Positions 1 through 57,061 of a DNA stretch of 57,061 nt are shown in pieces. The first letter of the stretch is position 1. Every line of letters starts with the position of its first letter. Location: NCBI GenBank assembly GCA_004210455.1, contig SEFA01000037.1, positions 1 to 57,061 of the forward strand, written 5' to 3'. The position numbers and the translations under genes were made by a program. Origin of the DNA: Rubrivivax sp. GTDB lineage: Bacteria; Pseudomonadota; Gammaproteobacteria; Burkholderiales; Burkholderiaceae_C. The notes below the pieces were generated by a model. It was not told the origin of the DNA. It saw only the letters and a program-made list of their open reading frames with translations, and searched no databases.

Positions 1-84
1 CCTCAGAAGGTCTCCCAGTCGCCGTCGTCGGCCGCCCCGCCCCGCGCTGGCGGCCGACGACGGCGACTGGGAGACCTTCTGAGG
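1..84. repeat. Perfect 36-bp inverted repeat with 12-nt loop
   Basis: Positions 1-36 and 49-84 are exact reverse complements separated by 12 nt. Both arms, read outward, encode the residues AADDGDWETF followed by TGA. This coding content makes a simple terminator unlikely. Either one arm is an inverted copy of the other or the window edge is an assembly fold-back. Confidence 0.95.
35..82 (+). CDS. Possible C-terminal tail of a methyl-accepting chemotaxis protein (partial)
   Basis: Reading to the TGA at 80-82 gives a proline/alanine linker and then AADDGDWETF. A terminal xWETF pentapeptide after a flexible linker is the CheR/CheB docking tail known from chemoreceptors such as Tar and Tsr. Only this tail is visible; the rest of the gene would lie left of the window. 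Because the upstream 36 bases are the reverse complement of the tail, the reading frame further upstream is not reliable. Confidence 0.35.
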   Translation, partial: PRPALAADDGDWETF

Positions 85-221
85 CAGAGAATGCAGGTCT
101 CGTGCGGGACAGTCCCGGCTTGATAGCCCGGGCATCGCCCCCACGATAGAAACCTCCCGCGCAAACGCGCGCGAAAGGCTGAGACACTGTTCCGGCATTT
201 CGTCAGACTCACGAGGCCTGC

Positions 222-2321
222 ATGACCGATTCCACCGCCGCCGCATCCGGCGCTACGCCGGGCACCACGCCGGGCGCCGCGTCTCCCACCGCGAACCCGC
301 TGCTCTCCACCGCGTCGCTGCCGGACTTCGCCGCGATCGACCCGTCGCACATCCAGCCCGCCGTCGCCGAACTCCTGGCCGAGGCCCAGAGAGCACTGGA
401 TCAGGTGACCGCGTCCGACGCGCCCGCCGATTACGACTTCCTGTCCCGCACGCTCAACGTCGCCTCGGAGCGCCTGGGCACCGCCTGGGGCGCCGTGGGC
501 CATCTGAACGCGGTCGCCAACACGCCGGCGCTGCGCGAGGCCTACAACGCGATGCTCCCCGCGGTCACCGAGTTCTACACCGCGCTCGGCGCCAACGAGG
601 CGCTCTACGCCAAGTACAAGGCGATCGCCGCCCAGCCCGGGCTGGCGCCGGAACGCGCTCAATTGCTGAAGCACTCGATCCGCGACTTCGTGCTGTCCGG
701 CGCCGAGCTGCAGGGCGGGGCCAAGGAACGCTTCGCGAAGATCCAGGAGCGCAGCGCCGAACTCGGCCAGGCCTTCTCCGAACACGTGATGGACGCGACG
801 GACGGCTGGAGCTATCTGGCGAAGGCGTCCGAGCTGAAGGGCGTGCCGCCGGACGTGATCGCCAACGCGCGCGCCGCGGCGGAGAAGGACGGCAACACCG
901 ATCCCGACACCCACAAGCTCACCCTGCACTTCCCCGTCTACATGCCGGTGATGCAGTACGCCGAGGACCGCGCGCTGCGCGAACGGCTGTATCGCGCCTA
1001 CGTGACGCGCGCCAGCGAGCTGGGCGACAAGCCAGACCACGACAACGGCCCGCTGATGCAGGAATTGCTGATGCTGCGCCAGGAAGAAGCGCGGCTGCTG
1101 GGCTTCGCCAGCTTCGCCGAAGCCTCGCTGGTGCCCAAGATGGCCACATCGCCCGCCCAGGTGCTGGCGTTCCTGCGCGACCTCGCGGGCCGTGCACGGC
1201 CCTATGCGCAGCGCGACCTCGACGAGCTGCGCGACTTCGCCACGGCGGGCCTGCGCATGGACGACCTGCAGGCCTGGGACCTCCCCTTCGTATCCGAGAA
1301 GCTGAAGGAGGCGCGCTACGCGTTCTCCGACCAGGAAGTGCGGCAATACCTGACCCTGCCGCGCGTGCTGGACGGTCTGTTCCGCATCGTCGACCGGCTG
1401 TTCGGCGTGCAACTGGTGCCGGCGGAGGCCTCGGTGTGGCACGACTCGGTGCAATTCTGCGAACTGCGCCGCGACGGGCGCCTGATCGGGCAGGTGTACC
1501 TCGACCTCTACGCGCGCAACGGCAAGCGGCCGGGCGCCTGGATGGACGAGGTCCGCAGCCGCTGGGCGCGGCCGGACCTCGCGGGGACGGGCACCGAGCA
1601 GATCCCCGTCGCCCACCTGGTGTGCAACTTCCCGCAAGGCGCGGAAGGCAAGCCCGCGCTGCTGACGCACGACGACGTGACAACGCTGTTCCACGAATGC
1701 GGTCACGGCCTGCACCACCTGCTGACACGGGTGGCGGAACTGGGCGTGTCGGGTATCTCCGGCGTCGAGTGGGACGCGGTCGAACTGCCCAGCCAGTTCA
1801 TGGAGAACTTCTGCTGGGAGTGGGAAGTCATCCAGCAGCTCTCGGCGCATGTGGACACCGGCGAACCGCTGCCGCGCGCGCTGTTCGACAAGATGCTGGC
1901 GGCGAAGAATTTCCAGGCGGGCCTGCAGACGCTGCGCCAGATCGAGTTCTCGCTTTTCGACATGCGGCTGCACGCGGAGCCGGGCTCCGAGACGCGCGTG
2001 CAGGAGTTGCTGGACGAGGTGCGCGCCGAAGTCGCCGTGCTGCCGCCGCCGGCGTTCAACCGTTTCCAGCACAGCTTCTCGCACATCTTCGCCGGCGGGT
2101 ATGCGGCGGGCTACTACAGCTACAAGTGGGCGGAGGTGCTGTCGGCCGACTGCTGGAGCGCGTTCGAGGAAGAAGGCGTGTTCAACCCGGCGACGGGCCG
2201 GCGCTACCTCGAGGAGATCCTGTCGATGGGCAGCGTGCGCGACGCGATGGACAACTTCAAGGCCTTCCGCGGCCGCGAGCCGCAGATCGACGCGCTGTTG
2301 AGACATCAGGGCATGGCCTGA
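222..2321 (+). CDS. prlC: Oligopeptidase A (M3 family zinc metallopeptidase)
   Basis: A 699-residue cytoplasmic metallo-oligopeptidase that degrades short peptides, including cleaved signal peptides in E. coli. The zinc site HECGH is at residues 491-495, with the third-ligand region GISGVEWDAVELPSQFMEN about 20-35 residues later. The FSHIFAGGYAAGYYSY segment near the C-terminus is characteristic of the OpdA/PrlC branch. Similarity to E. coli OpdA (about 680 aa) runs over the whole length except an alanine/threonine-rich N-terminal extension of about 25 residues. The ATG at 222 is preceded by only a weak purine stretch (ACGAGG). The gene stands alone and converges with the next one. Confidence 0.96.
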   Translation: MTDSTAAASGATPGTTPGAASPTANPLLSTASLPDFAAIDPSHIQPAVAELLAEAQRALDQVTASDAPADYDFLSRTLNVASERLGTAWGAVGHLNAVANTPALREAYNAMLPAVTEFYTALGANEALYAKYKAIAAQPGLAPERAQLLKHSIRDFVLSGAELQGGAKERFAKIQERSAELGQAFSEHVMDATDGWSYLAKASELKGVPPDVIANARAAAEKDGNTDPDTHKLTLHFPVYMPVMQYAEDRALRERLYRAYVTRASELGDKPDHDNGPLMQELLMLRQEEARLLGFASFAEASLVPKMATSPAQVLAFLRDLAGRARPYAQRDLDELRDFATAGLRMDDLQAWDLPFVSEKLKEARYAFSDQEVRQYLTLPRVLDGLFRIVDRLFGVQLVPAEASVWHDSVQFCELRRDGRLIGQVYLDLYARNGKRPGAWMDEVRSRWARPDLAGTGTEQIPVAHLVCNFPQGAEGKPALLTHDDVTTLFHECGHGLHHLLTRVAELGVSGISGVEWDAVELPSQFMENFCWEWEVIQQLSAHVDTGEPLPRALFDKMLAAKNFQAGLQTLRQIEFSLFDMRLHAEPGSETRVQELLDEVRAEVAVLPPPAFNRFQHSFSHIFAGGYAAGYYSYKWAEVLSADCWSAFEEEGVFNPATGRRYLEEILSMGSVRDAMDNFKAFRGREPQIDALLRHQGMA

Positions 2322-2345
2322 GGTCCACGGCCCCAGCCCGTGGCC

Positions 2346-5300
2346 CTATAGCGGCTTCTTCCACGGCACTGTCTGGATGAGCCGCTTCGCCTCCTCGGCT
2401 GGGAGCGCCTTGGCGAACAGCCAGCCCTGAGCAACTTGCACGCCGAGTTCCTCCAGCAAGCCGGCCTGCGCCTCCTCCTCCACGCCCTCGGCCAAGGTCT
2501 GCTTGCCGAGGGCGTCGGCCAGGCCGACGATGGTGCGCACGATCTCCCGCGATTCTCGACCGACGCCCAGCCGCATCACGAAACTGCGATCGATCTTCAG
2601 CGTGTCGAACGGGAAGCGGTGCAGGTAGGCCAGCGACGAGTACGCCGTCCCGAAGTCGTCGATCGACAGCTTGAAGCCCATGCGCGCCAGTTCCTGCAGC
2701 ACCTCCGCGCCGCGCTGCGGATTGGCCATCGCCATGCTCTCCTTGACCTCGAGCCTGAGCTGCGACGGCGGCACGTCGCCCAGCGCCTTCAGCGTCTCGC
2801 GCGCGTCCTTGAGCAGCGCCTCGTCGCGCGCCAGCTGCACGCCTGATACGTTGACGGCGATCTCGCCCTTGAAGCCGATCTCTCGCCAGCGGCGCAGCTG
2901 CAGCGCCGCCTCGATCAGCGTCCAGCGTCCGATCTCGACGATCTGTCCGCTCTCCTCCGCCGCCGGAATGAAGTCGCCGGGCATCACCGTGCCGCGCGTC
3001 GGATGCTGCCAGCGGATCAGCGCCTCGAAGCCGAGCAGCGCCCGGTCCGACAGCTTCACCAAGGGCTGGTAGTGGAGCTGGAACTCCCCCGCCTCCAGTC
3101 CGCGCGCGATGTCTTCCTTCACCCGGCGCCGCGATTGCTCGACCAGTTGCTGCGCCGGATCGAAAAGGCGGGCATGACCGGTGCCGGCGGCCCTGGCGCG
3201 GGCCAGCGCGCTTTCCGCGGCGGCCATCAGGTCGTCCGGGCTGAAGTTGCCCTGCCCCGTGTACGCCCAGCCGGCGCAGGCGGTGAGTCGATGCGCGCCG
3301 GTGCCCTGGCCGGCATCGACGGTGTCGAACAGGAACGGTTCCTCGATGCGCGCCAGCGCCCATTCCGGCACCCGGTCGACGAGCGCGCCGGCCTCGATGC
3401 GCGCCTCGAAGAGCACGCCGAACTGGTCCGCGCCCAGCCGCGCGACGACGCGTCCGGCGCGCGCCGTGCGGCCCGTGCCGCCAGCCAGGCGCCGCGCGCT
3501 CTCCACCAGCACGGCGTCACCGGCCAGCAGGCCGTGGCGCTCCTTGAACGCGCGGAAATCGTCCAGGCCCACGAGCGCCACGGCGACCGGTACGCCGGGC
3601 GTCGGGTTGGCCAGTCGCTGCGCGACGAGCTCGACGAACAGCGCGCGATTCGGCAACCCCGTGAGCCGGTCGTGCATCGCCTCGTGCGCGACCTGTGCCT
3701 GCAGCCGCTCGTGCTCGCTGATGTCGGTCAGCGAGCCGGCCATGCGGACCGGCTTGCCGTTCTGCCGCACCGCCACGCCGCGCGCCAGCAGCGCGCGCGC
3801 CTGCCCGCACTGCTCGAAACGCAGCACATGGTGGAACTGGAAACTGCGGCCTTGAAGATGCGCGTCGAGGTCGGCGCGCAGGAGGCCCGCCGCCGCCTCG
3901 CCCAACGGGCGCGTGAAGCGCTCGATGCCGCGCGTGGTGTCCACCGGCGCGCCTCGCTTTCCGAGTCGCCAGAAGCCGCGCCTGACGCCGGCCGGCTGCT
4001 CGTCCGGCGCGCGCGCGTCGCCCATCAGCGCCAGCCAGCGCGCCGAGACCTCGAGCTGGTCCGACGGGATGTCCCAATCCCATAGCCCATCGTTGGCGCC
4101 CTGCGCGGCGAGCGCATGACGAGCCTCGCTCGCGGTCAGGCGCCGGAGCGCCTCGCGCCGACGCGACTGGCCCGCGAGCGCGCGCAGCGTCAGCGCGGCG
4201 AGGCTCGCCGCCGTCACGGCCAGCAATGGGTAGGCGAGCGAGAGGACGAGACGTTCCTCTTCGAACGCCCACTGCGCGCCGTAGAGACCGCCGCCGACCA
4301 GCAGCGCCACGATCGGCAGGCCGCGCCACAGCGATCCGCGCGCAAGCAGCAGCGCGCAGAGCAGCGGCAGCACCAGCAGAGCGCCGGACTCGGCGAGCGC
4401 GGCCCAAGGCGGCCGCGTCAGCGTGCGGCCGGTCAGGAGGTTGTCGACGACGGTCGCGAGCCGCTCCACGCTGGGGAGACCGGCGTCGAAGGGACTGGCG
4501 AAATGATCGCCGGCGCCGAGCGCCGACACGCCGATGATCACGATGCGGTTGCGCAGCGCGTCCTCGGTCACCTTGCCGTCGACGAGGTCGGCCATCGACA
4601 CCGACGGGAAAGTCCCCGCCGGACCGTAGTAATTGACACCCTGGCGCGACAGCAGATCCAGCGGCACCTGCAACGTGCCCCAGCGGATGTCGCGGCTCCA
4701 GCGCAGCGTGGCCTCGGACCAGGGCTGGCGCATCGCGTCGCCGGCGATGCGCACGGCCAGCGACGGATAGACCTTGCCGTCCAGCGGCAGTGCGGGCAGA
4801 TCGTGGCGCAGGCTGCCGTCCACCCCGCGCGCCGCCTGAACATGGCCGAGCGACGTCGCCGCCGACAGCAGCGGCTCCGGCGGCGCGTCGGCCCGTTCCG
4901 GGATCAGCGCGCTGCGCGGCGTCCCCTCGGCACGCATGAAGGCCTGCTTCAGCAGGCCGGTCGGCGCGCTGGCGGCAGGCGCCGAGGCCGTCTGCTCGGG
5001 TGGCAACGCGAACGGCAGCAGCACCGGCGCGCCGCCGCGCATCGCGTCGGCCAGCACCCTATCGCTGTCCGGCTTCGGGTCGAGCAGCAACATGTCGACG
5101 GCGATCAGCCGCGGCTTCGCGGCCTGCAGCCGCATGATCGCTTCGGCGAGCAGCGGCCGCCCCGGCGTCATGCCGCCGAAGCGCGCGGCACTGACGTCGT
5201 CGAAGCGCACCAGCGTGATCGGATACGTCGTCCCCGGCGCGATCCGACCGCGCCACTGGGCCTGCGCGTCCTGCACCACGCCGTCCAGTCGCGCCAGCGG

Positions 5301-5495
5301 TCCGGCCTGGATACGCGACAGCCACAGCATGGCCACGACCCCCGTCACCAGGAGTGCGACGACCAGTTGGGCCCAGGCCCAGCGAGAGGGCCAGCGAGAA
5401 GGCCAGCGCCACGCACCACGTTGCCGCTCCCTCATCAGGCCCCCGACGACCGTCTCCGCAGCCCCTCTCAACACTGGTTTCATCGTTGTGGTCAT
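2346..5495 (-). CDS. CHASE2-PAS-GGDEF-EAL cyclic-di-GMP signalling protein
   Basis: About 1049 residues. Order: N-terminal transmembrane helix, extracytoplasmic CHASE2 sensor domain, a cluster of hydrophobic helices (about residues 365-440), PAS-like region, GGDEF domain and EAL domain. The GGDEF signature is degenerate (GADQF), so cyclase activity is unlikely. The EAL domain keeps FEALIRW, NVSGVQL, EVKES, DDFGTAYSS, LKID and AEGVE, so c-di-GMP phosphodiesterase activity is predicted. The ATG at 5495 (MTTTMKPV) is preferred; an in-frame GTG at 5630 would add 45 arginine-rich residues that look non-coding. No strong Shine-Dalgarno sequence is visible at either start. Transcribed towards prlC. 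Confidence 0.92.
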   Translation of the reverse strand: MTTTMKPVLRGAAETVVGGLMRERQRGAWRWPSRWPSRWAWAQLVVALLVTGVVAMLWLSRIQAGPLARLDGVVQDAQAQWRGRIAPGTTYPITLVRFDDVSAARFGGMTPGRPLLAEAIMRLQAAKPRLIAVDMLLLDPKPDSDRVLADAMRGGAPVLLPFALPPEQTASAPAASAPTGLLKQAFMRAEGTPRSALIPERADAPPEPLLSAATSLGHVQAARGVDGSLRHDLPALPLDGKVYPSLAVRIAGDAMRQPWSEATLRWSRDIRWGTLQVPLDLLSRQGVNYYGPAGTFPSVSMADLVDGKVTEDALRNRIVIIGVSALGAGDHFASPFDAGLPSVERLATVVDNLLTGRTLTRPPWAALAESGALLVLPLLCALLLARGSLWRGLPIVALLVGGGLYGAQWAFEEERLVLSLAYPLLAVTAASLAALTLRALAGQSRRREALRRLTASEARHALAAQGANDGLWDWDIPSDQLEVSARWLALMGDARAPDEQPAGVRRGFWRLGKRGAPVDTTRGIERFTRPLGEAAAGLLRADLDAHLQGRSFQFHHVLRFEQCGQARALLARGVAVRQNGKPVRMAGSLTDISEHERLQAQVAHEAMHDRLTGLPNRALFVELVAQRLANPTPGVPVAVALVGLDDFRAFKERHGLLAGDAVLVESARRLAGGTGRTARAGRVVARLGADQFGVLFEARIEAGALVDRVPEWALARIEEPFLFDTVDAGQGTGAHRLTACAGWAYTGQGNFSPDDLMAAAESALARARAAGTGHARLFDPAQQLVEQSRRRVKEDIARGLEAGEFQLHYQPLVKLSDRALLGFEALIRWQHPTRGTVMPGDFIPAAEESGQIVEIGRWTLIEAALQLRRWREIGFKGEIAVNVSGVQLARDEALLKDARETLKALGDVPPSQLRLEVKESMAMANPQRGAEVLQELARMGFKLSIDDFGTAYSSLAYLHRFPFDTLKIDRSFVMRLGVGRESREIVRTIVGLADALGKQTLAEGVEEEAQAGLLEELGVQVAQGWLFAKALPAEEAKRLIQTVPWKKPL

Positions 5496-5664
5496 GGTGT
5501 GTCCATCCGGCGCGAGTATCGGCCCCAACGCGACATCGGTATGCCGAGACGCCGCAGGCGCCGTCCCCCGCCGCCGACGGCGCATCCGCACGCAGGGTCG
5601 CGGCCTTGTCCGACAGACCCGCCCGCTCACCGCCCGTAAGGTGAATCAACGGCTCCGGCCAGCG

Positions 5665-6648
5665 ATGGAGTTCGCCATGCGTTCCTTCCCGCACTTTCCC
5701 GCGCCGCATCCCGGGCGCCTGTTCCGACATTCGAAGCATCCGACGCCACACCATGGCGCGCTTTTTTGGATCGCGCACGCCGCCGTGCTGCTCGGGCTAC
5801 TGCTGATCGCCACCGAGGTGTCGGCGCAACAGGGCGCGGGGCTGCGCGCGCAGTACGACCAACTCACGCCGCAGCTGACCAGGAGCCCATTCCAGAAGCC
5901 GATCGTGCTGAACTCCGTCGACGACACCGAGCGGCCCACGGGGGAAATGCACGCGGTCGTCCAGCATCCGTTCGGCGCGCTGTCGGGCGCGCTGCGCAAC
6001 GCCGAGGCCTGGTGCGATCTGCTGACGCTGCCGGCCAACGTCAAGCGCTGCGCCGTGGAGGACGACCCGGCACCGGGCGCCACGTTGCACATGGCCGTCG
6101 GCCGCAAGTTCGACCAGCCGATCGAGGATGCCTACGCGCTCGACTTCCGCTTCCAGGTGCTGGCGGCACAGCCGCAATACCTGCTGGTGGAGATGAGCGC
6201 GAACAAGGGGCCGATGGGCACCAGCAACTACCGTCTGACGCTGGAGGCGGTACCGATCGACGCCACACGCTCGTTCGTGCGCCTGCGCTACGCCTACGTG
6301 AACAACTTCGCCGCGCGCGTCGCGACCGGCGCCTACCTGTCCACCTCGGGACGCGACAAGGTCGGCTTCACGGTGGTGGGACGCGACAACGACGGCCGCC
6401 CGCGCTACGTCGGCGGCATCCAGGGCATCGCGGAGCGCAACACGATGCGCTACTTCCTGGCCATCGAGTCCTACCTCGACACGCTGCCGGCGCCGTCCGA
6501 ACAGCGGCTCGACCGGCGCCTGCGCGACTGGTTCGCGGCCACCGAACGGTACGCGCGACAGTTGCACGAGCAGTCGCTGGAGGAATACGTCGCGATGAAA
6601 CACAAGGAGGCGCGGCGGCAGGTCGCGGTCGCACCCGGCGGCGAATGA
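5665..6648 (+). CDS. Secreted protein of unknown function
   Basis: A 327-residue protein of no family I recognise. Residues about 30-55 form a hydrophobic segment ending in ATEVSAQQ, consistent with a signal peptide after an unusually long positively charged N-terminus. The mature part has no membrane segment and mixes beta-rich stretches with a charged C-terminal helix. ATG codons at 5665 and 5677 are both possible starts. It is divergent from the CHASE2 protein and followed by about 580 bases without a certain gene. Confidence 0.75.
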   Translation: MEFAMRSFPHFPAPHPGRLFRHSKHPTPHHGALFWIAHAAVLLGLLLIATEVSAQQGAGLRAQYDQLTPQLTRSPFQKPIVLNSVDDTERPTGEMHAVVQHPFGALSGALRNAEAWCDLLTLPANVKRCAVEDDPAPGATLHMAVGRKFDQPIEDAYALDFRFQVLAAQPQYLLVEMSANKGPMGTSNYRLTLEAVPIDATRSFVRLRYAYVNNFAARVATGAYLSTSGRDKVGFTVVGRDNDGRPRYVGGIQGIAERNTMRYFLAIESYLDTLPAPSEQRLDRRLRDWFAATERYARQLHEQSLEEYVAMKHKEARRQVAVAPGGE

Positions 6649-7232
6649 TGGTGGGCGGTCGCCCGAAGCGGTACCGCTGAACCTCATGACGCCACTGAGT
6701 GCGCTTTCCCCACCGGACGTCGGACATGCATCACGTGACACCGGGGCTGCCACAGGGCAGCCCTTTCCCTTTACTGGATCACTGCGGCCTGTTCGACAGC
6801 CAGCTCGATCGGGATCGCGGAGAGGTGCGCATCCGGGCTCTCCAACGGTGCGGAGCAGCCGGCAAGCCGCCTCGCTGCTCTCATGTCCACGTGCGTCCGT
6901 TGGAAGGCCCGGGCCGGGTCACCGCGGACCAGCAGGACGCCGATCTCGCCATCGTCGAGCGTTTGCTCCTGCTTCACCTGGAAAAGGCGCGCTGGCGGTC
7001 GACATGTCAACCCGCGCCCGGCCTCTCCGCCCAGTCGATCATCGAGAAGATCGCGAACAACTCGAAAAACGGTGCCCGCATGTCAACGCTCGCACCCGAA
7101 TGGACACTTGATCATCGCGTGCTGCGCACGCATCGACAGCCGTTCTCCCGACTGACGCCACGACCGGACAGCTCGCATGAATGGACGACGGTTCGGACAC
7201 GGTCCGACCACGCTGCATTGTGGAAGTGGACC
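6649..7232. other. Region without a certain gene
   Basis: The reading frame of the downstream C80-like protein stays open back to a GTG at 6699, but the residues it would add look like random high-GC translation. On the minus strand, 6771-6977 has codon use closer to real genes and is listed separately with low confidence. I see no convincing promoter, terminator or repeat. Confidence 0.5.
6771..6977 (-). CDS. Possible small protein, unrecognised
   Basis: A 68-residue frame opening at a GTG at 6977 and ending with TAA at 6771. Third codon positions are mostly G or C, and the composition is mixed rather than arginine-rich, which is unlike most antisense frames here. No homologous family, signal peptide or clear Shine-Dalgarno sequence is recognised. 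It could be a gene remnant or chance. Confidence 0.25.
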   Translation of the reverse strand: MKQEQTLDDGEIGVLLVRGDPARAFQRTHVDMRAARRLAGCSAPLESPDAHLSAIPIELAVEQAAVIQ

Positions 7233-8216
7233 ATGGCTCAGTTCAACCTTCCTCCGAAAGCGGCGATGCCGCTGCCTCCACGCATCAGGCCATCCCACCC
7301 GAAGGACTCGAAGCACGGCATCTGGGTCGCATTCCAGATTCGCGGCGGTGAAGAGACATGTCACTTGATCGCGCGCCGACTGGCCCACGCCCCCACGGCG
7401 ATTTTGGTGCAAGGCGAGCACGACGGTCGGCAGCGTCACTTCCACCTCGATCGCTCGACCCTCGACTGGCGGACCGGACTACCCCAGGAACTCCCTGAAC
7501 GTCTGTCATCGGACCCGGTCCGCTTCGTGGCGGTCGGCCATCGCACTTTCGCGCCAGGCGGCAACCAACTGATTCTCAACACTTGGCCGGCCTCCGCGCT
7601 GGTCGATCATCTGCTTCGATTCGTGGATCAGACGACCACCATGGCCGGCAGACCGCAAGGCTCCTGGAGGCCTGCCCATGTGAGCCTGGCCTCTTGCACC
7701 CTCGAATCGCCGGTCAGCCCGTACAGCTACGCCGAGGACGTGCTGCGTCGCCTCTCCGATGCCTGGGGCGCTCGCGCGCCGACCGTTTCCGCGCGGTCGA
7801 GAGTCTGCGGCATGCGGGCGGAGGCGCTTGAGGACCGCGCATCCGGGCCATCCCGCCTTCGCGCCTTCATCATCTTCGACCAGCACGAGCCGCAGTCGTA
7901 TTGGGGGCCGCCTCCCCCTCCCCTGTGGATCCAGGACTCGCATCCCGATGGGGGCCCGGGCAAGAGCGGCGACTGGGCCAAGAACGTGCCGCGTGCGACA
8001 TGGCTCTTCCGCCGGGGTCCGAGCGGCGACATCGAACGTGCCGACAAGTATCCGCACGGCGGCAAGGCCTGGATCACCGACGAGCGGATCGCGGACCCGC
8101 CGCCCGCCGAAGCGCTCATCGCCTGGCTGGGCGCCCGGCCTGCGCATCGACCGGCGCCGGGGCACCGGCCTCAATGGGAATCCGACCGCACGCATGTGAT
8201 GCTGGGAGAGGTCTAG
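7233..8216 (+). CDS. C80-family (MARTX CPD-like) cysteine protease homologue
   Basis: A 327-residue protein whose first half follows the layout of the autoprocessing cysteine protease domain of MARTX and large clostridial toxins. There is a beta-alpha start with an ARRLAHAP helix and a VLVQGEHDG strand. VAVGH follows with the candidate catalytic His103. Next is a WPASALVDHLLRF helix, then HVSLASCTLE with the candidate nucleophile Cys155. The His-Cys spacing (52) is close to that in the Vibrio cholerae domain (about 49). The proline/glycine-rich C-terminal part is not recognised. No large toxin or secretion gene is adjacent. The ATG at 7233 is chosen because the homology starts soon after it; ATG 7081 and GTG 6699 are in frame. 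The frame continues past the UAG at 8214-8216 (see 8217-8564). Confidence 0.65.
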   Translation: MAQFNLPPKAAMPLPPRIRPSHPKDSKHGIWVAFQIRGGEETCHLIARRLAHAPTAILVQGEHDGRQRHFHLDRSTLDWRTGLPQELPERLSSDPVRFVAVGHRTFAPGGNQLILNTWPASALVDHLLRFVDQTTTMAGRPQGSWRPAHVSLASCTLESPVSPYSYAEDVLRRLSDAWGARAPTVSARSRVCGMRAEALEDRASGPSRLRAFIIFDQHEPQSYWGPPPPPLWIQDSHPDGGPGKSGDWAKNVPRATWLFRRGPSGDIERADKYPHGGKAWITDERIADPPPAEALIAWLGARPAHRPAPGHRPQWESDRTHVMLGEV

Positions 8217-8564
8217 ATCTCGCTGAACGTGCTGCAGCGCATGGGAGCGCGGGTGGGCGACCGGTGCCCGCCCGATACCGCCACGCTGGCGGTGCCCGGA
8301 ACCTATGCCCGTCTGCGGTTCGACCCCGTGCGGCTGCTCGCATTCGTGCGGGGATGGCCCGCGCCGGACGATCTGATCCCCGCCCTGCGGCTGCTGAAGC
8401 AGGCGCTGCGGGACGACGTGCCGCCGCTGACGCCTTCGATGCCGACCGACTCGTTGCGGGCCCTGGCCTCACGCGCGTCGGCGCAACCGCTGCTGCGCGC
8501 CGTGGCACGTTCGATCGGCGAGGACCTGACGCTCGCGGAGCCGCTGTGGCGGCATCTCCAGTAG
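8217..8564 (+). pseudogene. In-frame continuation of the C80-like gene after a UAG
   Basis: Directly after the UAG at 8214-8216 the same frame stays open for 115 more codons with normal coding composition and ends at 8564. It encodes a mostly helical, soluble-looking segment of no known family. It could be the distal part of one gene split by a nonsense mutation or base-call error, a readthrough extension, or a separate gene starting at GTG 8229 or ATG 8241. No Shine-Dalgarno sequence precedes those codons, which favours a single split gene. Confidence 0.5.
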
Positions 8565-8590
8565 CACCCCGCGGCGTACGCGCGAGGCGA

Positions 8591-9787
8591 TCAGGCGCCC
8601 GCCCGGCTGGCGATCCTCGACGCCGCCCGCTGGGCCAGCAGCAGGAGACCCGCCATCAGCCACAGCGGAGCAGCGGCGAAGCTGGCCGTCGCCAGCGCGC
8701 CGAATCCCAGCGGCATTGCGACGGTCGCGCCGTTGGACGCCAGCATGCGCAGCCCGAGCGCCTGGCCGTGGCGGTCCGGCGGCGTGACCTGGTGCATGGT
8801 CGCGAGCACCATCGGCTGCACCGCGCCGAGCGCCACCCCCAGCACTGCGGACCCGACCATCAGCCCCAAGGTGCCGGGCAACCACGCGTAGACGAGCAGC
8901 GTGACGGTCGCGACCGCCATGGCGACGCGCAGCGCCTTCACGTCGTCGATGCGGTGGGCCCAGCGCACGATCGCCAGCCGGACCAGCGTCGCCGCCGCGG
9001 CGAAGCTGCCCAGCACCAGGCCGATGCCGGACGCGGACAGCCCCTTCGCGTGACCGACCACCGGCACGACGAAGCTGTGGGCGTCCCAGCAGGAGGACAT
9101 GGCGACGTTGACGATCAGCAGGTTGCGCAGGCCTGGATCCTTCAGCAGGTCCCAGGCGGGACGCGGCTTGACGCCGCTGGCGGCGGGGGACGGCGCATGG
9201 CGCGGCACACGCTTCGCGATCGTCCAGGCCGCCAGCGGCAGCAGGGTGGACAGCACGAGGGCCGCGGTAAACCCGGCGGTGTCGATGACGATGCCGGTGA
9301 TGACCGGCGCGAAGGCGTTGGACAAGGCCGGGCCGAGCGCCACCCAGCTGAACACACGCTTGAGCTGCGAAGCGTCGTGCGCCATCAGTCCGGCCTCGCG
9401 CTGGATGGCGACGGCCGCGAGCGCGACGGCACCGCCGCACAGCAGGCAGCCCAGCGCCAGCAGCCACACCCATCCGAGCACCTGCGCGCACAGCGCCAGC
9501 ACGGCGCCGGCGAAGGCCATCGCCACGCCGATGCCGACCGGACGGTGGAAACCATGGCGATCGGCCAGCCGGCCGGCCCACAGCGACAGCCCCAGCGGCG
9601 CGACGGCGAACAGACTCAGCAGCACGCCGACGAAGCCGCCGCCGTAGCCCTGATGCAGCACCCACAGCGTGGCCGCGACCCGCGTCGTCGCCATGCAGGC
9701 ATGCACCGCCACCAGCGAGGCGATGACGGCCGCGAAACCGGCATTCAAGCCGGTGTAGCCCCTCGCCGCGGTCGCGTCGTCGTTCAT
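8591..9787 (-). CDS. MFS transporter
   Basis: A 398-residue inner-membrane protein with about twelve hydrophobic helices. The loop between helices 2 and 3 reads WAGRLADRHGFHRPV, matching the major-facilitator motif GxLADRxGRR. A second similar loop lies in the C-terminal half (RWAHRIDDVKAL). The substrate cannot be told from sequence. Its ATG overlaps the rmuC stop codon by 4 bp (ATGA), so the two are probably translated together, though their functions look unrelated. Confidence 0.88.
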   Translation of the reverse strand: MNDDATAARGYTGLNAGFAAVIASLVAVHACMATTRVAATLWVLHQGYGGGFVGVLLSLFAVAPLGLSLWAGRLADRHGFHRPVGIGVAMAFAGAVLALCAQVLGWVWLLALGCLLCGGAVALAAVAIQREAGLMAHDASQLKRVFSWVALGPALSNAFAPVITGIVIDTAGFTAALVLSTLLPLAAWTIAKRVPRHAPSPAASGVKPRPAWDLLKDPGLRNLLIVNVAMSSCWDAHSFVVPVVGHAKGLSASGIGLVLGSFAAAATLVRLAIVRWAHRIDDVKALRVAMAVATVTLLVYAWLPGTLGLMVGSAVLGVALGAVQPMVLATMHQVTPPDRHGQALGLRMLASNGATVAMPLGFGALATASFAAAPLWLMAGLLLLAQRAASRIASRAGA

Positions 9788-11178
9788 CGGGCGGCGCCTT
9801 CGTCCCCGATGTCGGCCTCGCCTTCGGCATCGATGCCGGGATCGGTGGCGGGATCGGTGGGGGCGCCCAGCTTCAACACCCGTGCGGCCTGCGCCTCGGG
9901 CAAGGCCTCGACGGACTTCAGCTCACGGGTCATGACGCGCGTGCGCCGCTCGGCGAGCTCGATGTTGTTGCTGGCCTCGTCGAGTTTCTTCTTCGTCTTG
10001 GCCAGGACGTCGCCGAACTTGCCGAACTCCGTCTTCACCGCGCGCAGCACGTCCCACACTTCCGCGGAACGCTTCTCCAGGGCCAGCGTGCGGAAGCCCA
10101 TCTGCAGGCTGGACAGCGTCGCCAGCAAGGTCGTCGGGCCGACCAGCATCACCTTGTGCTCGATCTGCAGCGCCTGGCTCAGGCCGGGTCGGCGCAGCGC
10201 CTCGGCGTAGAGGCCCTCGGTGGGCACGAACAGCAGCGCGAAGTCGGTCGTGTGCGGAGGACCCAGGTACTTCTCGCGGATGCTCCTCGCTTCCAGCCGC
10301 AGCCGCGTCTCGATCGCGCGACCGGCGAGCTCCGCCGCGGGCGCGTCGGCGCGCTCCTGGGCGTCGAGCAGGCGCTCATAGTCCTCGCGTGGGAACTTGG
10401 CATCGATCGGCAACCAGATGGGTTGACCGTCGTCGCGCTGGCCCGGCAGCCGGAGCGCGAATTCGACGCGGGCGCCGGAGCCCGGCACCGTCTCGACATT
10501 CGAGGCGAACTGCTCCGGCGTGAAGACCTGTTCCAGCAGGGCCGCCAATTGGACCTCGCCGAAGATCCCGCGCGTCTTCACGTTGGTCAGCACCCGGTTG
10601 AGCGAACCGACGTCGCGCGCCAGCGTCTGCATCTCGCCCAGGCCGCGGTAGACCTGCTCCAGCCGCTCGGCGACCTGCTTGAAGCTCTCGCCCAGGCGCT
10701 GCTCCAGCGTGGCGTGCAGCTTCTCGTCCACGGTCACCCGCATCTGCTCGAGCTTCTTCTCGTTGTCCTGCTGGATCGCCTGGAGCCGGGCCTCGACGGT
10801 ACGCCGCGTCTCGGCCAGACCGGCCTCGTTGCGCTGCGCGAGCGCCTGCAGCTGCTCGGTCAGCACGGTGGTCATGCGGGACGCGGCCGCGGCCTGCGCC
10901 TCCCTCGCGCGCTCAGCCTGCTGGCCGAGCGCCTGCTGGAACTGCGTCAGCGTCACCAGCGTCTCCTGGCGCAGCCCGGCGTTGCCGCGGCTGAGCTCGT
11001 CGCGCAGCGCGCGTTCCAGGCGCTCGATGCGTTCGCCCGACTGCTGCATCAGCGGCGCCAGCGCCGCCGCTGCCGCTTCGCCGCCGTCCGAAGACCGTCG
11101 CCGGGCGAGCAGCACCACGACGAGGAGGATCAGGATCAGCCCGGAAAGGGTCAGCTGCAGCAGGTCGGGAAAGGACAT
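9784..11178 (-). CDS. rmuC: DNA recombination protein RmuC
   Basis: A 464-residue protein with an N-terminal membrane anchor (LSGLILILLVVVLLARRR). A long coiled coil follows (about residues 40-190), then the conserved RmuC nuclease-like domain with NVKTRGIFGEVQL, LPIDAKFPREDYERL and FVPTEGLYAEAL. RmuC limits recombination at inverted repeats in E. coli. Length is typical. The C-terminal tail is acidic and proline-rich. It is followed by the overlapping MFS gene and preceded by the dehydrogenase gene with a 13-bp gap. Confidence 0.95.
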   Translation of the reverse strand: MSFPDLLQLTLSGLILILLVVVLLARRRSSDGGEAAAAALAPLMQQSGERIERLERALRDELSRGNAGLRQETLVTLTQFQQALGQQAERAREAQAAAASRMTTVLTEQLQALAQRNEAGLAETRRTVEARLQAIQQDNEKKLEQMRVTVDEKLHATLEQRLGESFKQVAERLEQVYRGLGEMQTLARDVGSLNRVLTNVKTRGIFGEVQLAALLEQVFTPEQFASNVETVPGSGARVEFALRLPGQRDDGQPIWLPIDAKFPREDYERLLDAQERADAPAAELAGRAIETRLRLEARSIREKYLGPPHTTDFALLFVPTEGLYAEALRRPGLSQALQIEHKVMLVGPTTLLATLSSLQMGFRTLALEKRSAEVWDVLRAVKTEFGKFGDVLAKTKKKLDEASNNIELAERRTRVMTRELKSVEALPEAQAARVLKLGAPTDPATDPGIDAEGEADIGDEGAAR

Positions 11179-11191
11179 GCCTCCGATTCTC

Positions 11192-12175
11192 TCAGCGCTT
11201 GAGCACCTCGGGATTCAGGGCCGTCGGCGGAACGCCGCCGGTCAGCGCGGCGATGAGGTTGTCCACGGCCAGGTCGCTCATCGCGCGGCGCGTCGCGATC
11301 GTGGCGCTGGCGATGTGGGGCGTGAGCACGACGTTCGTGCAGGCCAGCAGCGCCGGATGCACCGTGGGCTCGCCTTCGAACACGTCCAGGCCCGCGGCGG
11401 CGATGGTGCCGGCCTGCAGCTCGGCCGCCAGCGCCGCGTCGTCGACGACGCCGCCGCGCGCGATGTTGGTCAGCGTCGCGGTCTTCTTCATCAGGCGCAA
11501 CTCGCGCTGGCCGATCAGGTGGTGCGAGGACGCGCTGTACGGCACGACGATGACGAGGTGGTCGGCGCGCTGCAGCAGCTCGTCCTTCTCCACCCATTGC
11601 GCGCCCAGCGGGCCCTCCTGGTCGGCCGGCAGCCGCGAACGGTTGTGATAGATGACCGGCATGCCGAAGCCCAGGTGGCCGCGCCGCGCGATCGCCGCGC
11701 CGATACGGCCCATGCCGAGCACGCCCAGCGTCGCGCCGTGCAGGTCGGCGCCGGCGAACATCGTCACCGACCATTGCTTCCACTCGCCGCGGCGCAGGAA
11801 GTGTTCGCTCTCGGTGATGCGGCGCGCGGTGGCCATCATCAGCGCGAAGCCGAAGTCGGCGGTGGTCTCGGTCAGCACGTCCGGCGCGTTGGTCACCAGC
11901 ACGCCGCGCGCGGTGCAGGCCGGCACGTCGATGTTGTTGTAGCCGACGGCCATCGTGCAGACGGCCTTGAGGTCGGGGCAGGCGTCGAGCAGCTTCGCAT
12001 CGATCTTGTCGCCGCCGGCGATGTACACGCCGGCCTTGCCCTGCAGGCGCCGGATCAGCTCGTCCTGCGACCAGCCGGTGTCGCTGTCGTTGGTCTCGAC
12101 TTCGAAGCGCTGACGCAGCCGGTCGACGATGTCGTCGAAGGTCTTGCGGGCCACCAGGACGCTGGGCTTGCTCAT
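11192..12175 (-). CDS. ghrB: D-2-hydroxyacid dehydrogenase (glyoxylate/hydroxypyruvate reductase type)
   Basis: A 327-residue NAD(P)-dependent dehydrogenase. The Rossmann motif VLGMGRIGAAIAR and the catalytic set are visible: Arg in NIARGGVVDD, Glu in FEGEP and His in LTPHIASAT. The pattern AVGYNNIDVPACTARG is typical of the GhrB/2-ketogluconate reductase branch, which reduces glyoxylate, hydroxypyruvate or 2-ketogluconate. Substrate within that branch is not certain. An AGGAGC-like sequence precedes the ATG at 12175. Confidence 0.9.
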   Translation of the reverse strand: MSKPSVLVARKTFDDIVDRLRQRFEVETNDSDTGWSQDELIRRLQGKAGVYIAGGDKIDAKLLDACPDLKAVCTMAVGYNNIDVPACTARGVLVTNAPDVLTETTADFGFALMMATARRITESEHFLRRGEWKQWSVTMFAGADLHGATLGVLGMGRIGAAIARRGHLGFGMPVIYHNRSRLPADQEGPLGAQWVEKDELLQRADHLVIVVPYSASSHHLIGQRELRLMKKTATLTNIARGGVVDDAALAAELQAGTIAAAGLDVFEGEPTVHPALLACTNVVLTPHIASATIATRRAMSDLAVDNLIAALTGGVPPTALNPEVLKR

Positions 12176-12295
12176 GGACGATGCTCCTTCTTGCAGGGAA
12201 TCTTCGACTGTATGCAGGCGCGGGCCGACCGGCGCCGCGCGCCATCGACGGCACGGCCGAGGATCGCCCAGGGCGTCCCCGCTTCAGGCGTGCGT

Positions 12296-13039
12296 CTATT
12301 CGTGGAAACGGGTGAAGGCCGCCACCGGGTCGCGTTCGGTGACCAGGGTGTTCTCGACCGCCGCCGGATCCGCGTAGCCCAGCGACATGCCGCAGACCAG
12401 CTGCTGCTGCGGCGACAGGCCGAGCTCCTCCGCGATCACGCGGTGGAATTGCGTGAACGCCGCCTGCGGGCAGGTGTGCAGGCCGCGGCCGCGGGCGGCG
12501 ACCATCAGGTTCTGCAGGAACATGCCGTAGTCCAGCCAACTGCCCTGCTGCATCACGCGGTCGATGGTGAACATCAGGCCCACCGGCGCGTCGAAGAAGC
12601 GGTAGTTGCGGCCGTGCTGCTCATGCATGCGCAGCTTGTCGCCCTTGGTGATGCCCAGCAGGCCGTACAGGTCCCAGCCGACCTTGCGGCGGCGGTCGAT
12701 GTAGGGGGAGATCCACTCGCGCGGGTAGTAGGCGTATTCCTCGCCGTGCGTGGCCAGTTCCTCGGGATCGTCATAGGCCGACTGGATGCGCGCCACCAGC
12801 CGGTCCTTGGCCGCGCCGGTCAGCACGTGGACCTGCCAGGGCTGCGTGTTGGTGCCCGACGGCGCGCGGGCGGCGACGTCCAGCAACTCCTCGATCAGCG
12901 CACGCGGCACCGGCGTCGGCAGGAAGGCGCGCATCGAATGCCGCGTGACGATCGCGGCGTCGACCGCGGCCGACTGCTCGGGCGTGGGCGGGGCGAAGGG
13001 ATCCGGGAACGACGAGGGGAACGATGAGGGGACGTTCAT
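12296..13039 (-). CDS. Nitroreductase family protein
   Basis: A 247-residue flavin-dependent oxidoreductase. The FMN-binding start TRHSMRAFLPTPVPRALIEELLDVAARAPSGTNTQPWQV and the C-terminal CGMSLGYADP are standard for NfnB/NfsB-like nitroreductases. The ATG at 13039 overlaps the stop of the upstream thioesterase gene by 4 bp (ATGA) and has GGAG just upstream. The first 25 residues (a duplicated SSFP segment) are not conserved in the family. Physiological substrate unknown. Confidence 0.92.
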   Translation of the reverse strand: MNVPSSFPSSFPDPFAPPTPEQSAAVDAAIVTRHSMRAFLPTPVPRALIEELLDVAARAPSGTNTQPWQVHVLTGAAKDRLVARIQSAYDDPEELATHGEEYAYYPREWISPYIDRRRKVGWDLYGLLGITKGDKLRMHEQHGRNYRFFDAPVGLMFTIDRVMQQGSWLDYGMFLQNLMVAARGRGLHTCPQAAFTQFHRVIAEELGLSPQQQLVCGMSLGYADPAAVENTLVTERDPVAAFTRFHE

Positions 13040-13506
13040 GGCATCTCCAGCGCGACCAGCGCTTTCACGTAAGGCTCGGGCAGTTGCGCCACCGGACGGC
13101 GCGTTTCGCGATCGACGTACACATGGACGAAGTGTCCGCGCGCCGCGCACAGCGGCTCGCCTTCGGCGAACAGGCCGATCTCGTAGCGGACGCTGGAACG
13201 GCCGCGCTTCGCGACGCGCAGGCCGGCTTCGACCTGCTGCGGGAACGCGAGCGAGGCGAAGAAGTTGCAGTGCGTCTCGATGACCAGGCCGATGACCTCG
13301 CCGTGGTGGAGGTCCAGCGCGCCCTGCTCGATGAGGTAGCGGTTCACCGCCGTATCGAAGAGGCTGTAGTAGACGACGTTGTTCAGATGGCCGTAGAGGT
13401 CGTTGTCCATCCAGCGCGTCGGCACCGGAATGAAACGGGCGAAGGCCTCGCGCGGCTCGGGGGCCGGGCGAGCCTCGGCGGCGGCGGCGGTGGTATCGGC
13501 AGTCAT
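13036..13506 (-). CDS. Acyl-CoA thioesterase (YbgC/4-hydroxybenzoyl-CoA type hotdog fold)
   Basis: A 156-residue single hotdog-domain protein. The signature RWMDNDLYGHLNNVVYYSLFDTAVNRYL carries the catalytic Asp and the His-x-Asn-Asn of the 4HBT/YbgC branch. The rest matches the usual beta strands (CNFFASLAFPQQVEAGLRV, SVRYEIGLF). ATG 13506 is preferred to the alternative start at 13548, which adds an unconserved arginine-rich stretch. Translationally coupled to the nitroreductase gene downstream. Confidence 0.9.
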   Translation of the reverse strand: MTADTTAAAAEARPAPEPREAFARFIPVPTRWMDNDLYGHLNNVVYYSLFDTAVNRYLIEQGALDLHHGEVIGLVIETHCNFFASLAFPQQVEAGLRVAKRGRSSVRYEIGLFAEGEPLCAARGHFVHVYVDRETRRPVAQLPEPYVKALVALEMP

Positions 13507-13551
13507 GGTGCCGATTCTTCCATCGCGGCGCGGGGTCAGGTGTCGCACGGG

Positions 13552-14010
13552 CTACTGGAGCGGATCGAAGACCGTGTTGCCGCCCTGCCAGTCAGCCGGG
13601 ACGACATCGAGCAGCTTCAGCAGCACGCGCTCCCGACCGACCTTGACGCCGTAATGCCGCTGCAGCACCGATTCGGCGATCAGATCTCCCGGACGGAAGA
13701 CGCGCTCCTCGCCCGTACCGACCTGCACGACCCGCAGGTGCCCCTCGACCACCCAGCCGAAGCGCGGGAAGGGATGGTGATGCTCGGGGAGCGGCTTCGC
13801 GTCCGCGATCTCGAACGTCTGGGCGATCGCCTGGTAGCGGTCCGGCCATCGCAGCACCTGTCCTGTCCAGGTCCGGGCGATGGTTTTCGCCTCGGCGATC
13901 ATCCTCGCCTTCTCCGCGTCGGAGATCGGCGGCAAGGCAGCGGCGGCAGTCGCCTCGTGGGTCGCACAGTCGTGGTGGGCCACGGGCGGGCTGACATCGA
14001 TCGGGAACAT
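13552..14010 (-). CDS. Cupin-domain protein
   Basis: A 152-residue soluble protein. The region PLPEHHHPFPRFGWVVEGHLRVV carries the metal-binding histidines of the first cupin motif, and VFRPGDLIAE belongs to the second. Such small cupins are often sensors or non-haem metal enzymes; no substrate can be inferred. It lies in the minus-strand block between the thioesterase and the deacetylase-like gene. Confidence 0.8.
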   Translation of the reverse strand: MFPIDVSPPVAHHDCATHEATAAAALPPISDAEKARMIAEAKTIARTWTGQVLRWPDRYQAIAQTFEIADAKPLPEHHHPFPRFGWVVEGHLRVVQVGTGEERVFRPGDLIAESVLQRHYGVKVGRERVLLKLLDVVPADWQGGNTVFDPLQ

Positions 14011-14035
14011 GGGCGGACTCGAAGTGGAAAGGGCC

Positions 14036-14974
14036 TCAGTGGTCCCGCCAGCGTTCCCACGCGCGCGCCGCGGCGTCCAGCGTCCGCATCTGCACGTCGA
14101 CGGTGACGCTCAGGTCCTCGCCGTAACCGCCGGCCATGCTGAGCGCCATCGGAACGCGTCGTTCGAACAGCGCATCCAGCACGATCCGGTCGCGGCGCAG
14201 CAGGCCGTCGGCGCTCAACTTCAGACGACCGAGCCGGTCGCCCTCGTGCGGATCAGCGCCGGCAAGGTAGAAGGCCAGCTGCGGCGGCCGGTCCGCCATC
14301 CGCCGCCAGACCTCGGCGAGCGCCGCCTCCAGCGCCGGCAGGTAGACCGCGTCGCCGCAGGCGTCCGGCAGGCCGACGTCCAGGTCGCTGGCCTCCTTGC
14401 GGAAGGGAAAGTTCTTCTCGCCGTGGATCGAAAACGTGAACACGCTGTCGTCGTCCTGGAAGATGCTCGCCGTGCCGTTGCCCTGATGGACGTCCAGATC
14501 GACCACCAGCACGCGCAGCCCGGCACGATCAGGATGCCGGCGGTGCCATTCGGCCTGCATCAGCCGGGCGGCCACCGCGACATCGTTGAAGACGCAGAAC
14601 CCGCTGCCCTTGTCCGCATACGCATGGTGCGTGCCGCCCGCCAGACTGGCGGCGACGCCCTCCTCCAGTGCGGCGCGGGCCGCGGCGATGGTCGCGCCGA
14701 CCGAGCACAGCGAGCGCCGCGGCAGCCCGGGCGCCCAGGGGAAACCGATCTCGCGCTGCGCTGCCGCGCTCAAGGTGCCGTGCAGGACGGCGTCGATGTA
14801 GTCCGGCGTATGGACCAGCGCCAGCGCCTCCGGCCCGGCGGCGTCCGCCACCTGGGGCCGCATCACGCCCGGGGTCCGCTGCACCCGCTCGCGCAGCATC
14901 TGGTACTTGGACTGCGGGAAGCGATGGCCGGGCGGCAGCGCCAGCGTCAAATGGTCGTAATGGAAGGCGAGCAT
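14036..14974 (-). CDS. Histone-deacetylase-like hydrolase (AcuC/HDAC superfamily)
   Basis: A 312-residue zinc hydrolase. Conserved blocks include HTPDYIDAV, GGTHHAYADKGSGFCVFNDVAVAA (active-site His-His), VLVVDLDVHQGNGTA (zinc ligands Asp and His), FYLAGADPHEGDRLGRLKLS (zinc-ligand Asp) and MAGGYGED. Bacterial members deacetylate acetyl-lysine, acetylpolyamines or related amides; which one is unknown here. Length is typical. Confidence 0.93.
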   Translation of the reverse strand: MLAFHYDHLTLALPPGHRFPQSKYQMLRERVQRTPGVMRPQVADAAGPEALALVHTPDYIDAVLHGTLSAAAQREIGFPWAPGLPRRSLCSVGATIAAARAALEEGVAASLAGGTHHAYADKGSGFCVFNDVAVAARLMQAEWHRRHPDRAGLRVLVVDLDVHQGNGTASIFQDDDSVFTFSIHGEKNFPFRKEASDLDVGLPDACGDAVYLPALEAALAEVWRRMADRPPQLAFYLAGADPHEGDRLGRLKLSADGLLRRDRIVLDALFERRVPMALSMAGGYGEDLSVTVDVQMRTLDAAARAWERWRDH

Positions 14975-15056
14975 GGTCCGACCCTAGCAGAGCACTCCAA
15001 ACCCCACAGCGACGGGCTTTCGGGGGCATGGCGGCCGACTGCGCCGGGACTTTGCT

Positions 15057-15102
15057 GCAATGCACAAAAAGTGCTTGCAATCATCGTGGGCAGTCCTATA
15101 CT
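15057..15102 (+). promoter_or_regulatory. Promoter of the phasin gene with possible PhaR site
   Basis: TTGCAA (15075-15080) and TATACT (15097-15102) are separated by 16 bp and fit a sigma-70 promoter. Just upstream and overlapping the -35 box, GCAC and GTGC flank AAAAA, and TGCAAT recurs in CTGCAATGCAC and CTTGCAATC. Repeated TGC/GCA-rich elements are where the PHA-granule repressor PhaR binds phasin promoters, so this is a candidate operator (inference). Confidence 0.65.
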
Positions 15103-15193
15103 GATTCCATGCTGCACCGCAACAAATGTGCGGCGACGGTGCTCAGCCCGCCGCGTTGTCCCCGGCTGACCTCATTCCTCAAGGAGATTTCGC

Positions 15194-15751
15194 ATGCTGA
15201 CTGCTGACCAAGTGATCGACCAACAGAAGAACCTGCAAGCCTCGTGGTTCGGCCTGACCGCCAAGGCCTTCGAAGGCTATGAGAAGCTGGTCGAACTGAA
15301 CCTGCAAGTCGCCAAGACCGCGCTCGGCGAAGCCGCCGAAACCGCCCAGCAGGCCGTCACGATCAAGGATCCGCAGGAGCTGTGGGCCCTGCAGACCGCG
15401 CTGCTGCAACCGTCGGCTGAAAAGGCCGTCGCCTACAGCCGCCACCTTTACGACATCGCCACGTCGACCTCGTCGGAATTCGTGAAGCTGGCCGAGTCCC
15501 AGGTTGCCGACGCGCAAGTCAAGTTCGGCACCGTCGTCGACAACGCGACCCGGAACGCTCCGGCTGGCACGGAAAATGCTGTTGCTTTGGTGAAGTCGGC
15601 GGTGGCCGCGGCCAACAACGCTTACGAAAGCCTGCACAAGGCCGCCAAGCAAGCCACCGACATCGCGGAATCCAATTTCAACGCCGTGACCAGCACGGCG
15701 GTGAAGGCGACCCAGACCGCCGCCCGGGGCGCCAAGCGCGCCACGGCCTGA
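15194..15751 (+). CDS. phaP: Phasin (polyhydroxyalkanoate granule surface protein)
   Basis: A 185-residue amphipathic, alanine-rich helical protein of the phasin_2 type. It starts MLTADQVIDQQKNLQASWFGLTAKAFEGYEKLVELNLQVAK and contains the conserved stretch EFVKLAESQVADAQVKF. Phasins coat PHA granules and control their number and size, so the host probably makes polyhydroxyalkanoate. A strong AAGGAG precedes the ATG by 7 nt. The gene is monocistronic, with its own promoter and a strong terminator. Lysine-rich C-terminal tail. Confidence 0.93.
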   Translation: MLTADQVIDQQKNLQASWFGLTAKAFEGYEKLVELNLQVAKTALGEAAETAQQAVTIKDPQELWALQTALLQPSAEKAVAYSRHLYDIATSTSSEFVKLAESQVADAQVKFGTVVDNATRNAPAGTENAVALVKSAVAAANNAYESLHKAAKQATDIAESNFNAVTSTAVKATQTAARGAKRATA

Positions 15752-15820
15752 GCGAACGAGTTGCCGTATCGGTTGTCTCCTCGGTACCCAAGGAAGTCAA
15801 GCTTCCCAAGTGCCCTTCAA

Positions 15821-15846
15821 AGCCCAGCGCAAGCTGGGCTTTTTTT
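15821..15846 (+). terminator. Rho-independent terminator of phaP
   Basis: The perfect 8-bp stem AGCCCAGC/GCTGGGCT with a GCAA tetraloop is followed by a run of T residues at 15840-15846. Confidence 0.92.
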
Positions 15847-15974
15847 TCGCCTGTAGCGCCCCATCGGGAGTCACCGGCACCGGCTAGGTGCTCCGGCAAT
15901 CGCCCGGGTGCCCGGTGACGGGCGCCGGGTCCCCGCGAATCCCGGCACCCACGGGGCGCCGCGGCGCGGTGGTC

Positions 15975-16703
15975 TCAGTCCGCCGCCGTGGAAGGAGCGT
16001 CGGACGCCGCGCTCTCGGCGGCCGCCGGGCGCGCCCCGGACGAGAATTGCGCGTACTGGTCCGCCACATCGCGCAGCACGCCCTGGACGGTGAACTCGCG
16101 CAAGGCCTCGCGGTCGTACAGCGGATACCGGGGCAGTCCGATGGTCATCATCATGAAGCCCATGGTGCGCACCGACATCTGGTCGCACATCGACCGGATC
16201 GCCATTTCCCCCGGCTCGAAACCCGCCGGCGCACAAGCGGCGACGCGCTCCCGCATCAAGCCGAGCAGCCGGTTGTAGACAGGCTGCTGCGCCTGGCCGA
16301 TCTCGTCCAGCGTGCCGGTCTGCGTCAAGGACATGTAGATCATTCGGAACTGCTCCGGGTGCCGTTCCCAGAAGTCGAGCAAACAGCGCGTGTGCGCCTC
16401 CAGCACCTTGCGCGGACCGCGCTGATCCTTGGACGCGTCGAGCAGCTCGTCGGTCAGCGACTCGAACACCTCGATCCACAGACCGTCCAGCAGGGCCTTC
16501 TTGCTCTCGAAGTAGCTGTAGATCGCCATCGTGGAGATGCCCAGTTCCTGCGCCAGCCGGCGCATGCTGAGCGCTTCCACGCCTTCATCGCGGTAGATCT
16601 TGCGCGCGCGCTCCAGCATCTCGCGCTTGAGCGCGGCCATCTCGGCGGGTCCTCGGCGCAACCGCGGCCGCTCGCGCTCGGAGTCCTGATCAGTGTTTCG
16701 CAC
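15975..16703 (-). CDS. TetR-family transcriptional regulator
   Basis: A 242-residue repressor. The N-terminal HTH reads EALSMRRLAQELGISTMAIYSYFESKKALLDGLW, a typical TetR helix-turn-helix. The C-terminal ligand domain is not assigned to a subfamily. The arginine-rich N-terminus before the HTH is natural in many members. The upstream intergenic region carries a palindrome and a related half-site (16729-16819), suggesting autoregulation and possibly control of the divergent gene at 16989. Confidence 0.9.
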   Translation of the reverse strand: MRNTDQDSERERPRLRRGPAEMAALKREMLERARKIYRDEGVEALSMRRLAQELGISTMAIYSYFESKKALLDGLWIEVFESLTDELLDASKDQRGPRKVLEAHTRCLLDFWERHPEQFRMIYMSLTQTGTLDEIGQAQQPVYNRLLGLMRERVAACAPAGFEPGEMAIRSMCDQMSVRTMGFMMMTIGLPRYPLYDREALREFTVQGVLRDVADQYAQFSSGARPAAAESAASDAPSTAAD

Positions 16704-16728
16704 GGCGATTCCTGCATCAAAAGGTTAT

Positions 16729-16819
16729 TGTTCGTGTACGTTATCTCACACCCAGGGCCACGTTTCATCCTCAAGAACCCTGGCTCCAGCATCATCAAAA
16801 ATTTCGTACACGTACGAAA
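16729..16819. promoter_or_regulatory. Candidate TetR operator pair
   Basis: TTTCGTAC-AC-GTACGAAA at 16802-16819 is a perfect 8-bp inverted repeat around two bases. TGTTCGTGTACGTTAT at 16729-16744 shares the core CGTGTACG (the reverse complement of CGTACACG in the first site). The sites lie between the divergent TetR and YdeI-like genes. Binding by the adjacent repressor is inferred from position and symmetry. Confidence 0.65.
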
Positions 16820-16988
16820 CTCACAGCGCAGTTCTTCAGCCGGGAGGCGGCTGGACGGTGCACCCGCGAGTACCGGCTGCTGTTCCCCGAGGGCAATGCG
16901 CGCGCCAGCCATGCCGAGAAGGTCGCGCTGGGTCGCCCCCTCCACCCCGGTTCTGCTCCGGTCAGGGCGCCGGGCATACTTCCGCTCC

Positions 16989-17558
16989 ATGGCCACCCGC
17001 ACCCCGATCTTCTTCGCCAGCCCTGAGGCGTTCCGAGCGTGGCTCGACGAGCACGCCGCCACGGCCACCGAGGTCCTGGTCGGCTTCCACAAGCGCGCCA
17101 CCGGCGAGCCCAGCATGGCCTGGCCGGAATCGGTCGACGAGGCCCTGTGCCACGGCTGGATCGACGGCGTGCGCACCCGCATCGACGACAAGCGCTACAA
17201 GATCCGCTTCACGCCGCGCAAGACGGTGTCCATCTGGAGCGCCGTCAACATCGGCCGGGCCGAGGCGCTGATCCAGGAAGGCCGCATGAAGCCGTCCGGT
17301 CTCGCGGCCTTCGAACGCCGGCAGGAAGAACGCTCGCGCGTCTACGCATTCGAGCAACCGAAGGAACTCGTCGAGCTGTCGCCGTCGCATGAAGTCATCT
17401 TCATGCGCAACGCCCAGGCGTGGGCGTTCTTCCAGGCGCAGCCGGACGGTTACCGCCGCACCAGCATCTGGCACATCCTCAGCGCGAAGAAGCTCGAGAC
17501 GCAGCTCGCCCGCCTGGACAGGCTGATCGAGGCGAGCGCGCGCGGCGAACGGCTCTGA
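16989..17558 (+). CDS. YdeI/OmpD-associated family protein
   Basis: A 189-residue cytoplasmic protein. IFFASPEAFRAWLDEHAATATEVLVGF, WPESVDEALCHGWIDG, RFTPRKTVSIWSAVN and the C-terminal helices match the YdeI family (called bacteriocin-protection or OmpD-associated; biochemical role unknown). ATG 16989 gives the canonical N-terminus. It is divergent from the TetR gene and shares the intergenic operators. Confidence 0.88.
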   Translation: MATRTPIFFASPEAFRAWLDEHAATATEVLVGFHKRATGEPSMAWPESVDEALCHGWIDGVRTRIDDKRYKIRFTPRKTVSIWSAVNIGRAEALIQEGRMKPSGLAAFERRQEERSRVYAFEQPKELVELSPSHEVIFMRNAQAWAFFQAQPDGYRRTSIWHILSAKKLETQLARLDRLIEASARGERL

Positions 17559-17647
17559 GGTCCGGCGCTCCGGGCAGGCGCCCGGTTGTCATGTCCACAC
17601 CCGACCGTCGGACCACTGGCGAGCTTTGGATTTCGACCGGAGTTCCG

Positions 17648-18841
17648 ATGCGTTTCTTTCCGCGGCTCGCGGCCGGCGCCGTCCTGGCCGCCGCTGGCGT
17701 GTTCACCTCCCCCTCCGCCGCCTCCACCGTCACCGATGAGCCGGATCCGGGGAGGGCTGCCGCCCCGACATGGCGGGCGTACAACGGCTGGCATTTCCGG
17801 ATGGAGGACGGCCAACTGGCCTGCCACAGCGAGGATGGCCGCCACTGCAGCATCGCCGTTCCACCGCGAGAGGCCGCGAGCGCGCCGTCGTCCACCTTGC
17901 GCTGCGATCGCTTGCCGCGCCTGGGGCGCGGGCCGACCGATCCGGGCTATCAGGGCAATGGACATCGCCGGCCGTTCCATTGGTGCAACGGCGCCTATGC
18001 CAGCCGCTTCGCCGAATGGACCGACCATGCCGAGGCCGGTCATCCCTTGATGCTGTCCAGGACGCCGCGCGGCGACATCATGTGCCGTTCGCTGGACGGC
18101 GTCACTTGCCTGTCGAGCCGCTCGACGCACCTGCCCCTGACGCCGTGGATGCTCGAACAGCCGGTCGTCTGCGGCCGCGCCCTGGAACGTTCGGCCAACG
18201 TGGACGGTTACGCCGCCGACAAGCCCGATCATTGGTGTCAATCGATGGAGGTGCTCCGTCACGTCGGCACGCCCGACATGGAGGTCCAGCCGGATCGCGG
18301 CACCCGTTCATTCCGGGTGGCGCTTCCCCCATGGGACGCCGGCGAGCGGCTCGCCTGGGTCGTGGCCTTGAAGGCCCCGCCGGCCGCGGCGTCCCGGCCC
18401 TCCGCCACCGACGTGCGGCTCGCCATCGAGAACGACAAGGGCGGTCAGACCGGCCTGTCCTATTCGCTGCGGGCGGCCATGATCACCGTCGAGAACGACG
18501 ATGCCCACCATGCCTTCGGCAGTCACGTGGTCGCGGACGGCGAGACTTTCGCGCTGGCGATCTCGACGGAATCCGGCCATCCGTACCAACCGGCCTACCT
18601 GCTGACCACAGGCACGGCGCAGGCGCCGCCCCGCGCGATCGATGCGTTGCGGCCGGCGGGCCGTGTTCCGTTGCGTGCCAGGCATCTGGGGCGACGGGCC
18701 GCGGCCTTGGTGTCAGGGCCGAGCGGCCCGCGGCCGTGGATGCGGATCACGGTCTACGACGGCCAGCTGGAAGCCGGAGACCGCATCGAGGTGCTGGGCG
18801 TCACGGCGTTGCGCCGCAGGCCGCCGCCGCCGCCCAGGTGA
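17648..18841 (+). CDS. Secreted cysteine-rich protein, family A copy 1
   Basis: A 397-residue protein with a clear signal peptide (about residues 1-26, ending PSAAS). The mature part has two related units, each built on a C-x-S-x-D-G-x-x-C loop (CHSEDGRHC, CRSLDGVTC). Further cysteines occur in HWCNGAYASRF, VVCGRAL and HWCQ. An unrelated beta-rich C-terminal domain of about 170 residues follows and ends in a proline run. It is homologous along the N-terminal region to the gene at 24696. I recognise no Pfam family. Disulfides in the periplasm or outside the cell are likely. Confidence 0.85.
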   Translation: MRFFPRLAAGAVLAAAGVFTSPSAASTVTDEPDPGRAAAPTWRAYNGWHFRMEDGQLACHSEDGRHCSIAVPPREAASAPSSTLRCDRLPRLGRGPTDPGYQGNGHRRPFHWCNGAYASRFAEWTDHAEAGHPLMLSRTPRGDIMCRSLDGVTCLSSRSTHLPLTPWMLEQPVVCGRALERSANVDGYAADKPDHWCQSMEVLRHVGTPDMEVQPDRGTRSFRVALPPWDAGERLAWVVALKAPPAAASRPSATDVRLAIENDKGGQTGLSYSLRAAMITVENDDAHHAFGSHVVADGETFALAISTESGHPYQPAYLLTTGTAQAPPRAIDALRPAGRVPLRARHLGRRAAALVSGPSGPRPWMRITVYDGQLEAGDRIEVLGVTALRRRPPPPPR

Positions 18842-18857
18842 TATCGGATTTCGACCC

Positions 18858-19841
18858 TCACCGGGTCTTCGCCGCGATCTTCCTCCTGATGTCCGGCAGC
18901 ATCGCCGTCGCCACTTCGCGACCCAACGCGATGGCGCGTCGGCGCGTGGTGAAGTCCGACCCGCTGAAGCCGTCCAGCTTGGGTCGCAGCACGACGTCCG
19001 CGCCCTGCAACTCGTACTGGTTGATCGACTTGCCCATGATCGAGAAGGTCTGCAGCAGCATGCGCATCGCGTCGCCCGGGATCTTGGGGTCGGGCGGTTC
19101 GCCGATATCGACGGCGATGACGAACTCGGCGCCCATCTGCCGGGCGAATCGCACCGGCACCGGCGCGACCAGGCCGCCGTCCACGTACTCGCGGTTCCCG
19201 ATCTTCACCGGCTGGAACACCGCCGGCACCGCGCTCGACGCGCGCACCGCCGTGCCCACGTCGCCTTGCCGGAACAGGATGGGCGAACCGTCACCCAGGT
19301 CCGTCGCGACGATGCCCAGGGGCAGCGGAAGTTGCTCCAGGCCCCGGCCGCCCGTCATCTGGCGGACGTAACGCGCCAGCGCCTCGCCCCGGATCAGGCC
19401 GCGCATCGGGAAGGTCCAGTCGGTGATGGCGCCTTCGTCCATCGCCTCGGCAACCGTCTGCAGTTCCTTGCCGGTCCGGCCCGCCGCATACAGCGCGCCC
19501 ACCAGACTGCCAGCCGAGGTGCCGCAGACCAGGTCGACCTTGAGACCGTTCTCCTCCAGCACCTGGATCACGCCGATGTGCGCGAAACCGCGGGCCGCGC
19601 CGCCGCCCAGCGCCAGCCCCACCCGCGGCGGCTTGGGGATGGGCTTGGGCGTGACCGGCGTCGGCAGTTCGGGGTCGGGTGTTGTCACGACCGGCGGCGG
19701 GGCCGGGGTCGGCGTGAAGGTCGAGCAGGCGCTCAACGCACTCAGGCCCAGCGCGCCGGCGGCGGTCAGCCAGCGCCGGCGGGAGGGCAGCGCCAGTGCG
19801 GCGGTGGCGGTTGGGGTCGGGTCTCGATCGTCTCGGGGCAT
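18858..19841 (-). CDS. Patatin-like phospholipase lipoprotein
   Basis: A 327-residue serine lipase of the patatin/RssA group. The N-terminus has a twin-arginine-like RRRW and a hydrophobic segment ending in a lipobox (LSAC), followed by a long proline linker. The catalytic domain shows the oxyanion motif GGGAARGFAH, nucleophile elbow GTSAG and Asp in DGGLVAPVP, so the Ser-Asp dyad is intact. Probably membrane-anchored, facing the periplasm, and acting on phospholipids or acyl esters. Convergent with the cysteine-rich gene. Confidence 0.92.
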   Translation of the reverse strand: MPRDDRDPTPTATAALALPSRRRWLTAAGALGLSALSACSTFTPTPAPPPVVTTPDPELPTPVTPKPIPKPPRVGLALGGGAARGFAHIGVIQVLEENGLKVDLVCGTSAGSLVGALYAAGRTGKELQTVAEAMDEGAITDWTFPMRGLIRGEALARYVRQMTGGRGLEQLPLPLGIVATDLGDGSPILFRQGDVGTAVRASSAVPAVFQPVKIGNREYVDGGLVAPVPVRFARQMGAEFVIAVDIGEPPDPKIPGDAMRMLLQTFSIMGKSINQYELQGADVVLRPKLDGFSGSDFTTRRRAIALGREVATAMLPDIRRKIAAKTR

Positions 19842-20002
19842 GGCGCGCGATTCTAGGGAAGCTCTGTAGCAGTCCTGTTGCAGCGCGCACGCACAATCGC
19901 GGCCCGGAAATCGGCGTCGACAATCGCGGCCGGGACAACGCGGCCCAGGCGGCGAGGTCTCAGCGCCGGGGCCGGACTTCGGGACGCGGATCAGGAGAGC
20001 AC

Positions 20003-22387
20003 ATGAGTGGAAAAAGCGCGCTGCGGCGCTGGACCGTGCGGGGCCTGGTCGGGCTGCCGTTCCTGCTGGTGGCCTTGGCGATCGCGGCCGGGGCCTGCGT
20101 GCGCGCCAGCCTGCCGCAGCTGGACGGCGACGTCGCCATCCCCGGCCTGAGCGCGCCCGTGAGTCTGGGACGCGATGCGCTGGGCACGCTGGTGGTCGAG
20201 GGTCGCACGCGATTGGACGTGGCCCGCGGGCTCGGCTTCGCGCACGCGCAGGAACGCTTCTTCGAGATGGACCTGACGCGCCGCTCGGCCGCCGGCGAAC
20301 TGTCCGCGCTGTTCGGCGCCAAGGCGCTGGACCGCGACCGCTCCCGACGCGTCCACCGGCTGCGCGCGCGGCTGACCGAGCGCTTCGAGGGCCTGTCGGG
20401 CGAGGACCGGCTGCTGCTGCTCGCCTACGCCGAAGGCGTCAACGCCGGCCTGCACGGACTGCCGATGCGCCCCTGGCAGTACCTGCTGCTGCGCACCAAG
20501 CCGCAGGACTGGACGCCGGTGGACTCGCTGCTGGTGATCTCGGAGATGTACTTCATGCTGCAGTCGGGCAGCTTCGAGACCGGCTTCGACCGCGCGACGC
20601 TGCGCGAGCACGCCGGCGACGTCGTCTTCGACTGGCTCAACCCGCGCGGCGGCCGCTGGGACGCGGCGCTCGACGGCAGCCAGATGCCGGCGCCGACGAT
20701 GCCGACGCCGGAGCAGCTCGACGTGAGCCGATCCCGCGCTCCCGCGGCACCGGCGAGCGATGCGGCGAGCCGCCCTGCGACCCTGCCCGCCAGCGTCCAT
20801 GCCGACGGCGATCTGCCGGTCCTGGGCAGCAACAACTGGGCGGTGGCGGGTTCGCGCTCGGCGCACGGCGGTGCGATCCTGGCGGACGACATGCACCTGG
20901 GCCTCGGCGTCCCGAGCATCTGGTATCGCGCGCAGTTCCAGATCGGCGCCGGTCGCTCGGGCCTGCGCGCGGCGGGCGTGACCTTGCCCGGGCTGCCGGC
21001 GCTGGTCGTCGGCTCCAACGGGTCGGTCGCCTGGGGTTTCACCAATGCCTATGGGCAATGGTTCGACTGGATCGAGGTCCCCGCCGATGCGAAGCTGACG
21101 ACACGCACTGAAACGCTGGAGGTGCACGGCGGGCCCGCGGTCACTCTCGAAGTGAACGAGATCGGCGACGCACCGATCGTGTCCGTCGAGGACGGACGCC
21201 GATTCGCCCTGCACTGGATCGCGCATCAGGGGGCCGCCTACAACCTCGAACTCGATCGCATGCTGCAGGTGCGCCACGTCAGCGAGGCCCTGGCGCTGGC
21301 GCAGCGCGCCGGCATGCCGCATCAGAACCTGCTCGCCGCCGACCGCGACGGCCAGATCGGCTGGACGGTCGCGGGTCGCCTGTGGGCGCAGCCCGGCCTG
21401 CCGGAGCGCTATGGCCGCTTCGTCGCGCCGACGGCGATGCGGCGCGACTGGCTGGACCCCGATCGCGCGCCGCAGGTGCTGTCGCCGACACAGGGACAGC
21501 TGTGGACCGCCAACAACCGCCAGCTCGACGGCGCGCCGGGGGAACTGCTGGGCGACGGCGGCTTCGACCTGGGCGCGCGTGCGCAGCAGATCCGCGACCG
21601 GCTCTCGGCCACCGAAAAACACGACGAAGCGTCGATCGGCGCCATCCACCTGGACGACGACGCGCGCTTCATGAAGACCTGGGCGGCGCGCCTGCTGGCG
21701 GCCGCGCGCGCCGATGCCGGCGCAAACCCGACGCACAAGGCCTTCGTCCAGTTGCTCGAGAACTGGAACGGCCGGGCCGACGCGGACTCGGCCGCCTACC
21801 GCCTCGTGCGCCAGGCGCGACTGCGCGTGCTGGACACCTTGTGGGAAGCCTGGACCGTGCCGTCGCTCGGCGAGCGGCAGCTGGACCCGAAGCGGCGCCT
21901 GCGCTGGCGCAACCAGTTCGAGTACAGCGCCGCGCGCGCGCTCGACGAACGCCCGCCGCACCTGCTGCCGGCGGCCTTCCCGAACTGGGACGCGCTGCTG
22001 CTGGCGCAACTGGACGACGCGGCGCGAGAGATCGCGCCGGATGGCAACCTCGGCGGCGCCACCTGGGGCGCGCAGAACGCGAGCCGCATCCAACACCCGC
22101 TGGCCAAGGCGATCCCGGCGCTCTCACGCTGGCTGGACATGCCCTCGGCGCCGCAGAGCGGCGACAGCAACCTGCCCCACGTCGCCGGCCCCGCGTTCGG
22201 ACAGTCCGAGCGGATGGTGGTCTCGCCGGGCCGCGAGGAGCAAGGCTGGCTGTCGATGCCGGGCGGGCAGAGCGGCCACCCGATATCGCCGTTCTACGGC
22301 GCGGGACATCAGGACTGGGTCGACGGCAGACCGACGCCGCTCCTGGCGGGTCCGGTGATCCACCGCCTCACCGCGCATCGCGATTGA
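20003..22387 (+). CDS. Penicillin acylase family (Ntn-hydrolase) protein
   Basis: A 794-residue exported precursor. The N-terminal hydrophobic segment (residues about 15-35) is followed by the alpha-subunit region ARGLGFAHAQERFFEMDLTRR. The junction LGSNNWAVAG supplies the Ser that becomes the beta-subunit N-terminal nucleophile after autocleavage. Downstream the family blocks WGFTNAYGQWFDW and WTANNRQ and the C-terminal PGGQSGHP are present. Members cleave amides, including beta-lactam side chains and acyl-homoserine lactones; the substrate here is unknown. AGGAGA lies 5 nt before the ATG. Confidence 0.93.
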   Translation: MSGKSALRRWTVRGLVGLPFLLVALAIAAGACVRASLPQLDGDVAIPGLSAPVSLGRDALGTLVVEGRTRLDVARGLGFAHAQERFFEMDLTRRSAAGELSALFGAKALDRDRSRRVHRLRARLTERFEGLSGEDRLLLLAYAEGVNAGLHGLPMRPWQYLLLRTKPQDWTPVDSLLVISEMYFMLQSGSFETGFDRATLREHAGDVVFDWLNPRGGRWDAALDGSQMPAPTMPTPEQLDVSRSRAPAAPASDAASRPATLPASVHADGDLPVLGSNNWAVAGSRSAHGGAILADDMHLGLGVPSIWYRAQFQIGAGRSGLRAAGVTLPGLPALVVGSNGSVAWGFTNAYGQWFDWIEVPADAKLTTRTETLEVHGGPAVTLEVNEIGDAPIVSVEDGRRFALHWIAHQGAAYNLELDRMLQVRHVSEALALAQRAGMPHQNLLAADRDGQIGWTVAGRLWAQPGLPERYGRFVAPTAMRRDWLDPDRAPQVLSPTQGQLWTANNRQLDGAPGELLGDGGFDLGARAQQIRDRLSATEKHDEASIGAIHLDDDARFMKTWAARLLAAARADAGANPTHKAFVQLLENWNGRADADSAAYRLVRQARLRVLDTLWEAWTVPSLGERQLDPKRRLRWRNQFEYSAARALDERPPHLLPAAFPNWDALLLAQLDDAAREIAPDGNLGGATWGAQNASRIQHPLAKAIPALSRWLDMPSAPQSGDSNLPHVAGPAFGQSERMVVSPGREEQGWLSMPGGQSGHPISPFYGAGHQDWVDGRPTPLLAGPVIHRLTAHRD

Positions 22388-22391
22388 CGCG

Positions 22392-22450
22392 CCCATCCCC
22401 TCTCTTACCCTCCCCCGCTTGCGGGAGAGGGAGAGGGAGGGGTGAGGGCC
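22392..22450. repeat. Polypyrimidine/polypurine intergenic inverted repeat
   Basis: An imperfect hairpin of the type CCTCCCCCGC TT GCGGGAGAGG with purine-rich flanks sits between the converging penicillin-acylase-like and pncB genes. Elements with this composition are common dispersed intergenic repeats in high-GC proteobacteria. It may act as a bidirectional terminator although it lacks a T run. Confidence 0.6.
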
Positions 22451-22475
22451 AGCGGCCGTCGAAGGACCTTGCCGC

Positions 22476-23690
22476 CTATCGCGGACTGGGCACCTTGAAC
22501 ACCTGCCGCAGATAGGCCAGGAAGGTCTGGTCTTCGCACATGGTCTTGCCGGGGCTGTCGGAGAGCTTGGCCACCGGCTGGCCGTTGACGTGGGTGAGCT
22601 TGATGACGATGTTGAGCGTCGGCAGGCCCACGTCGTTGCTGAGCTTGGTGCCGATGCCGAACCCGAGCTGGACGCGGTCCGCGAAGTGGCGGTAGAGCGC
22701 CAGCGCCTTCGCCATGTCGAGCGCGTCGGAGAACACCAGCCGCTTGGTATTGGCGTCGATGCGCAGCTGGTCATAGTGGGCGAGCGCCTTCTCGCCCCAC
22801 GCCACCGGATCGCCGGAATCGTGACGCAGCCCGTCGAACAGCTTGGCGAAGTAGAGGTCGAAATCGGCGAGGAACGCGTCCATGCCGATCACGTCGGTCA
22901 GCGCGATGCCGAGATCGCCGCGGTACTCCTGCACCCAGTCCTCCAGCGCGGCCTTCTGGTGGTCGCGCAGCCGCACACCGGTGGCCTGGTAGGCCTGGAG
23001 GTACTCGTGCGCCATCGTGCCGATCGGCACCAGGCCGAGCTCCTTGGCCAGCAGCACGTTGGAGGTGCCGCGGAAGGTCTCCGGCAGTTCGTCGCGCAGC
23101 GTGCGCAGCACCTCTTCATGCCAGGCGCCGGAGAAACGCCGTCGCAGGCCGAAGTCGAAGAACTGGAAGGGATGGCGGCGCGGCGCTTCGTCCCGGGTGA
23201 AGGCCCGGATCAGATCGATCTTCTGCGCGAGCCGGCGGCGGCCCTCCCCGATCGCTGCCGCCTGATCGAAGCGTCGGAAGTACAGCTCGTTGACCATGGC
23301 CAGCACGAAGATCTCGAAGGCCATCACGTGCACCTGCGGGCCGCGCACGACGATCTCCAGCTTCTCGCCCTCGGCCCGCACCGAGATGAACGCACGCTGG
23401 AAACAGAAGATGCGCAGCAGATCGATGAAGTCGGGCTTCATGAAGCGCAGGCCGCTGAGATAGTCGAGCTCGTCGGTGCGGAAGGTCAGCGCGCAGAGGT
23501 GGTCGACCTCGCGTTCCAGGTCCGCGACCAGTTCCGCCAGCGGGTACTGCGGCGTGTTGCGGCACGCGAAGCGGTACTCGGCCTGCGCCTGCGGGTAGCG
23601 ATGCAGCATCGCCTGCCACATGGTGAACTTGTAGAGATCGGTCTCCAGCAGGCTGCGGATCACCGGAGGCGGGGCGTCGGGACGGCTCAT
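22476..23690 (-). CDS. pncB: Nicotinate phosphoribosyltransferase
   Basis: A 404-residue enzyme of the NAD salvage pathway that converts nicotinate and PRPP to nicotinate mononucleotide. The N-terminus ([33 protein letters not shown]) and the blocks [49 protein letters not shown] and [11 protein letters not shown] define PncB. Length equals the E. coli enzyme. The gene stands alone on the minus strand. Confidence 0.97.
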
Positions 23691-23764
23691 GGGCGGGGAC
23701 TGTACCCGTGGGGGACGTGGCTCGGCGATGATCGCGACTTCGCCACACGCCGAGCCCGCCCTTC

Positions 23765-24607
23765 GTGCACGAGCCCATCGCCCACCGCCGTCGCCCCTGC
23801 CGCCTCCGCCTCGTGCGCGCGATCGGTGCCGCAGCGCTGCTGCTCGCCGCCACGGTGCGCGCCCAGATCCCGGTCGCGATCGACAAGCCGCCCGACGCCG
23901 CCACCGCGATGAAGATGGTCTACGGGGGCAACACCTGGCGCCATGAGCGGGCGGCGGCCTTCTTCGGAGGTCGCTCCCCGACGCTTCGCGCGGAGATCCG
24001 CGAGGTCTTCCGGGGGCGCTACGTCGAATCGAACGTCGACAAGCTGATGCTGGTCTACCAGTTGACGCCCGGTCCGCGTGACCAGTTCCGCTGCGCGGCC
24101 TGCGTCCCGGCGCTGGGCGCCGCCGTACTGGCCGCCGACGAGTCCGGCCGCTGGAAGCTGCGCGCCAAGGCTCAGCTGCTGATGCCGGGCGCGCCGGGGT
24201 CGGGCGACGAGGACCTGCAGCTGCTGCAGATCGACGAGGAGCGCTGGATCCTGCGCAGCCGCCGCTACGACGTCGACCGCGGCCGCGAGAGCCGCACCGA
24301 GCGGCTGGTGCTGGAGCGCGAGGGCGAACTGCAGCTGGGCGCCGAACTCGGCTTCGACGAGAAGCCCGGCCCGCTCGCCTGCGGAGCGACCGCGGCGCCG
24401 CAGACTTCCGGTGTCAGCGTGCTGAGCCCCGGGCGCGGCCCCCGTGTCGAGATCGTGCTGCGCTTCAACGAAGGCGCCTGCAGCGCGCTGCGCGCGGTGG
24501 TGCAGCGGACGCGCATGGAGCTGCGCGATGGACGCTTCCAGCTCGAACCGGATGCGCCGGAGCCGGATGACGACGACGCGCCGGTTGCGTCCGCTCCGAG
24601 ACGCTGA
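23765..24607 (+). CDS. Exported protein of unknown function
   Basis: A 280-residue protein with an arginine-rich start, a hydrophobic segment ([16 protein letters not shown]) and probable cleavage after VRA. No family recognised. The mature protein contains a CAAC pair and a third and fourth cysteine, a beta-rich middle and an acidic C-terminal tail. Start at GTG 23765 gives the signal peptide. Divergent from pncB. Confidence 0.7.
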
Positions 24608-24695
24608 CCCTTGAAGGTCTGGTTGCCCCCCGCCCAGTCGTCCGGGCGAGGGCGGCATGCGCGGCCCCGCAGTCGGACGCACACAGGGGAATCCT

Positions 24696-25928
24696 ATGCC
24701 CTTGAAAGACGCTCCCTTGTCGCACCCGCTTCCTTGTCGACCCGTCTTCCTTCTGATCGTCGCCTGTGCCTTGCCGCCTGCCTCCGCAGTCCCGCTGCCT
24801 TCCGAATGGAAGGAGTGGCGCGGGATCCACTACCGTGTCGAGGCCGACGGCAACTTCAGTTGCTACAGCGAAAATGGCCGAAATTGCCGCCGGGGTCTGC
24901 CGGCCCTCGATTCAACCAGGGCCCGGCCTCTGGTATGTGGTGCCGCCCATCGCGCAGTCTGGCCCTCCACCGGATACGAAAGACCCGGCCACTGGTGCAA
25001 TGTCGCCTACGCCAATCTCTTCGCCGTGTGGCACGACTACGCCTTGCTGGGACACCGTGGCCAGTTGTCCAAGAACGCTCGCGGCGACACGATGTGCCAC
25101 TCTTTCGACGGGGTGTCCTGTCACCTGCGGGGCCCCTCGAACGCGGATTTGCCTGCGGGCGTCGAGCCCTCTCCCGCACCGTCGACGGCAGAGATCCGTC
25201 CCCTGGTCTGCGGGGCGGCGCTCAAGCAGCGCCAAGGCATCTCCGGTTATGACGATCCGGCACATTGGTGCAATCTGCCGGAGATCGTTGCGAGGTGGGT
25301 GAACCCGCCACCGACGGACGGTGCCCATGGGCCAGTGGGCAACGGGGAAGACACTGGCGTCGGCTGGACCTACAAGGACACCAAGCTCCCGCTGCCCGCA
25401 CTGACGGTGGATGAGAAGCCGATGTGGATCGCCAAGATCCGGACCTGGGCTTACCACGACTATGCCTCGATCGACATCTCCCGCGATGACGACATCTTGA
25501 TGAGCGTCACGCTGAGGGGGATGGGTCATCGCTCGGAACCCGCTGGGGCCAACCCGGACACCGTGTTGCATCTAGGAGGCGCCACCGACGCGCTTACCCC
25601 CGGAGAGTACAAGTTGAAGCGCTTCGATGAATACGGACTCAGCCGACACGTCTTCAGTTTTGAGGTGCAGGACAAAGGACGCGCGCTCTTCAAGCGAAAA
25701 TTCCAGATGCTCATCCCTATCGCTTCCAACTCGAGTGGCCCATGGCTTCCCGAGCACGAAGAGTTCACGGTGAACTTGCCGGCGGATTGGGGGCGTTCCG
25801 CGGCGGGCAGCAAGGAACCCGCCTTCCGCTTGTACGTCGACAACGGGTCACATCCGACCGATCGATCATCTCTTACCGAAATCGAGGAACTGGTCGTCGC
25901 CAGGAGGCGCGTCAGACCGGCGGACTGA
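24696..25928 (+). CDS. Secreted cysteine-rich protein, family A copy 2
   Basis: A 410-residue protein with a signal peptide ending near PASAV. It repeats the pattern of the gene at 17648: CYSENGRNC, GHWCNVAYANLF, CHSFDGVSC, LVCGAAL and HWCNL. The C-terminal half (from about residue 220) is beta-rich and shares only general character with copy 1. GC content of the last 400 bases is somewhat lower than in neighbours. The ATG at 24696 follows an AGGGGA motif at 8 nt. Function unknown; cysteines probably form disulfides after export. Confidence 0.85.
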   Translation: MPLKDAPLSHPLPCRPVFLLIVACALPPASAVPLPSEWKEWRGIHYRVEADGNFSCYSENGRNCRRGLPALDSTRARPLVCGAAHRAVWPSTGYERPGHWCNVAYANLFAVWHDYALLGHRGQLSKNARGDTMCHSFDGVSCHLRGPSNADLPAGVEPSPAPSTAEIRPLVCGAALKQRQGISGYDDPAHWCNLPEIVARWVNPPPTDGAHGPVGNGEDTGVGWTYKDTKLPLPALTVDEKPMWIAKIRTWAYHDYASIDISRDDDILMSVTLRGMGHRSEPAGANPDTVLHLGGATDALTPGEYKLKRFDEYGLSRHVFSFEVQDKGRALFKRKFQMLIPIASNSSGPWLPEHEEFTVNLPADWGRSAAGSKEPAFRLYVDNGSHPTDRSSLTEIEELVVARRRVRPAD

Positions 25929-25948
25929 CCACTCGACAGCGGCTCGAC

Positions 25949-26374
25949 TCAAGCCAGCTTGTAGGTCTGCAGATGGATGCTGGTTTCCGTCGCTCCGATG
26001 CCCTTGATCAGACGTACGCGCTCCAGGATCTCTGCCAACTCGTTCAGGCTGTCCGCACGCAACTCGGCCAGCAGGTCCCAGCGGCCGTTGGTGTCGAACA
26101 GCCCCGCCACGCCAGGCTCGCCAAGCAGGATGCCGACGACCTCGCGCGTGCGGTTGCCCTCCACCGCGATGCTCATCCAAGCGGTGATGTGGGGCTGGGC
26201 CACGTCGGCCCGCAGCTTCACCGTGTAGCCGACGATCTGGCCGCTGTCCTCCAGCCGCGTCAGCCGGTTGGTCACCGTGCCGCGCGAGACCTTCAGCTTG
26301 TGCGCCAGCGTCGCGATGCTCGCGCGGGCATCCTGGCGCAGCAGCGCGATCAGTTGATGGTCGAGTGTGTCCAT
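25949..26374 (-). CDS. Lrp/AsnC family transcriptional regulator
   Basis: A 141-residue regulator. N-terminal winged HTH (LDHQLIALLRQDARASIATLAHKLKVSRGTVTNRLTRLEDSGQI) and a C-terminal RAM ligand-binding domain. Its gene is divergent from an ornithine-cyclodeaminase-type gene with 181 bp between the start codons. This arrangement usually means the regulator controls the divergent amino-acid catabolic gene in response to its substrate. Confidence 0.93.
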   Translation of the reverse strand: MDTLDHQLIALLRQDARASIATLAHKLKVSRGTVTNRLTRLEDSGQIVGYTVKLRADVAQPHITAWMSIAVEGNRTREVVGILLGEPGVAGLFDTNGRWDLLAELRADSLNELAEILERVRLIKGIGATETSIHLQTYKLA

Positions 26375-26555
26375 GTTGGTGCAGCGCCAGCGGTAGTGCG
26401 CGCGGATCGCCCAGGGTTAACCCGGATTTCACAGCAAAACGCCAGAGTTCGCTGACGAAATGAGCAAGGCGCTTCGATTATTGATCAGTTCTCTGGCTTC
26501 CTGCTGACACGCGGATCCGAAGAATGGAGGCATCCCCACTGCCAAGAGCCCGCCG

Positions 26556-27758
26556 ATGACGACCCGCCTCCTCCTCACGCCCGATGTCGCCCGCGTCGTC
26601 CGACACGACGGCATCGCCCCGAGCTTCCAGATGCTCGCCCGCTACATCGCCGAGGACTACGTCCGGTGGAGCGACTTCGACAAGAGCGCCCGCGTCGCGA
26701 ACCATTCGGATGACGGCGTGATCGAACTGATGCCGATCTCCGACGCCTCGCTCTACAGCTTTAAATACGTCAACGGCCACCCCAAAAACCACCGCGTGGG
26801 CCTGCCCACCGTGATGGCTTTCGGCGTGCTCGCCGACGTCGCCACCGGCACGCCGAGGCTGCTGTCGGAACTGACCCTCAGCACAGCGCTGCGCACCGCG
26901 GCCACCTCCGCGCTGGCCGCGCAACACCTGGCACGTCCGGGCTCACGCACGATGGCCTTGATCGGCAACGGTGCACAGAGCGAGTTCCAGGCGCTGGCCT
27001 TCCATCATCTGCTGGGCATCTCGGAGATCCGCCTCTTCGACGTCGACCTGGCCGCGACGGACAAGCTGGTGCGGCACCTGTCGGATGTCGAGGGCCTGAC
27101 CCTGGTCCGCTGCCGTGACGCCGCCGAAGCCGCGTGCGGCGCCGACATCGTTACCACCGTCACGGCCGACAAGCGCAACGCCACCATCGTCACGCCCGAC
27201 ATGATCGAGCCCGGCATGCACGTCAACGGCGTCGGCGGCGACTGCCCCGGCAAGACCGAGCTGCACCGCGAGGTGCTGGCGCGGGCGAACGTCTTCGTCG
27301 AGTACGAGCCGCAGTCGCGCATCGAGGGCGACGTGCAGCAGATGCCCGCAGACTTCCCGGTCACCGAGTTCTGGCGCGTGCTGCGCGGCGAGGCCGCCGG
27401 GCGTCGCAGCGACGACGAGGTCACCGTGTTCGACTCGGTCGGCTTCGCGCTGGAGGATTTCGCGACGCTACGCTGGCTGGGCGATCGGGCCGAGGCGCTG
27501 GGCCTTGGCCGCGAGCTGGCGCTGGTGCCGGCGATGGACGATCCGAAGGACTTGTTCGGCGAACTGGAGTCGACGTCCGGTGAGGCTGCGGATGCGGCTG
27601 CCGAAGCCGACGGCATGACGGCGGCCCAAGCCGCGACCCGCATTCCGGCTGGCCTGCGGGCGGCCCTCTTAAACTGCGTCCCTCACCGGAAGGACGCATG
27701 GACTACGCCCCCCTCCTCAAGGAAATCGGCCGCGGCGCTCGAGGCGCCCGCGACCTGA
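26556..27758 (+). CDS. Ornithine cyclodeaminase family protein
   Basis: A 400-residue member of the ornithine cyclodeaminase/mu-crystallin family, which uses NAD(P) to convert ornithine to proline or to reduce imines. Visible blocks are YKYVNGHPKN-like substrate-binding SFKYVNGHPKNHRVGLPTV, RTAATSALAAQHLARPGSRTMALIGNGAQSEFQA (Rossmann GxGxQ) and HVNGVGGDCPGKTEL. The last 50 residues are an alanine-rich tail not typical of the family and run 61 bp into ybiB in another frame. Likely regulated by the divergent AsnC-type protein. Confidence 0.9.
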   Translation: MTTRLLLTPDVARVVRHDGIAPSFQMLARYIAEDYVRWSDFDKSARVANHSDDGVIELMPISDASLYSFKYVNGHPKNHRVGLPTVMAFGVLADVATGTPRLLSELTLSTALRTAATSALAAQHLARPGSRTMALIGNGAQSEFQALAFHHLLGISEIRLFDVDLAATDKLVRHLSDVEGLTLVRCRDAAEAACGADIVTTVTADKRNATIVTPDMIEPGMHVNGVGGDCPGKTELHREVLARANVFVEYEPQSRIEGDVQQMPADFPVTEFWRVLRGEAAGRRSDDEVTVFDSVGFALEDFATLRWLGDRAEALGLGRELALVPAMDDPKDLFGELESTSGEAADAAAEADGMTAAQAATRIPAGLRAALLNCVPHRKDAWTTPPSSRKSAAALEAPAT

Positions 27759-28618
27759 CGCGCGAGCAGGCGCGTGCGCTCTTCGCCGCCCTGCTCGCCG
27801 GCACCGTGCCCGACCTGGAGCGCGGCGCCCTCCTGATCGCGATGCGCATCAAGGGGGAAAGCCTTGACGAACTGCTCGGGTTCGTCGAAGCGATGCAGGC
27901 CGGCGCCGCCCGCGTGGACGCACCGGCCGGTGCGCGGACCGTCGTGCTGCCGACCTTCAACGGCGCGCGCAAGCAGGCCAACCTGATGCCGCTGGTGGCG
28001 ATGCTGCTGGCCCGGGAAGGCATCCCGGTGCTGATCCACGGTCGACACGACTTCGACAGCCGCATCAGCCCGTTCGAACTCTTCGACGCGCTGGAACTTC
28101 CCGTCGCCCGGAACGTGGAAGAAGCCGGTCAGCGACTGGCCGCGCACCGTCTCGCCATCCTGCCGACCGAACTCATCCACCCAGGACTGGACGCCATGAT
28201 GGCGCTGCGCCCGCGCATGGGCCTGCGCAACAGCAGCCACAGCATCGCGAAGCTGCTGGACCCGCTGCCGGGCCGCAGCGTGCGCGTGGTCGCGGTGACC
28301 CATCCGGAATACGTGGACAGCATGGGAGAGGCGCTGCCTCAGCTCAGCGCCGACGACGGGCGTGCGCTCCTCATGCGCGCCAGCGAAGGCGAGGCTTACC
28401 TGCACCTCCGGCGCAAGGCCCATCTGCAAGGCTTCGCGAACGGGCAAGGCCTGGATCTCAACCCGGCAAGCAACGAGGATCTGGACTGGGCGCTGTCGCC
28501 CGCCTGCGAGCCGGCGGCCAACGCCGACCTCATTCGCGCGATCCTGGCCGGCTCCGAGCCGCTGCCCCCTCGGATCGCCGACCAGATCGCGGCCCTGCGC
28601 CAGCTGGCCACGGAATGA
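27698..28618 (+). CDS. ybiB: YbiB, anthranilate-phosphoribosyltransferase-like DNA-binding protein
   Basis: A 306-residue protein with the glycosyltransferase-3 fold (helical N-terminal TrpD_N domain, then RTVVLPTFNGARKQANLMPLVAMLLAREGIPVLIHG and MGLRNSSHSIAKLLDP). E. coli YbiB resembles TrpD but binds nucleic acids rather than anthranilate. A GGAAGGA sequence precedes the ATG at 27698, which lies inside the end of the upstream gene. Confidence 0.92.
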   Translation: MDYAPLLKEIGRGARGARDLTREQARALFAALLAGTVPDLERGALLIAMRIKGESLDELLGFVEAMQAGAARVDAPAGARTVVLPTFNGARKQANLMPLVAMLLAREGIPVLIHGRHDFDSRISPFELFDALELPVARNVEEAGQRLAAHRLAILPTELIHPGLDAMMALRPRMGLRNSSHSIAKLLDPLPGRSVRVVAVTHPEYVDSMGEALPQLSADDGRALLMRASEGEAYLHLRRKAHLQGFANGQGLDLNPASNEDLDWALSPACEPAANADLIRAILAGSEPLPPRIADQIAALRQLATE

Positions 28619-28639
28619 TCCGGTTGTCCTGTCTTTGCA

Positions 28640-28720
28640 GGAATCTTCATATGCTTATCTCGCCATAAGCAATCTACGATTTTGTAGTTCTCATATATAT
28701 AAAGCGTTCATAGAGTGCAG
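28640..28720 (+). promoter_or_regulatory. AT-rich control region of the sulfate-assimilation operon
   Basis: In an otherwise GC-rich region this stretch is AT-rich. It holds GCTTAT-N6-ATAAGC at 28653-28670, a perfect 6-bp inverted repeat resembling a LysR-type site, and a second small repeat CTAC-N6-GTAG downstream. TATATA then provides a possible -10 box. CysB-type LysR regulators control cys operons in proteobacteria; binding here is inferred. Confidence 0.5.
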
Positions 28721-28803
28721 ACTCCCGGCCAGCCCTGGGCCAGCCGCGGTGTCTCTGACGCGCGGCGGGCCCCTGAGAAACCCGGCCGGGTCCAGCCGAC
28801 GCC

Positions 28804-30492
28804 ATGTACGCCTATACCGATTTCGACCGCCAGTTCGTCCACGCCCGCGCGGCCCAGTTCCGCGACCAGCTCGAACGCCATCTGGCCGGCCAGCTTCCCG
28901 ACGACGACTTCCGCGCGCTGCGCCTGCAGAACGGCTGGTACATCCAGCGTCATGCGCCGATGCTGCGGGTCGCGGTCCCTTACGGCGTGCTGGACAGCCG
29001 CCAGCTGCGCCAGCTGGCGCGCATCGCCCGCGAGCACGACCGCGGCTACGGCCACTTCACCACGCGCCAGAACCTGCAGTTCAACTGGATCCCGCTGCCG
29101 CAGTCCGCGGACGTGATGGACCTGCTGGCCGATGTCGACATGCACGGCATCCAGACCAGCGGGAACTGCATCCGCAACATCACCAGCGACGTCACCGCCG
29201 GCGTGGCCGCGGACGAGCTGATCGACCCGCGCCCCTACGCCGAAGTGCTGCGCCAGTGGTCGACGCTGCATCCCGAATTCGCCTTCCTGCCGCGCAAGTT
29301 CAAGATCGCGATCTCGGGCGCGAAGGAAGACCGCGCCGCCATCGCCTGGCACGACATCGGCCTGCAGCTGCGCAGGAACGACGCCGGCGAGATCGGCTTC
29401 CAGGTCTTCGTCGGCGGCGGCATGGGCCGCACGCCGATCATCGGCCAGGAGATCAGCCCCTTCGTGCCGTGGCAGCACATCCTGCTGTACCTCGAGGCGA
29501 TCGTGCGCACGTACAACCGCTTCGGCCGCCGCGACAACATGTACAAGGCGCGCATCAAGATCCTGGTCAAGGCCGAAGGCCAGGCCTACTTCGACGCGGT
29601 CAACGCCGAGTACCAGGCCATCCTCGGCGACGACGCCGGCAGCCACGAGCAGATCATTCCCGAGGCCGAGCTGGCGCGCGTCGCCGCCAGCTTCGTCGAA
29701 CCGCAAGGCGTGACCCCGGTGCCGGGCGTCGACCTCTTCGAAGGCGCCTCGCCGGCCTACCGCCGCTGGCTGGAACGCAACGTCCACGCGCACCGCGTCA
29801 GCGGCTACCGCTCGGTGACGCTGTCGCTCAAGCGCGTCGGCCTGCCGCCGGGCGACATCACCGACGCGCAGATGGACGCCGCCGCCGCGCTGTCCGATGC
29901 CTACAGCCACGGCGAACTGCGCGTCTCGCACGACCAGAACCTGCTGCTGCCCTGGGTGCGCGAGAGCGACCTGCCCGCGCTCTTCGAAGCCGCGAGGGAA
30001 CACGGCTTCGCCACGCCCAACATCGGCCTGCTGACCGACATGATCGTGTGCCCGGGCGGCGACTTCTGCGCGCTGGCCAACGCCCGCTCCATCCCGGTCG
30101 CCAGCGAGATCACCGACCGCTTCCAGGACCTGGACGAGCTCTGGGACATCGGCGACATCGACCTGCACATCAGCGGCTGCATCAACAGCTGCGGGCACCA
30201 CCACAGCGGCCACATCGGCGTGCTCGGCGTCGACAAGGACGGCAGCGAGTGGTACCAGATCACGCTGGGCGGCTCGGACGGCTCGACGCTGTCGGGCGCC
30301 GCGGTGCCGGGCAAGGTGATCGGCCCGTCCTTCGCCGCCGATGAAGCCGCCGACGCGGTCGAGGCCGTGATCGCGACCTACCGCCGCGAACGCGAGGCCG
30401 GCGAACGCTTCCTCCAGACGGTCCGCCGCATCGGCCTGGACGCCTTCAAGCAGGCGACCAACGACATCCGCCGATCGACCGCCAAGCAATGA
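28804..30492 (+). CDS. cysI: Sulfite reductase haemoprotein (nitrite/sulfite reductase)
   Basis: A 562-residue cytoplasmic enzyme that reduces sulfite to sulfide with six electrons. It has two ferredoxin-like nitrite/sulfite reductase half-domains. Substrate-binding and cofactor blocks include GYGHFTTRQNLQFNW, GNCIRNITSD and RKFKIAISG. The siroheme/4Fe-4S ligand cysteines lie in VCPGGDFCALANA and SGCINSCGHHHSGHIG. No flavoprotein partner (cysJ) is in the window. First gene of cysI-DUF934-cysH-cysD-cysN. Confidence 0.95.
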   Translation: MYAYTDFDRQFVHARAAQFRDQLERHLAGQLPDDDFRALRLQNGWYIQRHAPMLRVAVPYGVLDSRQLRQLARIAREHDRGYGHFTTRQNLQFNWIPLPQSADVMDLLADVDMHGIQTSGNCIRNITSDVTAGVAADELIDPRPYAEVLRQWSTLHPEFAFLPRKFKIAISGAKEDRAAIAWHDIGLQLRRNDAGEIGFQVFVGGGMGRTPIIGQEISPFVPWQHILLYLEAIVRTYNRFGRRDNMYKARIKILVKAEGQAYFDAVNAEYQAILGDDAGSHEQIIPEAELARVAASFVEPQGVTPVPGVDLFEGASPAYRRWLERNVHAHRVSGYRSVTLSLKRVGLPPGDITDAQMDAAAALSDAYSHGELRVSHDQNLLLPWVRESDLPALFEAAREHGFATPNIGLLTDMIVCPGGDFCALANARSIPVASEITDRFQDLDELWDIGDIDLHISGCINSCGHHHSGHIGVLGVDKDGSEWYQITLGGSDGSTLSGAAVPGKVIGPSFAADEAADAVEAVIATYRREREAGERFLQTVRRIGLDAFKQATNDIRRSTAKQ

Positions 30493-30523
30493 CCGCAATC
30501 CCGGACACGGAACGCCCCGCACC

Positions 30524-31033
30524 ATGAAGTTCGTCTCCAAGGCCCAAGATCCCTGGCACACCTGCGCCGGCGAGGACGGCCCGCAACCGCATCCCGCCGC
30601 CGCCGACCACAAGCTGCTGACGCTGGAACAGTGGCACGCCGTGCGCGACACCTGGCCGGAAGGCCTGGCCACCGGCGTGATCCTGCCCAACGATGTCGAT
30701 GTGCTCGATCTGAAGGCCGACCTGCCGCGCCTGGCGCTGATCGCCCTGCAGTTCCCGAAATGGGTCGACGGCCGCGCCTACAGCCAGGCGCACGTGCTGC
30801 GCTCGCGGCTGCGCTTCGCCGGCGAGGTCCGCGCGACCGGCGACGTCCTTGTCGACATGCTCCCGTTGCTGCAGCGCTGCGGCGTCGACGCCGTGCAGAT
30901 GCGCGGCGACCAGAACCAGGAAGCGGCCGAGCGCGCGCTGGGCTTCTTCCCCGGCCACTACCAGGCGGACGTCAACGAAACGCGCCCGCTGTTCGCCCGC
31001 GCCGGCACCGCCGGCCAGAAATCCGGGGCCTGA
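30524..31033 (+). CDS. DUF934 protein of the cys operon
   Basis: A 169-residue cytoplasmic protein. TGVILPNDVDVLDLKADLPRLALIALQFPKWVDGRAYSQAHVLRSRLRFAGEVRATGDVLVDML and QRCGVDAVQMRGDQNQEAAERAL are the DUF934 signature. The family occurs almost only between cysI and cysH in beta- and alphaproteobacteria. It probably assists sulfite or APS reduction, but its biochemical role is unknown. 31 bp after cysI and 2 bp before cysH. Confidence 0.92.
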   Translation: MKFVSKAQDPWHTCAGEDGPQPHPAAADHKLLTLEQWHAVRDTWPEGLATGVILPNDVDVLDLKADLPRLALIALQFPKWVDGRAYSQAHVLRSRLRFAGEVRATGDVLVDMLPLLQRCGVDAVQMRGDQNQEAAERALGFFPGHYQADVNETRPLFARAGTAGQKSGA

Positions 31034-31035
31034 GC

Positions 31036-31899
31036 ATGAGCGGCGAGGTGTCTTCGCTGGACTTCGCGCCCCTCAGCGAGGTGTCGGCCCTGCCGGGCGC
31101 GACGAACGTCGGCTCGGCGATCGGCCTGTACGCCCGCCAGACCGCCGGTTTCGACGAGCGCGTTGCGCGCACGGTCGAGGTCCTGAAGCAGGCCGCGGCG
31201 GACTTCGGTCCTGGCGCGCTGCAGTCGACCTCGCTGGGCGTCGAGGACATGGTCATCACCGACCTGATCGCGCGCCACGGCCTGCCGATCGCGCTGGCGA
31301 CGCTGGACACCGGCAAGCTGCACGCGGAAACGCTGGCGCTGATCCCGCGCATCCACGACCGCTACGGCATCGAGGTGGAAGTCTTCGCGCCCGTGCGGGA
31401 GCAGGTCGTCCACTTCGTGCGAGCCAACGGCGAGGAGCCGATGTACCGCAGCGTCGAGTTGCGCAAGGCCTGCTGCGGCGTGCGCAAGCTGGAGCCGCTG
31501 TCGCGCATGCTGGCCGGCCGCACGGCCTGGATCACCGGCCTGCGCCGCGAGCAGAGCGCCAACCGCGCCGAAGTCCCCTTCCGTGAGGACGACGGCCACG
31601 GCCGCACCAAGATCAACCCGCTGGCCGAGTGGAGCTGGGCCGACGTTTGGCACTACGTGCAGCAGCACGTCGTTCCGTACAACCCGCTGCATGACGAGTT
31701 CATGCCCAGCATCGGCTGTGCGCCCTGCACCCGCGCGATCGCCGTCGGCGAGGACTTCCGCGCCGGCCGCTGGTGGTGGGAAGACAGCTCGAAGGAATGC
31801 GGACTGCACGCCACGCATGCCGAGCCCGACAGCCCATCCGCCACCGAATCTGAACCCGAAGCGTCCCCCCCGACGTCGACCTCCGGAGCCCAGGCATGA
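31036..31899 (+). CDS. cysH: Adenylylsulfate (APS) reductase, assimilatory
   Basis: A 287-residue thioredoxin-dependent reductase. STSLGVEDMVITDLIARH and TLDTGKLHAETL belong to the PAPS/APS reductase PP-loop fold. The cysteine pattern KACCGVRKLEPL ... GCAPCTRA supplies the ligands of a 4Fe-4S cluster, which marks the APS-using type rather than the cluster-free PAPS type; no cysC kinase is seen nearby, which agrees. The catalytic Cys is in SSKECGLH. A serine/proline-rich tail of about 30 residues follows. Overlaps cysD by 4 bp. Confidence 0.94.
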   Translation: MSGEVSSLDFAPLSEVSALPGATNVGSAIGLYARQTAGFDERVARTVEVLKQAAADFGPGALQSTSLGVEDMVITDLIARHGLPIALATLDTGKLHAETLALIPRIHDRYGIEVEVFAPVREQVVHFVRANGEEPMYRSVELRKACCGVRKLEPLSRMLAGRTAWITGLRREQSANRAEVPFREDDGHGRTKINPLAEWSWADVWHYVQQHVVPYNPLHDEFMPSIGCAPCTRAIAVGEDFRAGRWWWEDSSKECGLHATHAEPDSPSATESEPEASPPTSTSGAQA

Positions 31900-32855
31900 A
31901 CGCCCCCGTGAACCTCGAACAACTGCTGCCGCTGGCGGACCACCGTCACCTGGACCACCTCGAAGAAGAGGCCATCTTCATCCTGCGCGAGGTCGCCGCC
32001 GCCTTCGAGCGCCCCGCCCTGCTGTTCTCGGGCGGCAAGGATTCGTGCGTGGTGCTGCGCCTGGCGGAGAAGGCCTTCAAGCGCCGCATCGCCGGCAACG
32101 AGTTCGCGGGCAAGCTGCCCTTCCCGCTGGTCCACGTCGACACCGGCCACAACTTCCCCGAGGTGATCGAGTTCCGCGACCGTCGCGTCGAGGAAATGGG
32201 CGAGCGCCTGGTCGTCGGCCACCTGGAAGACTCGATCAAGAAGGGCACGATCCGCCTGTCGCATCCGCTGGAATCGCGCAACGGCCACCAGACGGTGACG
32301 CTGCTGGAGACCATCGAGGAACACCGCTTCGACGTGCTGATCGGCGGCGCCCGTCGCGACGAGGAAAAGGCGCGCGCCAAGGAGCGCATCTTCAGCCACC
32401 GCGACAGCTTCGGCCAATGGCAGCCGAAGGAGCAGCGGCCCGAGCTGTGGAACCTCTTCAACACCCGCATCCGGCCGGGCGAGCACTTCCGCGCGTTCCC
32501 GATCAGCAACTGGACCGAGCTGGACGTGTGGCTCTACATCGCCCGCGAGAACATCCCGCTGCCATCGCTGTACTTCGCGCACGACCGCCAGGTGATCCGC
32601 CGCAAGGGCCTGCTGGTGCCACTGACCGACGTGACCCCGCCGGAAGCCGGCGAAACCGTCGAGACGGCGCAGGTGCGCTTCCGCACCGTCGGCGACATGA
32701 CCTGCACCTGCCCGGTGGAGAGCCCCGCCGCCAACGCCGCCGACATCGTGGCCGAGACCTTGACGGTCACCGTCTCCGAGCGGGGCGCCACGCGCATGGA
32801 CGACCGCACCTCCGATGCGTCTATGGAACGTCGCAAGAAGGAGGGCTACTTCTGA
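31896..32855 (+). CDS. cysD: Sulfate adenylyltransferase subunit 2
   Basis: A 319-residue catalytic subunit of ATP sulfurylase, making APS from sulfate and ATP. The PP-loop LLFSGGKDSCVVLRLAEKAF and the blocks PFPLVHVDTGHNFPEVIEFRDRR and FSHRDSFGQWQPKEQRPELW are diagnostic. It starts within the cysH stop (ATGA) and ends in TGATG shared with cysN. Confidence 0.97.
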   Translation: MNAPVNLEQLLPLADHRHLDHLEEEAIFILREVAAAFERPALLFSGGKDSCVVLRLAEKAFKRRIAGNEFAGKLPFPLVHVDTGHNFPEVIEFRDRRVEEMGERLVVGHLEDSIKKGTIRLSHPLESRNGHQTVTLLETIEEHRFDVLIGGARRDEEKARAKERIFSHRDSFGQWQPKEQRPELWNLFNTRIRPGEHFRAFPISNWTELDVWLYIARENIPLPSLYFAHDRQVIRRKGLLVPLTDVTPPEAGETVETAQVRFRTVGDMTCTCPVESPAANAADIVAETLTVTVSERGATRMDDRTSDASMERRKKEGYF

Positions 32856-34204
32856 TGTCCGCCATCCTCAATGCCGAGAGCACCGATCGTCCCGTGAGCC
32901 CTGTGAGCCCCGCGAGCACCGTGAACAAGATCCATCAATCCGACGTCGACACGACGCACCGCGCGCTGCGCTTCCTGACCGCCGGCAGCGTCGACGACGG
33001 CAAGAGCACGCTGATCGGGCGCCTGCTCTTCGACAGCAGAGCGATCCTCGCGGACCAGCTCGACACGCTGAGCAAGCGCGCCGCCGGCCAGCCGATCGAC
33101 CTGAGCCTGCTGACCGACGGCCTTGAAGCCGAACGGGAACAAGGCATCACGATCGACGTCGCCTACCGCTACTTCGCGACCAAGCAGCGCAAGTTCATCA
33201 TTGCCGACGCGCCGGGCCATGAGCAGTACACCCGCAACATGGTCACCGCCGCCGCCGGCAGCGATGCCGCCGTCGTGCTGGTCGACGTGACCAAGCTGGA
33301 CCTGTCGGTCGACGAGGTCCCGCTGCTGGCGCAGACGCGCCGCCACAGCCTGCTCGCGCACCTGCTGCGCGTGCCGAGCATCGTCTTCGCGATCAACAAG
33401 ATCGACGCCGCCGCGAACCCGGGCGACGCCTTCCGCAAGGTCTCGGCCGCGCTGGAGAAGTTCGCTTCGGCGGCCGGCATCCGCGTGACCGCGGTCGTGC
33501 CCGTCTCCGCGCTGCGCGGCGACAACGTGACGCAGCCGCTCGCGGCCGACTGGTACGACGGTCCGTCGCTGCTGCAGGTGCTGGAGTCGCTGCCGACCGT
33601 GCAGGAAACCGTGGAAGCGCCCTTGGCGCTGCCCGTGCAGTACGTGGCCAAGGACGGCGACGGCACCGGCAACAACCCGCGCGTGCTGTGGGGCCGGATC
33701 GCGCAAGGCCAGGTGCAGGTCGGCGACGAAGTGCAGATCCTGCCGGGCGGCCAGACCGCCATCGTCGGCGAGCTGCGCCGGGCCGGCGAGCCGGTGGCGA
33801 CCTCGGTCGCCGGCGAATCCGCCGGGCTGCTGCTGGACCGCCAGGTCGACGTCTCACGCGGCGACTGGATCGTCGCGCCCGGCGCGGCCACGCCCCGCCG
33901 CACCTTCGAAGCCACCCTCGCATGGATCGACACCGAACCGGCCGTGCTGGGCCGAAAGTACTGGGTGCGCCACGGCAACCGCTGGGTCCAGGCCCGCATC
34001 GCGGCGATCGATCATCGCCTGGACATCCAGACGCTGGCCGAGACCGAGGCGCACGAGCTATCGGTCAACGAGATCGGCCACGTCACCATCGAGCTGCAGG
34101 CCGAGCTGCCGCTGCAGCCCTACGCGGACAACCGCGTCGGCGGCGCGCTGATCGTCGTGGATCCCACCAGCAACCGCACCAGCGGCGCGCTGCTGGTCCG
34201 CTGA
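32855..34204 (+). CDS. cysN: Sulfate adenylyltransferase subunit 1 (GTPase)
   Basis: A 449-residue elongation-factor-like GTPase that drives APS formation by CysD. G1 is GSVDDGKS, G3 is DAPGHEQ, G4 is NKID. EREQGITIDVAYRYF is the switch I region and TRNMVTAAAGSDAAVVLVDV follows G3. The C-terminus lacks a fused CysC kinase domain. Start ATG 32855 overlaps the cysD stop by one base. A stretch of repeated PVSP residues precedes the GTPase domain. Confidence 0.97.
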   Translation: MSAILNAESTDRPVSPVSPASTVNKIHQSDVDTTHRALRFLTAGSVDDGKSTLIGRLLFDSRAILADQLDTLSKRAAGQPIDLSLLTDGLEAEREQGITIDVAYRYFATKQRKFIIADAPGHEQYTRNMVTAAAGSDAAVVLVDVTKLDLSVDEVPLLAQTRRHSLLAHLLRVPSIVFAINKIDAAANPGDAFRKVSAALEKFASAAGIRVTAVVPVSALRGDNVTQPLAADWYDGPSLLQVLESLPTVQETVEAPLALPVQYVAKDGDGTGNNPRVLWGRIAQGQVQVGDEVQILPGGQTAIVGELRRAGEPVATSVAGESAGLLLDRQVDVSRGDWIVAPGAATPRRTFEATLAWIDTEPAVLGRKYWVRHGNRWVQARIAAIDHRLDIQTLAETEAHELSVNEIGHVTIELQAELPLQPYADNRVGGALIVVDPTSNRTSGALLVR

Positions 34205-34278
34205 GACCGCCCGCCACGGCCTGACCGCCCCGCCGCCCGCCCTCCGTCCACCCCGAACGAAAGCCAGGAGCCATCGAT

Positions 34279-35109
34279 ATGGGACGCGTCCTCTTCGTCA
34301 GCGCCGGCCCCGGCGCCGCCGACCTGATCACGCTGCGCGGCGCGCGGGCGCTCGCGCTGGCGGACGTCGTGCTGTTCGACGCGTTGACCGACCCGGCGCT
34401 GCGCGAGCTCGCACCGCAGGCGAAATGGCTGGATGTCGGCAAGCGCGGCTTCTGCCATTCCACGAAGCAGACGGCGATCAACGCCGCGCTGGTCCGGGAG
34501 GCGAAGGCGCACGACATGGTCGTCCGTCTGAAGGGCGGGGACGCCAACGTCTTCGGCCGCCTCGAGGAGGAGCTCCTCGCGCTGGCCGAGGCCGACATCG
34601 CCTACGAGATCGTGCCCGGCGTGACCGCGGCCATCGCGGCGGCCGCGCAGACCGGGCGTCCGCTCACGCGGCGCGGCACGGGTCGCAGCGTCGCGCTGAC
34701 GACCGCGATGACGAAGGACGGCGAACTCCACGCCGGCAAGGCCGCCGACACCGAGGTCTTCTACATGGCGGGCCAGCAGCTGGCCGCCCTCGCCCGCCGG
34801 CTGCTCGCCGCGGGCTGGGACGCCGCCACGCCGGTGAGCGTCGTGTCGCGGGCCGGCTGCGCCGACGCGTTGTCCAGCGAGCACGACGTGGCGTCGCTGG
34901 GCGCGGCGTCCATGCTGCACAAGGGTCGGCCGACGGTGGTGATCGTCGGCGCGGGTGCGGCCCCGCTGGCGGGGGTGCCGGAAGCTGCTCTGGGGGCCGG
35001 TGCGGAAGCCGGGCCGAAAAGCGGTTTGGGCGATTACGCGACACCGTCCTCACGCCAAGACCTTGAGCCGGAGCGGCTGGAATCCCTGCCGCAAAGCCCG
35101 AACGTTTAA
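34279..35109 (+). CDS. cobA: Uroporphyrinogen-III C-methyltransferase
   Basis: A 276-residue SAM-dependent methyltransferase giving precorrin-2 for siroheme, the cofactor of Cys[56 protein letters not shown] and [21 protein letters not shown] are the SUMT motifs. It lacks the CysG dehydrogenase/ferrochelatase part. It lies 74 bp after cysN with an AGGAG before the ATG. The last 40 residues are not conserved. Confidence 0.95.
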
Positions 35110-35207
35110 AATCTCGTGTTTACCGTCAGCGCGAACTAGCCCACGCCAGGGGATCGCTGATTTTCGAGGGCCCGTGTTGTGCCGGCCCCGTCACTAGAAG
35201 AGCCGCT

Positions 35208-35531
35208 ATGACCCACGTCGTCACCGAAGCCTGCATTCGCTGCAAATACACCGATTGCGTCGATGTCTGCCCCGTCGACTGCTTCCGCGAAGGTCCGAAC
35301 TTCCTGACCATCGACCCGGATGAGTGCATCGACTGCGCGGTCTGCATCCCGGAGTGCCCGGTGAACGCGATCATGCCGGAGGAGGACGTGCCCGGCGATC
35401 AGCAGATCATGATCAAGCTGAATGCCGACCTGGCGAAGAAATGGCCCAGCATCACCAAGCGCAAGGCCGCGCTCCCGGACGCCGAGGAGTGGAAGGACAA
35501 GACGGGCAAGATCGATCAGCTGGTCCGCTGA
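35208..35531 (+). CDS. fdxA: 7Fe ferredoxin
   Basis: A 107-residue soluble electron carrier. The N-terminal half has [18 protein letters not shown] and [16 protein letters not shown], the cysteine pattern for one 3Fe-4S and one 4Fe-4S cluster as in Azotobacter FdI. The C-terminal extension is of usual length. It lies between cobA and a ferredoxin-reductase gene, suggesting electron supply to nearby reductases such as CysI (inference). Confidence 0.95.
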
Positions 35532-35585
35532 CCGATCCCCTCATCCCGCGGCGCCGGGTCCTGCCGGCGACCGCTCCCTACAAGA

Positions 35586-36689
35586 ATGGAAACGCAAGTG
35601 ACTGAATCGACCTCCGCCCCGCACGCGGGCGTGATCGAAACCGACGCCGTCATCGTCGGCGCGGGCCCGGTGGGCCTGTTCCAGGTGTTCGAACTGGGCC
35701 TGCTCGAGATCAAGGCGCACATCATCGACTCGCTGGCCTATCCCGGCGGCCAGTGCATCGAGCTGTACCCGGACAAGCCGATCTACGACATCCCGGCGCT
35801 GCCGGTGGTGACGGGCAAGGAGCTGACCGACAACCTGATGAAGCAGATCGAGCCGTTCGGCGCGACCTTCCATCTGGGGCAGGAGGTCACGACGGTCGAG
35901 AAGCAGGAGGACGGTCGTTTCTTCGTCGCCACGAGCAAGGGCACGCAGTTCCTGACCAAGACCATCTTCATCGCGGGCGGCGTGGGTTCGTTCCAGCCGC
36001 GCACGCTGAAGGTCGAGGGCATCGACAAGTACGAGGGCTCGCAGGTCCATTACCGGGTGCGCAACCCGTCGCAGTTCGCCGGCAAGAATCTGGTGATCAT
36101 CGGCGGCGGCGACTCGGCGCTGGACTGGGCGCTGAACTTCTGCGGCGGCAACGCCGACGGCAACCCGCACAAGGCGGAGAGCGTGATCCTGGTGCACCGT
36201 CGGGACGGTTTCCGTGCCGCGCCGGCGTCGGTGGCCAAGATGAAGGAGCTGTGCGACGCCTACGAGATGCAGTTCATCGTCGGCCAGGTCGCCGACCTGG
36301 ACGAGGGCGAGGACGCGCTGAAGGGCCTGAAGATCACCGGCGGCGACGGTGTCACGCGCGTGGTGCCTGCGGACCAGGTGCTGGTGTTCTTCGGCCTGTC
36401 GCCGAAGCTCGGCCCGATCGCCGAGTGGGGCCTGTCGCTGGAGAAGAAGCAGATCCAGGTCGACACCGAGAAGTTCCAGACCAACGTGCCGGGCATCTTC
36501 GCGGTGGGTGACATCAACACCTACCCGGGCAAGAAGAAGCTGATCCTGTCGGGCTTCCACGAAGCCGCGCTGGCGGCCTTCGGCGCGATGCCGATCATCA
36601 ACCCGGAAAAGCGCGTCCACCTGCAGTACACGACCACCAGCCCGAAGCTGCACAAGGTGCTGGGCGTCGAGACGCCGAACTTCGACTGA
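35586..36689 (+). CDS. Ferredoxin--NADP+ reductase, thioredoxin-reductase-like type
   Basis: A 367-residue flavoprotein. FAD motif [39 protein letters not shown], the NADPH motif [16 protein letters not shown] and C-terminal [27 protein letters not shown] match the TrxB-like ferredoxin reductases. The redox CxxC of true thioredoxin reductases is absent, as expected. Located 54 bp after fdxA, so probably partner of that ferredoxin. Followed by a strong terminator. Confidence 0.93.
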
Positions 36690-36730
36690 CCGTCGAAAAG
36701 CGCGCTCCGCTGGAGCGCCTCGGAACACGA

Positions 36731-36760
36731 GCCCGCCTGGCGAAAGCCGGCGGGCTTTTT
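36731..36760 (+). terminator. Rho-independent terminator after the ferredoxin reductase gene
   Basis: Stem GCCCGCCTGGC/GCCGGCGGGC with a GAAA loop and one mismatch, followed by TTTTT. Confidence 0.9.
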
Positions 36761-36793
36761 CGTTGGTGCACCGCGCAAGCTTGTGATTCGTCA

Positions 36794-37105
36794 ATGCAGA
36801 CGGCGAACAAGAAGGGGACATGTGTCGGGCTCCTCTTTCAGCGCTTGCGGTGGTGCAACCATTGCACCAAATTCAGGCCTACGCTTGTTCGCATATCCAA
36901 GTCCAGGATCGATGTCTACGCCAACGATCACCACCCGCCGCACTTCCATATCCGCGCCAACGACGGCAGCAAGGCGGCCGTCGCCATCAGGGATCTGAAA
37001 GTGATCGCGGGAGAAGTGCCTCGCGCCGCCTTGTCGGAAGCGCTGGCCTGGGCAGAACCCAGGCGCCCCTTGCTGTTGAAGACATGGAAGGAACTGAATT
37101 CATGA
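36794..37105 (+). CDS. DUF4160 protein (putative toxin-like partner)
   Basis: At most 103 residues. The segment PTLVRISKSRIDVYANDHHPPHFHIRANDG and the C-terminal WAEPRRPLLLKTWKELNS identify DUF4160. The family normally begins MPT; here the corresponding codon (36875-36877) is AGG, so the canonical start seems lost. The upstream ATG at 36794 would add 27 unconserved residues. Those bases also contain a perfect inverted repeat (36852-36868). Overlaps the next gene by 4 bp. DUF4160 and DUF2442 genes commonly occur as a pair and are suspected toxin-antitoxin modules. Confidence 0.75.
   Translation: MQTANKKGTCVGLLFQRLRWCNHCTKFRPTLVRISKSRIDVYANDHHPPHFHIRANDGSKAAVAIRDLKVIAGEVPRAALSEALAWAEPRRPLLLKTWKELNS
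36852..36868. promoter_or_regulatory. Inverted repeat, candidate operator of the DUF4160/DUF2442 pair
   Basis: GGTGCAA-CCA-TTGCACC is a perfect 7-bp inverted repeat lying 6 bp before the conserved part of the DUF4160 gene. Its position suits autoregulation by the HTH domain of the second gene product; this is an inference. Confidence 0.5.
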
Positions 37106-37575
37106 AGACACCTCAGTTCACCTTGACCAGCGTCACGCCGACGCTGCGGGCGTCGTTGCTCCTGGCGTTTGCGGACTGTGAGAAGTTCGAGGTCAATCTC
37201 GTCGACGTCATCACGAAGCTTCGCTCCCTGAAACCTCTGAAAGAGCAGGCTCTCTTCATGAAGGCTCGTATGGGCGAGTTCAACGACACCGTCGTCTGGG
37301 ACGACGAAGGGGCACTGGAACTCGCGGCCGACAACCTTCGCGCGATGGGCATCGAACAGGCGGGCGGCATTTCCCACGAGTTCATCATCCGGTGGATGTA
37401 CGAGAACGAGCTGAATCTGGAGACGGCGGCCATCGCCTTGGGCATGTCGCGCCGCATGGTCGCGTACTACCGCAGCGGCGCCAAGGCGGTGCCGAGGACC
37501 GTGGCATTGGCCTGCCTCGGCTGGCGGGCGGTGAAGCTGGGTCGGATCGACGATCAATTCGCGCTGGCTGCGTGA
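37102..37575 (+). CDS. DUF2442-HTH fusion protein (putative antitoxin-like regulator)
   Basis: A 157-residue protein. The first 80 residues (LTSVTPTLRASLLLAFADCEKFEVNLVDVI ... VVWDDEGALELAADNLR) are DUF2442. The C-terminal part (NLETAAIALGMSRRMVAYYRSGAKAVPRTVALACLGW) is a helix-turn-helix. The start overlaps the end of the DUF4160 gene (ATGA), so the two are coupled. The DNA-binding tail suggests autoregulation of the pair. Confidence 0.85.
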   Translation: MKTPQFTLTSVTPTLRASLLLAFADCEKFEVNLVDVITKLRSLKPLKEQALFMKARMGEFNDTVVWDDEGALELAADNLRAMGIEQAGGISHEFIIRWMYENELNLETAAIALGMSRRMVAYYRSGAKAVPRTVALACLGWRAVKLGRIDDQFALAA

Positions 37576-37596
37576 GCACCGCTCCAGAAGACAAAC

Positions 37597-37614
37597 GCCC
37601 GGCACAGGCCGGGC
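37597..37614. terminator. Hairpin between the DUF2442 gene and the first 83-residue gene
   Basis: GCCCGGC-ACAG-GCCGGGC, a perfect 7-bp stem at a convergent junction. Equivalent hairpins follow each of the other three 83-residue genes (40053, 41092, 42183). Confidence 0.7.
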
Positions 37615-37684
37615 ATTCGTTGGGAGCAGCAGGGTCGTTGTCAGCCGGAGCCTCGCTCCATCGATACAGCGCGACCTTCAGGGT

Positions 37685-37936
37685 TTACTGGGCGGAGGCG
37701 ATCTGGACGGCGTCGGACGATGTGTCGCGACGGCCGGTGATGTAGACGGTCGGCAGTTGCTCGCGCTTGACGGTGATCACCACCGGGTCCAGCGTGACGA
37801 TCGAGGCACGCATCTCGCGTTGGCCTTGTGCATGAGCGATGCCGAGGCCCAGGGCCAGCGCCGCGAGAGTACCGACGGCAACCGCCTTGACGGTGGTGTT
37901 CGTTGCGGAAGTGATGCTGAGGCGGGTGGTGTTCAT
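37685..37936 (-). CDS. Small exported protein, array family B copy 1
   Basis: An 83-residue protein. MNTTRLSITSATNTTVKAV is followed by a hydrophobic stretch and a likely signal-peptidase site after IAHA. The mature peptide of about 45 residues starts QGQREMRASIVTLDPVVIT and contains LPTVYITGRR. No known family. It is one of four nearly identical genes in 5 kb, all on the minus strand. The start follows a good AGGAGATCGAC Shine-Dalgarno sequence and a 126-bp conserved leader. Confidence 0.85.
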   Translation of the reverse strand: MNTTRLSITSATNTTVKAVAVGTLAALALGLGIAHAQGQREMRASIVTLDPVVITVKREQLPTVYITGRRDTSSDAVQIASAQ

Positions 37937-38062
37937 GTCGATCTCCTGAAGGGGTTTGCTGTGTCGATGAAGTCAGTGTCGTCACAGCCCCGGTGGCTTG
38001 CGAGCGTCAGGAGACGAAGCTGCATCGCGGCGGCGTGAACTGCATCAGCGACGGACAAACGG
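37937..38062 (-). promoter_or_regulatory. Conserved 126-bp leader of family B copy 1
   Basis: From the start codon outward 126 bp are nearly the same in all four copies. On the minus strand it carries GATGCAG twice with 20-bp periodicity, then CTTCGTCTCCTGA and CTCGCAAGC. The repeats could be a dimeric activator site two helical turns apart. The transcription start is not visible. Confidence 0.6.
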
Positions 38063-38119
38063 AAAGCGCCATCGGGCGCTTTCAACGGGAAACGCCGCCA
38101 GGACATGCATCCTGGCGGC
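38062..38119 (-). terminator. Double hairpin after DUF4148 copy 1
   Basis: Reading the minus strand from the DUF4148 stop, GCCGCCAGGA pairs with TCCTGGCGGC (38094-38119), then AAAGCGCC pairs with GGCGCTTT nearer 38062. These separate the DUF4148 gene from the downstream leader of the 83-residue gene. Confidence 0.7.
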
Positions 38120-38142
38120 GCCGAGCGGCGCGAGTTCAAGGC

Positions 38143-38475
38143 TCAGCGGGCGGACACGCCTTCGATGACGGCGCCCTTGCCTTCCTTGGCGGTGAAGCGC
38201 TGCACCAGTTCGGCGTACTTCGGCGAGGACTTCAGCTCGGCGTAACGGGCTTCGGCCTTGGCGCGCTGAGTAGCGTTCAGCGCGAAGTCTTCGGTGCGAT
38301 CGACGGCAGCCAGACCGGACTCGCGGTAGATCTGCAGATCGGCCAGCACTTCGGCGCGTGTCTTCTGGCTCTGCGTGATCGGGTCGAGGTGGCTGTAGCT
38401 CTGCGCGAAGGCCGGCACGGCGGCGGCGGACAGAGCGATCAGGGCGGAGGCGATCAGGGTCTTGGTGGCGGTCAT
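38143..38475 (-). CDS. DUF4148 exported protein, copy 1
   Basis: A 110-residue protein with signal peptide MTATKTLIASALIALSAAAV and cleavage after AFA. The mature part QSYSHLDPITQSQKTRAEVLADLQIYRESGLA and KAEARYAELKSSPKYAELVQRF is the DUF4148 pattern, a small periplasmic family abundant in Burkholderiales with unknown role. An in-frame start at 38589 adds unconserved residues and is not used. Start context has AGGATT at 7 nt. Confidence 0.9.
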   Translation of the reverse strand: MTATKTLIASALIALSAAAVPAFAQSYSHLDPITQSQKTRAEVLADLQIYRESGLAAVDRTEDFALNATQRAKAEARYAELKSSPKYAELVQRFTAKEGKGAVIEGVSAR

Positions 38476-38649
38476 GATGAATCCTTTGAGAGCGGTGGAG
38501 GTGGGTGTCTGGTATCGGAGGCCGGCTTCGTCTGCCGTTGACTGAACAATAGAAGGCGGCCCGCTCTGCATAAATACGGACGGAAGCAATGAACGGATGC
38601 AGGGGGAGCAACAATCCGGCCCAAGACCTGCTCTTCACTGCCTCACGAC

Positions 38650-39234
38650 ATGCCAGCAATCAGCATCCTTGTGGATGGCGAACCCGTCGCCACAGCCCAC
38701 ACCGAAGGCCTCAGCGTCTTGTCGGCCCACGTGCAGGGCTCGCGAAGCGACGAGGAATTCGCGAGCGTGGACCTGCACGGCACCACGACGGAAGCATCAA
38801 CCTTCCTGATCTGGATCGGCAGCCTGACGTTGCAGCAGGGTCAGCAAGTCGAGGTGCGCTTTCTAGAAGCAGGCGAAACAGCGCCACCGGGCAAGACGAT
38901 CGAGGAACTGTTCCCCGATGAGGCTGACGACGAAGAGCAGGACGACGAGCCGTCGATGGCATCCGTGTTCGAGGAAATTTGTGCGAGGCCGCTTCATCGC
39001 GCAGGGTATGGACTGACGTTCAGCAGCTCGGCCGGTCTTGCTTTCGAAGGGCGGACCGGGGAGGACGATCACGCCTTCTCGCTTCACGTCGCGTGGAACA
39101 TGCACCGTCCCGATCGCGCCCATTTTTCGTTGCGTGCATACACGCTCGATGAACTGGAAAGTCGTACAAGCCGGGACATGGTGCGTGACTATCTCCAAGC
39201 GCCGTGCACTGTCAAACTGCGGATTTCCGCCTGA
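38650..39234 (+). CDS. Unrecognised acidic soluble protein
   Basis: A 194-residue protein without signal peptide. The N-terminal 75 residues are beta-rich (ISILVDGEPVATAHTEGLSVLSAHVQGS), followed by a very acidic linker (about residues 90-103) and a second domain with GLTFSSSAGLAFEG. No family recognised. It is one of four plus-strand genes interleaved with the minus-strand array. The domain layout is compatible with a small immunity or accessory protein, but nothing proves it. Confidence 0.7.
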   Translation: MPAISILVDGEPVATAHTEGLSVLSAHVQGSRSDEEFASVDLHGTTTEASTFLIWIGSLTLQQGQQVEVRFLEAGETAPPGKTIEELFPDEADDEEQDDEPSMASVFEEICARPLHRAGYGLTFSSSAGLAFEGRTGEDDHAFSLHVAWNMHRPDRAHFSLRAYTLDELESRTSRDMVRDYLQAPCTVKLRISA

Positions 39235-39286
39235 GCAGCGGACAACCACGCGAAGCTGCACGACGGACTTCGCGACAATCTTCACC

Positions 39287-39577
39287 ATGGCCTCTGACTT
39301 GGACGACGATCGACATCCTTGGGACGCGCTCTCCGACGAGGAACGCGCGGCCATGCGCGCGCTGACACCGGCCGAGGTGTCTCGGGTGGATGCACTGTTG
39401 CTAGGCGCGTCCAGCACCAGATGGCAGAAGGTCGCGCTCATCCTCGGCAGGGTGATGAACGACTTCGAACAGCGGTTCCCGGATGTACCGTTTGAGTTCC
39501 TAAGTCATCGCGTGCAAGAGCTCGAAGGCCTTGGAATCCTGGAGGTCGCCGGCGACCCCTTCAGGCCAAGAAACTAG
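39287..39577 (+). CDS. DUF3658-like small protein
   Basis: A 96-residue acidic protein. The second half (TRWQKVALILGRVMNDFEQRFPDVPFEFLSHRVQELEGLGILEVAGD) resembles the short helical DUF3658 domain, which has the pattern W-KVA-IVG-x-M followed by a helix and a short strand. Function unknown. It begins 52 bp after the preceding gene, so the two may be cotranscribed. Confidence 0.65.
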   Translation: MASDLDDDRHPWDALSDEERAAMRALTPAEVSRVDALLLGASSTRWQKVALILGRVMNDFEQRFPDVPFEFLSHRVQELEGLGILEVAGDPFRPRN

Positions 39578-39624
39578 GAGATCCGGCTGAGTCAGCCTGT
39601 GAGTGGCGTCTACGAGTGACGCGC

Positions 39625-40026
39625 ATGAAATCGATCGAAGCCCTGCTCCAGGACGTTGAGAGCACGGATCCTGGCATTCGACATGTGGCGGCACTCGAAC
39701 TGATGGACCTCAGCGACGAGCGAGCGCTCCCCGCCCTGTGGGACGCCATCAAACGGCCGGAAAACGTCAACCATCGCGGCACGCTGGTCTACGCCTTGTC
39801 AGCCTTCGATCAGTCGGAGCACCTGGAGTCGCTGGTGACGCTTGTCCTCACGGGAAACTTTGAAGTCTCCTGGGGGGCATTCTCGATTCTCGAAGACAGC
39901 ACCCGCTTCCCTGAATCGCTGGATCGCATACGTGCGCAGCTGGCGCAGCATCCCATCGAAAGCCTGACTCAAGCGCATCACCCCGAAGCGCTTGAAGCCC
40001 TGCTGGAACTTCTCCAGCGCGAGTAG
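39625..40026 (+). CDS. HEAT-repeat protein
   Basis: A 133-residue protein of paired helices. DPGIRHVAALELMDLSDERALPALWDAI is a clear HEAT repeat and at least two more follow. Such small HEAT proteins are binding scaffolds and are sometimes immunity proteins. GTG 39616 is an alternative in-frame start. It ends 27 bp before the hairpin of the second array unit. Confidence 0.8.
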   Translation: MKSIEALLQDVESTDPGIRHVAALELMDLSDERALPALWDAIKRPENVNHRGTLVYALSAFDQSEHLESLVTLVLTGNFEVSWGAFSILEDSTRFPESLDRIRAQLAQHPIESLTQAHHPEALEALLELLQRE

Positions 40027-40052
40027 GCGAGTGCCGCGCCAGAAAGCACAAC

Positions 40053-40070
40053 GCCCGGCACGGGCCGGGC
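40053..40070. terminator. Hairpin after family B copy 2
   Basis: GCCCGGC-ACGG-GCCGGGC at a convergent junction, equivalent to the hairpin at 37597. Confidence 0.7.
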
Positions 40071-40139
40071 GCTTTGGGGCGCGGAAGAGGCGTTGCCAGC
40101 CGGAGCCTCGCTCCATCGATACAGCGCAACCGTCAGGGC

Positions 40140-40391
40140 TTACTGGGCAGAGGCGATCTGGACGGCGTCGGCCGACGTGTCGCGACGACCGGTGATGTAG
40201 ACGGTCGGCAGTTGCTCGCGCTTGACGGTGATCACCACCGGATCCAGCGTGACGATCGAGGCACGCATCTCGCGCTGGCCTTGTGCATGAGCGATACCGA
40301 GGCCCAGGGCCAGCGCCACGAGAGTACCGACGACGACCGCCTTGACGGTGGTGTTGGTGGCGGAAGTGATGCTGAGGCGGGTGGTGTTCAT
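40140..40391 (-). CDS. Small exported protein, array family B copy 2
   Basis: An 83-residue near-identical paralogue of the gene at 37685. It differs at only a few positions (VVVGTLVALALG in the signal peptide, RRDTSADAV near the end). It has the same conserved leader and hairpin. No known family. Confidence 0.85.
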   Translation of the reverse strand: MNTTRLSITSATNTTVKAVVVGTLVALALGLGIAHAQGQREMRASIVTLDPVVITVKREQLPTVYITGRRDTSADAVQIASAQ

Positions 40392-40517
40392 GTCGATCTC
40401 CTGAAGGGGTTTGCTGTATCGATGGAGTCAGTGTCGTCATCGAAGCGCCTGCTTGCGAGCCTCAGGAGACGAAGCTGCATCGCGGCGGCGCCAACTGCAT
40501 CTGCGGCGGACAAACGG
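40392..40517 (-). promoter_or_regulatory. Conserved 126-bp leader of family B copy 2
   Basis: Same length and elements as the leader of copy 1, including two GATGCAG sequences starting 20 bp apart on the minus strand. Confidence 0.6.
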
Positions 40518-40595
40518 AAAGCGCCTCCGAGCGCTCTCCATGAGAAACGCCGCCGGGACTTGCGTCCAGGCGGCGCTGCAGGGCTGGATCGGGGC

Positions 40596-40928
40596 TCAGC
40601 GGGCGGACACGCCTTCCGTGACAGCGCCCTTGCCTTCCTTGGCGGCGAAACGCTGCACCAGCGCGGCGTACTTGGTCGAGGCCTTGAGCTCGGCGTACCG
40701 GGCCTCAGCCTTGGCGCGCTGGTTCAGTTCCAGCGAGCTGTCTTCCGTGCGGTCGACCGCGGCCAGGCCCGACTCGCGATAGATCTCCAGGTCGGCCAGC
40801 ACTTCCGCGCGGCTCTTCTGGCTCTGCGTGATCGGATCGAGGTGGCTGTAGCTCTGCGCGAATACCGGCGAGGCGGCGGCGGACAGGGCGATCAGGGCGG
40901 AGGCGATCAGGGTCTTGGTGGCGGTCAT
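40596..40928 (-). CDS. DUF4148 exported protein, copy 2
   Basis: A 110-residue paralogue of the gene at 38143, with the same signal peptide core and the same SYSHLDPITQSQKSRAEVLADLEIYRESGLAAVDRTED block. A stretch of the middle differs (SSLELNQRAKAEARYAELKASTKYA). Its 3' hairpin is less perfect than that of copy 1. With copy 2 of family B it forms a complete duplicated unit. Confidence 0.9.
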   Translation of the reverse strand: MTATKTLIASALIALSAAASPVFAQSYSHLDPITQSQKSRAEVLADLEIYRESGLAAVDRTEDSSLELNQRAKAEARYAELKASTKYAALVQRFAAKEGKGAVTEGVSAR

Positions 40929-41091
40929 GATGGTGTCCTTTGAGAGAGCGTTGGATCGGGTGTCTTGGGTCTGAAGCCGGCGTCGTTTGCCGATGACTGA
41001 AGGTTAGGTGCGGGCCCCGTTTGGATAAACGATCCGCGTCGCAATGGGCCGTTGTGATCGCCGCAACAATCGCCGGCGCGCTCCACAAAGC

Positions 41092-41119
41092 AAGACGCCC
41101 GGCATCAGCCGGGCGTCTT
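41092..41119. terminator. Hairpin after family B copy 3
   Basis: AAGACGCCCGGC-ATCA-GCCGGGCGTCTT, a perfect 12-bp stem, the strongest hairpin of the four equivalents. Confidence 0.8.
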
Positions 41120-41186
41120 GCATGGGAGCGAACCGAAGGGCGTCAGTCCGTGGATCGCTCCACCGATACAGCGCGACTTCAGGCGT

Positions 41187-41438
41187 TCACTGGGCCAGGG
41201 CGACTTGCGTGTCGACCGCGTCGGCGCTGCGACGGCCGGTGATGCACACGGTAGGCAGTTGCTCGCGCTTCACGGTGATGACCACCGGATCCAGCGTGAC
41301 GATCGAGGCGCGCATCTCGCGTTGGCCTTGTGCATGAGCGATACCGAGCCCCAGGGCCAGCGCCGCGAGAGTACCGACGGCGACCGCCTTGACGGTGGTG
41401 TTGGTGGCGGAAGTGATGCTGAGGCGGGTGGCGTTCAT
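41187..41438 (-). CDS. Small exported protein, array family B copy 3
   Basis: An 83-residue paralogue. The signal peptide and first half of the mature part match copy 1, but the end diverges: LPTVCITGRRSADAVDTQVALAQ, introducing a cysteine where the other copies have tyrosine. It is not accompanied by a DUF4148 gene. It is the most diverged copy at its 3' end and in its leader (TTTCGTGCTCCTGA instead of TGTCGATCTCCTGA). Confidence 0.83.
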   Translation of the reverse strand: MNATRLSITSATNTTVKAVAVGTLAALALGLGIAHAQGQREMRASIVTLDPVVITVKREQLPTVCITGRRSADAVDTQVALAQ

Positions 41439-41564
41439 TTCGTGCTCCTGAAGGCGTTTGCTGTGTCGATGGAGTCAGTGTCGACATCGACGCGCCTGCT
41501 TGCGAGCCCCAGGAGACGAAGCTGCATCGCGGCGGCGCCAACTGCATCTGCGGCGGACAAACGG
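41439..41564 (-). promoter_or_regulatory. Conserved 126-bp leader of family B copy 3
   Basis: Same length and the two GATGCAG elements as in the other copies, with a few substitutions next to the start codon. Confidence 0.6.
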
Positions 41565-41622
41565 CAACCGCGAGAGGAGCAACAATGTGCCCGGACCCAG
41601 CCATGAACCGCCGCGCATCGTC

Positions 41623-42099
41623 ATGAATCTCCTGCTCGAATCGCCGACCTCAGTGCCCTACTTCACCGACGTGGGCGCCATGCTCCGCGCGATGGGGGTC
41701 GCACCGATCGAGTTCGATTGGTACATCAGCGACATTGACACCAACATCTTCGTTCCCGGTATTCCTGCATCGGACGGTTGGTTCACCGGATCGGAGTTGG
41801 CGTCGGTCCTCTCCCATGCCGACCTGCAGTTCGTCTGGGGCGTCTTCAGCGCCGTCCCACCCGGCATGCGGTTCGACGTCGAGCGATCGCCCGGCGCGGA
41901 CGGGAACAGCAGATATTGGCAAGACGACGGAACATTGGCCCCAGAACTGGACGGCGCCGTCTTCGAGCTCATCTGCTGGGACAGCAGCGCCACGATCCTG
42001 ATCGGCATCACCGCCGAGCAGGCGCGCCGGTTCATCCAGGCGTATCCAGAGGTAAAACCGCTGAACATGGCTGCCACGGACCCGTGGCGCTTCGGCTGA
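41623..42099 (+). CDS. Unrecognised soluble protein between array copies
   Basis: A 158-residue protein without signal peptide or membrane segment. It has an aromatic-rich pattern (FDWYISDIDTNIFVPGIP, DGWFTGSELASVLSHADLQFVWGVFSAVP, FELICWDSSATILIGIT). The predicted mixed alpha/beta fold and orphan location resemble small immunity proteins, but no family is recognised. It is convergent with copy 4 of family B. Confidence 0.72.
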   Translation: MNLLLESPTSVPYFTDVGAMLRAMGVAPIEFDWYISDIDTNIFVPGIPASDGWFTGSELASVLSHADLQFVWGVFSAVPPGMRFDVERSPGADGNSRYWQDDGTLAPELDGAVFELICWDSSATILIGITAEQARRFIQAYPEVKPLNMAATDPWRFG

Positions 42100-42182
42100 C
42101 TTGAGAGCACCACGCCGAGACCCTTGAGGCCCTGCGGAACTTCCCCGGACCGAGTAAGCGAACTACGGTTGTCGGAAAGCAC

Positions 42183-42206
42183 AACGCCCGGCACGGACCG
42201 GGCGTT
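42183..42206. terminator. Hairpin after family B copy 4
   Basis: AACGCCCGG pairs with CCGGGCGTT around a 6-nt loop; equivalent to the other three hairpins. Confidence 0.7.
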
Positions 42207-42272
42207 GGGGGGAGCGGCAGGGGCGTTGTCAGCCGGAGGCTCGTTCCATCGATACAGCGCAACCGTCAGGGC

Positions 42273-42524
42273 TTACTGGGCAGAAGCGATCTGGACCGCG
42301 TCAGCCGACGTATCGCGGCGGCCGGTGATGTAGACGGTCGGCAGCTGTTCGCGCTTGGCGGTGATCACCACCGGATCCAGCGTGACGATCGCGGCCCGCA
42401 TTTCGCGTTGACCTTGCGCATGAGCGATACCGAGCCCCAGGGCCAGCGCCGCGAGAGTACCGACGGCGACCGCCTTGACGGTGGTGTTGGTGGCGGAAGT
42501 GATGCTGAGGCGGGTGGTGTTCAT
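42273..42524 (-). CDS. Small exported protein, array family B copy 4
   Basis: An 83-residue paralogue, almost the same as copies 1 and 2 (substitutions include RAAIVTLDPVVITAKREQ). Leader, Shine-Dalgarno and hairpin are conserved. No DUF4148 gene is attached; the region upstream (42651-42797) holds only inverted repeats. Confidence 0.85.
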   Translation of the reverse strand: MNTTRLSITSATNTTVKAVAVGTLAALALGLGIAHAQGQREMRAAIVTLDPVVITAKREQLPTVYITGRRDTSADAVQIASAQ

Positions 42525-42650
42525 GTCGATCTCCTGAAGGGGTTGGCTGTGTCGATGGAGTCAGTGTCGTCATCGCCCCGGCCGCTTGCGAGCCTCAGGA
42601 GACGAAGCTGCATCGCGACGGCGTGAACTGCATCAGCGGCGGACAAACGG
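42525..42650 (-). promoter_or_regulatory. Conserved 126-bp leader of family B copy 4
   Basis: Same length and the same two GATGCAG sequences 20 bp apart on the minus strand. Confidence 0.6.
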
Positions 42651-42697
42651 GAGCGGCTCGCGACCGTGCCCTTCACCCGGGTGCCGCCAGCAAAAGC

Positions 42698-42727
42698 GCC
42701 CGGCCAAAGGCAGAGCCTCGGCCGGGC
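42698..42727. terminator. Hairpin between SDR gene and the array
   Basis: GCCCGGCC and GGCCGGGC flank a 14-nt loop that itself can pair (AGGC/GCCT). It lies downstream of the SDR gene at 42798 and may end its transcript; no T run follows. Confidence 0.45.
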
Positions 42728-42797
42728 AAAAGCCACCTCGGGGAGAAGTCCGCGAAGACGGGAGGTGGCGAACGACCCGCGTTACCGCTGGAATGCC

Positions 42798-43610
42798 TCA
42801 GACCGGGAATCCGTTGAAGCGCCGCAGCGCCCTGTCCACCAGGCGCTCCGGCAGGAAGCGTCGCAGCGAACGGACCTGGCTCGATTGCTTGCCGGCGGAG
42901 TACCGCAGCTTGGGCTTCGGATCGGTCGCTGCGCGCAATACCGCCTCTGCGACGATCTCGGGGGCGTCGCCCTCATCGATCCACTGTCGCATCAGCGCCT
43001 CGCTGCGCTGCCGGTCGGCCGCATAGGTGGCCAGCGGACGATCGGCCCGGGAGAGGTTCTCCTCGAACGCCGTGCGGGTCACTCCCGGCTCGACCGTCAC
43101 GACCCGGACGCCGAATCCGCGCACCTCATGGTCCAGCGATTCCGAGTAGCCTTCGATCGCATGTTTCGTCGCGGCGTAGAACGCGTTGAACGGGGCAGGA
43201 ATGAGCCCAAGGATGGAGCTCATGTTGACGATCCGGCCGCTGCCCTGCTGGCGCATCAGCGGCAGCACCGCGTTGACCACCCGGGCCACACCGAAGACGT
43301 TGACGTCGAACAGGCGTTGCGCCTGCGGGACCGAGGACTCTTCAGCCGCCCCCAGCAGACCGACGCCCGCGTTGTTGACCACCAGATCGATGCGGCCCGC
43401 CTGCTGGACGATGTCCTCGATCAAGGCCCGGACCGACTCGTCGTCGGTCACGTCGCCCACCAGCATCGTGACCTCGGGCGAGCTCTGGACCGGCTTCCTG
43501 CTGGTGCCAAACACGCGGTATCCCGCCTTCGCCAAGGCACGGGCGGTCACCAGGCCGATGCCCGAAGACGCCCCCGTCACGAGAGCGATACGCTTGTTCA
43601 TCTTGTCCAT
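42798..43610 (-). CDS. Short-chain dehydrogenase/reductase
   Basis: A 270-residue classical SDR. Cofactor motif TGASSGIG, NNAG at about residue 88, catalytic Ser in VNMSSILG and YAATK (Tyr-x-x-x-Lys) are all present. The substrate is not predictable. It is divergent from an HxlR regulator with about 80 bp between starts, so it is probably its target, as is common for redox- or electrophile-responsive SDR/HxlR pairs. Confidence 0.93.
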   Translation of the reverse strand: MDKMNKRIALVTGASSGIGLVTARALAKAGYRVFGTSRKPVQSSPEVTMLVGDVTDDESVRALIEDIVQQAGRIDLVVNNAGVGLLGAAEESSVPQAQRLFDVNVFGVARVVNAVLPLMRQQGSGRIVNMSSILGLIPAPFNAFYAATKHAIEGYSESLDHEVRGFGVRVVTVEPGVTRTAFEENLSRADRPLATYAADRQRSEALMRQWIDEGDAPEIVAEAVLRAATDPKPKLRYSAGKQSSQVRSLRRFLPERLVDRALRRFNGFPV

Positions 43611-43665
43611 CGACGTCCTTCGTCACCGGCGATCTTGCCAATGGAAGGATGTTAATATCGAAACA

Positions 43666-43680
43666 GTAGTTAGTCACTAC
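43666..43680. promoter_or_regulatory. Candidate HxlR operator
   Basis: GTAGT-TAGTC-ACTAC is a perfect inverted repeat in the intergenic space of the divergent SDR and HxlR genes, 10 bp before the HxlR start. Binding is inferred from symmetry and position. Confidence 0.6.
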
Positions 43681-43689
43681 CAAAATGAT

Positions 43690-44136
43690 ATGAACGATGA
43701 AAAAAGTCCGACGCTGATGTGTCCTGTGGCTCAAGGGCTGGAGGCGATCGGGGACGCATGGAGCTTCCTGATCATGCGGGACGCCCATGCGGGGCACACC
43801 CGTTTCGACCAGTTCCGCAAGAGCCTGGGCATTGCTCCGACGATGCTCACGAAGCGCCTGGCCGCGCTCACGCTGGCGGGGATGCTGGAGAAGAGGACCT
43901 ACTCCGAGCGACCGCCCCGGGATGACTATGTGTTGACGGCCACCGGTCGGGACTTCCTGCCCGTGCTGCTGGTCTTCGGTGCCTGGGCCCGCCGCCATTG
44001 CGGCGGGAAGCTGGCGCGCTACGTGGATGTCGAGACCGGGCGTGAAGTCGAGCCTGTCGGCATCGACGGCGTCACCGGCGCCCGACTGGGCAGCCGGCCG
44101 CTGCGGCTGGCCGATCCGGAGGAGTTGCTGCCCTGA
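43690..44136 (+). CDS. HxlR-family winged-helix regulator
   Basis: A 148-residue MarR/HxlR-type regulator. CPVAQGLEAIGDAWSFLIMRDAHAGHTRFDQFRKSLGIAPTMLTKRLAALTLAGMLEKRTY is the HxlR winged HTH, with the conserved N-terminal cysteine preceding it, which in several members senses oxidants or aldehydes. Divergent from the SDR gene. Confidence 0.92.
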   Translation: MNDEKSPTLMCPVAQGLEAIGDAWSFLIMRDAHAGHTRFDQFRKSLGIAPTMLTKRLAALTLAGMLEKRTYSERPPRDDYVLTATGRDFLPVLLVFGAWARRHCGGKLARYVDVETGREVEPVGIDGVTGARLGSRPLRLADPEELLP

Positions 44137-44190
44137 GCGTCGACCGTCGCTAGAATCACCACCGCTCGCCGGCCCGTCTGGCGAGCTTCG

Positions 44191-44278
44191 CTAGGGGTGC
44201 TGCGTCATCGATCCGTCGACGACGCGGCTGAGAAAGTCCCTTTGAACCTGATTGAGGTAATCCTCGCGCAGGGAAGCA
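44191..44278 (+). ncRNA. TPP riboswitch (THI element)
   Basis: The strand carries all conserved TPP-aptamer blocks in order: GGGGTGC, GGCTGAGA, CCCTTTGAACCTGATT, GAGGTAATCCTC and GCGCAGGGAA. The variable P3 arm lies between the first two. It sits about 94 nt before the start codon of the TonB-dependent receptor gene. In proteobacteria it usually lowers expression when thiamin pyrophosphate is high, often by blocking the ribosome site. Confidence 0.96.
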
Positions 44279-44371
44279 TGCCTTCGACACGTCCCGTGTC
44301 CCGCACGTCGCCTTCTCATCGGCGTGCCCGGTTTGCCGACCTGCCATCGCATTTCTGGCTTCGGCACATCG

Positions 44372-46579
44372 ATGGCAACTTCGTCCGCTCTGAACTCCTT
44401 CCCGCTGCACCGGCTCGCGATCGCGCTGGTCGCCGGCGGCGTCTCGCTCCATGCCGCCGCGCAGTCGACAACGTCGACCGCCGCGTCGACAACCTCTCCC
44501 GCGCTCCCCAGCGTCGTCGTCAAGGGCACCTCCGAAGCGCCCGTGATGGCCGGCGGCTTCGGCGACACGCCCGTCGCCAAGCTCCCGATCCAGGCCAGCC
44601 TCGTCAGCGCCGAACAGCTCACCGACCGCGGCCTGTTCAACCTCGCCGGGCTGACGCTGCTCGACGCGAGCGTGGGCGACTCGTACAACTCGGCGGGTTA
44701 CGTCTCCTATCTGAAGATCCGCGGCTACGACCTCGACAACCGCTTCAACTACCGCCGCGACGGCCTGCCGATCAACGCCGAGACCGCCCTCCCCCTCGCC
44801 AACAAGAGCAGCATCGAAGCCATCAAGGGCACGACCGGCATCCAGGCCGGCACCAGCGCGCCGGGCGGACTGGTCAACCTCGTGGTGAAGCGCCCGACGG
44901 TCGAGCTCACCAGCGTGCGCCTGGGCGTCAGCGAGCGCGGCACCGTCGAATCCGCGATGGACTGGAGCCGCCGCTTCGGCGACGGTCACGGCAACGACAA
45001 GGCCTTCGGCCTGCGCGTCAACATCGAGGCCGCCAAGCTGCGCCCCGAGCTGCGCGACGCCGACGGCAACCGCTGGATGATGGCCGTCGCCGGCGACTGG
45101 CGTGTCACGCGCGACACGCTGGTCGAGGCGGAGGTCGAGATCAACCGCCAGGCCCAGCCGAGCCAGCCCGGCTTCAGCCTGCTCGGCGACAAGCTGCCCG
45201 ACGCGAAGGCCATCGACCCGCGCACCAACCTGAACAACCAGTCGTGGAGCCAACCGGTGGTCTTCGAAGGCCGCACCGCCTCGCTGCGCGTGCAGCATCA
45301 GTTGAACGCCGACTGGAAGCTGCAGGCGCACGCCGCGATCCAGCGCCTGGTGACCGACGACCGCCTCGCCTATCCCTTCGGTTGCACGGCCGGCGACGGC
45401 ACGTATTACCCGAGCACCTACTGCCCCAACGGCACCTTCGATCAATACGACTTCCGCAGCGACAACGAGCATCGCGACAGCGACGCGCTCGACCTGTCGG
45501 CGCAGGGCAAGCTCAAGCTGCTGGGCGTCGAGCACCAGGTGTCGACGGGCGTGCTGTTCTCGCGCTTCAAGAGCCGGCTGCAGGGCCAGGCCTACAACTG
45601 GGCGGGGACCGGCAACATCTGGGGCACGCTGCCGACGGTGGCCGATCCGACGCTGGGTTCGACCAACACCAACCGCACCGAGCGCAGCACCGAGTTCTAC
45701 TTCCGCGACGCGATGCAGTTCAGCGCGCAGTGGCAAGGCTGGCTGGGTCTGCGGCACACGCGTCTGGATCGCGATTCGATTCAGGTCAACGTGCCCGCCG
45801 GCGAGGACAACGAGGCGACGAGTTATCGCCAGTCGGTCACCACGCCGTGGGTGGGCGTGAGCTACGCGATCGATCCGCAGCTGCTCGCGTATGCGAGCTG
45901 GGGCGAAGGCGTCGAATCGGCCGTCACGCCGCAGCTGCCGATCTACGCGAACGCGGGCCGGGCGCTGCCGGCGATCCGCAGCAAGCAATGGGAGATCGGA
46001 CTGAAGTCGGGCAGCCGCACGGTGGACTGGTCGATCAACTATTTCGACATCAGCAAGCCGACGACGAACGACGTGACGGTGGTGGTGGCGAACGCCGAGA
46101 AGCTCGAGCGCCGCATCGACGGCGAGCAGAACCACCGCGGCGTGGAAGCGCAGGCGGATTTCAAGTGGACGGGCGGCGGCCTGATGGCGAGCGCGATGAA
46201 GCTGCACGCGCGCCGGGAAGGCAGCGCGGACGGGACGCTCAACGGTCTGAAGCCGACCAACGTGCCGGAGACGGTGCTGAAGCTGCAGGCGCGGCACAGC
46301 GCGGGCGTGCCGGGTCTTGAGTTGCTGGCGGGCGTGGTCTACGAAGGCAAGCGGATGGTGGTGCCGGACAACTCGGTGGCGATCCCGAGCTGGACGCGGC
46401 TGGACCTGGGCGCGCGTTTTGAGCAGAACGTGGGTCGGCAACTGCTGATCTGGCGAGTGGGCGTGGACAACGCGACCAACCGTCGTGCGTGGCGCGAGTC
46501 GCCGTACCAGTACGACCACGTGTACCTGTACCCGCTCGCCAATCGCACATGGCGAGCGTCGGTGGAGTGGGTCTTGTGA
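44372..46579 (+). CDS. TonB-dependent outer-membrane receptor, probably for thiamin
   Basis: A 735-residue receptor with signal peptide (cleavage after HAAAQ), a TonB-box-like PSVVVKG and a plug domain with LKIRGYDLDNRFNYRRDGLPI and IKGTTGIQAGTSAPGGLVNLVVKRP. A long beta-barrel ends in an aromatic C-terminus (VEWVL). It resembles siderophore receptors, but the TPP riboswitch upstream points to thiamin or a precursor, like the known riboswitch-controlled OMR1-type receptors. ATG 44372 is preferred over GTG 44324 because it puts the signal peptide at the N-terminus. Confidence 0.93.
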   Translation: MATSSALNSFPLHRLAIALVAGGVSLHAAAQSTTSTAASTTSPALPSVVVKGTSEAPVMAGGFGDTPVAKLPIQASLVSAEQLTDRGLFNLAGLTLLDASVGDSYNSAGYVSYLKIRGYDLDNRFNYRRDGLPINAETALPLANKSSIEAIKGTTGIQAGTSAPGGLVNLVVKRPTVELTSVRLGVSERGTVESAMDWSRRFGDGHGNDKAFGLRVNIEAAKLRPELRDADGNRWMMAVAGDWRVTRDTLVEAEVEINRQAQPSQPGFSLLGDKLPDAKAIDPRTNLNNQSWSQPVVFEGRTASLRVQHQLNADWKLQAHAAIQRLVTDDRLAYPFGCTAGDGTYYPSTYCPNGTFDQYDFRSDNEHRDSDALDLSAQGKLKLLGVEHQVSTGVLFSRFKSRLQGQAYNWAGTGNIWGTLPTVADPTLGSTNTNRTERSTEFYFRDAMQFSAQWQGWLGLRHTRLDRDSIQVNVPAGEDNEATSYRQSVTTPWVGVSYAIDPQLLAYASWGEGVESAVTPQLPIYANAGRALPAIRSKQWEIGLKSGSRTVDWSINYFDISKPTTNDVTVVVANAEKLERRIDGEQNHRGVEAQADFKWTGGGLMASAMKLHARREGSADGTLNGLKPTNVPETVLKLQARHSAGVPGLELLAGVVYEGKRMVVPDNSVAIPSWTRLDLGARFEQNVGRQLLIWRVGVDNATNRRAWRESPYQYDHVYLYPLANRTWRASVEWVL

Positions 46580-46603
46580 GGTACTGATTTTTCTGTGTAT
46601 ACT
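46574..46603 (+). promoter_or_regulatory. Promoter of the first tRNA-Asn gene
   Basis: TATACT at 46598-46603 lies 12 bp before the tRNA, with TTGTGA at 46574-46579 as -35, 18 bp apart. The -35 hexamer overlaps the last codon and stop of the receptor gene. Confidence 0.65.
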
Positions 46604-46615
46604 CTTAGGCTCTGA

Positions 46616-46691
46616 TCCCCGATAGCTCAGTCGGTAGAGCGCCGGACTGTTAATCCGTAGGTCCCTGGTTCGAGCCCAGGTCGGGGAGCCA
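46616..46691 (+). tRNA. tRNA-Asn (GTT)
   Basis: A complete 76-nt cloverleaf including an encoded CCA. Acceptor TCCCCGA/TCGGGGA, D-arm GCTCAGTCGGTAGAGC, anticodon loop CTGTTAA with GTT, T-arm CCTGGTTCGAGCCCAGG and discriminator G. It is followed by a terminator and a second tRNA-Asn. Confidence 0.97.
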
Positions 46692-46700
46692 AGATCAGAT

Positions 46701-46730
46701 AACGAAGGTCCTCGGACCTTCGTTCTTTTT
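46701..46730 (+). terminator. Rho-independent terminator between the tRNA genes
   Basis: AACGAAGGT and ACCTTCGTT form a perfect stem around CCTCGG, followed by CTTTTT. Confidence 0.88.
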
Positions 46731-46794
46731 AAGCCAGTGTCCTACCGAAGATGCTGGCCCAAGAATTCAGATCGATTGGATCTGAGCAGACTTT

Positions 46795-46870
46795 TCCTCG
46801 ATAGCTCAGTCGGTAGAGCGCCGGACTGTTAATCCGTAGGTCCCTGGTTCGAGCCCAGGTCGAGGAGCCA
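46795..46870 (+). tRNA. tRNA-Asn (GTT), second copy
   Basis: Identical to the first tRNA except for a compensatory base-pair change in the acceptor stem: TCCTCGA/TCGAGGA instead of TCCCCGA/TCGGGGA. The CCA end is encoded. Because a terminator precedes it, it probably has its own promoter, but I see no clear one. Confidence 0.97.
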
Positions 46871-46877
46871 AAATTGA

Positions 46878-46909
46878 AGCCCTACTCGCGAAAGCGGGTG
46901 GGGCTTTTT
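46878..46909 (+). terminator. Terminator after the second tRNA-Asn
   Basis: AGCCCTACTCGC pairs with GCGGGTGGGGCT (some G-T pairs) around GAAA, followed by a T run. A similar sequence including the preceding AAATTGAAGCCC recurs at 47610-47652. Confidence 0.8.
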
Positions 46910-47007
46910 CTTTTCACAGCTTTCAATGAGCCGGTGTCGCAAAGCGTTGTCCTTCTCCGTTGGCCGAGGCAAGCCCGCCATCGAACGGCTTGTGCTCCAA
47001 TGCATAC

Positions 47008-47493
47008 ATGGACATCGCAGCGATCACAGCGCTCATCGGAGGCGTGAAGACAGCCTCCGAGTTGGCAAAGGCAATCAAAGACAGCGGCTCCACTCTTGAG
47101 CAGGCCGAGGTTAAATTGAAGCTGGCCGACTTAATTTCGACCCTTGCTGATGTCCGGCTTGAAGCGGCTGGAGTTCAAGAGGAACTTCTGGCTGCTAGAG
47201 AGCAAATCCGCTCTCTTGAAAGCGCAGCGAAGCAACGAGCTTCGATAGTTTGGAGACAACCCTGCTACTGGCTGCCCAGAGACGGCGATGTGAGCATCGA
47301 GGAGCCGTATTGTCAGCCTTGCCACGACAACGATCAGCGCCTCTCTCGCCTGCATCACGATAGCAGGGGCGCTTTTACTTGCATGGTCTGCAAGACAATC
47401 TTCCGCACCGATGCCCGCATCGCGGCTGACAGTGAAGCATTTAAAGCTGCTAACGCTCGCCGCCGCGCGGCGCGCGCCGGCAGCATGTACTGA
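47008..47493 (+). CDS. Coiled-coil protein with zinc-ribbon-like C-terminus
   Basis: A 161-residue protein. The N-terminal part has a glycine-containing hydrophobic helix (AAITALIGGVKTASELAKAI). A coiled coil follows (about residues 28-72). The C-terminal part has cysteines in QPCYW, CQPCHD and CMVCKTIF, compatible with a zinc ribbon. No named family, but similar small proteins are frequent on mobile DNA. GC content is lower than in the core genes. Confidence 0.75.
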   Translation: MDIAAITALIGGVKTASELAKAIKDSGSTLEQAEVKLKLADLISTLADVRLEAAGVQEELLAAREQIRSLESAAKQRASIVWRQPCYWLPRDGDVSIEEPYCQPCHDNDQRLSRLHHDSRGAFTCMVCKTIFRTDARIAADSEAFKAANARRRAARAGSMY

Positions 47494-47946
47494 TCTCGAA
47501 GCCCTAGAGGCAAGATGGTCTCGAGTTCACCCCGGTAAGGCTTATCACGCCTATCAGGCACAACCTGAACGAGGCCGACCATCCATGTAGCTGAGGGAAG
47601 TTCATAGCCCCAAATTGAAGCCCCATCCGCAAAAGCCGGTGGGGCTCTTTTCTATGCCACGTTGGCAGCACATCGGCCACGATGCAGAGGACTGCTCCAC
47701 TTCTTGGCCATAGCCACCTCCTGCCCGACGGAACGACAAATGGCAGATCGGCTGAGGCACCGAGCCGTGCGTGCGCGCCTTCTCGCCCACCTACAGGCAA
47801 TGGCTGCATCGCGGAGTGCCGCGATCGCGGCCAAGTGCTGCCCCCACTGCCGCCAACTCTAAATATCACGTAAGCTCATGTTTCAACTCGGTCGATTTGC
47901 AGGTCGACACTATCGAGTTAAGCATACTTCCAGGGAGAGCCACGCA
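47494..47946. other. Gene-free stretch with a duplicated tRNA-flank element
   Basis: It contains CCCAAATTGAAGCCCC and a terminator-like hairpin (about 47624-47652) that copy the flank of the second tRNA-Asn. The remaining 290 bases have no convincing gene on either strand; short frames there look like chance. AGGGAG at 47932 belongs to the next gene. Confidence 0.6.
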
Positions 47947-48816
47947 ATGGCAGGCGCGCAACGAAGCAAAAGAAGACCAGCGGCAAAGACCAATGGTCAG
48001 CAGAGCCCCTCGGTTACTACCGTAAACTCTTTTGAGGAGTTTCTAACCGAATTAAACTCTATAAATTATGTCTCGAATAAATTCTGGTATCGAGGCGTCG
48101 GCAAATCAGTTCACTCCCTAACCCCATCGATCTTTCGGCACAAAAGTGCAAAATCCCAATCAGACTATCAGAGTCTTGAACTAAATCTCAATGAAACATT
48201 TGAGATGCGGAGTTTGCCGTATGCAGAATCACGGGAATGGGCGAAGGACGAGTGGGAACGCCTCTTCTTCATGCAGCACTATCGCGTGCCAACGCGACTA
48301 TTAGATTGGTCCGGCAGCCCGCTAGTTTCTATGCATTTTGCCATTGCATCCGTAGAGCTAGACAACACCGGGAAGCCTACGAGTGACGCAGCAATCTGGG
48401 TTTTGGATCCAATTCCTTGGAACAATGCTGCATATGCGGGGACCAATTTCCCCGGCGGCGTTTTATCTGCCAAAGATAGCTGGTTAAAAAGGTATAGCCC
48501 GTCAGAGGTCTACACGCAAAACAGCCAACTTCCTCCAGTAGCTATGCGCGGCGTTCATAACAGCGCGAGAATCGTCGCACAGCAAGGATTCTTTACCGTG
48601 TTTGGCCCCCAAGCCGAAGCGATGGAAACCACGTTTGCAAAAGTAGCAAATGGAAAACCAGTCTTTCCTCAAAGCTGCCTGCGAAAATTCGTAATTCCTA
48701 AGGCAAAAATATTGTCGCTGCGCAACGAACTTTTCTCCTTGGGTGTGTCCGAGTCCACGATATATCCAGATCTTGAGGGTTTGGCAGCTGAACTCAAGAG
48801 AACTTTTGGATTCTAG
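47947..48816 (+). CDS. FRG-domain protein
   Basis: A 289-residue soluble protein (start chosen at ATG 47947 because AGGGAG lies 9 nt before it; ATG 47878 is the alternative). The FRG signature is FWYRGVGKSVHSLTPSIFRH, followed by MQHYRVPTRLLDWSGSPLVSMHFAIAS and a C-terminal region with ARIVAQQGFFTVFG and KILSLRNELFSLGVSESTIYPDLEGLA. FRG proteins often occur in defence islands and are thought to be nucleotide- or nucleic-acid-acting enzymes, without a fixed activity. DNA is AT-rich compared with the rest of the window. 2 bp before the DUF262 gene, so an operon. Confidence 0.9.
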   Translation: MAGAQRSKRRPAAKTNGQQSPSVTTVNSFEEFLTELNSINYVSNKFWYRGVGKSVHSLTPSIFRHKSAKSQSDYQSLELNLNETFEMRSLPYAESREWAKDEWERLFFMQHYRVPTRLLDWSGSPLVSMHFAIASVELDNTGKPTSDAAIWVLDPIPWNNAAYAGTNFPGGVLSAKDSWLKRYSPSEVYTQNSQLPPVAMRGVHNSARIVAQQGFFTVFGPQAEAMETTFAKVANGKPVFPQSCLRKFVIPKAKILSLRNELFSLGVSESTIYPDLEGLAAELKRTFGF

Positions 48817-48818
48817 CC

Positions 48819-49883
48819 ATGTCTGAACATAATCTCTTCAAAATTCACCGCCTCGATCAGAAGACACTTGTTTGGTGGCGATCCAGGAAAAGTCGGATCG
48901 ACATGAAGCCGTCATATCAGCGGAAAGGGCGACGCTGGTCAAAGAGCGACAAACAGTATCTTGTGGACTCGATATTGAACGGATTCGATGTTCCAAAATT
49001 CTATATGGCTGACTTTGTGCTCGGCCCATCGAAACTAAACGAGCATGAGAGCTCCTACGCGGTCATCGATGGAAAGCAGCGACTCGAAGCCATTTTCGAG
49101 TTCTTCGATGATGAATTTCCTCTCTCCCCGTCCTTCGTCCTACTGTCAGATCGAACGCTACCACTTGCCGGCAAAAAGTATTCGGAACTCAAACAATATT
49201 TCCCAGATGTAGCCGAGGAATTTGATAATTTCAGTCCAGACGTTGTTGGCGTCATTAGCGACCAGGTCAAATATATCGAGGAACTGTTTGTTCGCTTGAA
49301 TAGAGGAAAGCCATTGAGCGGCGCCGAGCTACGCAACGCGTTCTCAACAAGAACTTCCGAAATCATCAGAAAAATTGGCAATCACCTCTTCCTAACCCAA
49401 TGTGTGCGATTTAACACTGGAAAAGGGCAAGATCTCAATTTGGCTGCAAAGATACTTATGTTCCAAGTTTTTGGTATTCAGGAAACCAAAAAATCGAGCT
49501 TGGACAAATTTGTGGCAAGTGTAGACACCTCGAAGGAAATAGAAGCAGCCGTTCATGTCGTGTTTGAGACATTAGAACTTATGTCGGAAACATTCCAGTT
49601 CAAGGATACGTTACTCGCATCTGAAGGTCCAATTCCGGTTTATTACTTACTCACTAGAAATGCACAAGAAGCAGAAATCCCTTTCGTTCGGGATTTTCTT
49701 GAGGAGTTTCAGGAGTCCATGAAGGCGGCGACGGCGCCAAGAGGGAAGTTGCAATTAATCAGCGCTCAGGATTGGACCAAGTACAAGGCGGCGAGTCGCT
49801 CCGTTAATGACAAAGCAAGCCATGAACTTAGATATTCCATTCTTCGAAAAGGATTCGATACTTGGATGAAGAATAGAGTCTAA
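48819..49883 (+). CDS. DUF262 (GmrS/ParB-like N-terminal) protein
   Basis: A 354-residue protein. IDMKPSYQRKGRRWSKSDKQYLVDSILNGFDVPKFYMADF, the nucleotide-site motif AVIDGKQRLEAIFEFFDDEFPLS and LFVRLNRGKPLSGAELRNAFS define DUF262, the NTP-binding domain of GmrSD, BrxU and SspE restriction enzymes. The DUF1524 HNH nuclease domain that usually completes GmrSD is absent; the C-terminal 150 residues are helical and unassigned. Overlap-close spacing with the FRG gene suggests that the two proteins act together. AT-rich. Confidence 0.9.
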   Translation: MSEHNLFKIHRLDQKTLVWWRSRKSRIDMKPSYQRKGRRWSKSDKQYLVDSILNGFDVPKFYMADFVLGPSKLNEHESSYAVIDGKQRLEAIFEFFDDEFPLSPSFVLLSDRTLPLAGKKYSELKQYFPDVAEEFDNFSPDVVGVISDQVKYIEELFVRLNRGKPLSGAELRNAFSTRTSEIIRKIGNHLFLTQCVRFNTGKGQDLNLAAKILMFQVFGIQETKKSSLDKFVASVDTSKEIEAAVHVVFETLELMSETFQFKDTLLASEGPIPVYYLLTRNAQEAEIPFVRDFLEEFQESMKAATAPRGKLQLISAQDWTKYKAASRSVNDKASHELRYSILRKGFDTWMKNRV

Positions 49884-50035
49884 TGAGCTCTGTAGCTGAC
49901 GATTTTTTTCGATCAGCCTCATTCCTAGCGAACTCGCATTCAAATTAATAATCCGCTGTTTTGGAAGACGAGGGGCACAGGTTGTAAAGCGCAACGCGTG
50001 CCTCCATGTCCGCTTGCCCACGAAAGCTCTAGAAC

Positions 50036-50299
50036 ATGCTAACAATAATTGAACGCCCATCATTCTCGCGACTACGGGCCCTCGATTACACGATGCGAGC
50101 AGAGGGAAATTTAATCCTCTCCGACTTTGGTGGCCGCCCGGGTTTTGAAACTGTAACATTTCTCGCTGAGTTCTCCGGGGCCGACGCGGGGGTCCTAGTG
50201 CTCTCTCTGCGGCAGGAGATGGTTGAGGCATATAAGCTCACGTCGTTCGAGAAAAGAGAGCTACTGGTATCGGCTCGAAACTCTTTAGCCATGGCATGA
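50036..50299 (+). CDS. Small protein with weak RelE/HigB-toxin resemblance
   Basis: An 87-residue protein. The N-terminal TIIERPSFSR and the C-terminal LTSFEKRELLVSARNSLAM recall the ends of RelE/HigB2-type toxins, but the catalytic core is not convincing. The stop overlaps the start of a 46-codon frame (ATGA). It may be a degraded toxin gene on the island edge. Confidence 0.4.
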   Translation: MLTIIERPSFSRLRALDYTMRAEGNLILSDFGGRPGFETVTFLAEFSGADAGVLVLSLRQEMVEAYKLTSFEKRELLVSARNSLAMA

Positions 50300-50436
50300 C
50301 CTACTTGCTCAACGCGGGATGGGCGGAAGTGTCGTGTGAGCGGTTGGGAGGATCGGAGCGTTTTTGGGCACGCATATTCGAGAGATATCCAATTAGTCGA
50401 GCTTTCGGCGACAAGTTTGACTTGCGGTTGAGCTAG
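50296..50436 (+). CDS. Small 46-residue ORF overlapping the preceding gene
   Basis: Starts at ATG 50296 inside the stop of the previous gene and ends at TAG 50434-50436. The protein is mixed and aromatic (GGSERFWARIFERYPISRAFGDKFDLRLS), unlike random translation. No family recognised. It could be a partner, or the tail of a protein separated by a frameshift. Confidence 0.4.
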   Translation: MTYLLNAGWAEVSCERLGGSERFWARIFERYPISRAFGDKFDLRLS

Positions 50437-50514
50437 CGTCATCGCTGCGCATTGGGAAAGACGTTGTCAACTTCGACGAACGCCCAAACGTTTCGTCATG
50501 CTATAGAGGACAAC

Positions 50515-51129
50515 ATGACAAAGCTCAATTCAATCTTCTTTGCGGTTTTGCTTTCGGCCTGCGCGGCAACGTCTCAAGCCCAAGTCTGGAAATGCACCAC
50601 CGACGGCAAGACCCATTACTCAGACCAGCCGTGCGCGGCGAAGGGCGAGCAGATGAGGCCGCAATCGCTGCAGAGCAATGTCATTGACACGTCTGCGGAC
50701 CGAGCGGCTGCGGAGCGTGCTAAGGCGGCTGAGCAGCAGCAGCAAGCCAACGGAATGCCGTCCTCTGCGGAGGCAGCGCCGTCCAACTATTGCCCCTCCG
50801 ACCGCGACATCACCGCGATGGAGACCAAGGTCAGCTCCATCTCCCTGAGCCCTGACGCCAAGCGTTTCGTCCAGGACGAGATCCGCCGCGCGCGCCAATG
50901 CCAGAAGGGCCAGGGTAGCTACTCCGCCTCGGACTGGAACGTGAGCAAGCAAGCCGTCGACGCGCAGAGCAGCCTGACTGGCGGCGCCGATGCCCGCCGT
51001 CGCGCCGAAGCGATGCACAGTGCAGCCAACGTGAGTGAAGGCGACCGCATCGCGCGCCAGCGCGAAGCAGAAGAGCGCAACGCCAAGCGTGGCGGTTTGA
51101 ACTACCAAGCCCCACTGCGCGACCGCTGA
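50515..51129 (+). CDS. DUF4124-domain exported protein
   Basis: A 204-residue protein with signal peptide (LNSIFFAVLLSACAATSQA). It starts its mature part QVWKCTTDGKTHYSDQPCAAKGEQM, the DUF4124 pattern of two conserved cysteines around YSDQPC. The rest is alanine/glutamine-rich and helical, with SSISLSPDAKRFVQDEIRRARQCQ and a charged tail. Periplasmic, function unknown; common in Burkholderiales. GC returns to core level here. Confidence 0.85.
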   Translation: MTKLNSIFFAVLLSACAATSQAQVWKCTTDGKTHYSDQPCAAKGEQMRPQSLQSNVIDTSADRAAAERAKAAEQQQQANGMPSSAEAAPSNYCPSDRDITAMETKVSSISLSPDAKRFVQDEIRRARQCQKGQGSYSASDWNVSKQAVDAQSSLTGGADARRRAEAMHSAANVSEGDRIARQREAEERNAKRGGLNYQAPLRDR

Positions 51130-51144
51130 CGGCAATCAGCGCTC

Positions 51145-51849
51145 ATGTCGCTGTTCCCTCGCCTCGTCCTCGCGTTCTTCGCCATCCTCTTCGCGGCGAT
51201 GCTGGCGCTTTGGGCAAGCGGACCCGAGCGCCATTCGCTGTTCGAGTGGCCACCGGCGGTCTTCTGCCTGGTGATTGCGCTGATGTGCTTCGTCAAGGGC
51301 CGCGTCTTCCACTTCTTCGGTGGGTTGATCGCATCGAGTGTGCTGCTCGGAGTCCTCGCCGGAGTGATCAGCACCTTGAAGGACGCTGAGCCCCTTCCTA
51401 CCAGCGCGATCTCGATCCTTGGCGCCCTGGGGATCTGCGGCGTTTACGGCTGGGTCTCATTGAAGTACCTGCTCGCGACTCGATTCGGCTTCGTCGCCCC
51501 ACCGAAACCCAAGTCCGAGCGACTCTCTGTCGAATTCGATCAAGTCCACGTCCGGGTCGTCGAGGCACAGGACCCGGCCGCTGATTGGAATCAGCAGTTC
51601 GCCTGGGACGACGTCATCCGGGTGTGCTTCGTCAACGGCGGTCTCGACGATTCCGATTACCTGTTCTTCACCTTGCGTGGACAGGAGAAGCCGCGAGTCG
51701 TTCCGACCGAAGCCCGAGGGGGCCCCGAGTTGCTCGGCGCAGTGGTCGATCGCGGCCTGTTCCCTCAAGACGTCTGGCGCAAGGCCATCGCCGAGACAGG
51801 CGGCCGGACCCATTGCTGGCCACCGCACGAAGAAGCCGCCACGCACTGA
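51145..51849 (+). CDS. Membrane protein with cytoplasmic tail
   Basis: A 234-residue protein with about four N-terminal hydrophobic helices (residues 5-25, 37-50, 57-75, 88-111). A soluble C-terminal domain follows with DPAADWNQQFAWDDVIRVCFVNGGLDDSDYLFFTLRGQ, a beta-rich pattern resembling PH-like domains. No named family. It begins 15 bp after the DUF4124 gene and may be cotranscribed. Confidence 0.75.
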   Translation: MSLFPRLVLAFFAILFAAMLALWASGPERHSLFEWPPAVFCLVIALMCFVKGRVFHFFGGLIASSVLLGVLAGVISTLKDAEPLPTSAISILGALGICGVYGWVSLKYLLATRFGFVAPPKPKSERLSVEFDQVHVRVVEAQDPAADWNQQFAWDDVIRVCFVNGGLDDSDYLFFTLRGQEKPRVVPTEARGGPELLGAVVDRGLFPQDVWRKAIAETGGRTHCWPPHEEAATH

Positions 51850-51865
51850 ACGCAGCGGCCGCCGC

Positions 51866-52495
51866 TCAATGCGACAACCGGCTCTTCCGCCAAGCCAGAT
51901 AGCTCCCCAGCTCTGCGAACGGCAGGAACCCTTCGTCATCCGGGTCCTCGGGCACTTCGCAGACTTCTACCAGATCGACGTCCGTCGCGGCCGCCTTCTC
52001 GCCGAGCGCCGTGTCCAGCATGATCAGCACGCCGTTGGCGAAGTCGTCTTCCTGGTCGCCGTTGAAGCCTTCGATCGCGACGCGAAGCCCCAGCACCTCC
52101 GGCGCATCCGGATCGACCAGCGGCTCGAACCAGAGGCCCTGCGGGTTCAGGTCCAGGCCCTCGTACTTGATGCCGAACTCGAAACCCATCGGCGGCTTCA
52201 GCGCCACGGGGATCCACCCCGGCAGCTCCGGCGCCACCGACACCATCGCCTCGACCAGCGGGAACAGCTCCCACTCGCCTTGCGCGGTGATCACCAGCTC
52301 GCGGTCTTCTTCGCCCGGCGCCGAGACCTCGAACCACAGGCCTTCGTTCACCGCCTGAAGGTGTTCCAGCAGTTCGTCCCAGAACGGATAGTCCGGCGAT
52401 GACAAGGCGTCCAGGTCGGCCTGGCGTGACGCCAGCCAGGTCCAGAAGGCGTTGATCTTTTGCGGGTCGAGGTCGACGTCGAGGTGGTCTTGCAT
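51866..52495 (-). CDS. Unrecognised acidic soluble protein
   Basis: A 209-residue cytoplasmic acidic protein. FWDELLEHLQAVNEGLWFEVSAPGEEDRELVITAQGEWELFPLVEAMVSVAPELPGWIPVALKPPMGFEFG is a recognisable alpha/beta pattern found in small conserved proteins of Burkholderiales and Myxococcota. No biochemical role known. ATG 52495 is preferred; the in-frame start at 52597 adds unconserved residues. Convergent with the membrane protein gene. Confidence 0.75.
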   Translation of the reverse strand: MQDHLDVDLDPQKINAFWTWLASRQADLDALSSPDYPFWDELLEHLQAVNEGLWFEVSAPGEEDRELVITAQGEWELFPLVEAMVSVAPELPGWIPVALKPPMGFEFGIKYEGLDLNPQGLWFEPLVDPDAPEVLGLRVAIEGFNGDQEDDFANGVLIMLDTALGEKAAATDVDLVEVCEVPEDPDDEGFLPFAELGSYLAWRKSRLSH

Positions 52496-52557
52496 GCGGG
52501 GCTCCAATGGGCGCGATTGTGCGTCGAACAGCGACACGGTCGGCACGATCAACCTGT

Positions 52558-53331
52558 TCAGCGCCCTCTCGTGAACAGCCCCCGCCACCGCCCCCAATCC
52601 CTGGTCACCGGCGGCAACGCGAGCACGAACAGCACCGCCGCCAGCGGCACCACGCAGACGAACCCCAGGTACTTGAACCCGAGCGCCCCCGCCCCGCCGC
52701 CAAGCACGAACGCCGCCAGCAATCCGCCCGCGCGCCAGGCCCGCTGCCGGTCATGCCGCACCGCGGCGCGTCTCTCGGACGCCGGTCCCGACGACTGCCC
52801 GTTCCAATAAAGCATCTTCCCGAGCTCCATCCCGAGGTCGGTGATGTTCCCCGTCATGTGGGTGGTGCGGATGCTCCCGCCCGAGGTCTTGGACCCTACC
52901 GCGTTCTGCAGCCCCATGATGAAGGCCAGCAGCAGCACCGTCAGCGGCACCGCGAACGGCGTGTGCCAGGTCAGCGTGATCGCGCCCATCAGCCCGAACG
53001 GGAACAGCAGCGCCGCTTCCAGCATCAGCGGCAGCGCATACACGCTGCGCAGGCCATGCTGCCTCGCCCAGTTCACCAGCACCGCGCAGACCGCCGCGCC
53101 GGCCAGGAAGGCCAGGATCGCCCCCAGCGCGTTCAGCACCAGCGTCCCCTGCCCCATCACCGCGCCGTCCGCCAGCTGCGAGGCGAAACCCGTCATGTGC
53201 GAGGTATACCGCTGCAGGATCAGGAACCCGCCCGCGTTCACCGCCCCCGCGTTGAACGCGAGCAGCAGCCCCAGCGCCTGGTTCGTGGACGGCGCGCGAT
53301 GGCGGCTCGTCAGGTGCAGCAGTCGCCTCAC
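52558..53331 (-). CDS. YoaK-family (DUF1275) membrane protein
   Basis: A 257-residue inner-membrane protein with about six helices. LLLAFNAGAVNAGGFLILQRYTSHMTGFASQLADGAVMG and MGLQNAVGSKTSGGSIRTTHMTGNITDLGMELGKML are diagnostic DUF1275 repeats. Function unknown. A GTG start at 53331 with GGGAGG just upstream is preferred over the alternative at 53394. Confidence 0.9.
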   Translation of the reverse strand: MRRLLHLTSRHRAPSTNQALGLLLAFNAGAVNAGGFLILQRYTSHMTGFASQLADGAVMGQGTLVLNALGAILAFLAGAAVCAVLVNWARQHGLRSVYALPLMLEAALLFPFGLMGAITLTWHTPFAVPLTVLLLAFIMGLQNAVGSKTSGGSIRTTHMTGNITDLGMELGKMLYWNGQSSGPASERRAAVRHDRQRAWRAGGLLAAFVLGGGAGALGFKYLGFVCVVPLAAVLFVLALPPVTRDWGRWRGLFTRGR

Positions 53332-53422
53332 GGCGCCTCCCGATGTCGATGACAGTGCGGGCGATGATACGGGCGCTCCGGCGCACGCGCCCACCCGCGC
53401 GACGAGCGCCCGCCAAGCCCCG

Positions 53423-53815
53423 TCAATAGGTCGAGGGCTGCCCGTCCAGCTTCGCCCCGTACTTCGTCAGCGTCTTGTGCAGGCGCCCGAAGTCGATCGG
53501 CTTGACGAAGTAGTCGTCGAAGATCAGATCCTCGCCGGACTCGAAATCGGTGTTCAGCGGCGTGCCGCTCACCGCGATCGCGATCAGCGCCGGCAGGCTC
53601 ACCTTCAGGCGCCCCGCCAGATGCCGCCCATCGGCGTCCGGCATGTCGATGTCGGTGATCAGGATGTCCGGCTCCCACTTCAGCCCGATGCCGATCGCCT
53701 CCAGCCCGTTGCGCGCGACCCGCAACTCGAAGTTGTAGACCGTGAGCAGCTCGCGCAGGAGATCCAGCGAATCCGGCTGGTCATCGGCGACCAGGACCTT
53801 GAGGCGTTCCGACAT
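53423..53815 (-). CDS. Single-domain response regulator
   Basis: A 130-residue CheY-like receiver. Acidic pocket ADDQPDSLDLL, phosphoacceptor Asp in ILITDIDMPDADG, Thr/Ser in AVSGTP and Lys in FVKPIDF are all present. No output domain. The alpha4 region carries an unusual NTDFESGEDLIFDDY insertion. No kinase is adjacent. Confidence 0.92.
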   Translation of the reverse strand: MSERLKVLVADDQPDSLDLLRELLTVYNFELRVARNGLEAIGIGLKWEPDILITDIDMPDADGRHLAGRLKVSLPALIAIAVSGTPLNTDFESGEDLIFDDYFVKPIDFGRLHKTLTKYGAKLDGQPSTY

Positions 53816-53866
53816 GGCGTGCAAGGAATGACAGTTGGGGCGGCGGTAGCAATCGGCGGGCCCGGC

Positions 53867-54613
53867 TCAACGCGACAGCAATGCCGGCAGCGACGAGCCC
53901 AGCAGCGCCACCCCCGACGCCGTCAGCAGGCTCAGCACGATCTGGCGGAAACGCTGGTCCGAGATGCCGTGGTACAGCCGCCCACCGAGCAGCGTCGGCA
54001 CCAGCATCGCCGGCGCGACGACGCCGAACAGCGGCAGCATGTCCCGGGTGACGACGCCCGTGGAGAGGTAGACCGCCATCGTCACGGCCAGCGCCGAGAG
54101 GTTGAAGTTCTGGATGATGGAACGCTGCTCGTCCTTGGGAAGCCCGCGAAGGGTGCACCAGAGCGTCGGGACGGTGCCCGTGAACCCGCCCAGCCCGCCC
54201 ATCACCCCGCCGATGGCGCCGACCACGCCGTCCGCCACGCGCCCGCCGAACTGGATCCTCGGCAGCCGGGCGGCCATGAGCATGGCCGGGCACCAGACCA
54301 CCAGCAGGCCGCCGAGGATGGCCTTGAACATCTGGACGTCGAGCAGCGGCAGCAGCGCCGTCCCGATCGGTACGCCGGCGAGCCCGCCGACCAGGAAGGG
54401 CGCAAGCCGCCGCCAGTCGAAGCCGCGGCGCACCGTCACCGCCGCGATGATCTGGCCGGTGAGCGAGCCGAAGACCGCCAGCGCCGCCGCCAGGCGCGGG
54501 TCCAGCGTCCAGGCCCAGAAGGACATGGCGGTCAGTCCAAAGCCGAAGCCGGACAGCCCCTGCACGAAGCCGGCACAGACGGCCCCCAGGATCACGATGC
54601 CGAGAGATTCCAT
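53867..54613 (-). CDS. TauE/SafE (TSUP) family permease
   Basis: A 248-residue membrane protein with about eight helices. GAVCAGFVQGLSGFGFGLTAMSFW and GAIGGVMGGLGGFTGTVPTLW are the two halves of the sulfite-exporter TauE/SafE family, which exports sulfonates, sulfite or organic anions. The MRRM start at 54622 is equally possible. Divergent from a LacI regulator with about 90 bp between, so the regulator may control it. Confidence 0.9.
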   Translation of the reverse strand: MESLGIVILGAVCAGFVQGLSGFGFGLTAMSFWAWTLDPRLAAALAVFGSLTGQIIAAVTVRRGFDWRRLAPFLVGGLAGVPIGTALLPLLDVQMFKAILGGLLVVWCPAMLMAARLPRIQFGGRVADGVVGAIGGVMGGLGGFTGTVPTLWCTLRGLPKDEQRSIIQNFNLSALAVTMAVYLSTGVVTRDMLPLFGVVAPAMLVPTLLGGRLYHGISDQRFRQIVLSLLTASGVALLGSSLPALLSR

Positions 54614-54690
54614 GCGGCGCATTCTTCCATCGGACACCGGCGTCGGACGCACGCATCGCGAGCGCGCGGGAGTAGGATCGCCCAGTTCTT

Positions 54691-54702
54691 GAAAGCGCTT
54701 TC
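54691..54702. promoter_or_regulatory. Candidate LacI-family operator overlapping the LacI gene start
   Basis: GAAAGCGCTTTC is a perfect 12-bp palindrome ending 2 bp before the LacI start codon. LacI/GalR regulators typically bind palindromes with a central CG. Occupancy would block translation initiation or elongation, suggesting autorepression. Confidence 0.75.
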
Positions 54703-54704
54703 CG

Positions 54705-55754
54705 ATGAAGAGAAAGAAGCCCCTCCTGTCGACGTCCAGCGAGGTCACGCTGGGCATGGTGGCCGTCGCCAGCGGCGTCTCGCCGAGCACCGTCTCGCGG
54801 GTGCTCAGCGGCAGCGCGCAGGTGAGTTCGGAGAAAGCCGCACGCGTCCGGCGCGCGATCGACGAACTGGGCTTCGTGCCCAACACCATCGCCCGCGCGC
54901 TCGCGGACGGCAGGACCTTCAACATCGGGCTGCTCGCGCAGTACTTCGAAAGTCCGTTCTACGCGCTGCTGCTGCGCGGCATCGAAGAAGTGCTGACGCC
55001 CGCGGGCTACGGCCTCGTCGTGGCGAGCGGCCATTGGCAGCCGGACGAGGAGCAGCGTTGCATCGCCTCACTGCGGTCGCGGCGCGTGGACGGGATCATC
55101 GTGCTCACCGGCGGGCTGAGCGACGAGTTCCTCACGGCGCTCGCGCGGGAACTGCCGGTCGTGGTGACCGGCCGCTCGCTTCACGCGAACGGCCTGCACG
55201 CCTTAAAGACAGACGACCTGGAAGGTGCCCGCGTCGCGACGCGGCATCTGATCGACCGCGGCCACACGCGCATCGCCTTCATCGGCGGCGATCCGGCACA
55301 CGCGGATTCGTCGGAGCGCGAGCGCGGCTACCGCGCGGCGTTCGAGGAAGCGGGCCTTCCCGTCGACGAAGCGCTGATCGGCAACGGCGACTATCGCGAG
55401 GTCGGCGGCGCCGCGGCGATCACGCGGCTGCTCGACCTGGGCCTGCAGTTCACGGCGGTCTTCGCGGCCAACGACCAGATGGCGGCGGGTGCCGCGCGCG
55501 TGCTGCACAGCCGCGGCTTCCGCGTGCCGGAGGACGTCTCGCTCGTCGGCTACGACGATCTCCTGAACACCGCGCATGCGAGTCCGCCCCGCACCACCGT
55601 CGACGTCCACATCGCCGAGCTGGGCCGGCGCGCGGCGTCCGCCATGCTGGACCTGCTGCGCACCGGCGGCTCGGCGATCGAGTCGCCGATGCCCCAGTTG
55701 ATCGTCCGGGAGTCGACTCGCCGCCTGGAGCCTGGGAGGGCGAACGCCTGCTGA
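54705..55754 (+). CDS. LacI-family transcriptional regulator
   Basis: A 349-residue repressor. HTH EVTLGMVAVASGVSPSTVSRVLSGSAQVSSEKAARVRRAIDELGFVPNTIARAL, then a periplasmic-binding-protein-like sugar domain with GLLAQYFESPFYALLLRGIEEVL and VDGIIVLTGG. The inducer is unknown. No Shine-Dalgarno sequence is visible, because the space is occupied by the palindrome at 54691. Possible target: the divergent TauE/SafE gene. Confidence 0.94.
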   Translation: MKRKKPLLSTSSEVTLGMVAVASGVSPSTVSRVLSGSAQVSSEKAARVRRAIDELGFVPNTIARALADGRTFNIGLLAQYFESPFYALLLRGIEEVLTPAGYGLVVASGHWQPDEEQRCIASLRSRRVDGIIVLTGGLSDEFLTALARELPVVVTGRSLHANGLHALKTDDLEGARVATRHLIDRGHTRIAFIGGDPAHADSSERERGYRAAFEEAGLPVDEALIGNGDYREVGGAAAITRLLDLGLQFTAVFAANDQMAAGAARVLHSRGFRVPEDVSLVGYDDLLNTAHASPPRTTVDVHIAELGRRAASAMLDLLRTGGSAIESPMPQLIVRESTRRLEPGRANAC

Positions 55755-55903
55755 GGAACTGAGCCGCTCGCTCCTTGCTTTTCGTCAACTGCCCGTCACA
55801 AAACCTCGGCAGAATGCAAAGCATCCGAGACATCAACCGGCTGCACTACTGGGCAGAAAGCTGGAACCCGTCACCAGCGTCACGGATACCCTCTTCAGAA
55901 ACG

Positions 55904-55930
55904 AAGCCACCCCGATGGGTGGCTTCTTTC
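55904..55930. terminator. Bidirectional terminator between LacI and the immunity-like gene
   Basis: GAAGCCACCC-CGAT-GGGTGGCTTC is a perfect 10-bp stem followed on the plus strand by TTTC. It lies at the convergent junction. Confidence 0.85.
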
Positions 55931-55951
55931 ATTCAGGGCTTCAGGAAGGCA

Positions 55952-56182
55952 TCAATGCGCCGACAGGCGCCAGATGCGGCGGCCAAAAAGCGCCACCATG
56001 ATCGGCCCGAAGCCAAGGCTGACCGCCAGCAGCTTCCAGTTCGCATCGAAGTGCCCCTCGATGACGACGCCGATCGCCACGAACAGGCCGAAGAAAAGCA
56101 TCGACAGTCCGAACGCGAAGAGCAGGAGAAACCGCCGCGGTCCGGCAGCGCGCAACTTCTCGAAGTCCAACAGATCAAGCAT
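55952..56182 (-). CDS. Two-helix membrane protein, possible microcin immunity protein
   Basis: A 76-residue protein with two predicted transmembrane helices (RFLLLFAFGLSMLFFGLFVAIGVVI and LLAVSLGFGPIMVALFG). GGGAG lies 5 nt before the ATG. It is the next gene after the double-glycine precursor at 56461, on the same strand, with a terminator hairpin in between. Small two-helix proteins are typical immunity proteins of class II microcins; function here is inferred from position. Confidence 0.6.
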   Translation of the reverse strand: MLDLLDFEKLRAAGPRRFLLLFAFGLSMLFFGLFVAIGVVIEGHFDANWKLLAVSLGFGPIMVALFGRRIWRLSAH

Positions 56183-56201
56183 GGGATCTCCCAGGAGGTT
56201 G

Positions 56202-56235
56202 AAAAGGGGCGCACCCTCCTCCGACGGCGCGCCCC
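56202..56235 (-). terminator. Terminator hairpin between precursor and immunity-like gene
   Basis: On the minus strand GGGGCGC and GCGCCCC enclose a 16-nt loop and are followed by CTTTTC. It lies between the stop of the precursor and the start of the membrane gene and may let only part of the transcripts reach the second gene. Confidence 0.75.
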
Positions 56236-56245
56236 AAGACTTCGA

Positions 56246-56461
56246 TCAATGCGCCTGTTGAGCGACCCAGTAGTGATACACCGCGCCGCCGGCGGCACCA
56301 AGAGCAGCGCCGCCCAGGAATCCGATCGGCGTGCCACCGGTCACCGCGAATCCGGCAAAGCCGCCAGCAAGCGCGCCCTTGCCGATGTCGCTCAGCAAGG
56401 CATCCGAGATGCCCCCGGAGACGAGTTCGAGTTCTTCGAGCGTGAGTTCACGCAGTTCCAT
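56246..56461 (-). CDS. Double-glycine-leader microcin/bacteriocin precursor
   Basis: A 71-residue precursor. The leader MELRELTLEELELVSGG matches the class II bacteriocin consensus (acidic, hydrophobic repeats, ending GG) that is cut by a C39-peptidase ABC exporter. The core is 54 residues, glycine/alanine-rich with GxxxG-like repeats (KGALAGGFAGFAVTGG, FLGGAALGAAGGAVYHY), as in pore-forming class IIb peptides. No cysteine or modification enzyme is nearby. GGAG precedes the ATG at 56461. A longer frame from 56503 would add 14 residues and is less likely. No exporter in the window. Confidence 0.85.
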   Translation of the reverse strand: MELRELTLEELELVSGGISDALLSDIGKGALAGGFAGFAVTGGTPIGFLGGAALGAAGGAVYHYWVAQQAH

Positions 56462-56503
56462 TTGGTTGACTCCAAAGCGAAGGATGGATGAAGGAGCGGC
56501 CAT

Positions 56504-56900
56504 CTACTGCACCGCCCTGACTCGCTCGCGACCGGTCAGCGAGCAGGTTCAATTTGCCGAAGAGGTTCAGCACAGCCAATCGCACGTGTCAGTGCAGTGA
56601 CTAGACGCCTTCCACCCATCTGGGGCCGATAACACTCAGAGTGGTTAAACGAGTTCTAACTGAGACCCTTGCTTGCGGGGTTTCCACCTAGACCCGTCGC
56701 GCCCGCCCATCACCCTGGGTAAAGAACTTTGAAAGCCGGCGCCGCGCGCCGTCACGAAACGTACGGCGTGCGATGCTTTCGTCCAATCCGCGATCGAAAC
56801 GCCCTGGCCATCGATCCCGGCCTCCACCACATCCCCTTTCGCGCTTCCGTCCCAGCCATCGCCAGATCGGGCCGCGCCTGCTCCTGCCATTGCCTTTCCG
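56504..56900. other. Intergenic region
   Basis: About 400 bases between the divergent precursor gene and the gene at the window end. Apart from a possible promoter for each gene no certain feature is seen; the short frames on the minus strand look like chance. Confidence 0.5.
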
Positions 56901-57061
56901 ATGACAAGCACCCGCCGACCTGCCCTGCACCCGCTCTCCTTCGCCCTGATGCTGGGCCTGAGCGCCTCCGCCTGGTCGCAGACCACACCGCCGACACCCG
57001 CTTCACCCGCCACGCCGCCCGCGAAAGCCCCGGCACCGACGCCCGAGCGTTCGCGCCCCGC
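56901..57061 (+). CDS. Exported protein, truncated by the window end
   Basis: Starts MTSTRRPALHPLSFALMLGLSASAWSQ, a signal peptide with cleavage after AWS, and continues with a proline/alanine-rich region (TTPPTPASPATPPAKAPAPTPE). The rest lies beyond the window, so the family cannot be told. Confidence 0.65.
   Translation, partial: MTSTRRPALHPLSFALMLGLSASAWSQTTPPTPASPATPPAKAPAPTPERSRP

Follow-up and report, generated by a model that had tools for sequence, protein, structure and literature searches.

A paired FRG–DUF262 gene module in a tRNA-Asn integration hotspot of Rubrivivax, probably an undescribed virus-defence system

The gene pair and the hotspot that carries it

We examined a stretch of 57,061 nucleotides from Rubrivivax sp. 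(contig SEFA01000037.1; hereafter the window), in which an earlier note had singled out adjacent genes for an FRG-domain protein and a DUF262 protein as a possible new defence module. The locus contains the following features.

46616..46691, + strand: tRNA-Asn (GTT), copy 1, at the hotspot edge (ARAGORN)
46795..46870, + strand: tRNA-Asn (GTT), copy 2 (ARAGORN), with a terminator at 46876-46907 (terminator scan)
46912..50548, no strand: variable cargo region containing the pair (blastn against 15 same-genus relatives)
47008..47493, + strand: ORF of 161 aa in the cargo region, phage protein family phrog_1244 (PHROGs, E 5e-9)
about 47606-47656 (47609..47650), + strand: degenerate repeat of the tRNA-Asn terminator, 83% identical to 46868-46909
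47947..48816, + strand: FRG gene, 289 aa, from the ATG at 47947 to a TAG ending at 48816
48819..49883, + strand: DUF262 (GmrSD_N) gene, 354 aa, ATG to stop

The layout described in the earlier note was borne out. The two genes lie 2 bp apart on the same strand (48816/48819), and both domains score above their Pfam cut-offs: FRG (PF08867) at 4e-21, with 76.2 bits where the cut-off is 25, and GmrSD_N/DUF262 at 6.7e-16, with 59.4 bits against 33.2. The FRG gene starts 1,077 bp past the end of the second of the two upstream tRNA-Asn genes. The GC content of the pair is 0.465, compared to a mean of 0.684 (sd 0.027, minimum 0.616) in 196 overlapping 1,937-bp segments outside 46.6-51 kb, and the AT-richer DNA extends beyond the two genes, over ~46.9-50.5 kb. 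The DUF1524 nuclease that the note had reported missing is absent from the DUF262 protein, as are further domains (Pfam, E ≤ 0.1), and no DUF1524 was found by Pfam in the neighbouring ORFs at 47008-47490, 50036-50296, 50452-51126, and 51145-51846.

The FRG start at ATG 47947 is preceded by AGGGAGAG; an alternative in-frame ATG at 47878 would give a protein of 312 aa. Promoter-like sites numbered 5, compared to 2.7 (sd 2.0) in shuffles, with none directly 5′ of FRG. Both reading frames are open and conserved in other genomes, and comparison with Acidovorax sp. Leaf160 gave dN values of 0.25 for FRG and 0.29 for DUF262, with dS saturated and not finite. The window's genome has one match each to Pfam FRG and DUF262, both at this locus.

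The pair sits in a tRNA-Asn integration hotspot. By blastn, both flanks of the cargo region match the corresponding stretches of 15 relatives in the same genus (one stretch, L236, is only 698 bp). All 15 relatives searched have the tRNA-side flank, which holds both tRNA-Asn genes together with the end of a gene that, by eye, resembles one for a TonB receptor. DNA of the FRG and DUF262 genes was found by blastn in none of these stretches, and the other cargo fragments, the terminator copy excepted, were likewise without a blastn match there, a result that still allows for diverged copies; blastn of the cargo region against plasmids and phages also gave no match. A DUF4124 gene comes next in six relatives, the interval from terminator to DUF4124 ranging from ~200 bp (G1122) to 3.3 kb. 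L235 and L237 each have two partial tRNA 3′ copies downstream and L233 has one, fuller than the window's; the terminator copy at 47609..47650 is possibly an eroded attachment site. The cargo region also holds an 87-aa ORF (50036-50299) without a family match above cut-off.

We scanned ten chosen cargo ORFs from the hotspots of seven relatives against family libraries. The G1124 hotspot (L238:2293-6945) carries Hachiman genes, namely HamA (1.9e-82) and an ORF for a HamB-like helicase, 690 aa long against a model of 841 positions, and that of G1117 (L227:2944-4864; 50% GC) carries an AAA ATPase (PDC-M31A, 4.4e-70) with a DUF4276-like protein (PDC-M31B, 3.2e-13), a candidate ATPase system. The remaining ORFs scanned encode a methyltransferase-domain protein, MCRA-family and Tae4-family proteins, a LysM protein, and one matchless product. 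The hotspot is therefore not purely defence. The association with defence that the earlier note had drawn on is supported, with Hachiman and the candidate ATPase system at this site in relatives and the restriction-modification neighbours described below. A DUF6119 protein (1.6e-129) adjoins the Hachiman genes in G1124, and a 393-aa cargo ORF in G1118 (L230:3535-4713) is without a Pfam, PADLOC, or PHROG match.

Conservation of the pair

FRG lies directly upstream in 22 of the 22 distinct DUF262 genes of one clade for which upstream DNA is available, comprising 21 complete pairs and the copy in G841, whose DUF262 is interrupted by a run of N at an assembly gap. We rejected the reading of G841 as a frameshifted member, the split being this N run. 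The identical pairs of L083 and L084 were counted once among the 21, and with this many distinct complete pairs a chance neighbourhood of the two genes is ruled out. An adjacent FRG was found at 0 of 67 weaker DUF262 loci (25, 27, and 15 returned as loci by the searches below), within flanks of at most ~1.5 kb for the genome loci.

Within the phylum, 45 of 398 genomes match the window DUF262, five of them at E < 1e-45 (the window's genome, G204, G645, G448, and G737), all with FRG directly upstream; the next match stands at 1.8e-16, and phmmer and iterated profiles found FRG at none of 25 weaker loci. A search of the order with FRG gave matches in 29 of 399 genomes. The three best, from the window's genome, G250, and G204 (Acidovorax sp. 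Leaf160), belong to pairs, while 27 other FRG loci returned do not. At class level 26 of 369 genomes match a seven-member DUF262 profile; besides the window's only G841 is paired, and 27 other loci returned are unpaired, including G806, G942, and G977 at 156-183 bits. Both genes also occur on a Hymenobacter plasmid (Bacteroidota), at 38-39% identity. Phage contigs gave 32 DUF262 loci: 15 weak ones, all unpaired, and 17 strong ones, of which 16 are paired and the last (L076) begins at a contig edge. Seen from the other gene, 12 of 75 phage-contig FRG loci are paired, two are cut by the contig edge right after FRG, one has a DUF262 gene 2.3 kb off, and 60 have no adjacent DUF262.

Complete paired DUF262 proteins score at least 303 bits and unpaired ones at most 183. 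Since most loci of each family are unpaired, pairing marks one clade in each and not FRG or DUF262 at large; the adjacency noted at the window thus recurs throughout the DUF262 clade and fails to extend to most other members of either family. Within the clade the two reading frames either overlap (by 4 or 1 bp) or are 1-2 bp apart, L079 (16 bp) being the one exception, and the FRG and DUF262 distance matrices of the 21 pairs are correlated (Mantel r 0.933), a value reached by 0 of 5000 permutations.

A looser association may exist outside the clade, because the two best-scoring unpaired DUF262 settings among those viewed with wider flanks have a nearby, non-adjacent FRG. In G806 (L245:7048-14037) a 418-aa DUF262 protein, the best unpaired at 183 bits, is encoded ~4.9 kb from FRG with other ORFs between, and on phage contig L114 (1997-7104), possibly a longer relative of the module, DUF262 (154 bits) and FRG are 2.3 kb apart. 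The G977 neighbourhood (L247:9562-14867), possibly another DUF262 system, joins the gene for a DUF262 protein of 413 aa to an ORF of 264 aa, PAPS-reductase/DndC-like by eye, and to one of 1084 aa that has a P-loop-like motif.

Neighbouring genes of the other pairs

Beyond what the earlier note had described, several lineages carry C5-cytosine methyltransferase, Vsr, and Eco29kI genes beside the pair, and other pairs are prophage-borne. C5-cytosine methyltransferases were found within 4 kb at 9 of 26 pair loci and at 1 of 76 controls (p 1.1e-5), or at 8 of 25 without the duplicate L084 (p 4e-5), as counted with a profile that favours re-finding pair-locus enzymes because it was built from eight of them. 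This profile replaced motif versions, of which a stricter one missed L071, L073, L086, and L034 and another missed L072. Three of the 26 loci hold only one pair gene at a contig end, and the controls are 15 weak DUF262 loci and 61 unpaired or non-adjacent FRG loci.

This enrichment is what one would expect if the pair supplied the restriction side of a modification-guided system, a role that SspE and DndI play for phosphorothioate. DUF262 would read a C5-cytosine mark set by a linked methyltransferase and the pair would attack unmarked cells or DNA, window-type lineages having lost or replaced the methyltransferase. In keeping with this reading, the methyltransferase-bearing pairs make up two clades in their entirety (all 8 members: L071, L072, L073, and L086; L034, L043 (L242), L080, and L083), and L071, L073, and L086 have tight methyltransferase-FRG-DUF262 operons, with Vsr following DUF262 in L073. 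Yet the methyltransferases of L242 (Vsr-methyltransferase-Eco29kI-FRG-DUF262) and of L080 and L072 (Vsr, methyltransferase, and Eco29kI on the other strand, following or preceding the pair) already have an Eco29kI endonuclease of their own. The remaining 13 of 21 pairs are also against it, having no C5-methyltransferase in the available flank (less than 4 kb on one side in seven of the 13), as is the window, with none within 4 kb of its pair and no match anywhere in its genome. We therefore consider the modification-guided reading rather unlikely. At L079 an N6/N4-type methylase stands in place of the C5-methyltransferase, and in L034 a methyltransferase and a Vsr match lie on the pair's strand. 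On the opposite strand beside this pair, that of G250, L034:7880-8767 encodes a NOV_C-domain protein (PDC-S36, 6.6e-103).

Pair-bearing genomes vary in their C5-methyltransferases, so that no simple rule links host m5C and the pair: the enzyme is encoded away from the pair in G645 and G737 (strong matches) and G204 (weak), only in the cassette in G250 and G448, and not at all in G841; 7 of the 15 same-genus relatives have a match. A simple m5C-triggered Type IV enzyme was rejected given the enzymes away from the pair in G645, G737, and, weakly, G204, and it is also contradicted by the two clades with a C5-methyltransferase beside the pair.

Mobile-element genes recur as well. Among 83 neighbour ORFs, hand-chosen mostly from 118 (cut from 161), with one Vsr ORF added and apparent antisense ORFs and those of the pair left out, nine match DNA methyltransferase families (two of them from L083), six integrase, and five repressor families. 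Terminase and head-scaffold genes, which we take to be P2-like, occur close to the pairs of Leaf160 and L073; L085 has the order repressor-FRG-DUF262-integrase, L081 a repressor upstream of the pair, and L083 and L244 an adjoining integrase. These settings would suit a function in lysogeny control or superinfection exclusion that serves the carrier phage only and was stranded on an island at the window. We regard this as very improbable, since L241 and L243 have no phage-like neighbours (by eye, with some of their ORFs scanned) and other copies sit in restriction-modification cassettes.

Predicted folds, known systems and a proposed mechanism

The AlphaFold2 model of the FRG protein (pLDDT 86.5) has ADP-ribosyltransferases as its top structural matches, with low scores, which suggests an ADP-ribosyltransferase-fold protein and makes the role of effector that the earlier note had offered for FRG a plausible one. 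Its R49 is invariant and, judged from the offset between the aligned ranges, would correspond to residue 7 in the A chains of cholera and LT toxins, which is their catalytic Arg; Q212 is also invariant. A viral structure library gave no match to FRG at E 0.001, and PDB sequence searches gave none for either protein. For the DUF262 model (pLDDT 87.4) the top structural matches, with weak scores, are BrxU, SspE, ParB, and DndI, which suggests a GmrS/SspE/ParB-type sensor. It has invariant residues (P-x-Y-Q and an Arg) in motifs important in SspE and DndI, and the signature DG(K/R)QR is present in 21 of 21 pairs, a count that was partly selected because the phage-contig search pattern contained DG[KR]QR.

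A toxin-like FRG fold, two small coupled genes, and residence on mobile elements are also features of a plain toxin-antitoxin pair, in which FRG would be the toxin and DUF262 the antitoxin, retaining a plasmid, prophage, or island. Usual antitoxins are unlike the second gene's product, which is 354 aa long and has invariant motifs at its nucleotide site, and the recurrent linkage to restriction-modification genes likewise argues against mere addiction, which makes this reading improbable; addiction and defence roles can nonetheless coexist.

Each protein resembles parts of known systems. The DUF262 domain, the structural similarity to residues 1-426 of the 580-residue BrxU chain, and the D-G-x-Q-R motif recall GmrSD/BrxU Type IV enzymes, but the pair lacks their DUF1524 nuclease, its proposed effector is a separate FRG protein, and the third motif residue is K or R in paired DUF262. 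With SspE and DndI, which are DUF262-DUF1524 proteins that sense phosphorothioate, it shares the fold, the invariant P-x-Y-Q and Arg in sensing and hydrolysis motifs, and, in two clades, a linked DNA-modifying enzyme, although this is a C5-cytosine methyltransferase and not Dnd/Ssp, and DUF1524 is absent. Menshen comprises the DUF262 protein NsnA, the ATPase NsnB, and NsnC. NsnA is the best PADLOC match of the window DUF262 (2.3e-27), but PADLOC found no AAA ATPase among four window ORFs at the locus, and FRG does not match NsnB, a model that an AAA ATPase does match. Because defining parts of each are missing, the pair is neither Menshen nor GmrSD.

The best PADLOC match of FRG is PDC-S15 (3.5e-49), which we take to be a single-gene candidate, whereas FRG here is tied to a DUF262 partner; the PADLOC matches of the two proteins thus point to different systems. 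Nor was the pair assigned to PD-T4-2: the PD-T4-2_A model gave 7.9e-13, but that system also has a second protein, and all 14 families matching FRG are PDC-S15. The FRG domain is shared with the Frg clade of the ADP-ribosyltransferase superfamily, in which a potential antiviral effector, perhaps an NADase, has been seen in a study whose main text does not mention DUF262 (Iyer et al. 2022, PMC9503650). No publication joining FRG and DUF262 was found among the literature matches listed. The description of the module as new probably holds for the pair, while its parts are less novel, FRG being already a PADLOC candidate and DUF262 lying nearest NsnA; the pair is probably an undescribed virus-defence system, a variant of DUF262-based defence.

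On balance, we favour a mobile two-gene antiphage module in which a DUF262 sensor reads DNA or its modification and activates an ADP-ribosyltransferase-fold FRG effector that aborts infection. The pairing, its conservation and co-divergence, the mobile and defence-associated context, the predicted folds, and the invariant motif residues form the basis of this proposal; from them we infer the antiphage function, the physical contact of the proteins, the trigger, and the reaction. Location and partners favour a defence role, and the folds favour a division of labour. SspE and BrxU couple the sensing of DNA or its modification to NTP hydrolysis. Similarly, the NTP-dependent DUF262 protein, of ParB/GmrS fold, would sense invading DNA or its modification state; its nucleotide hydrolysis would then free or switch on FRG, which may consume NAD+ or ADP-ribosylate a target, stopping the infected cell. 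The nuclease half of an SspE/BrxU-like system would thereby be replaced by a separate ADP-ribosyltransferase-fold protein. A more specific version, which we put forward tentatively, has a DUF262 NTPase that reads modification state controlling a separate, NAD+-consuming ADP-ribosyltransferase-type effector, with no DNA cleavage and with docking onto m5C cassettes in some lineages. If true, this would join Type IV/SspE-like recognition to NAD+-depletion immunity.

FRG and DUF262 are recurrent and poorly understood parts of immunity, and the fixed pair gives each a partner. That it has repeatedly docked with cassettes of m5C methyltransferase, Vsr, and Eco29kI hints at an additional line of defence against restriction-defeating phages, and the pair frames the question of whether a modification reader of the GmrS/SspE type may trigger an NAD+-consuming enzyme instead of a nuclease.
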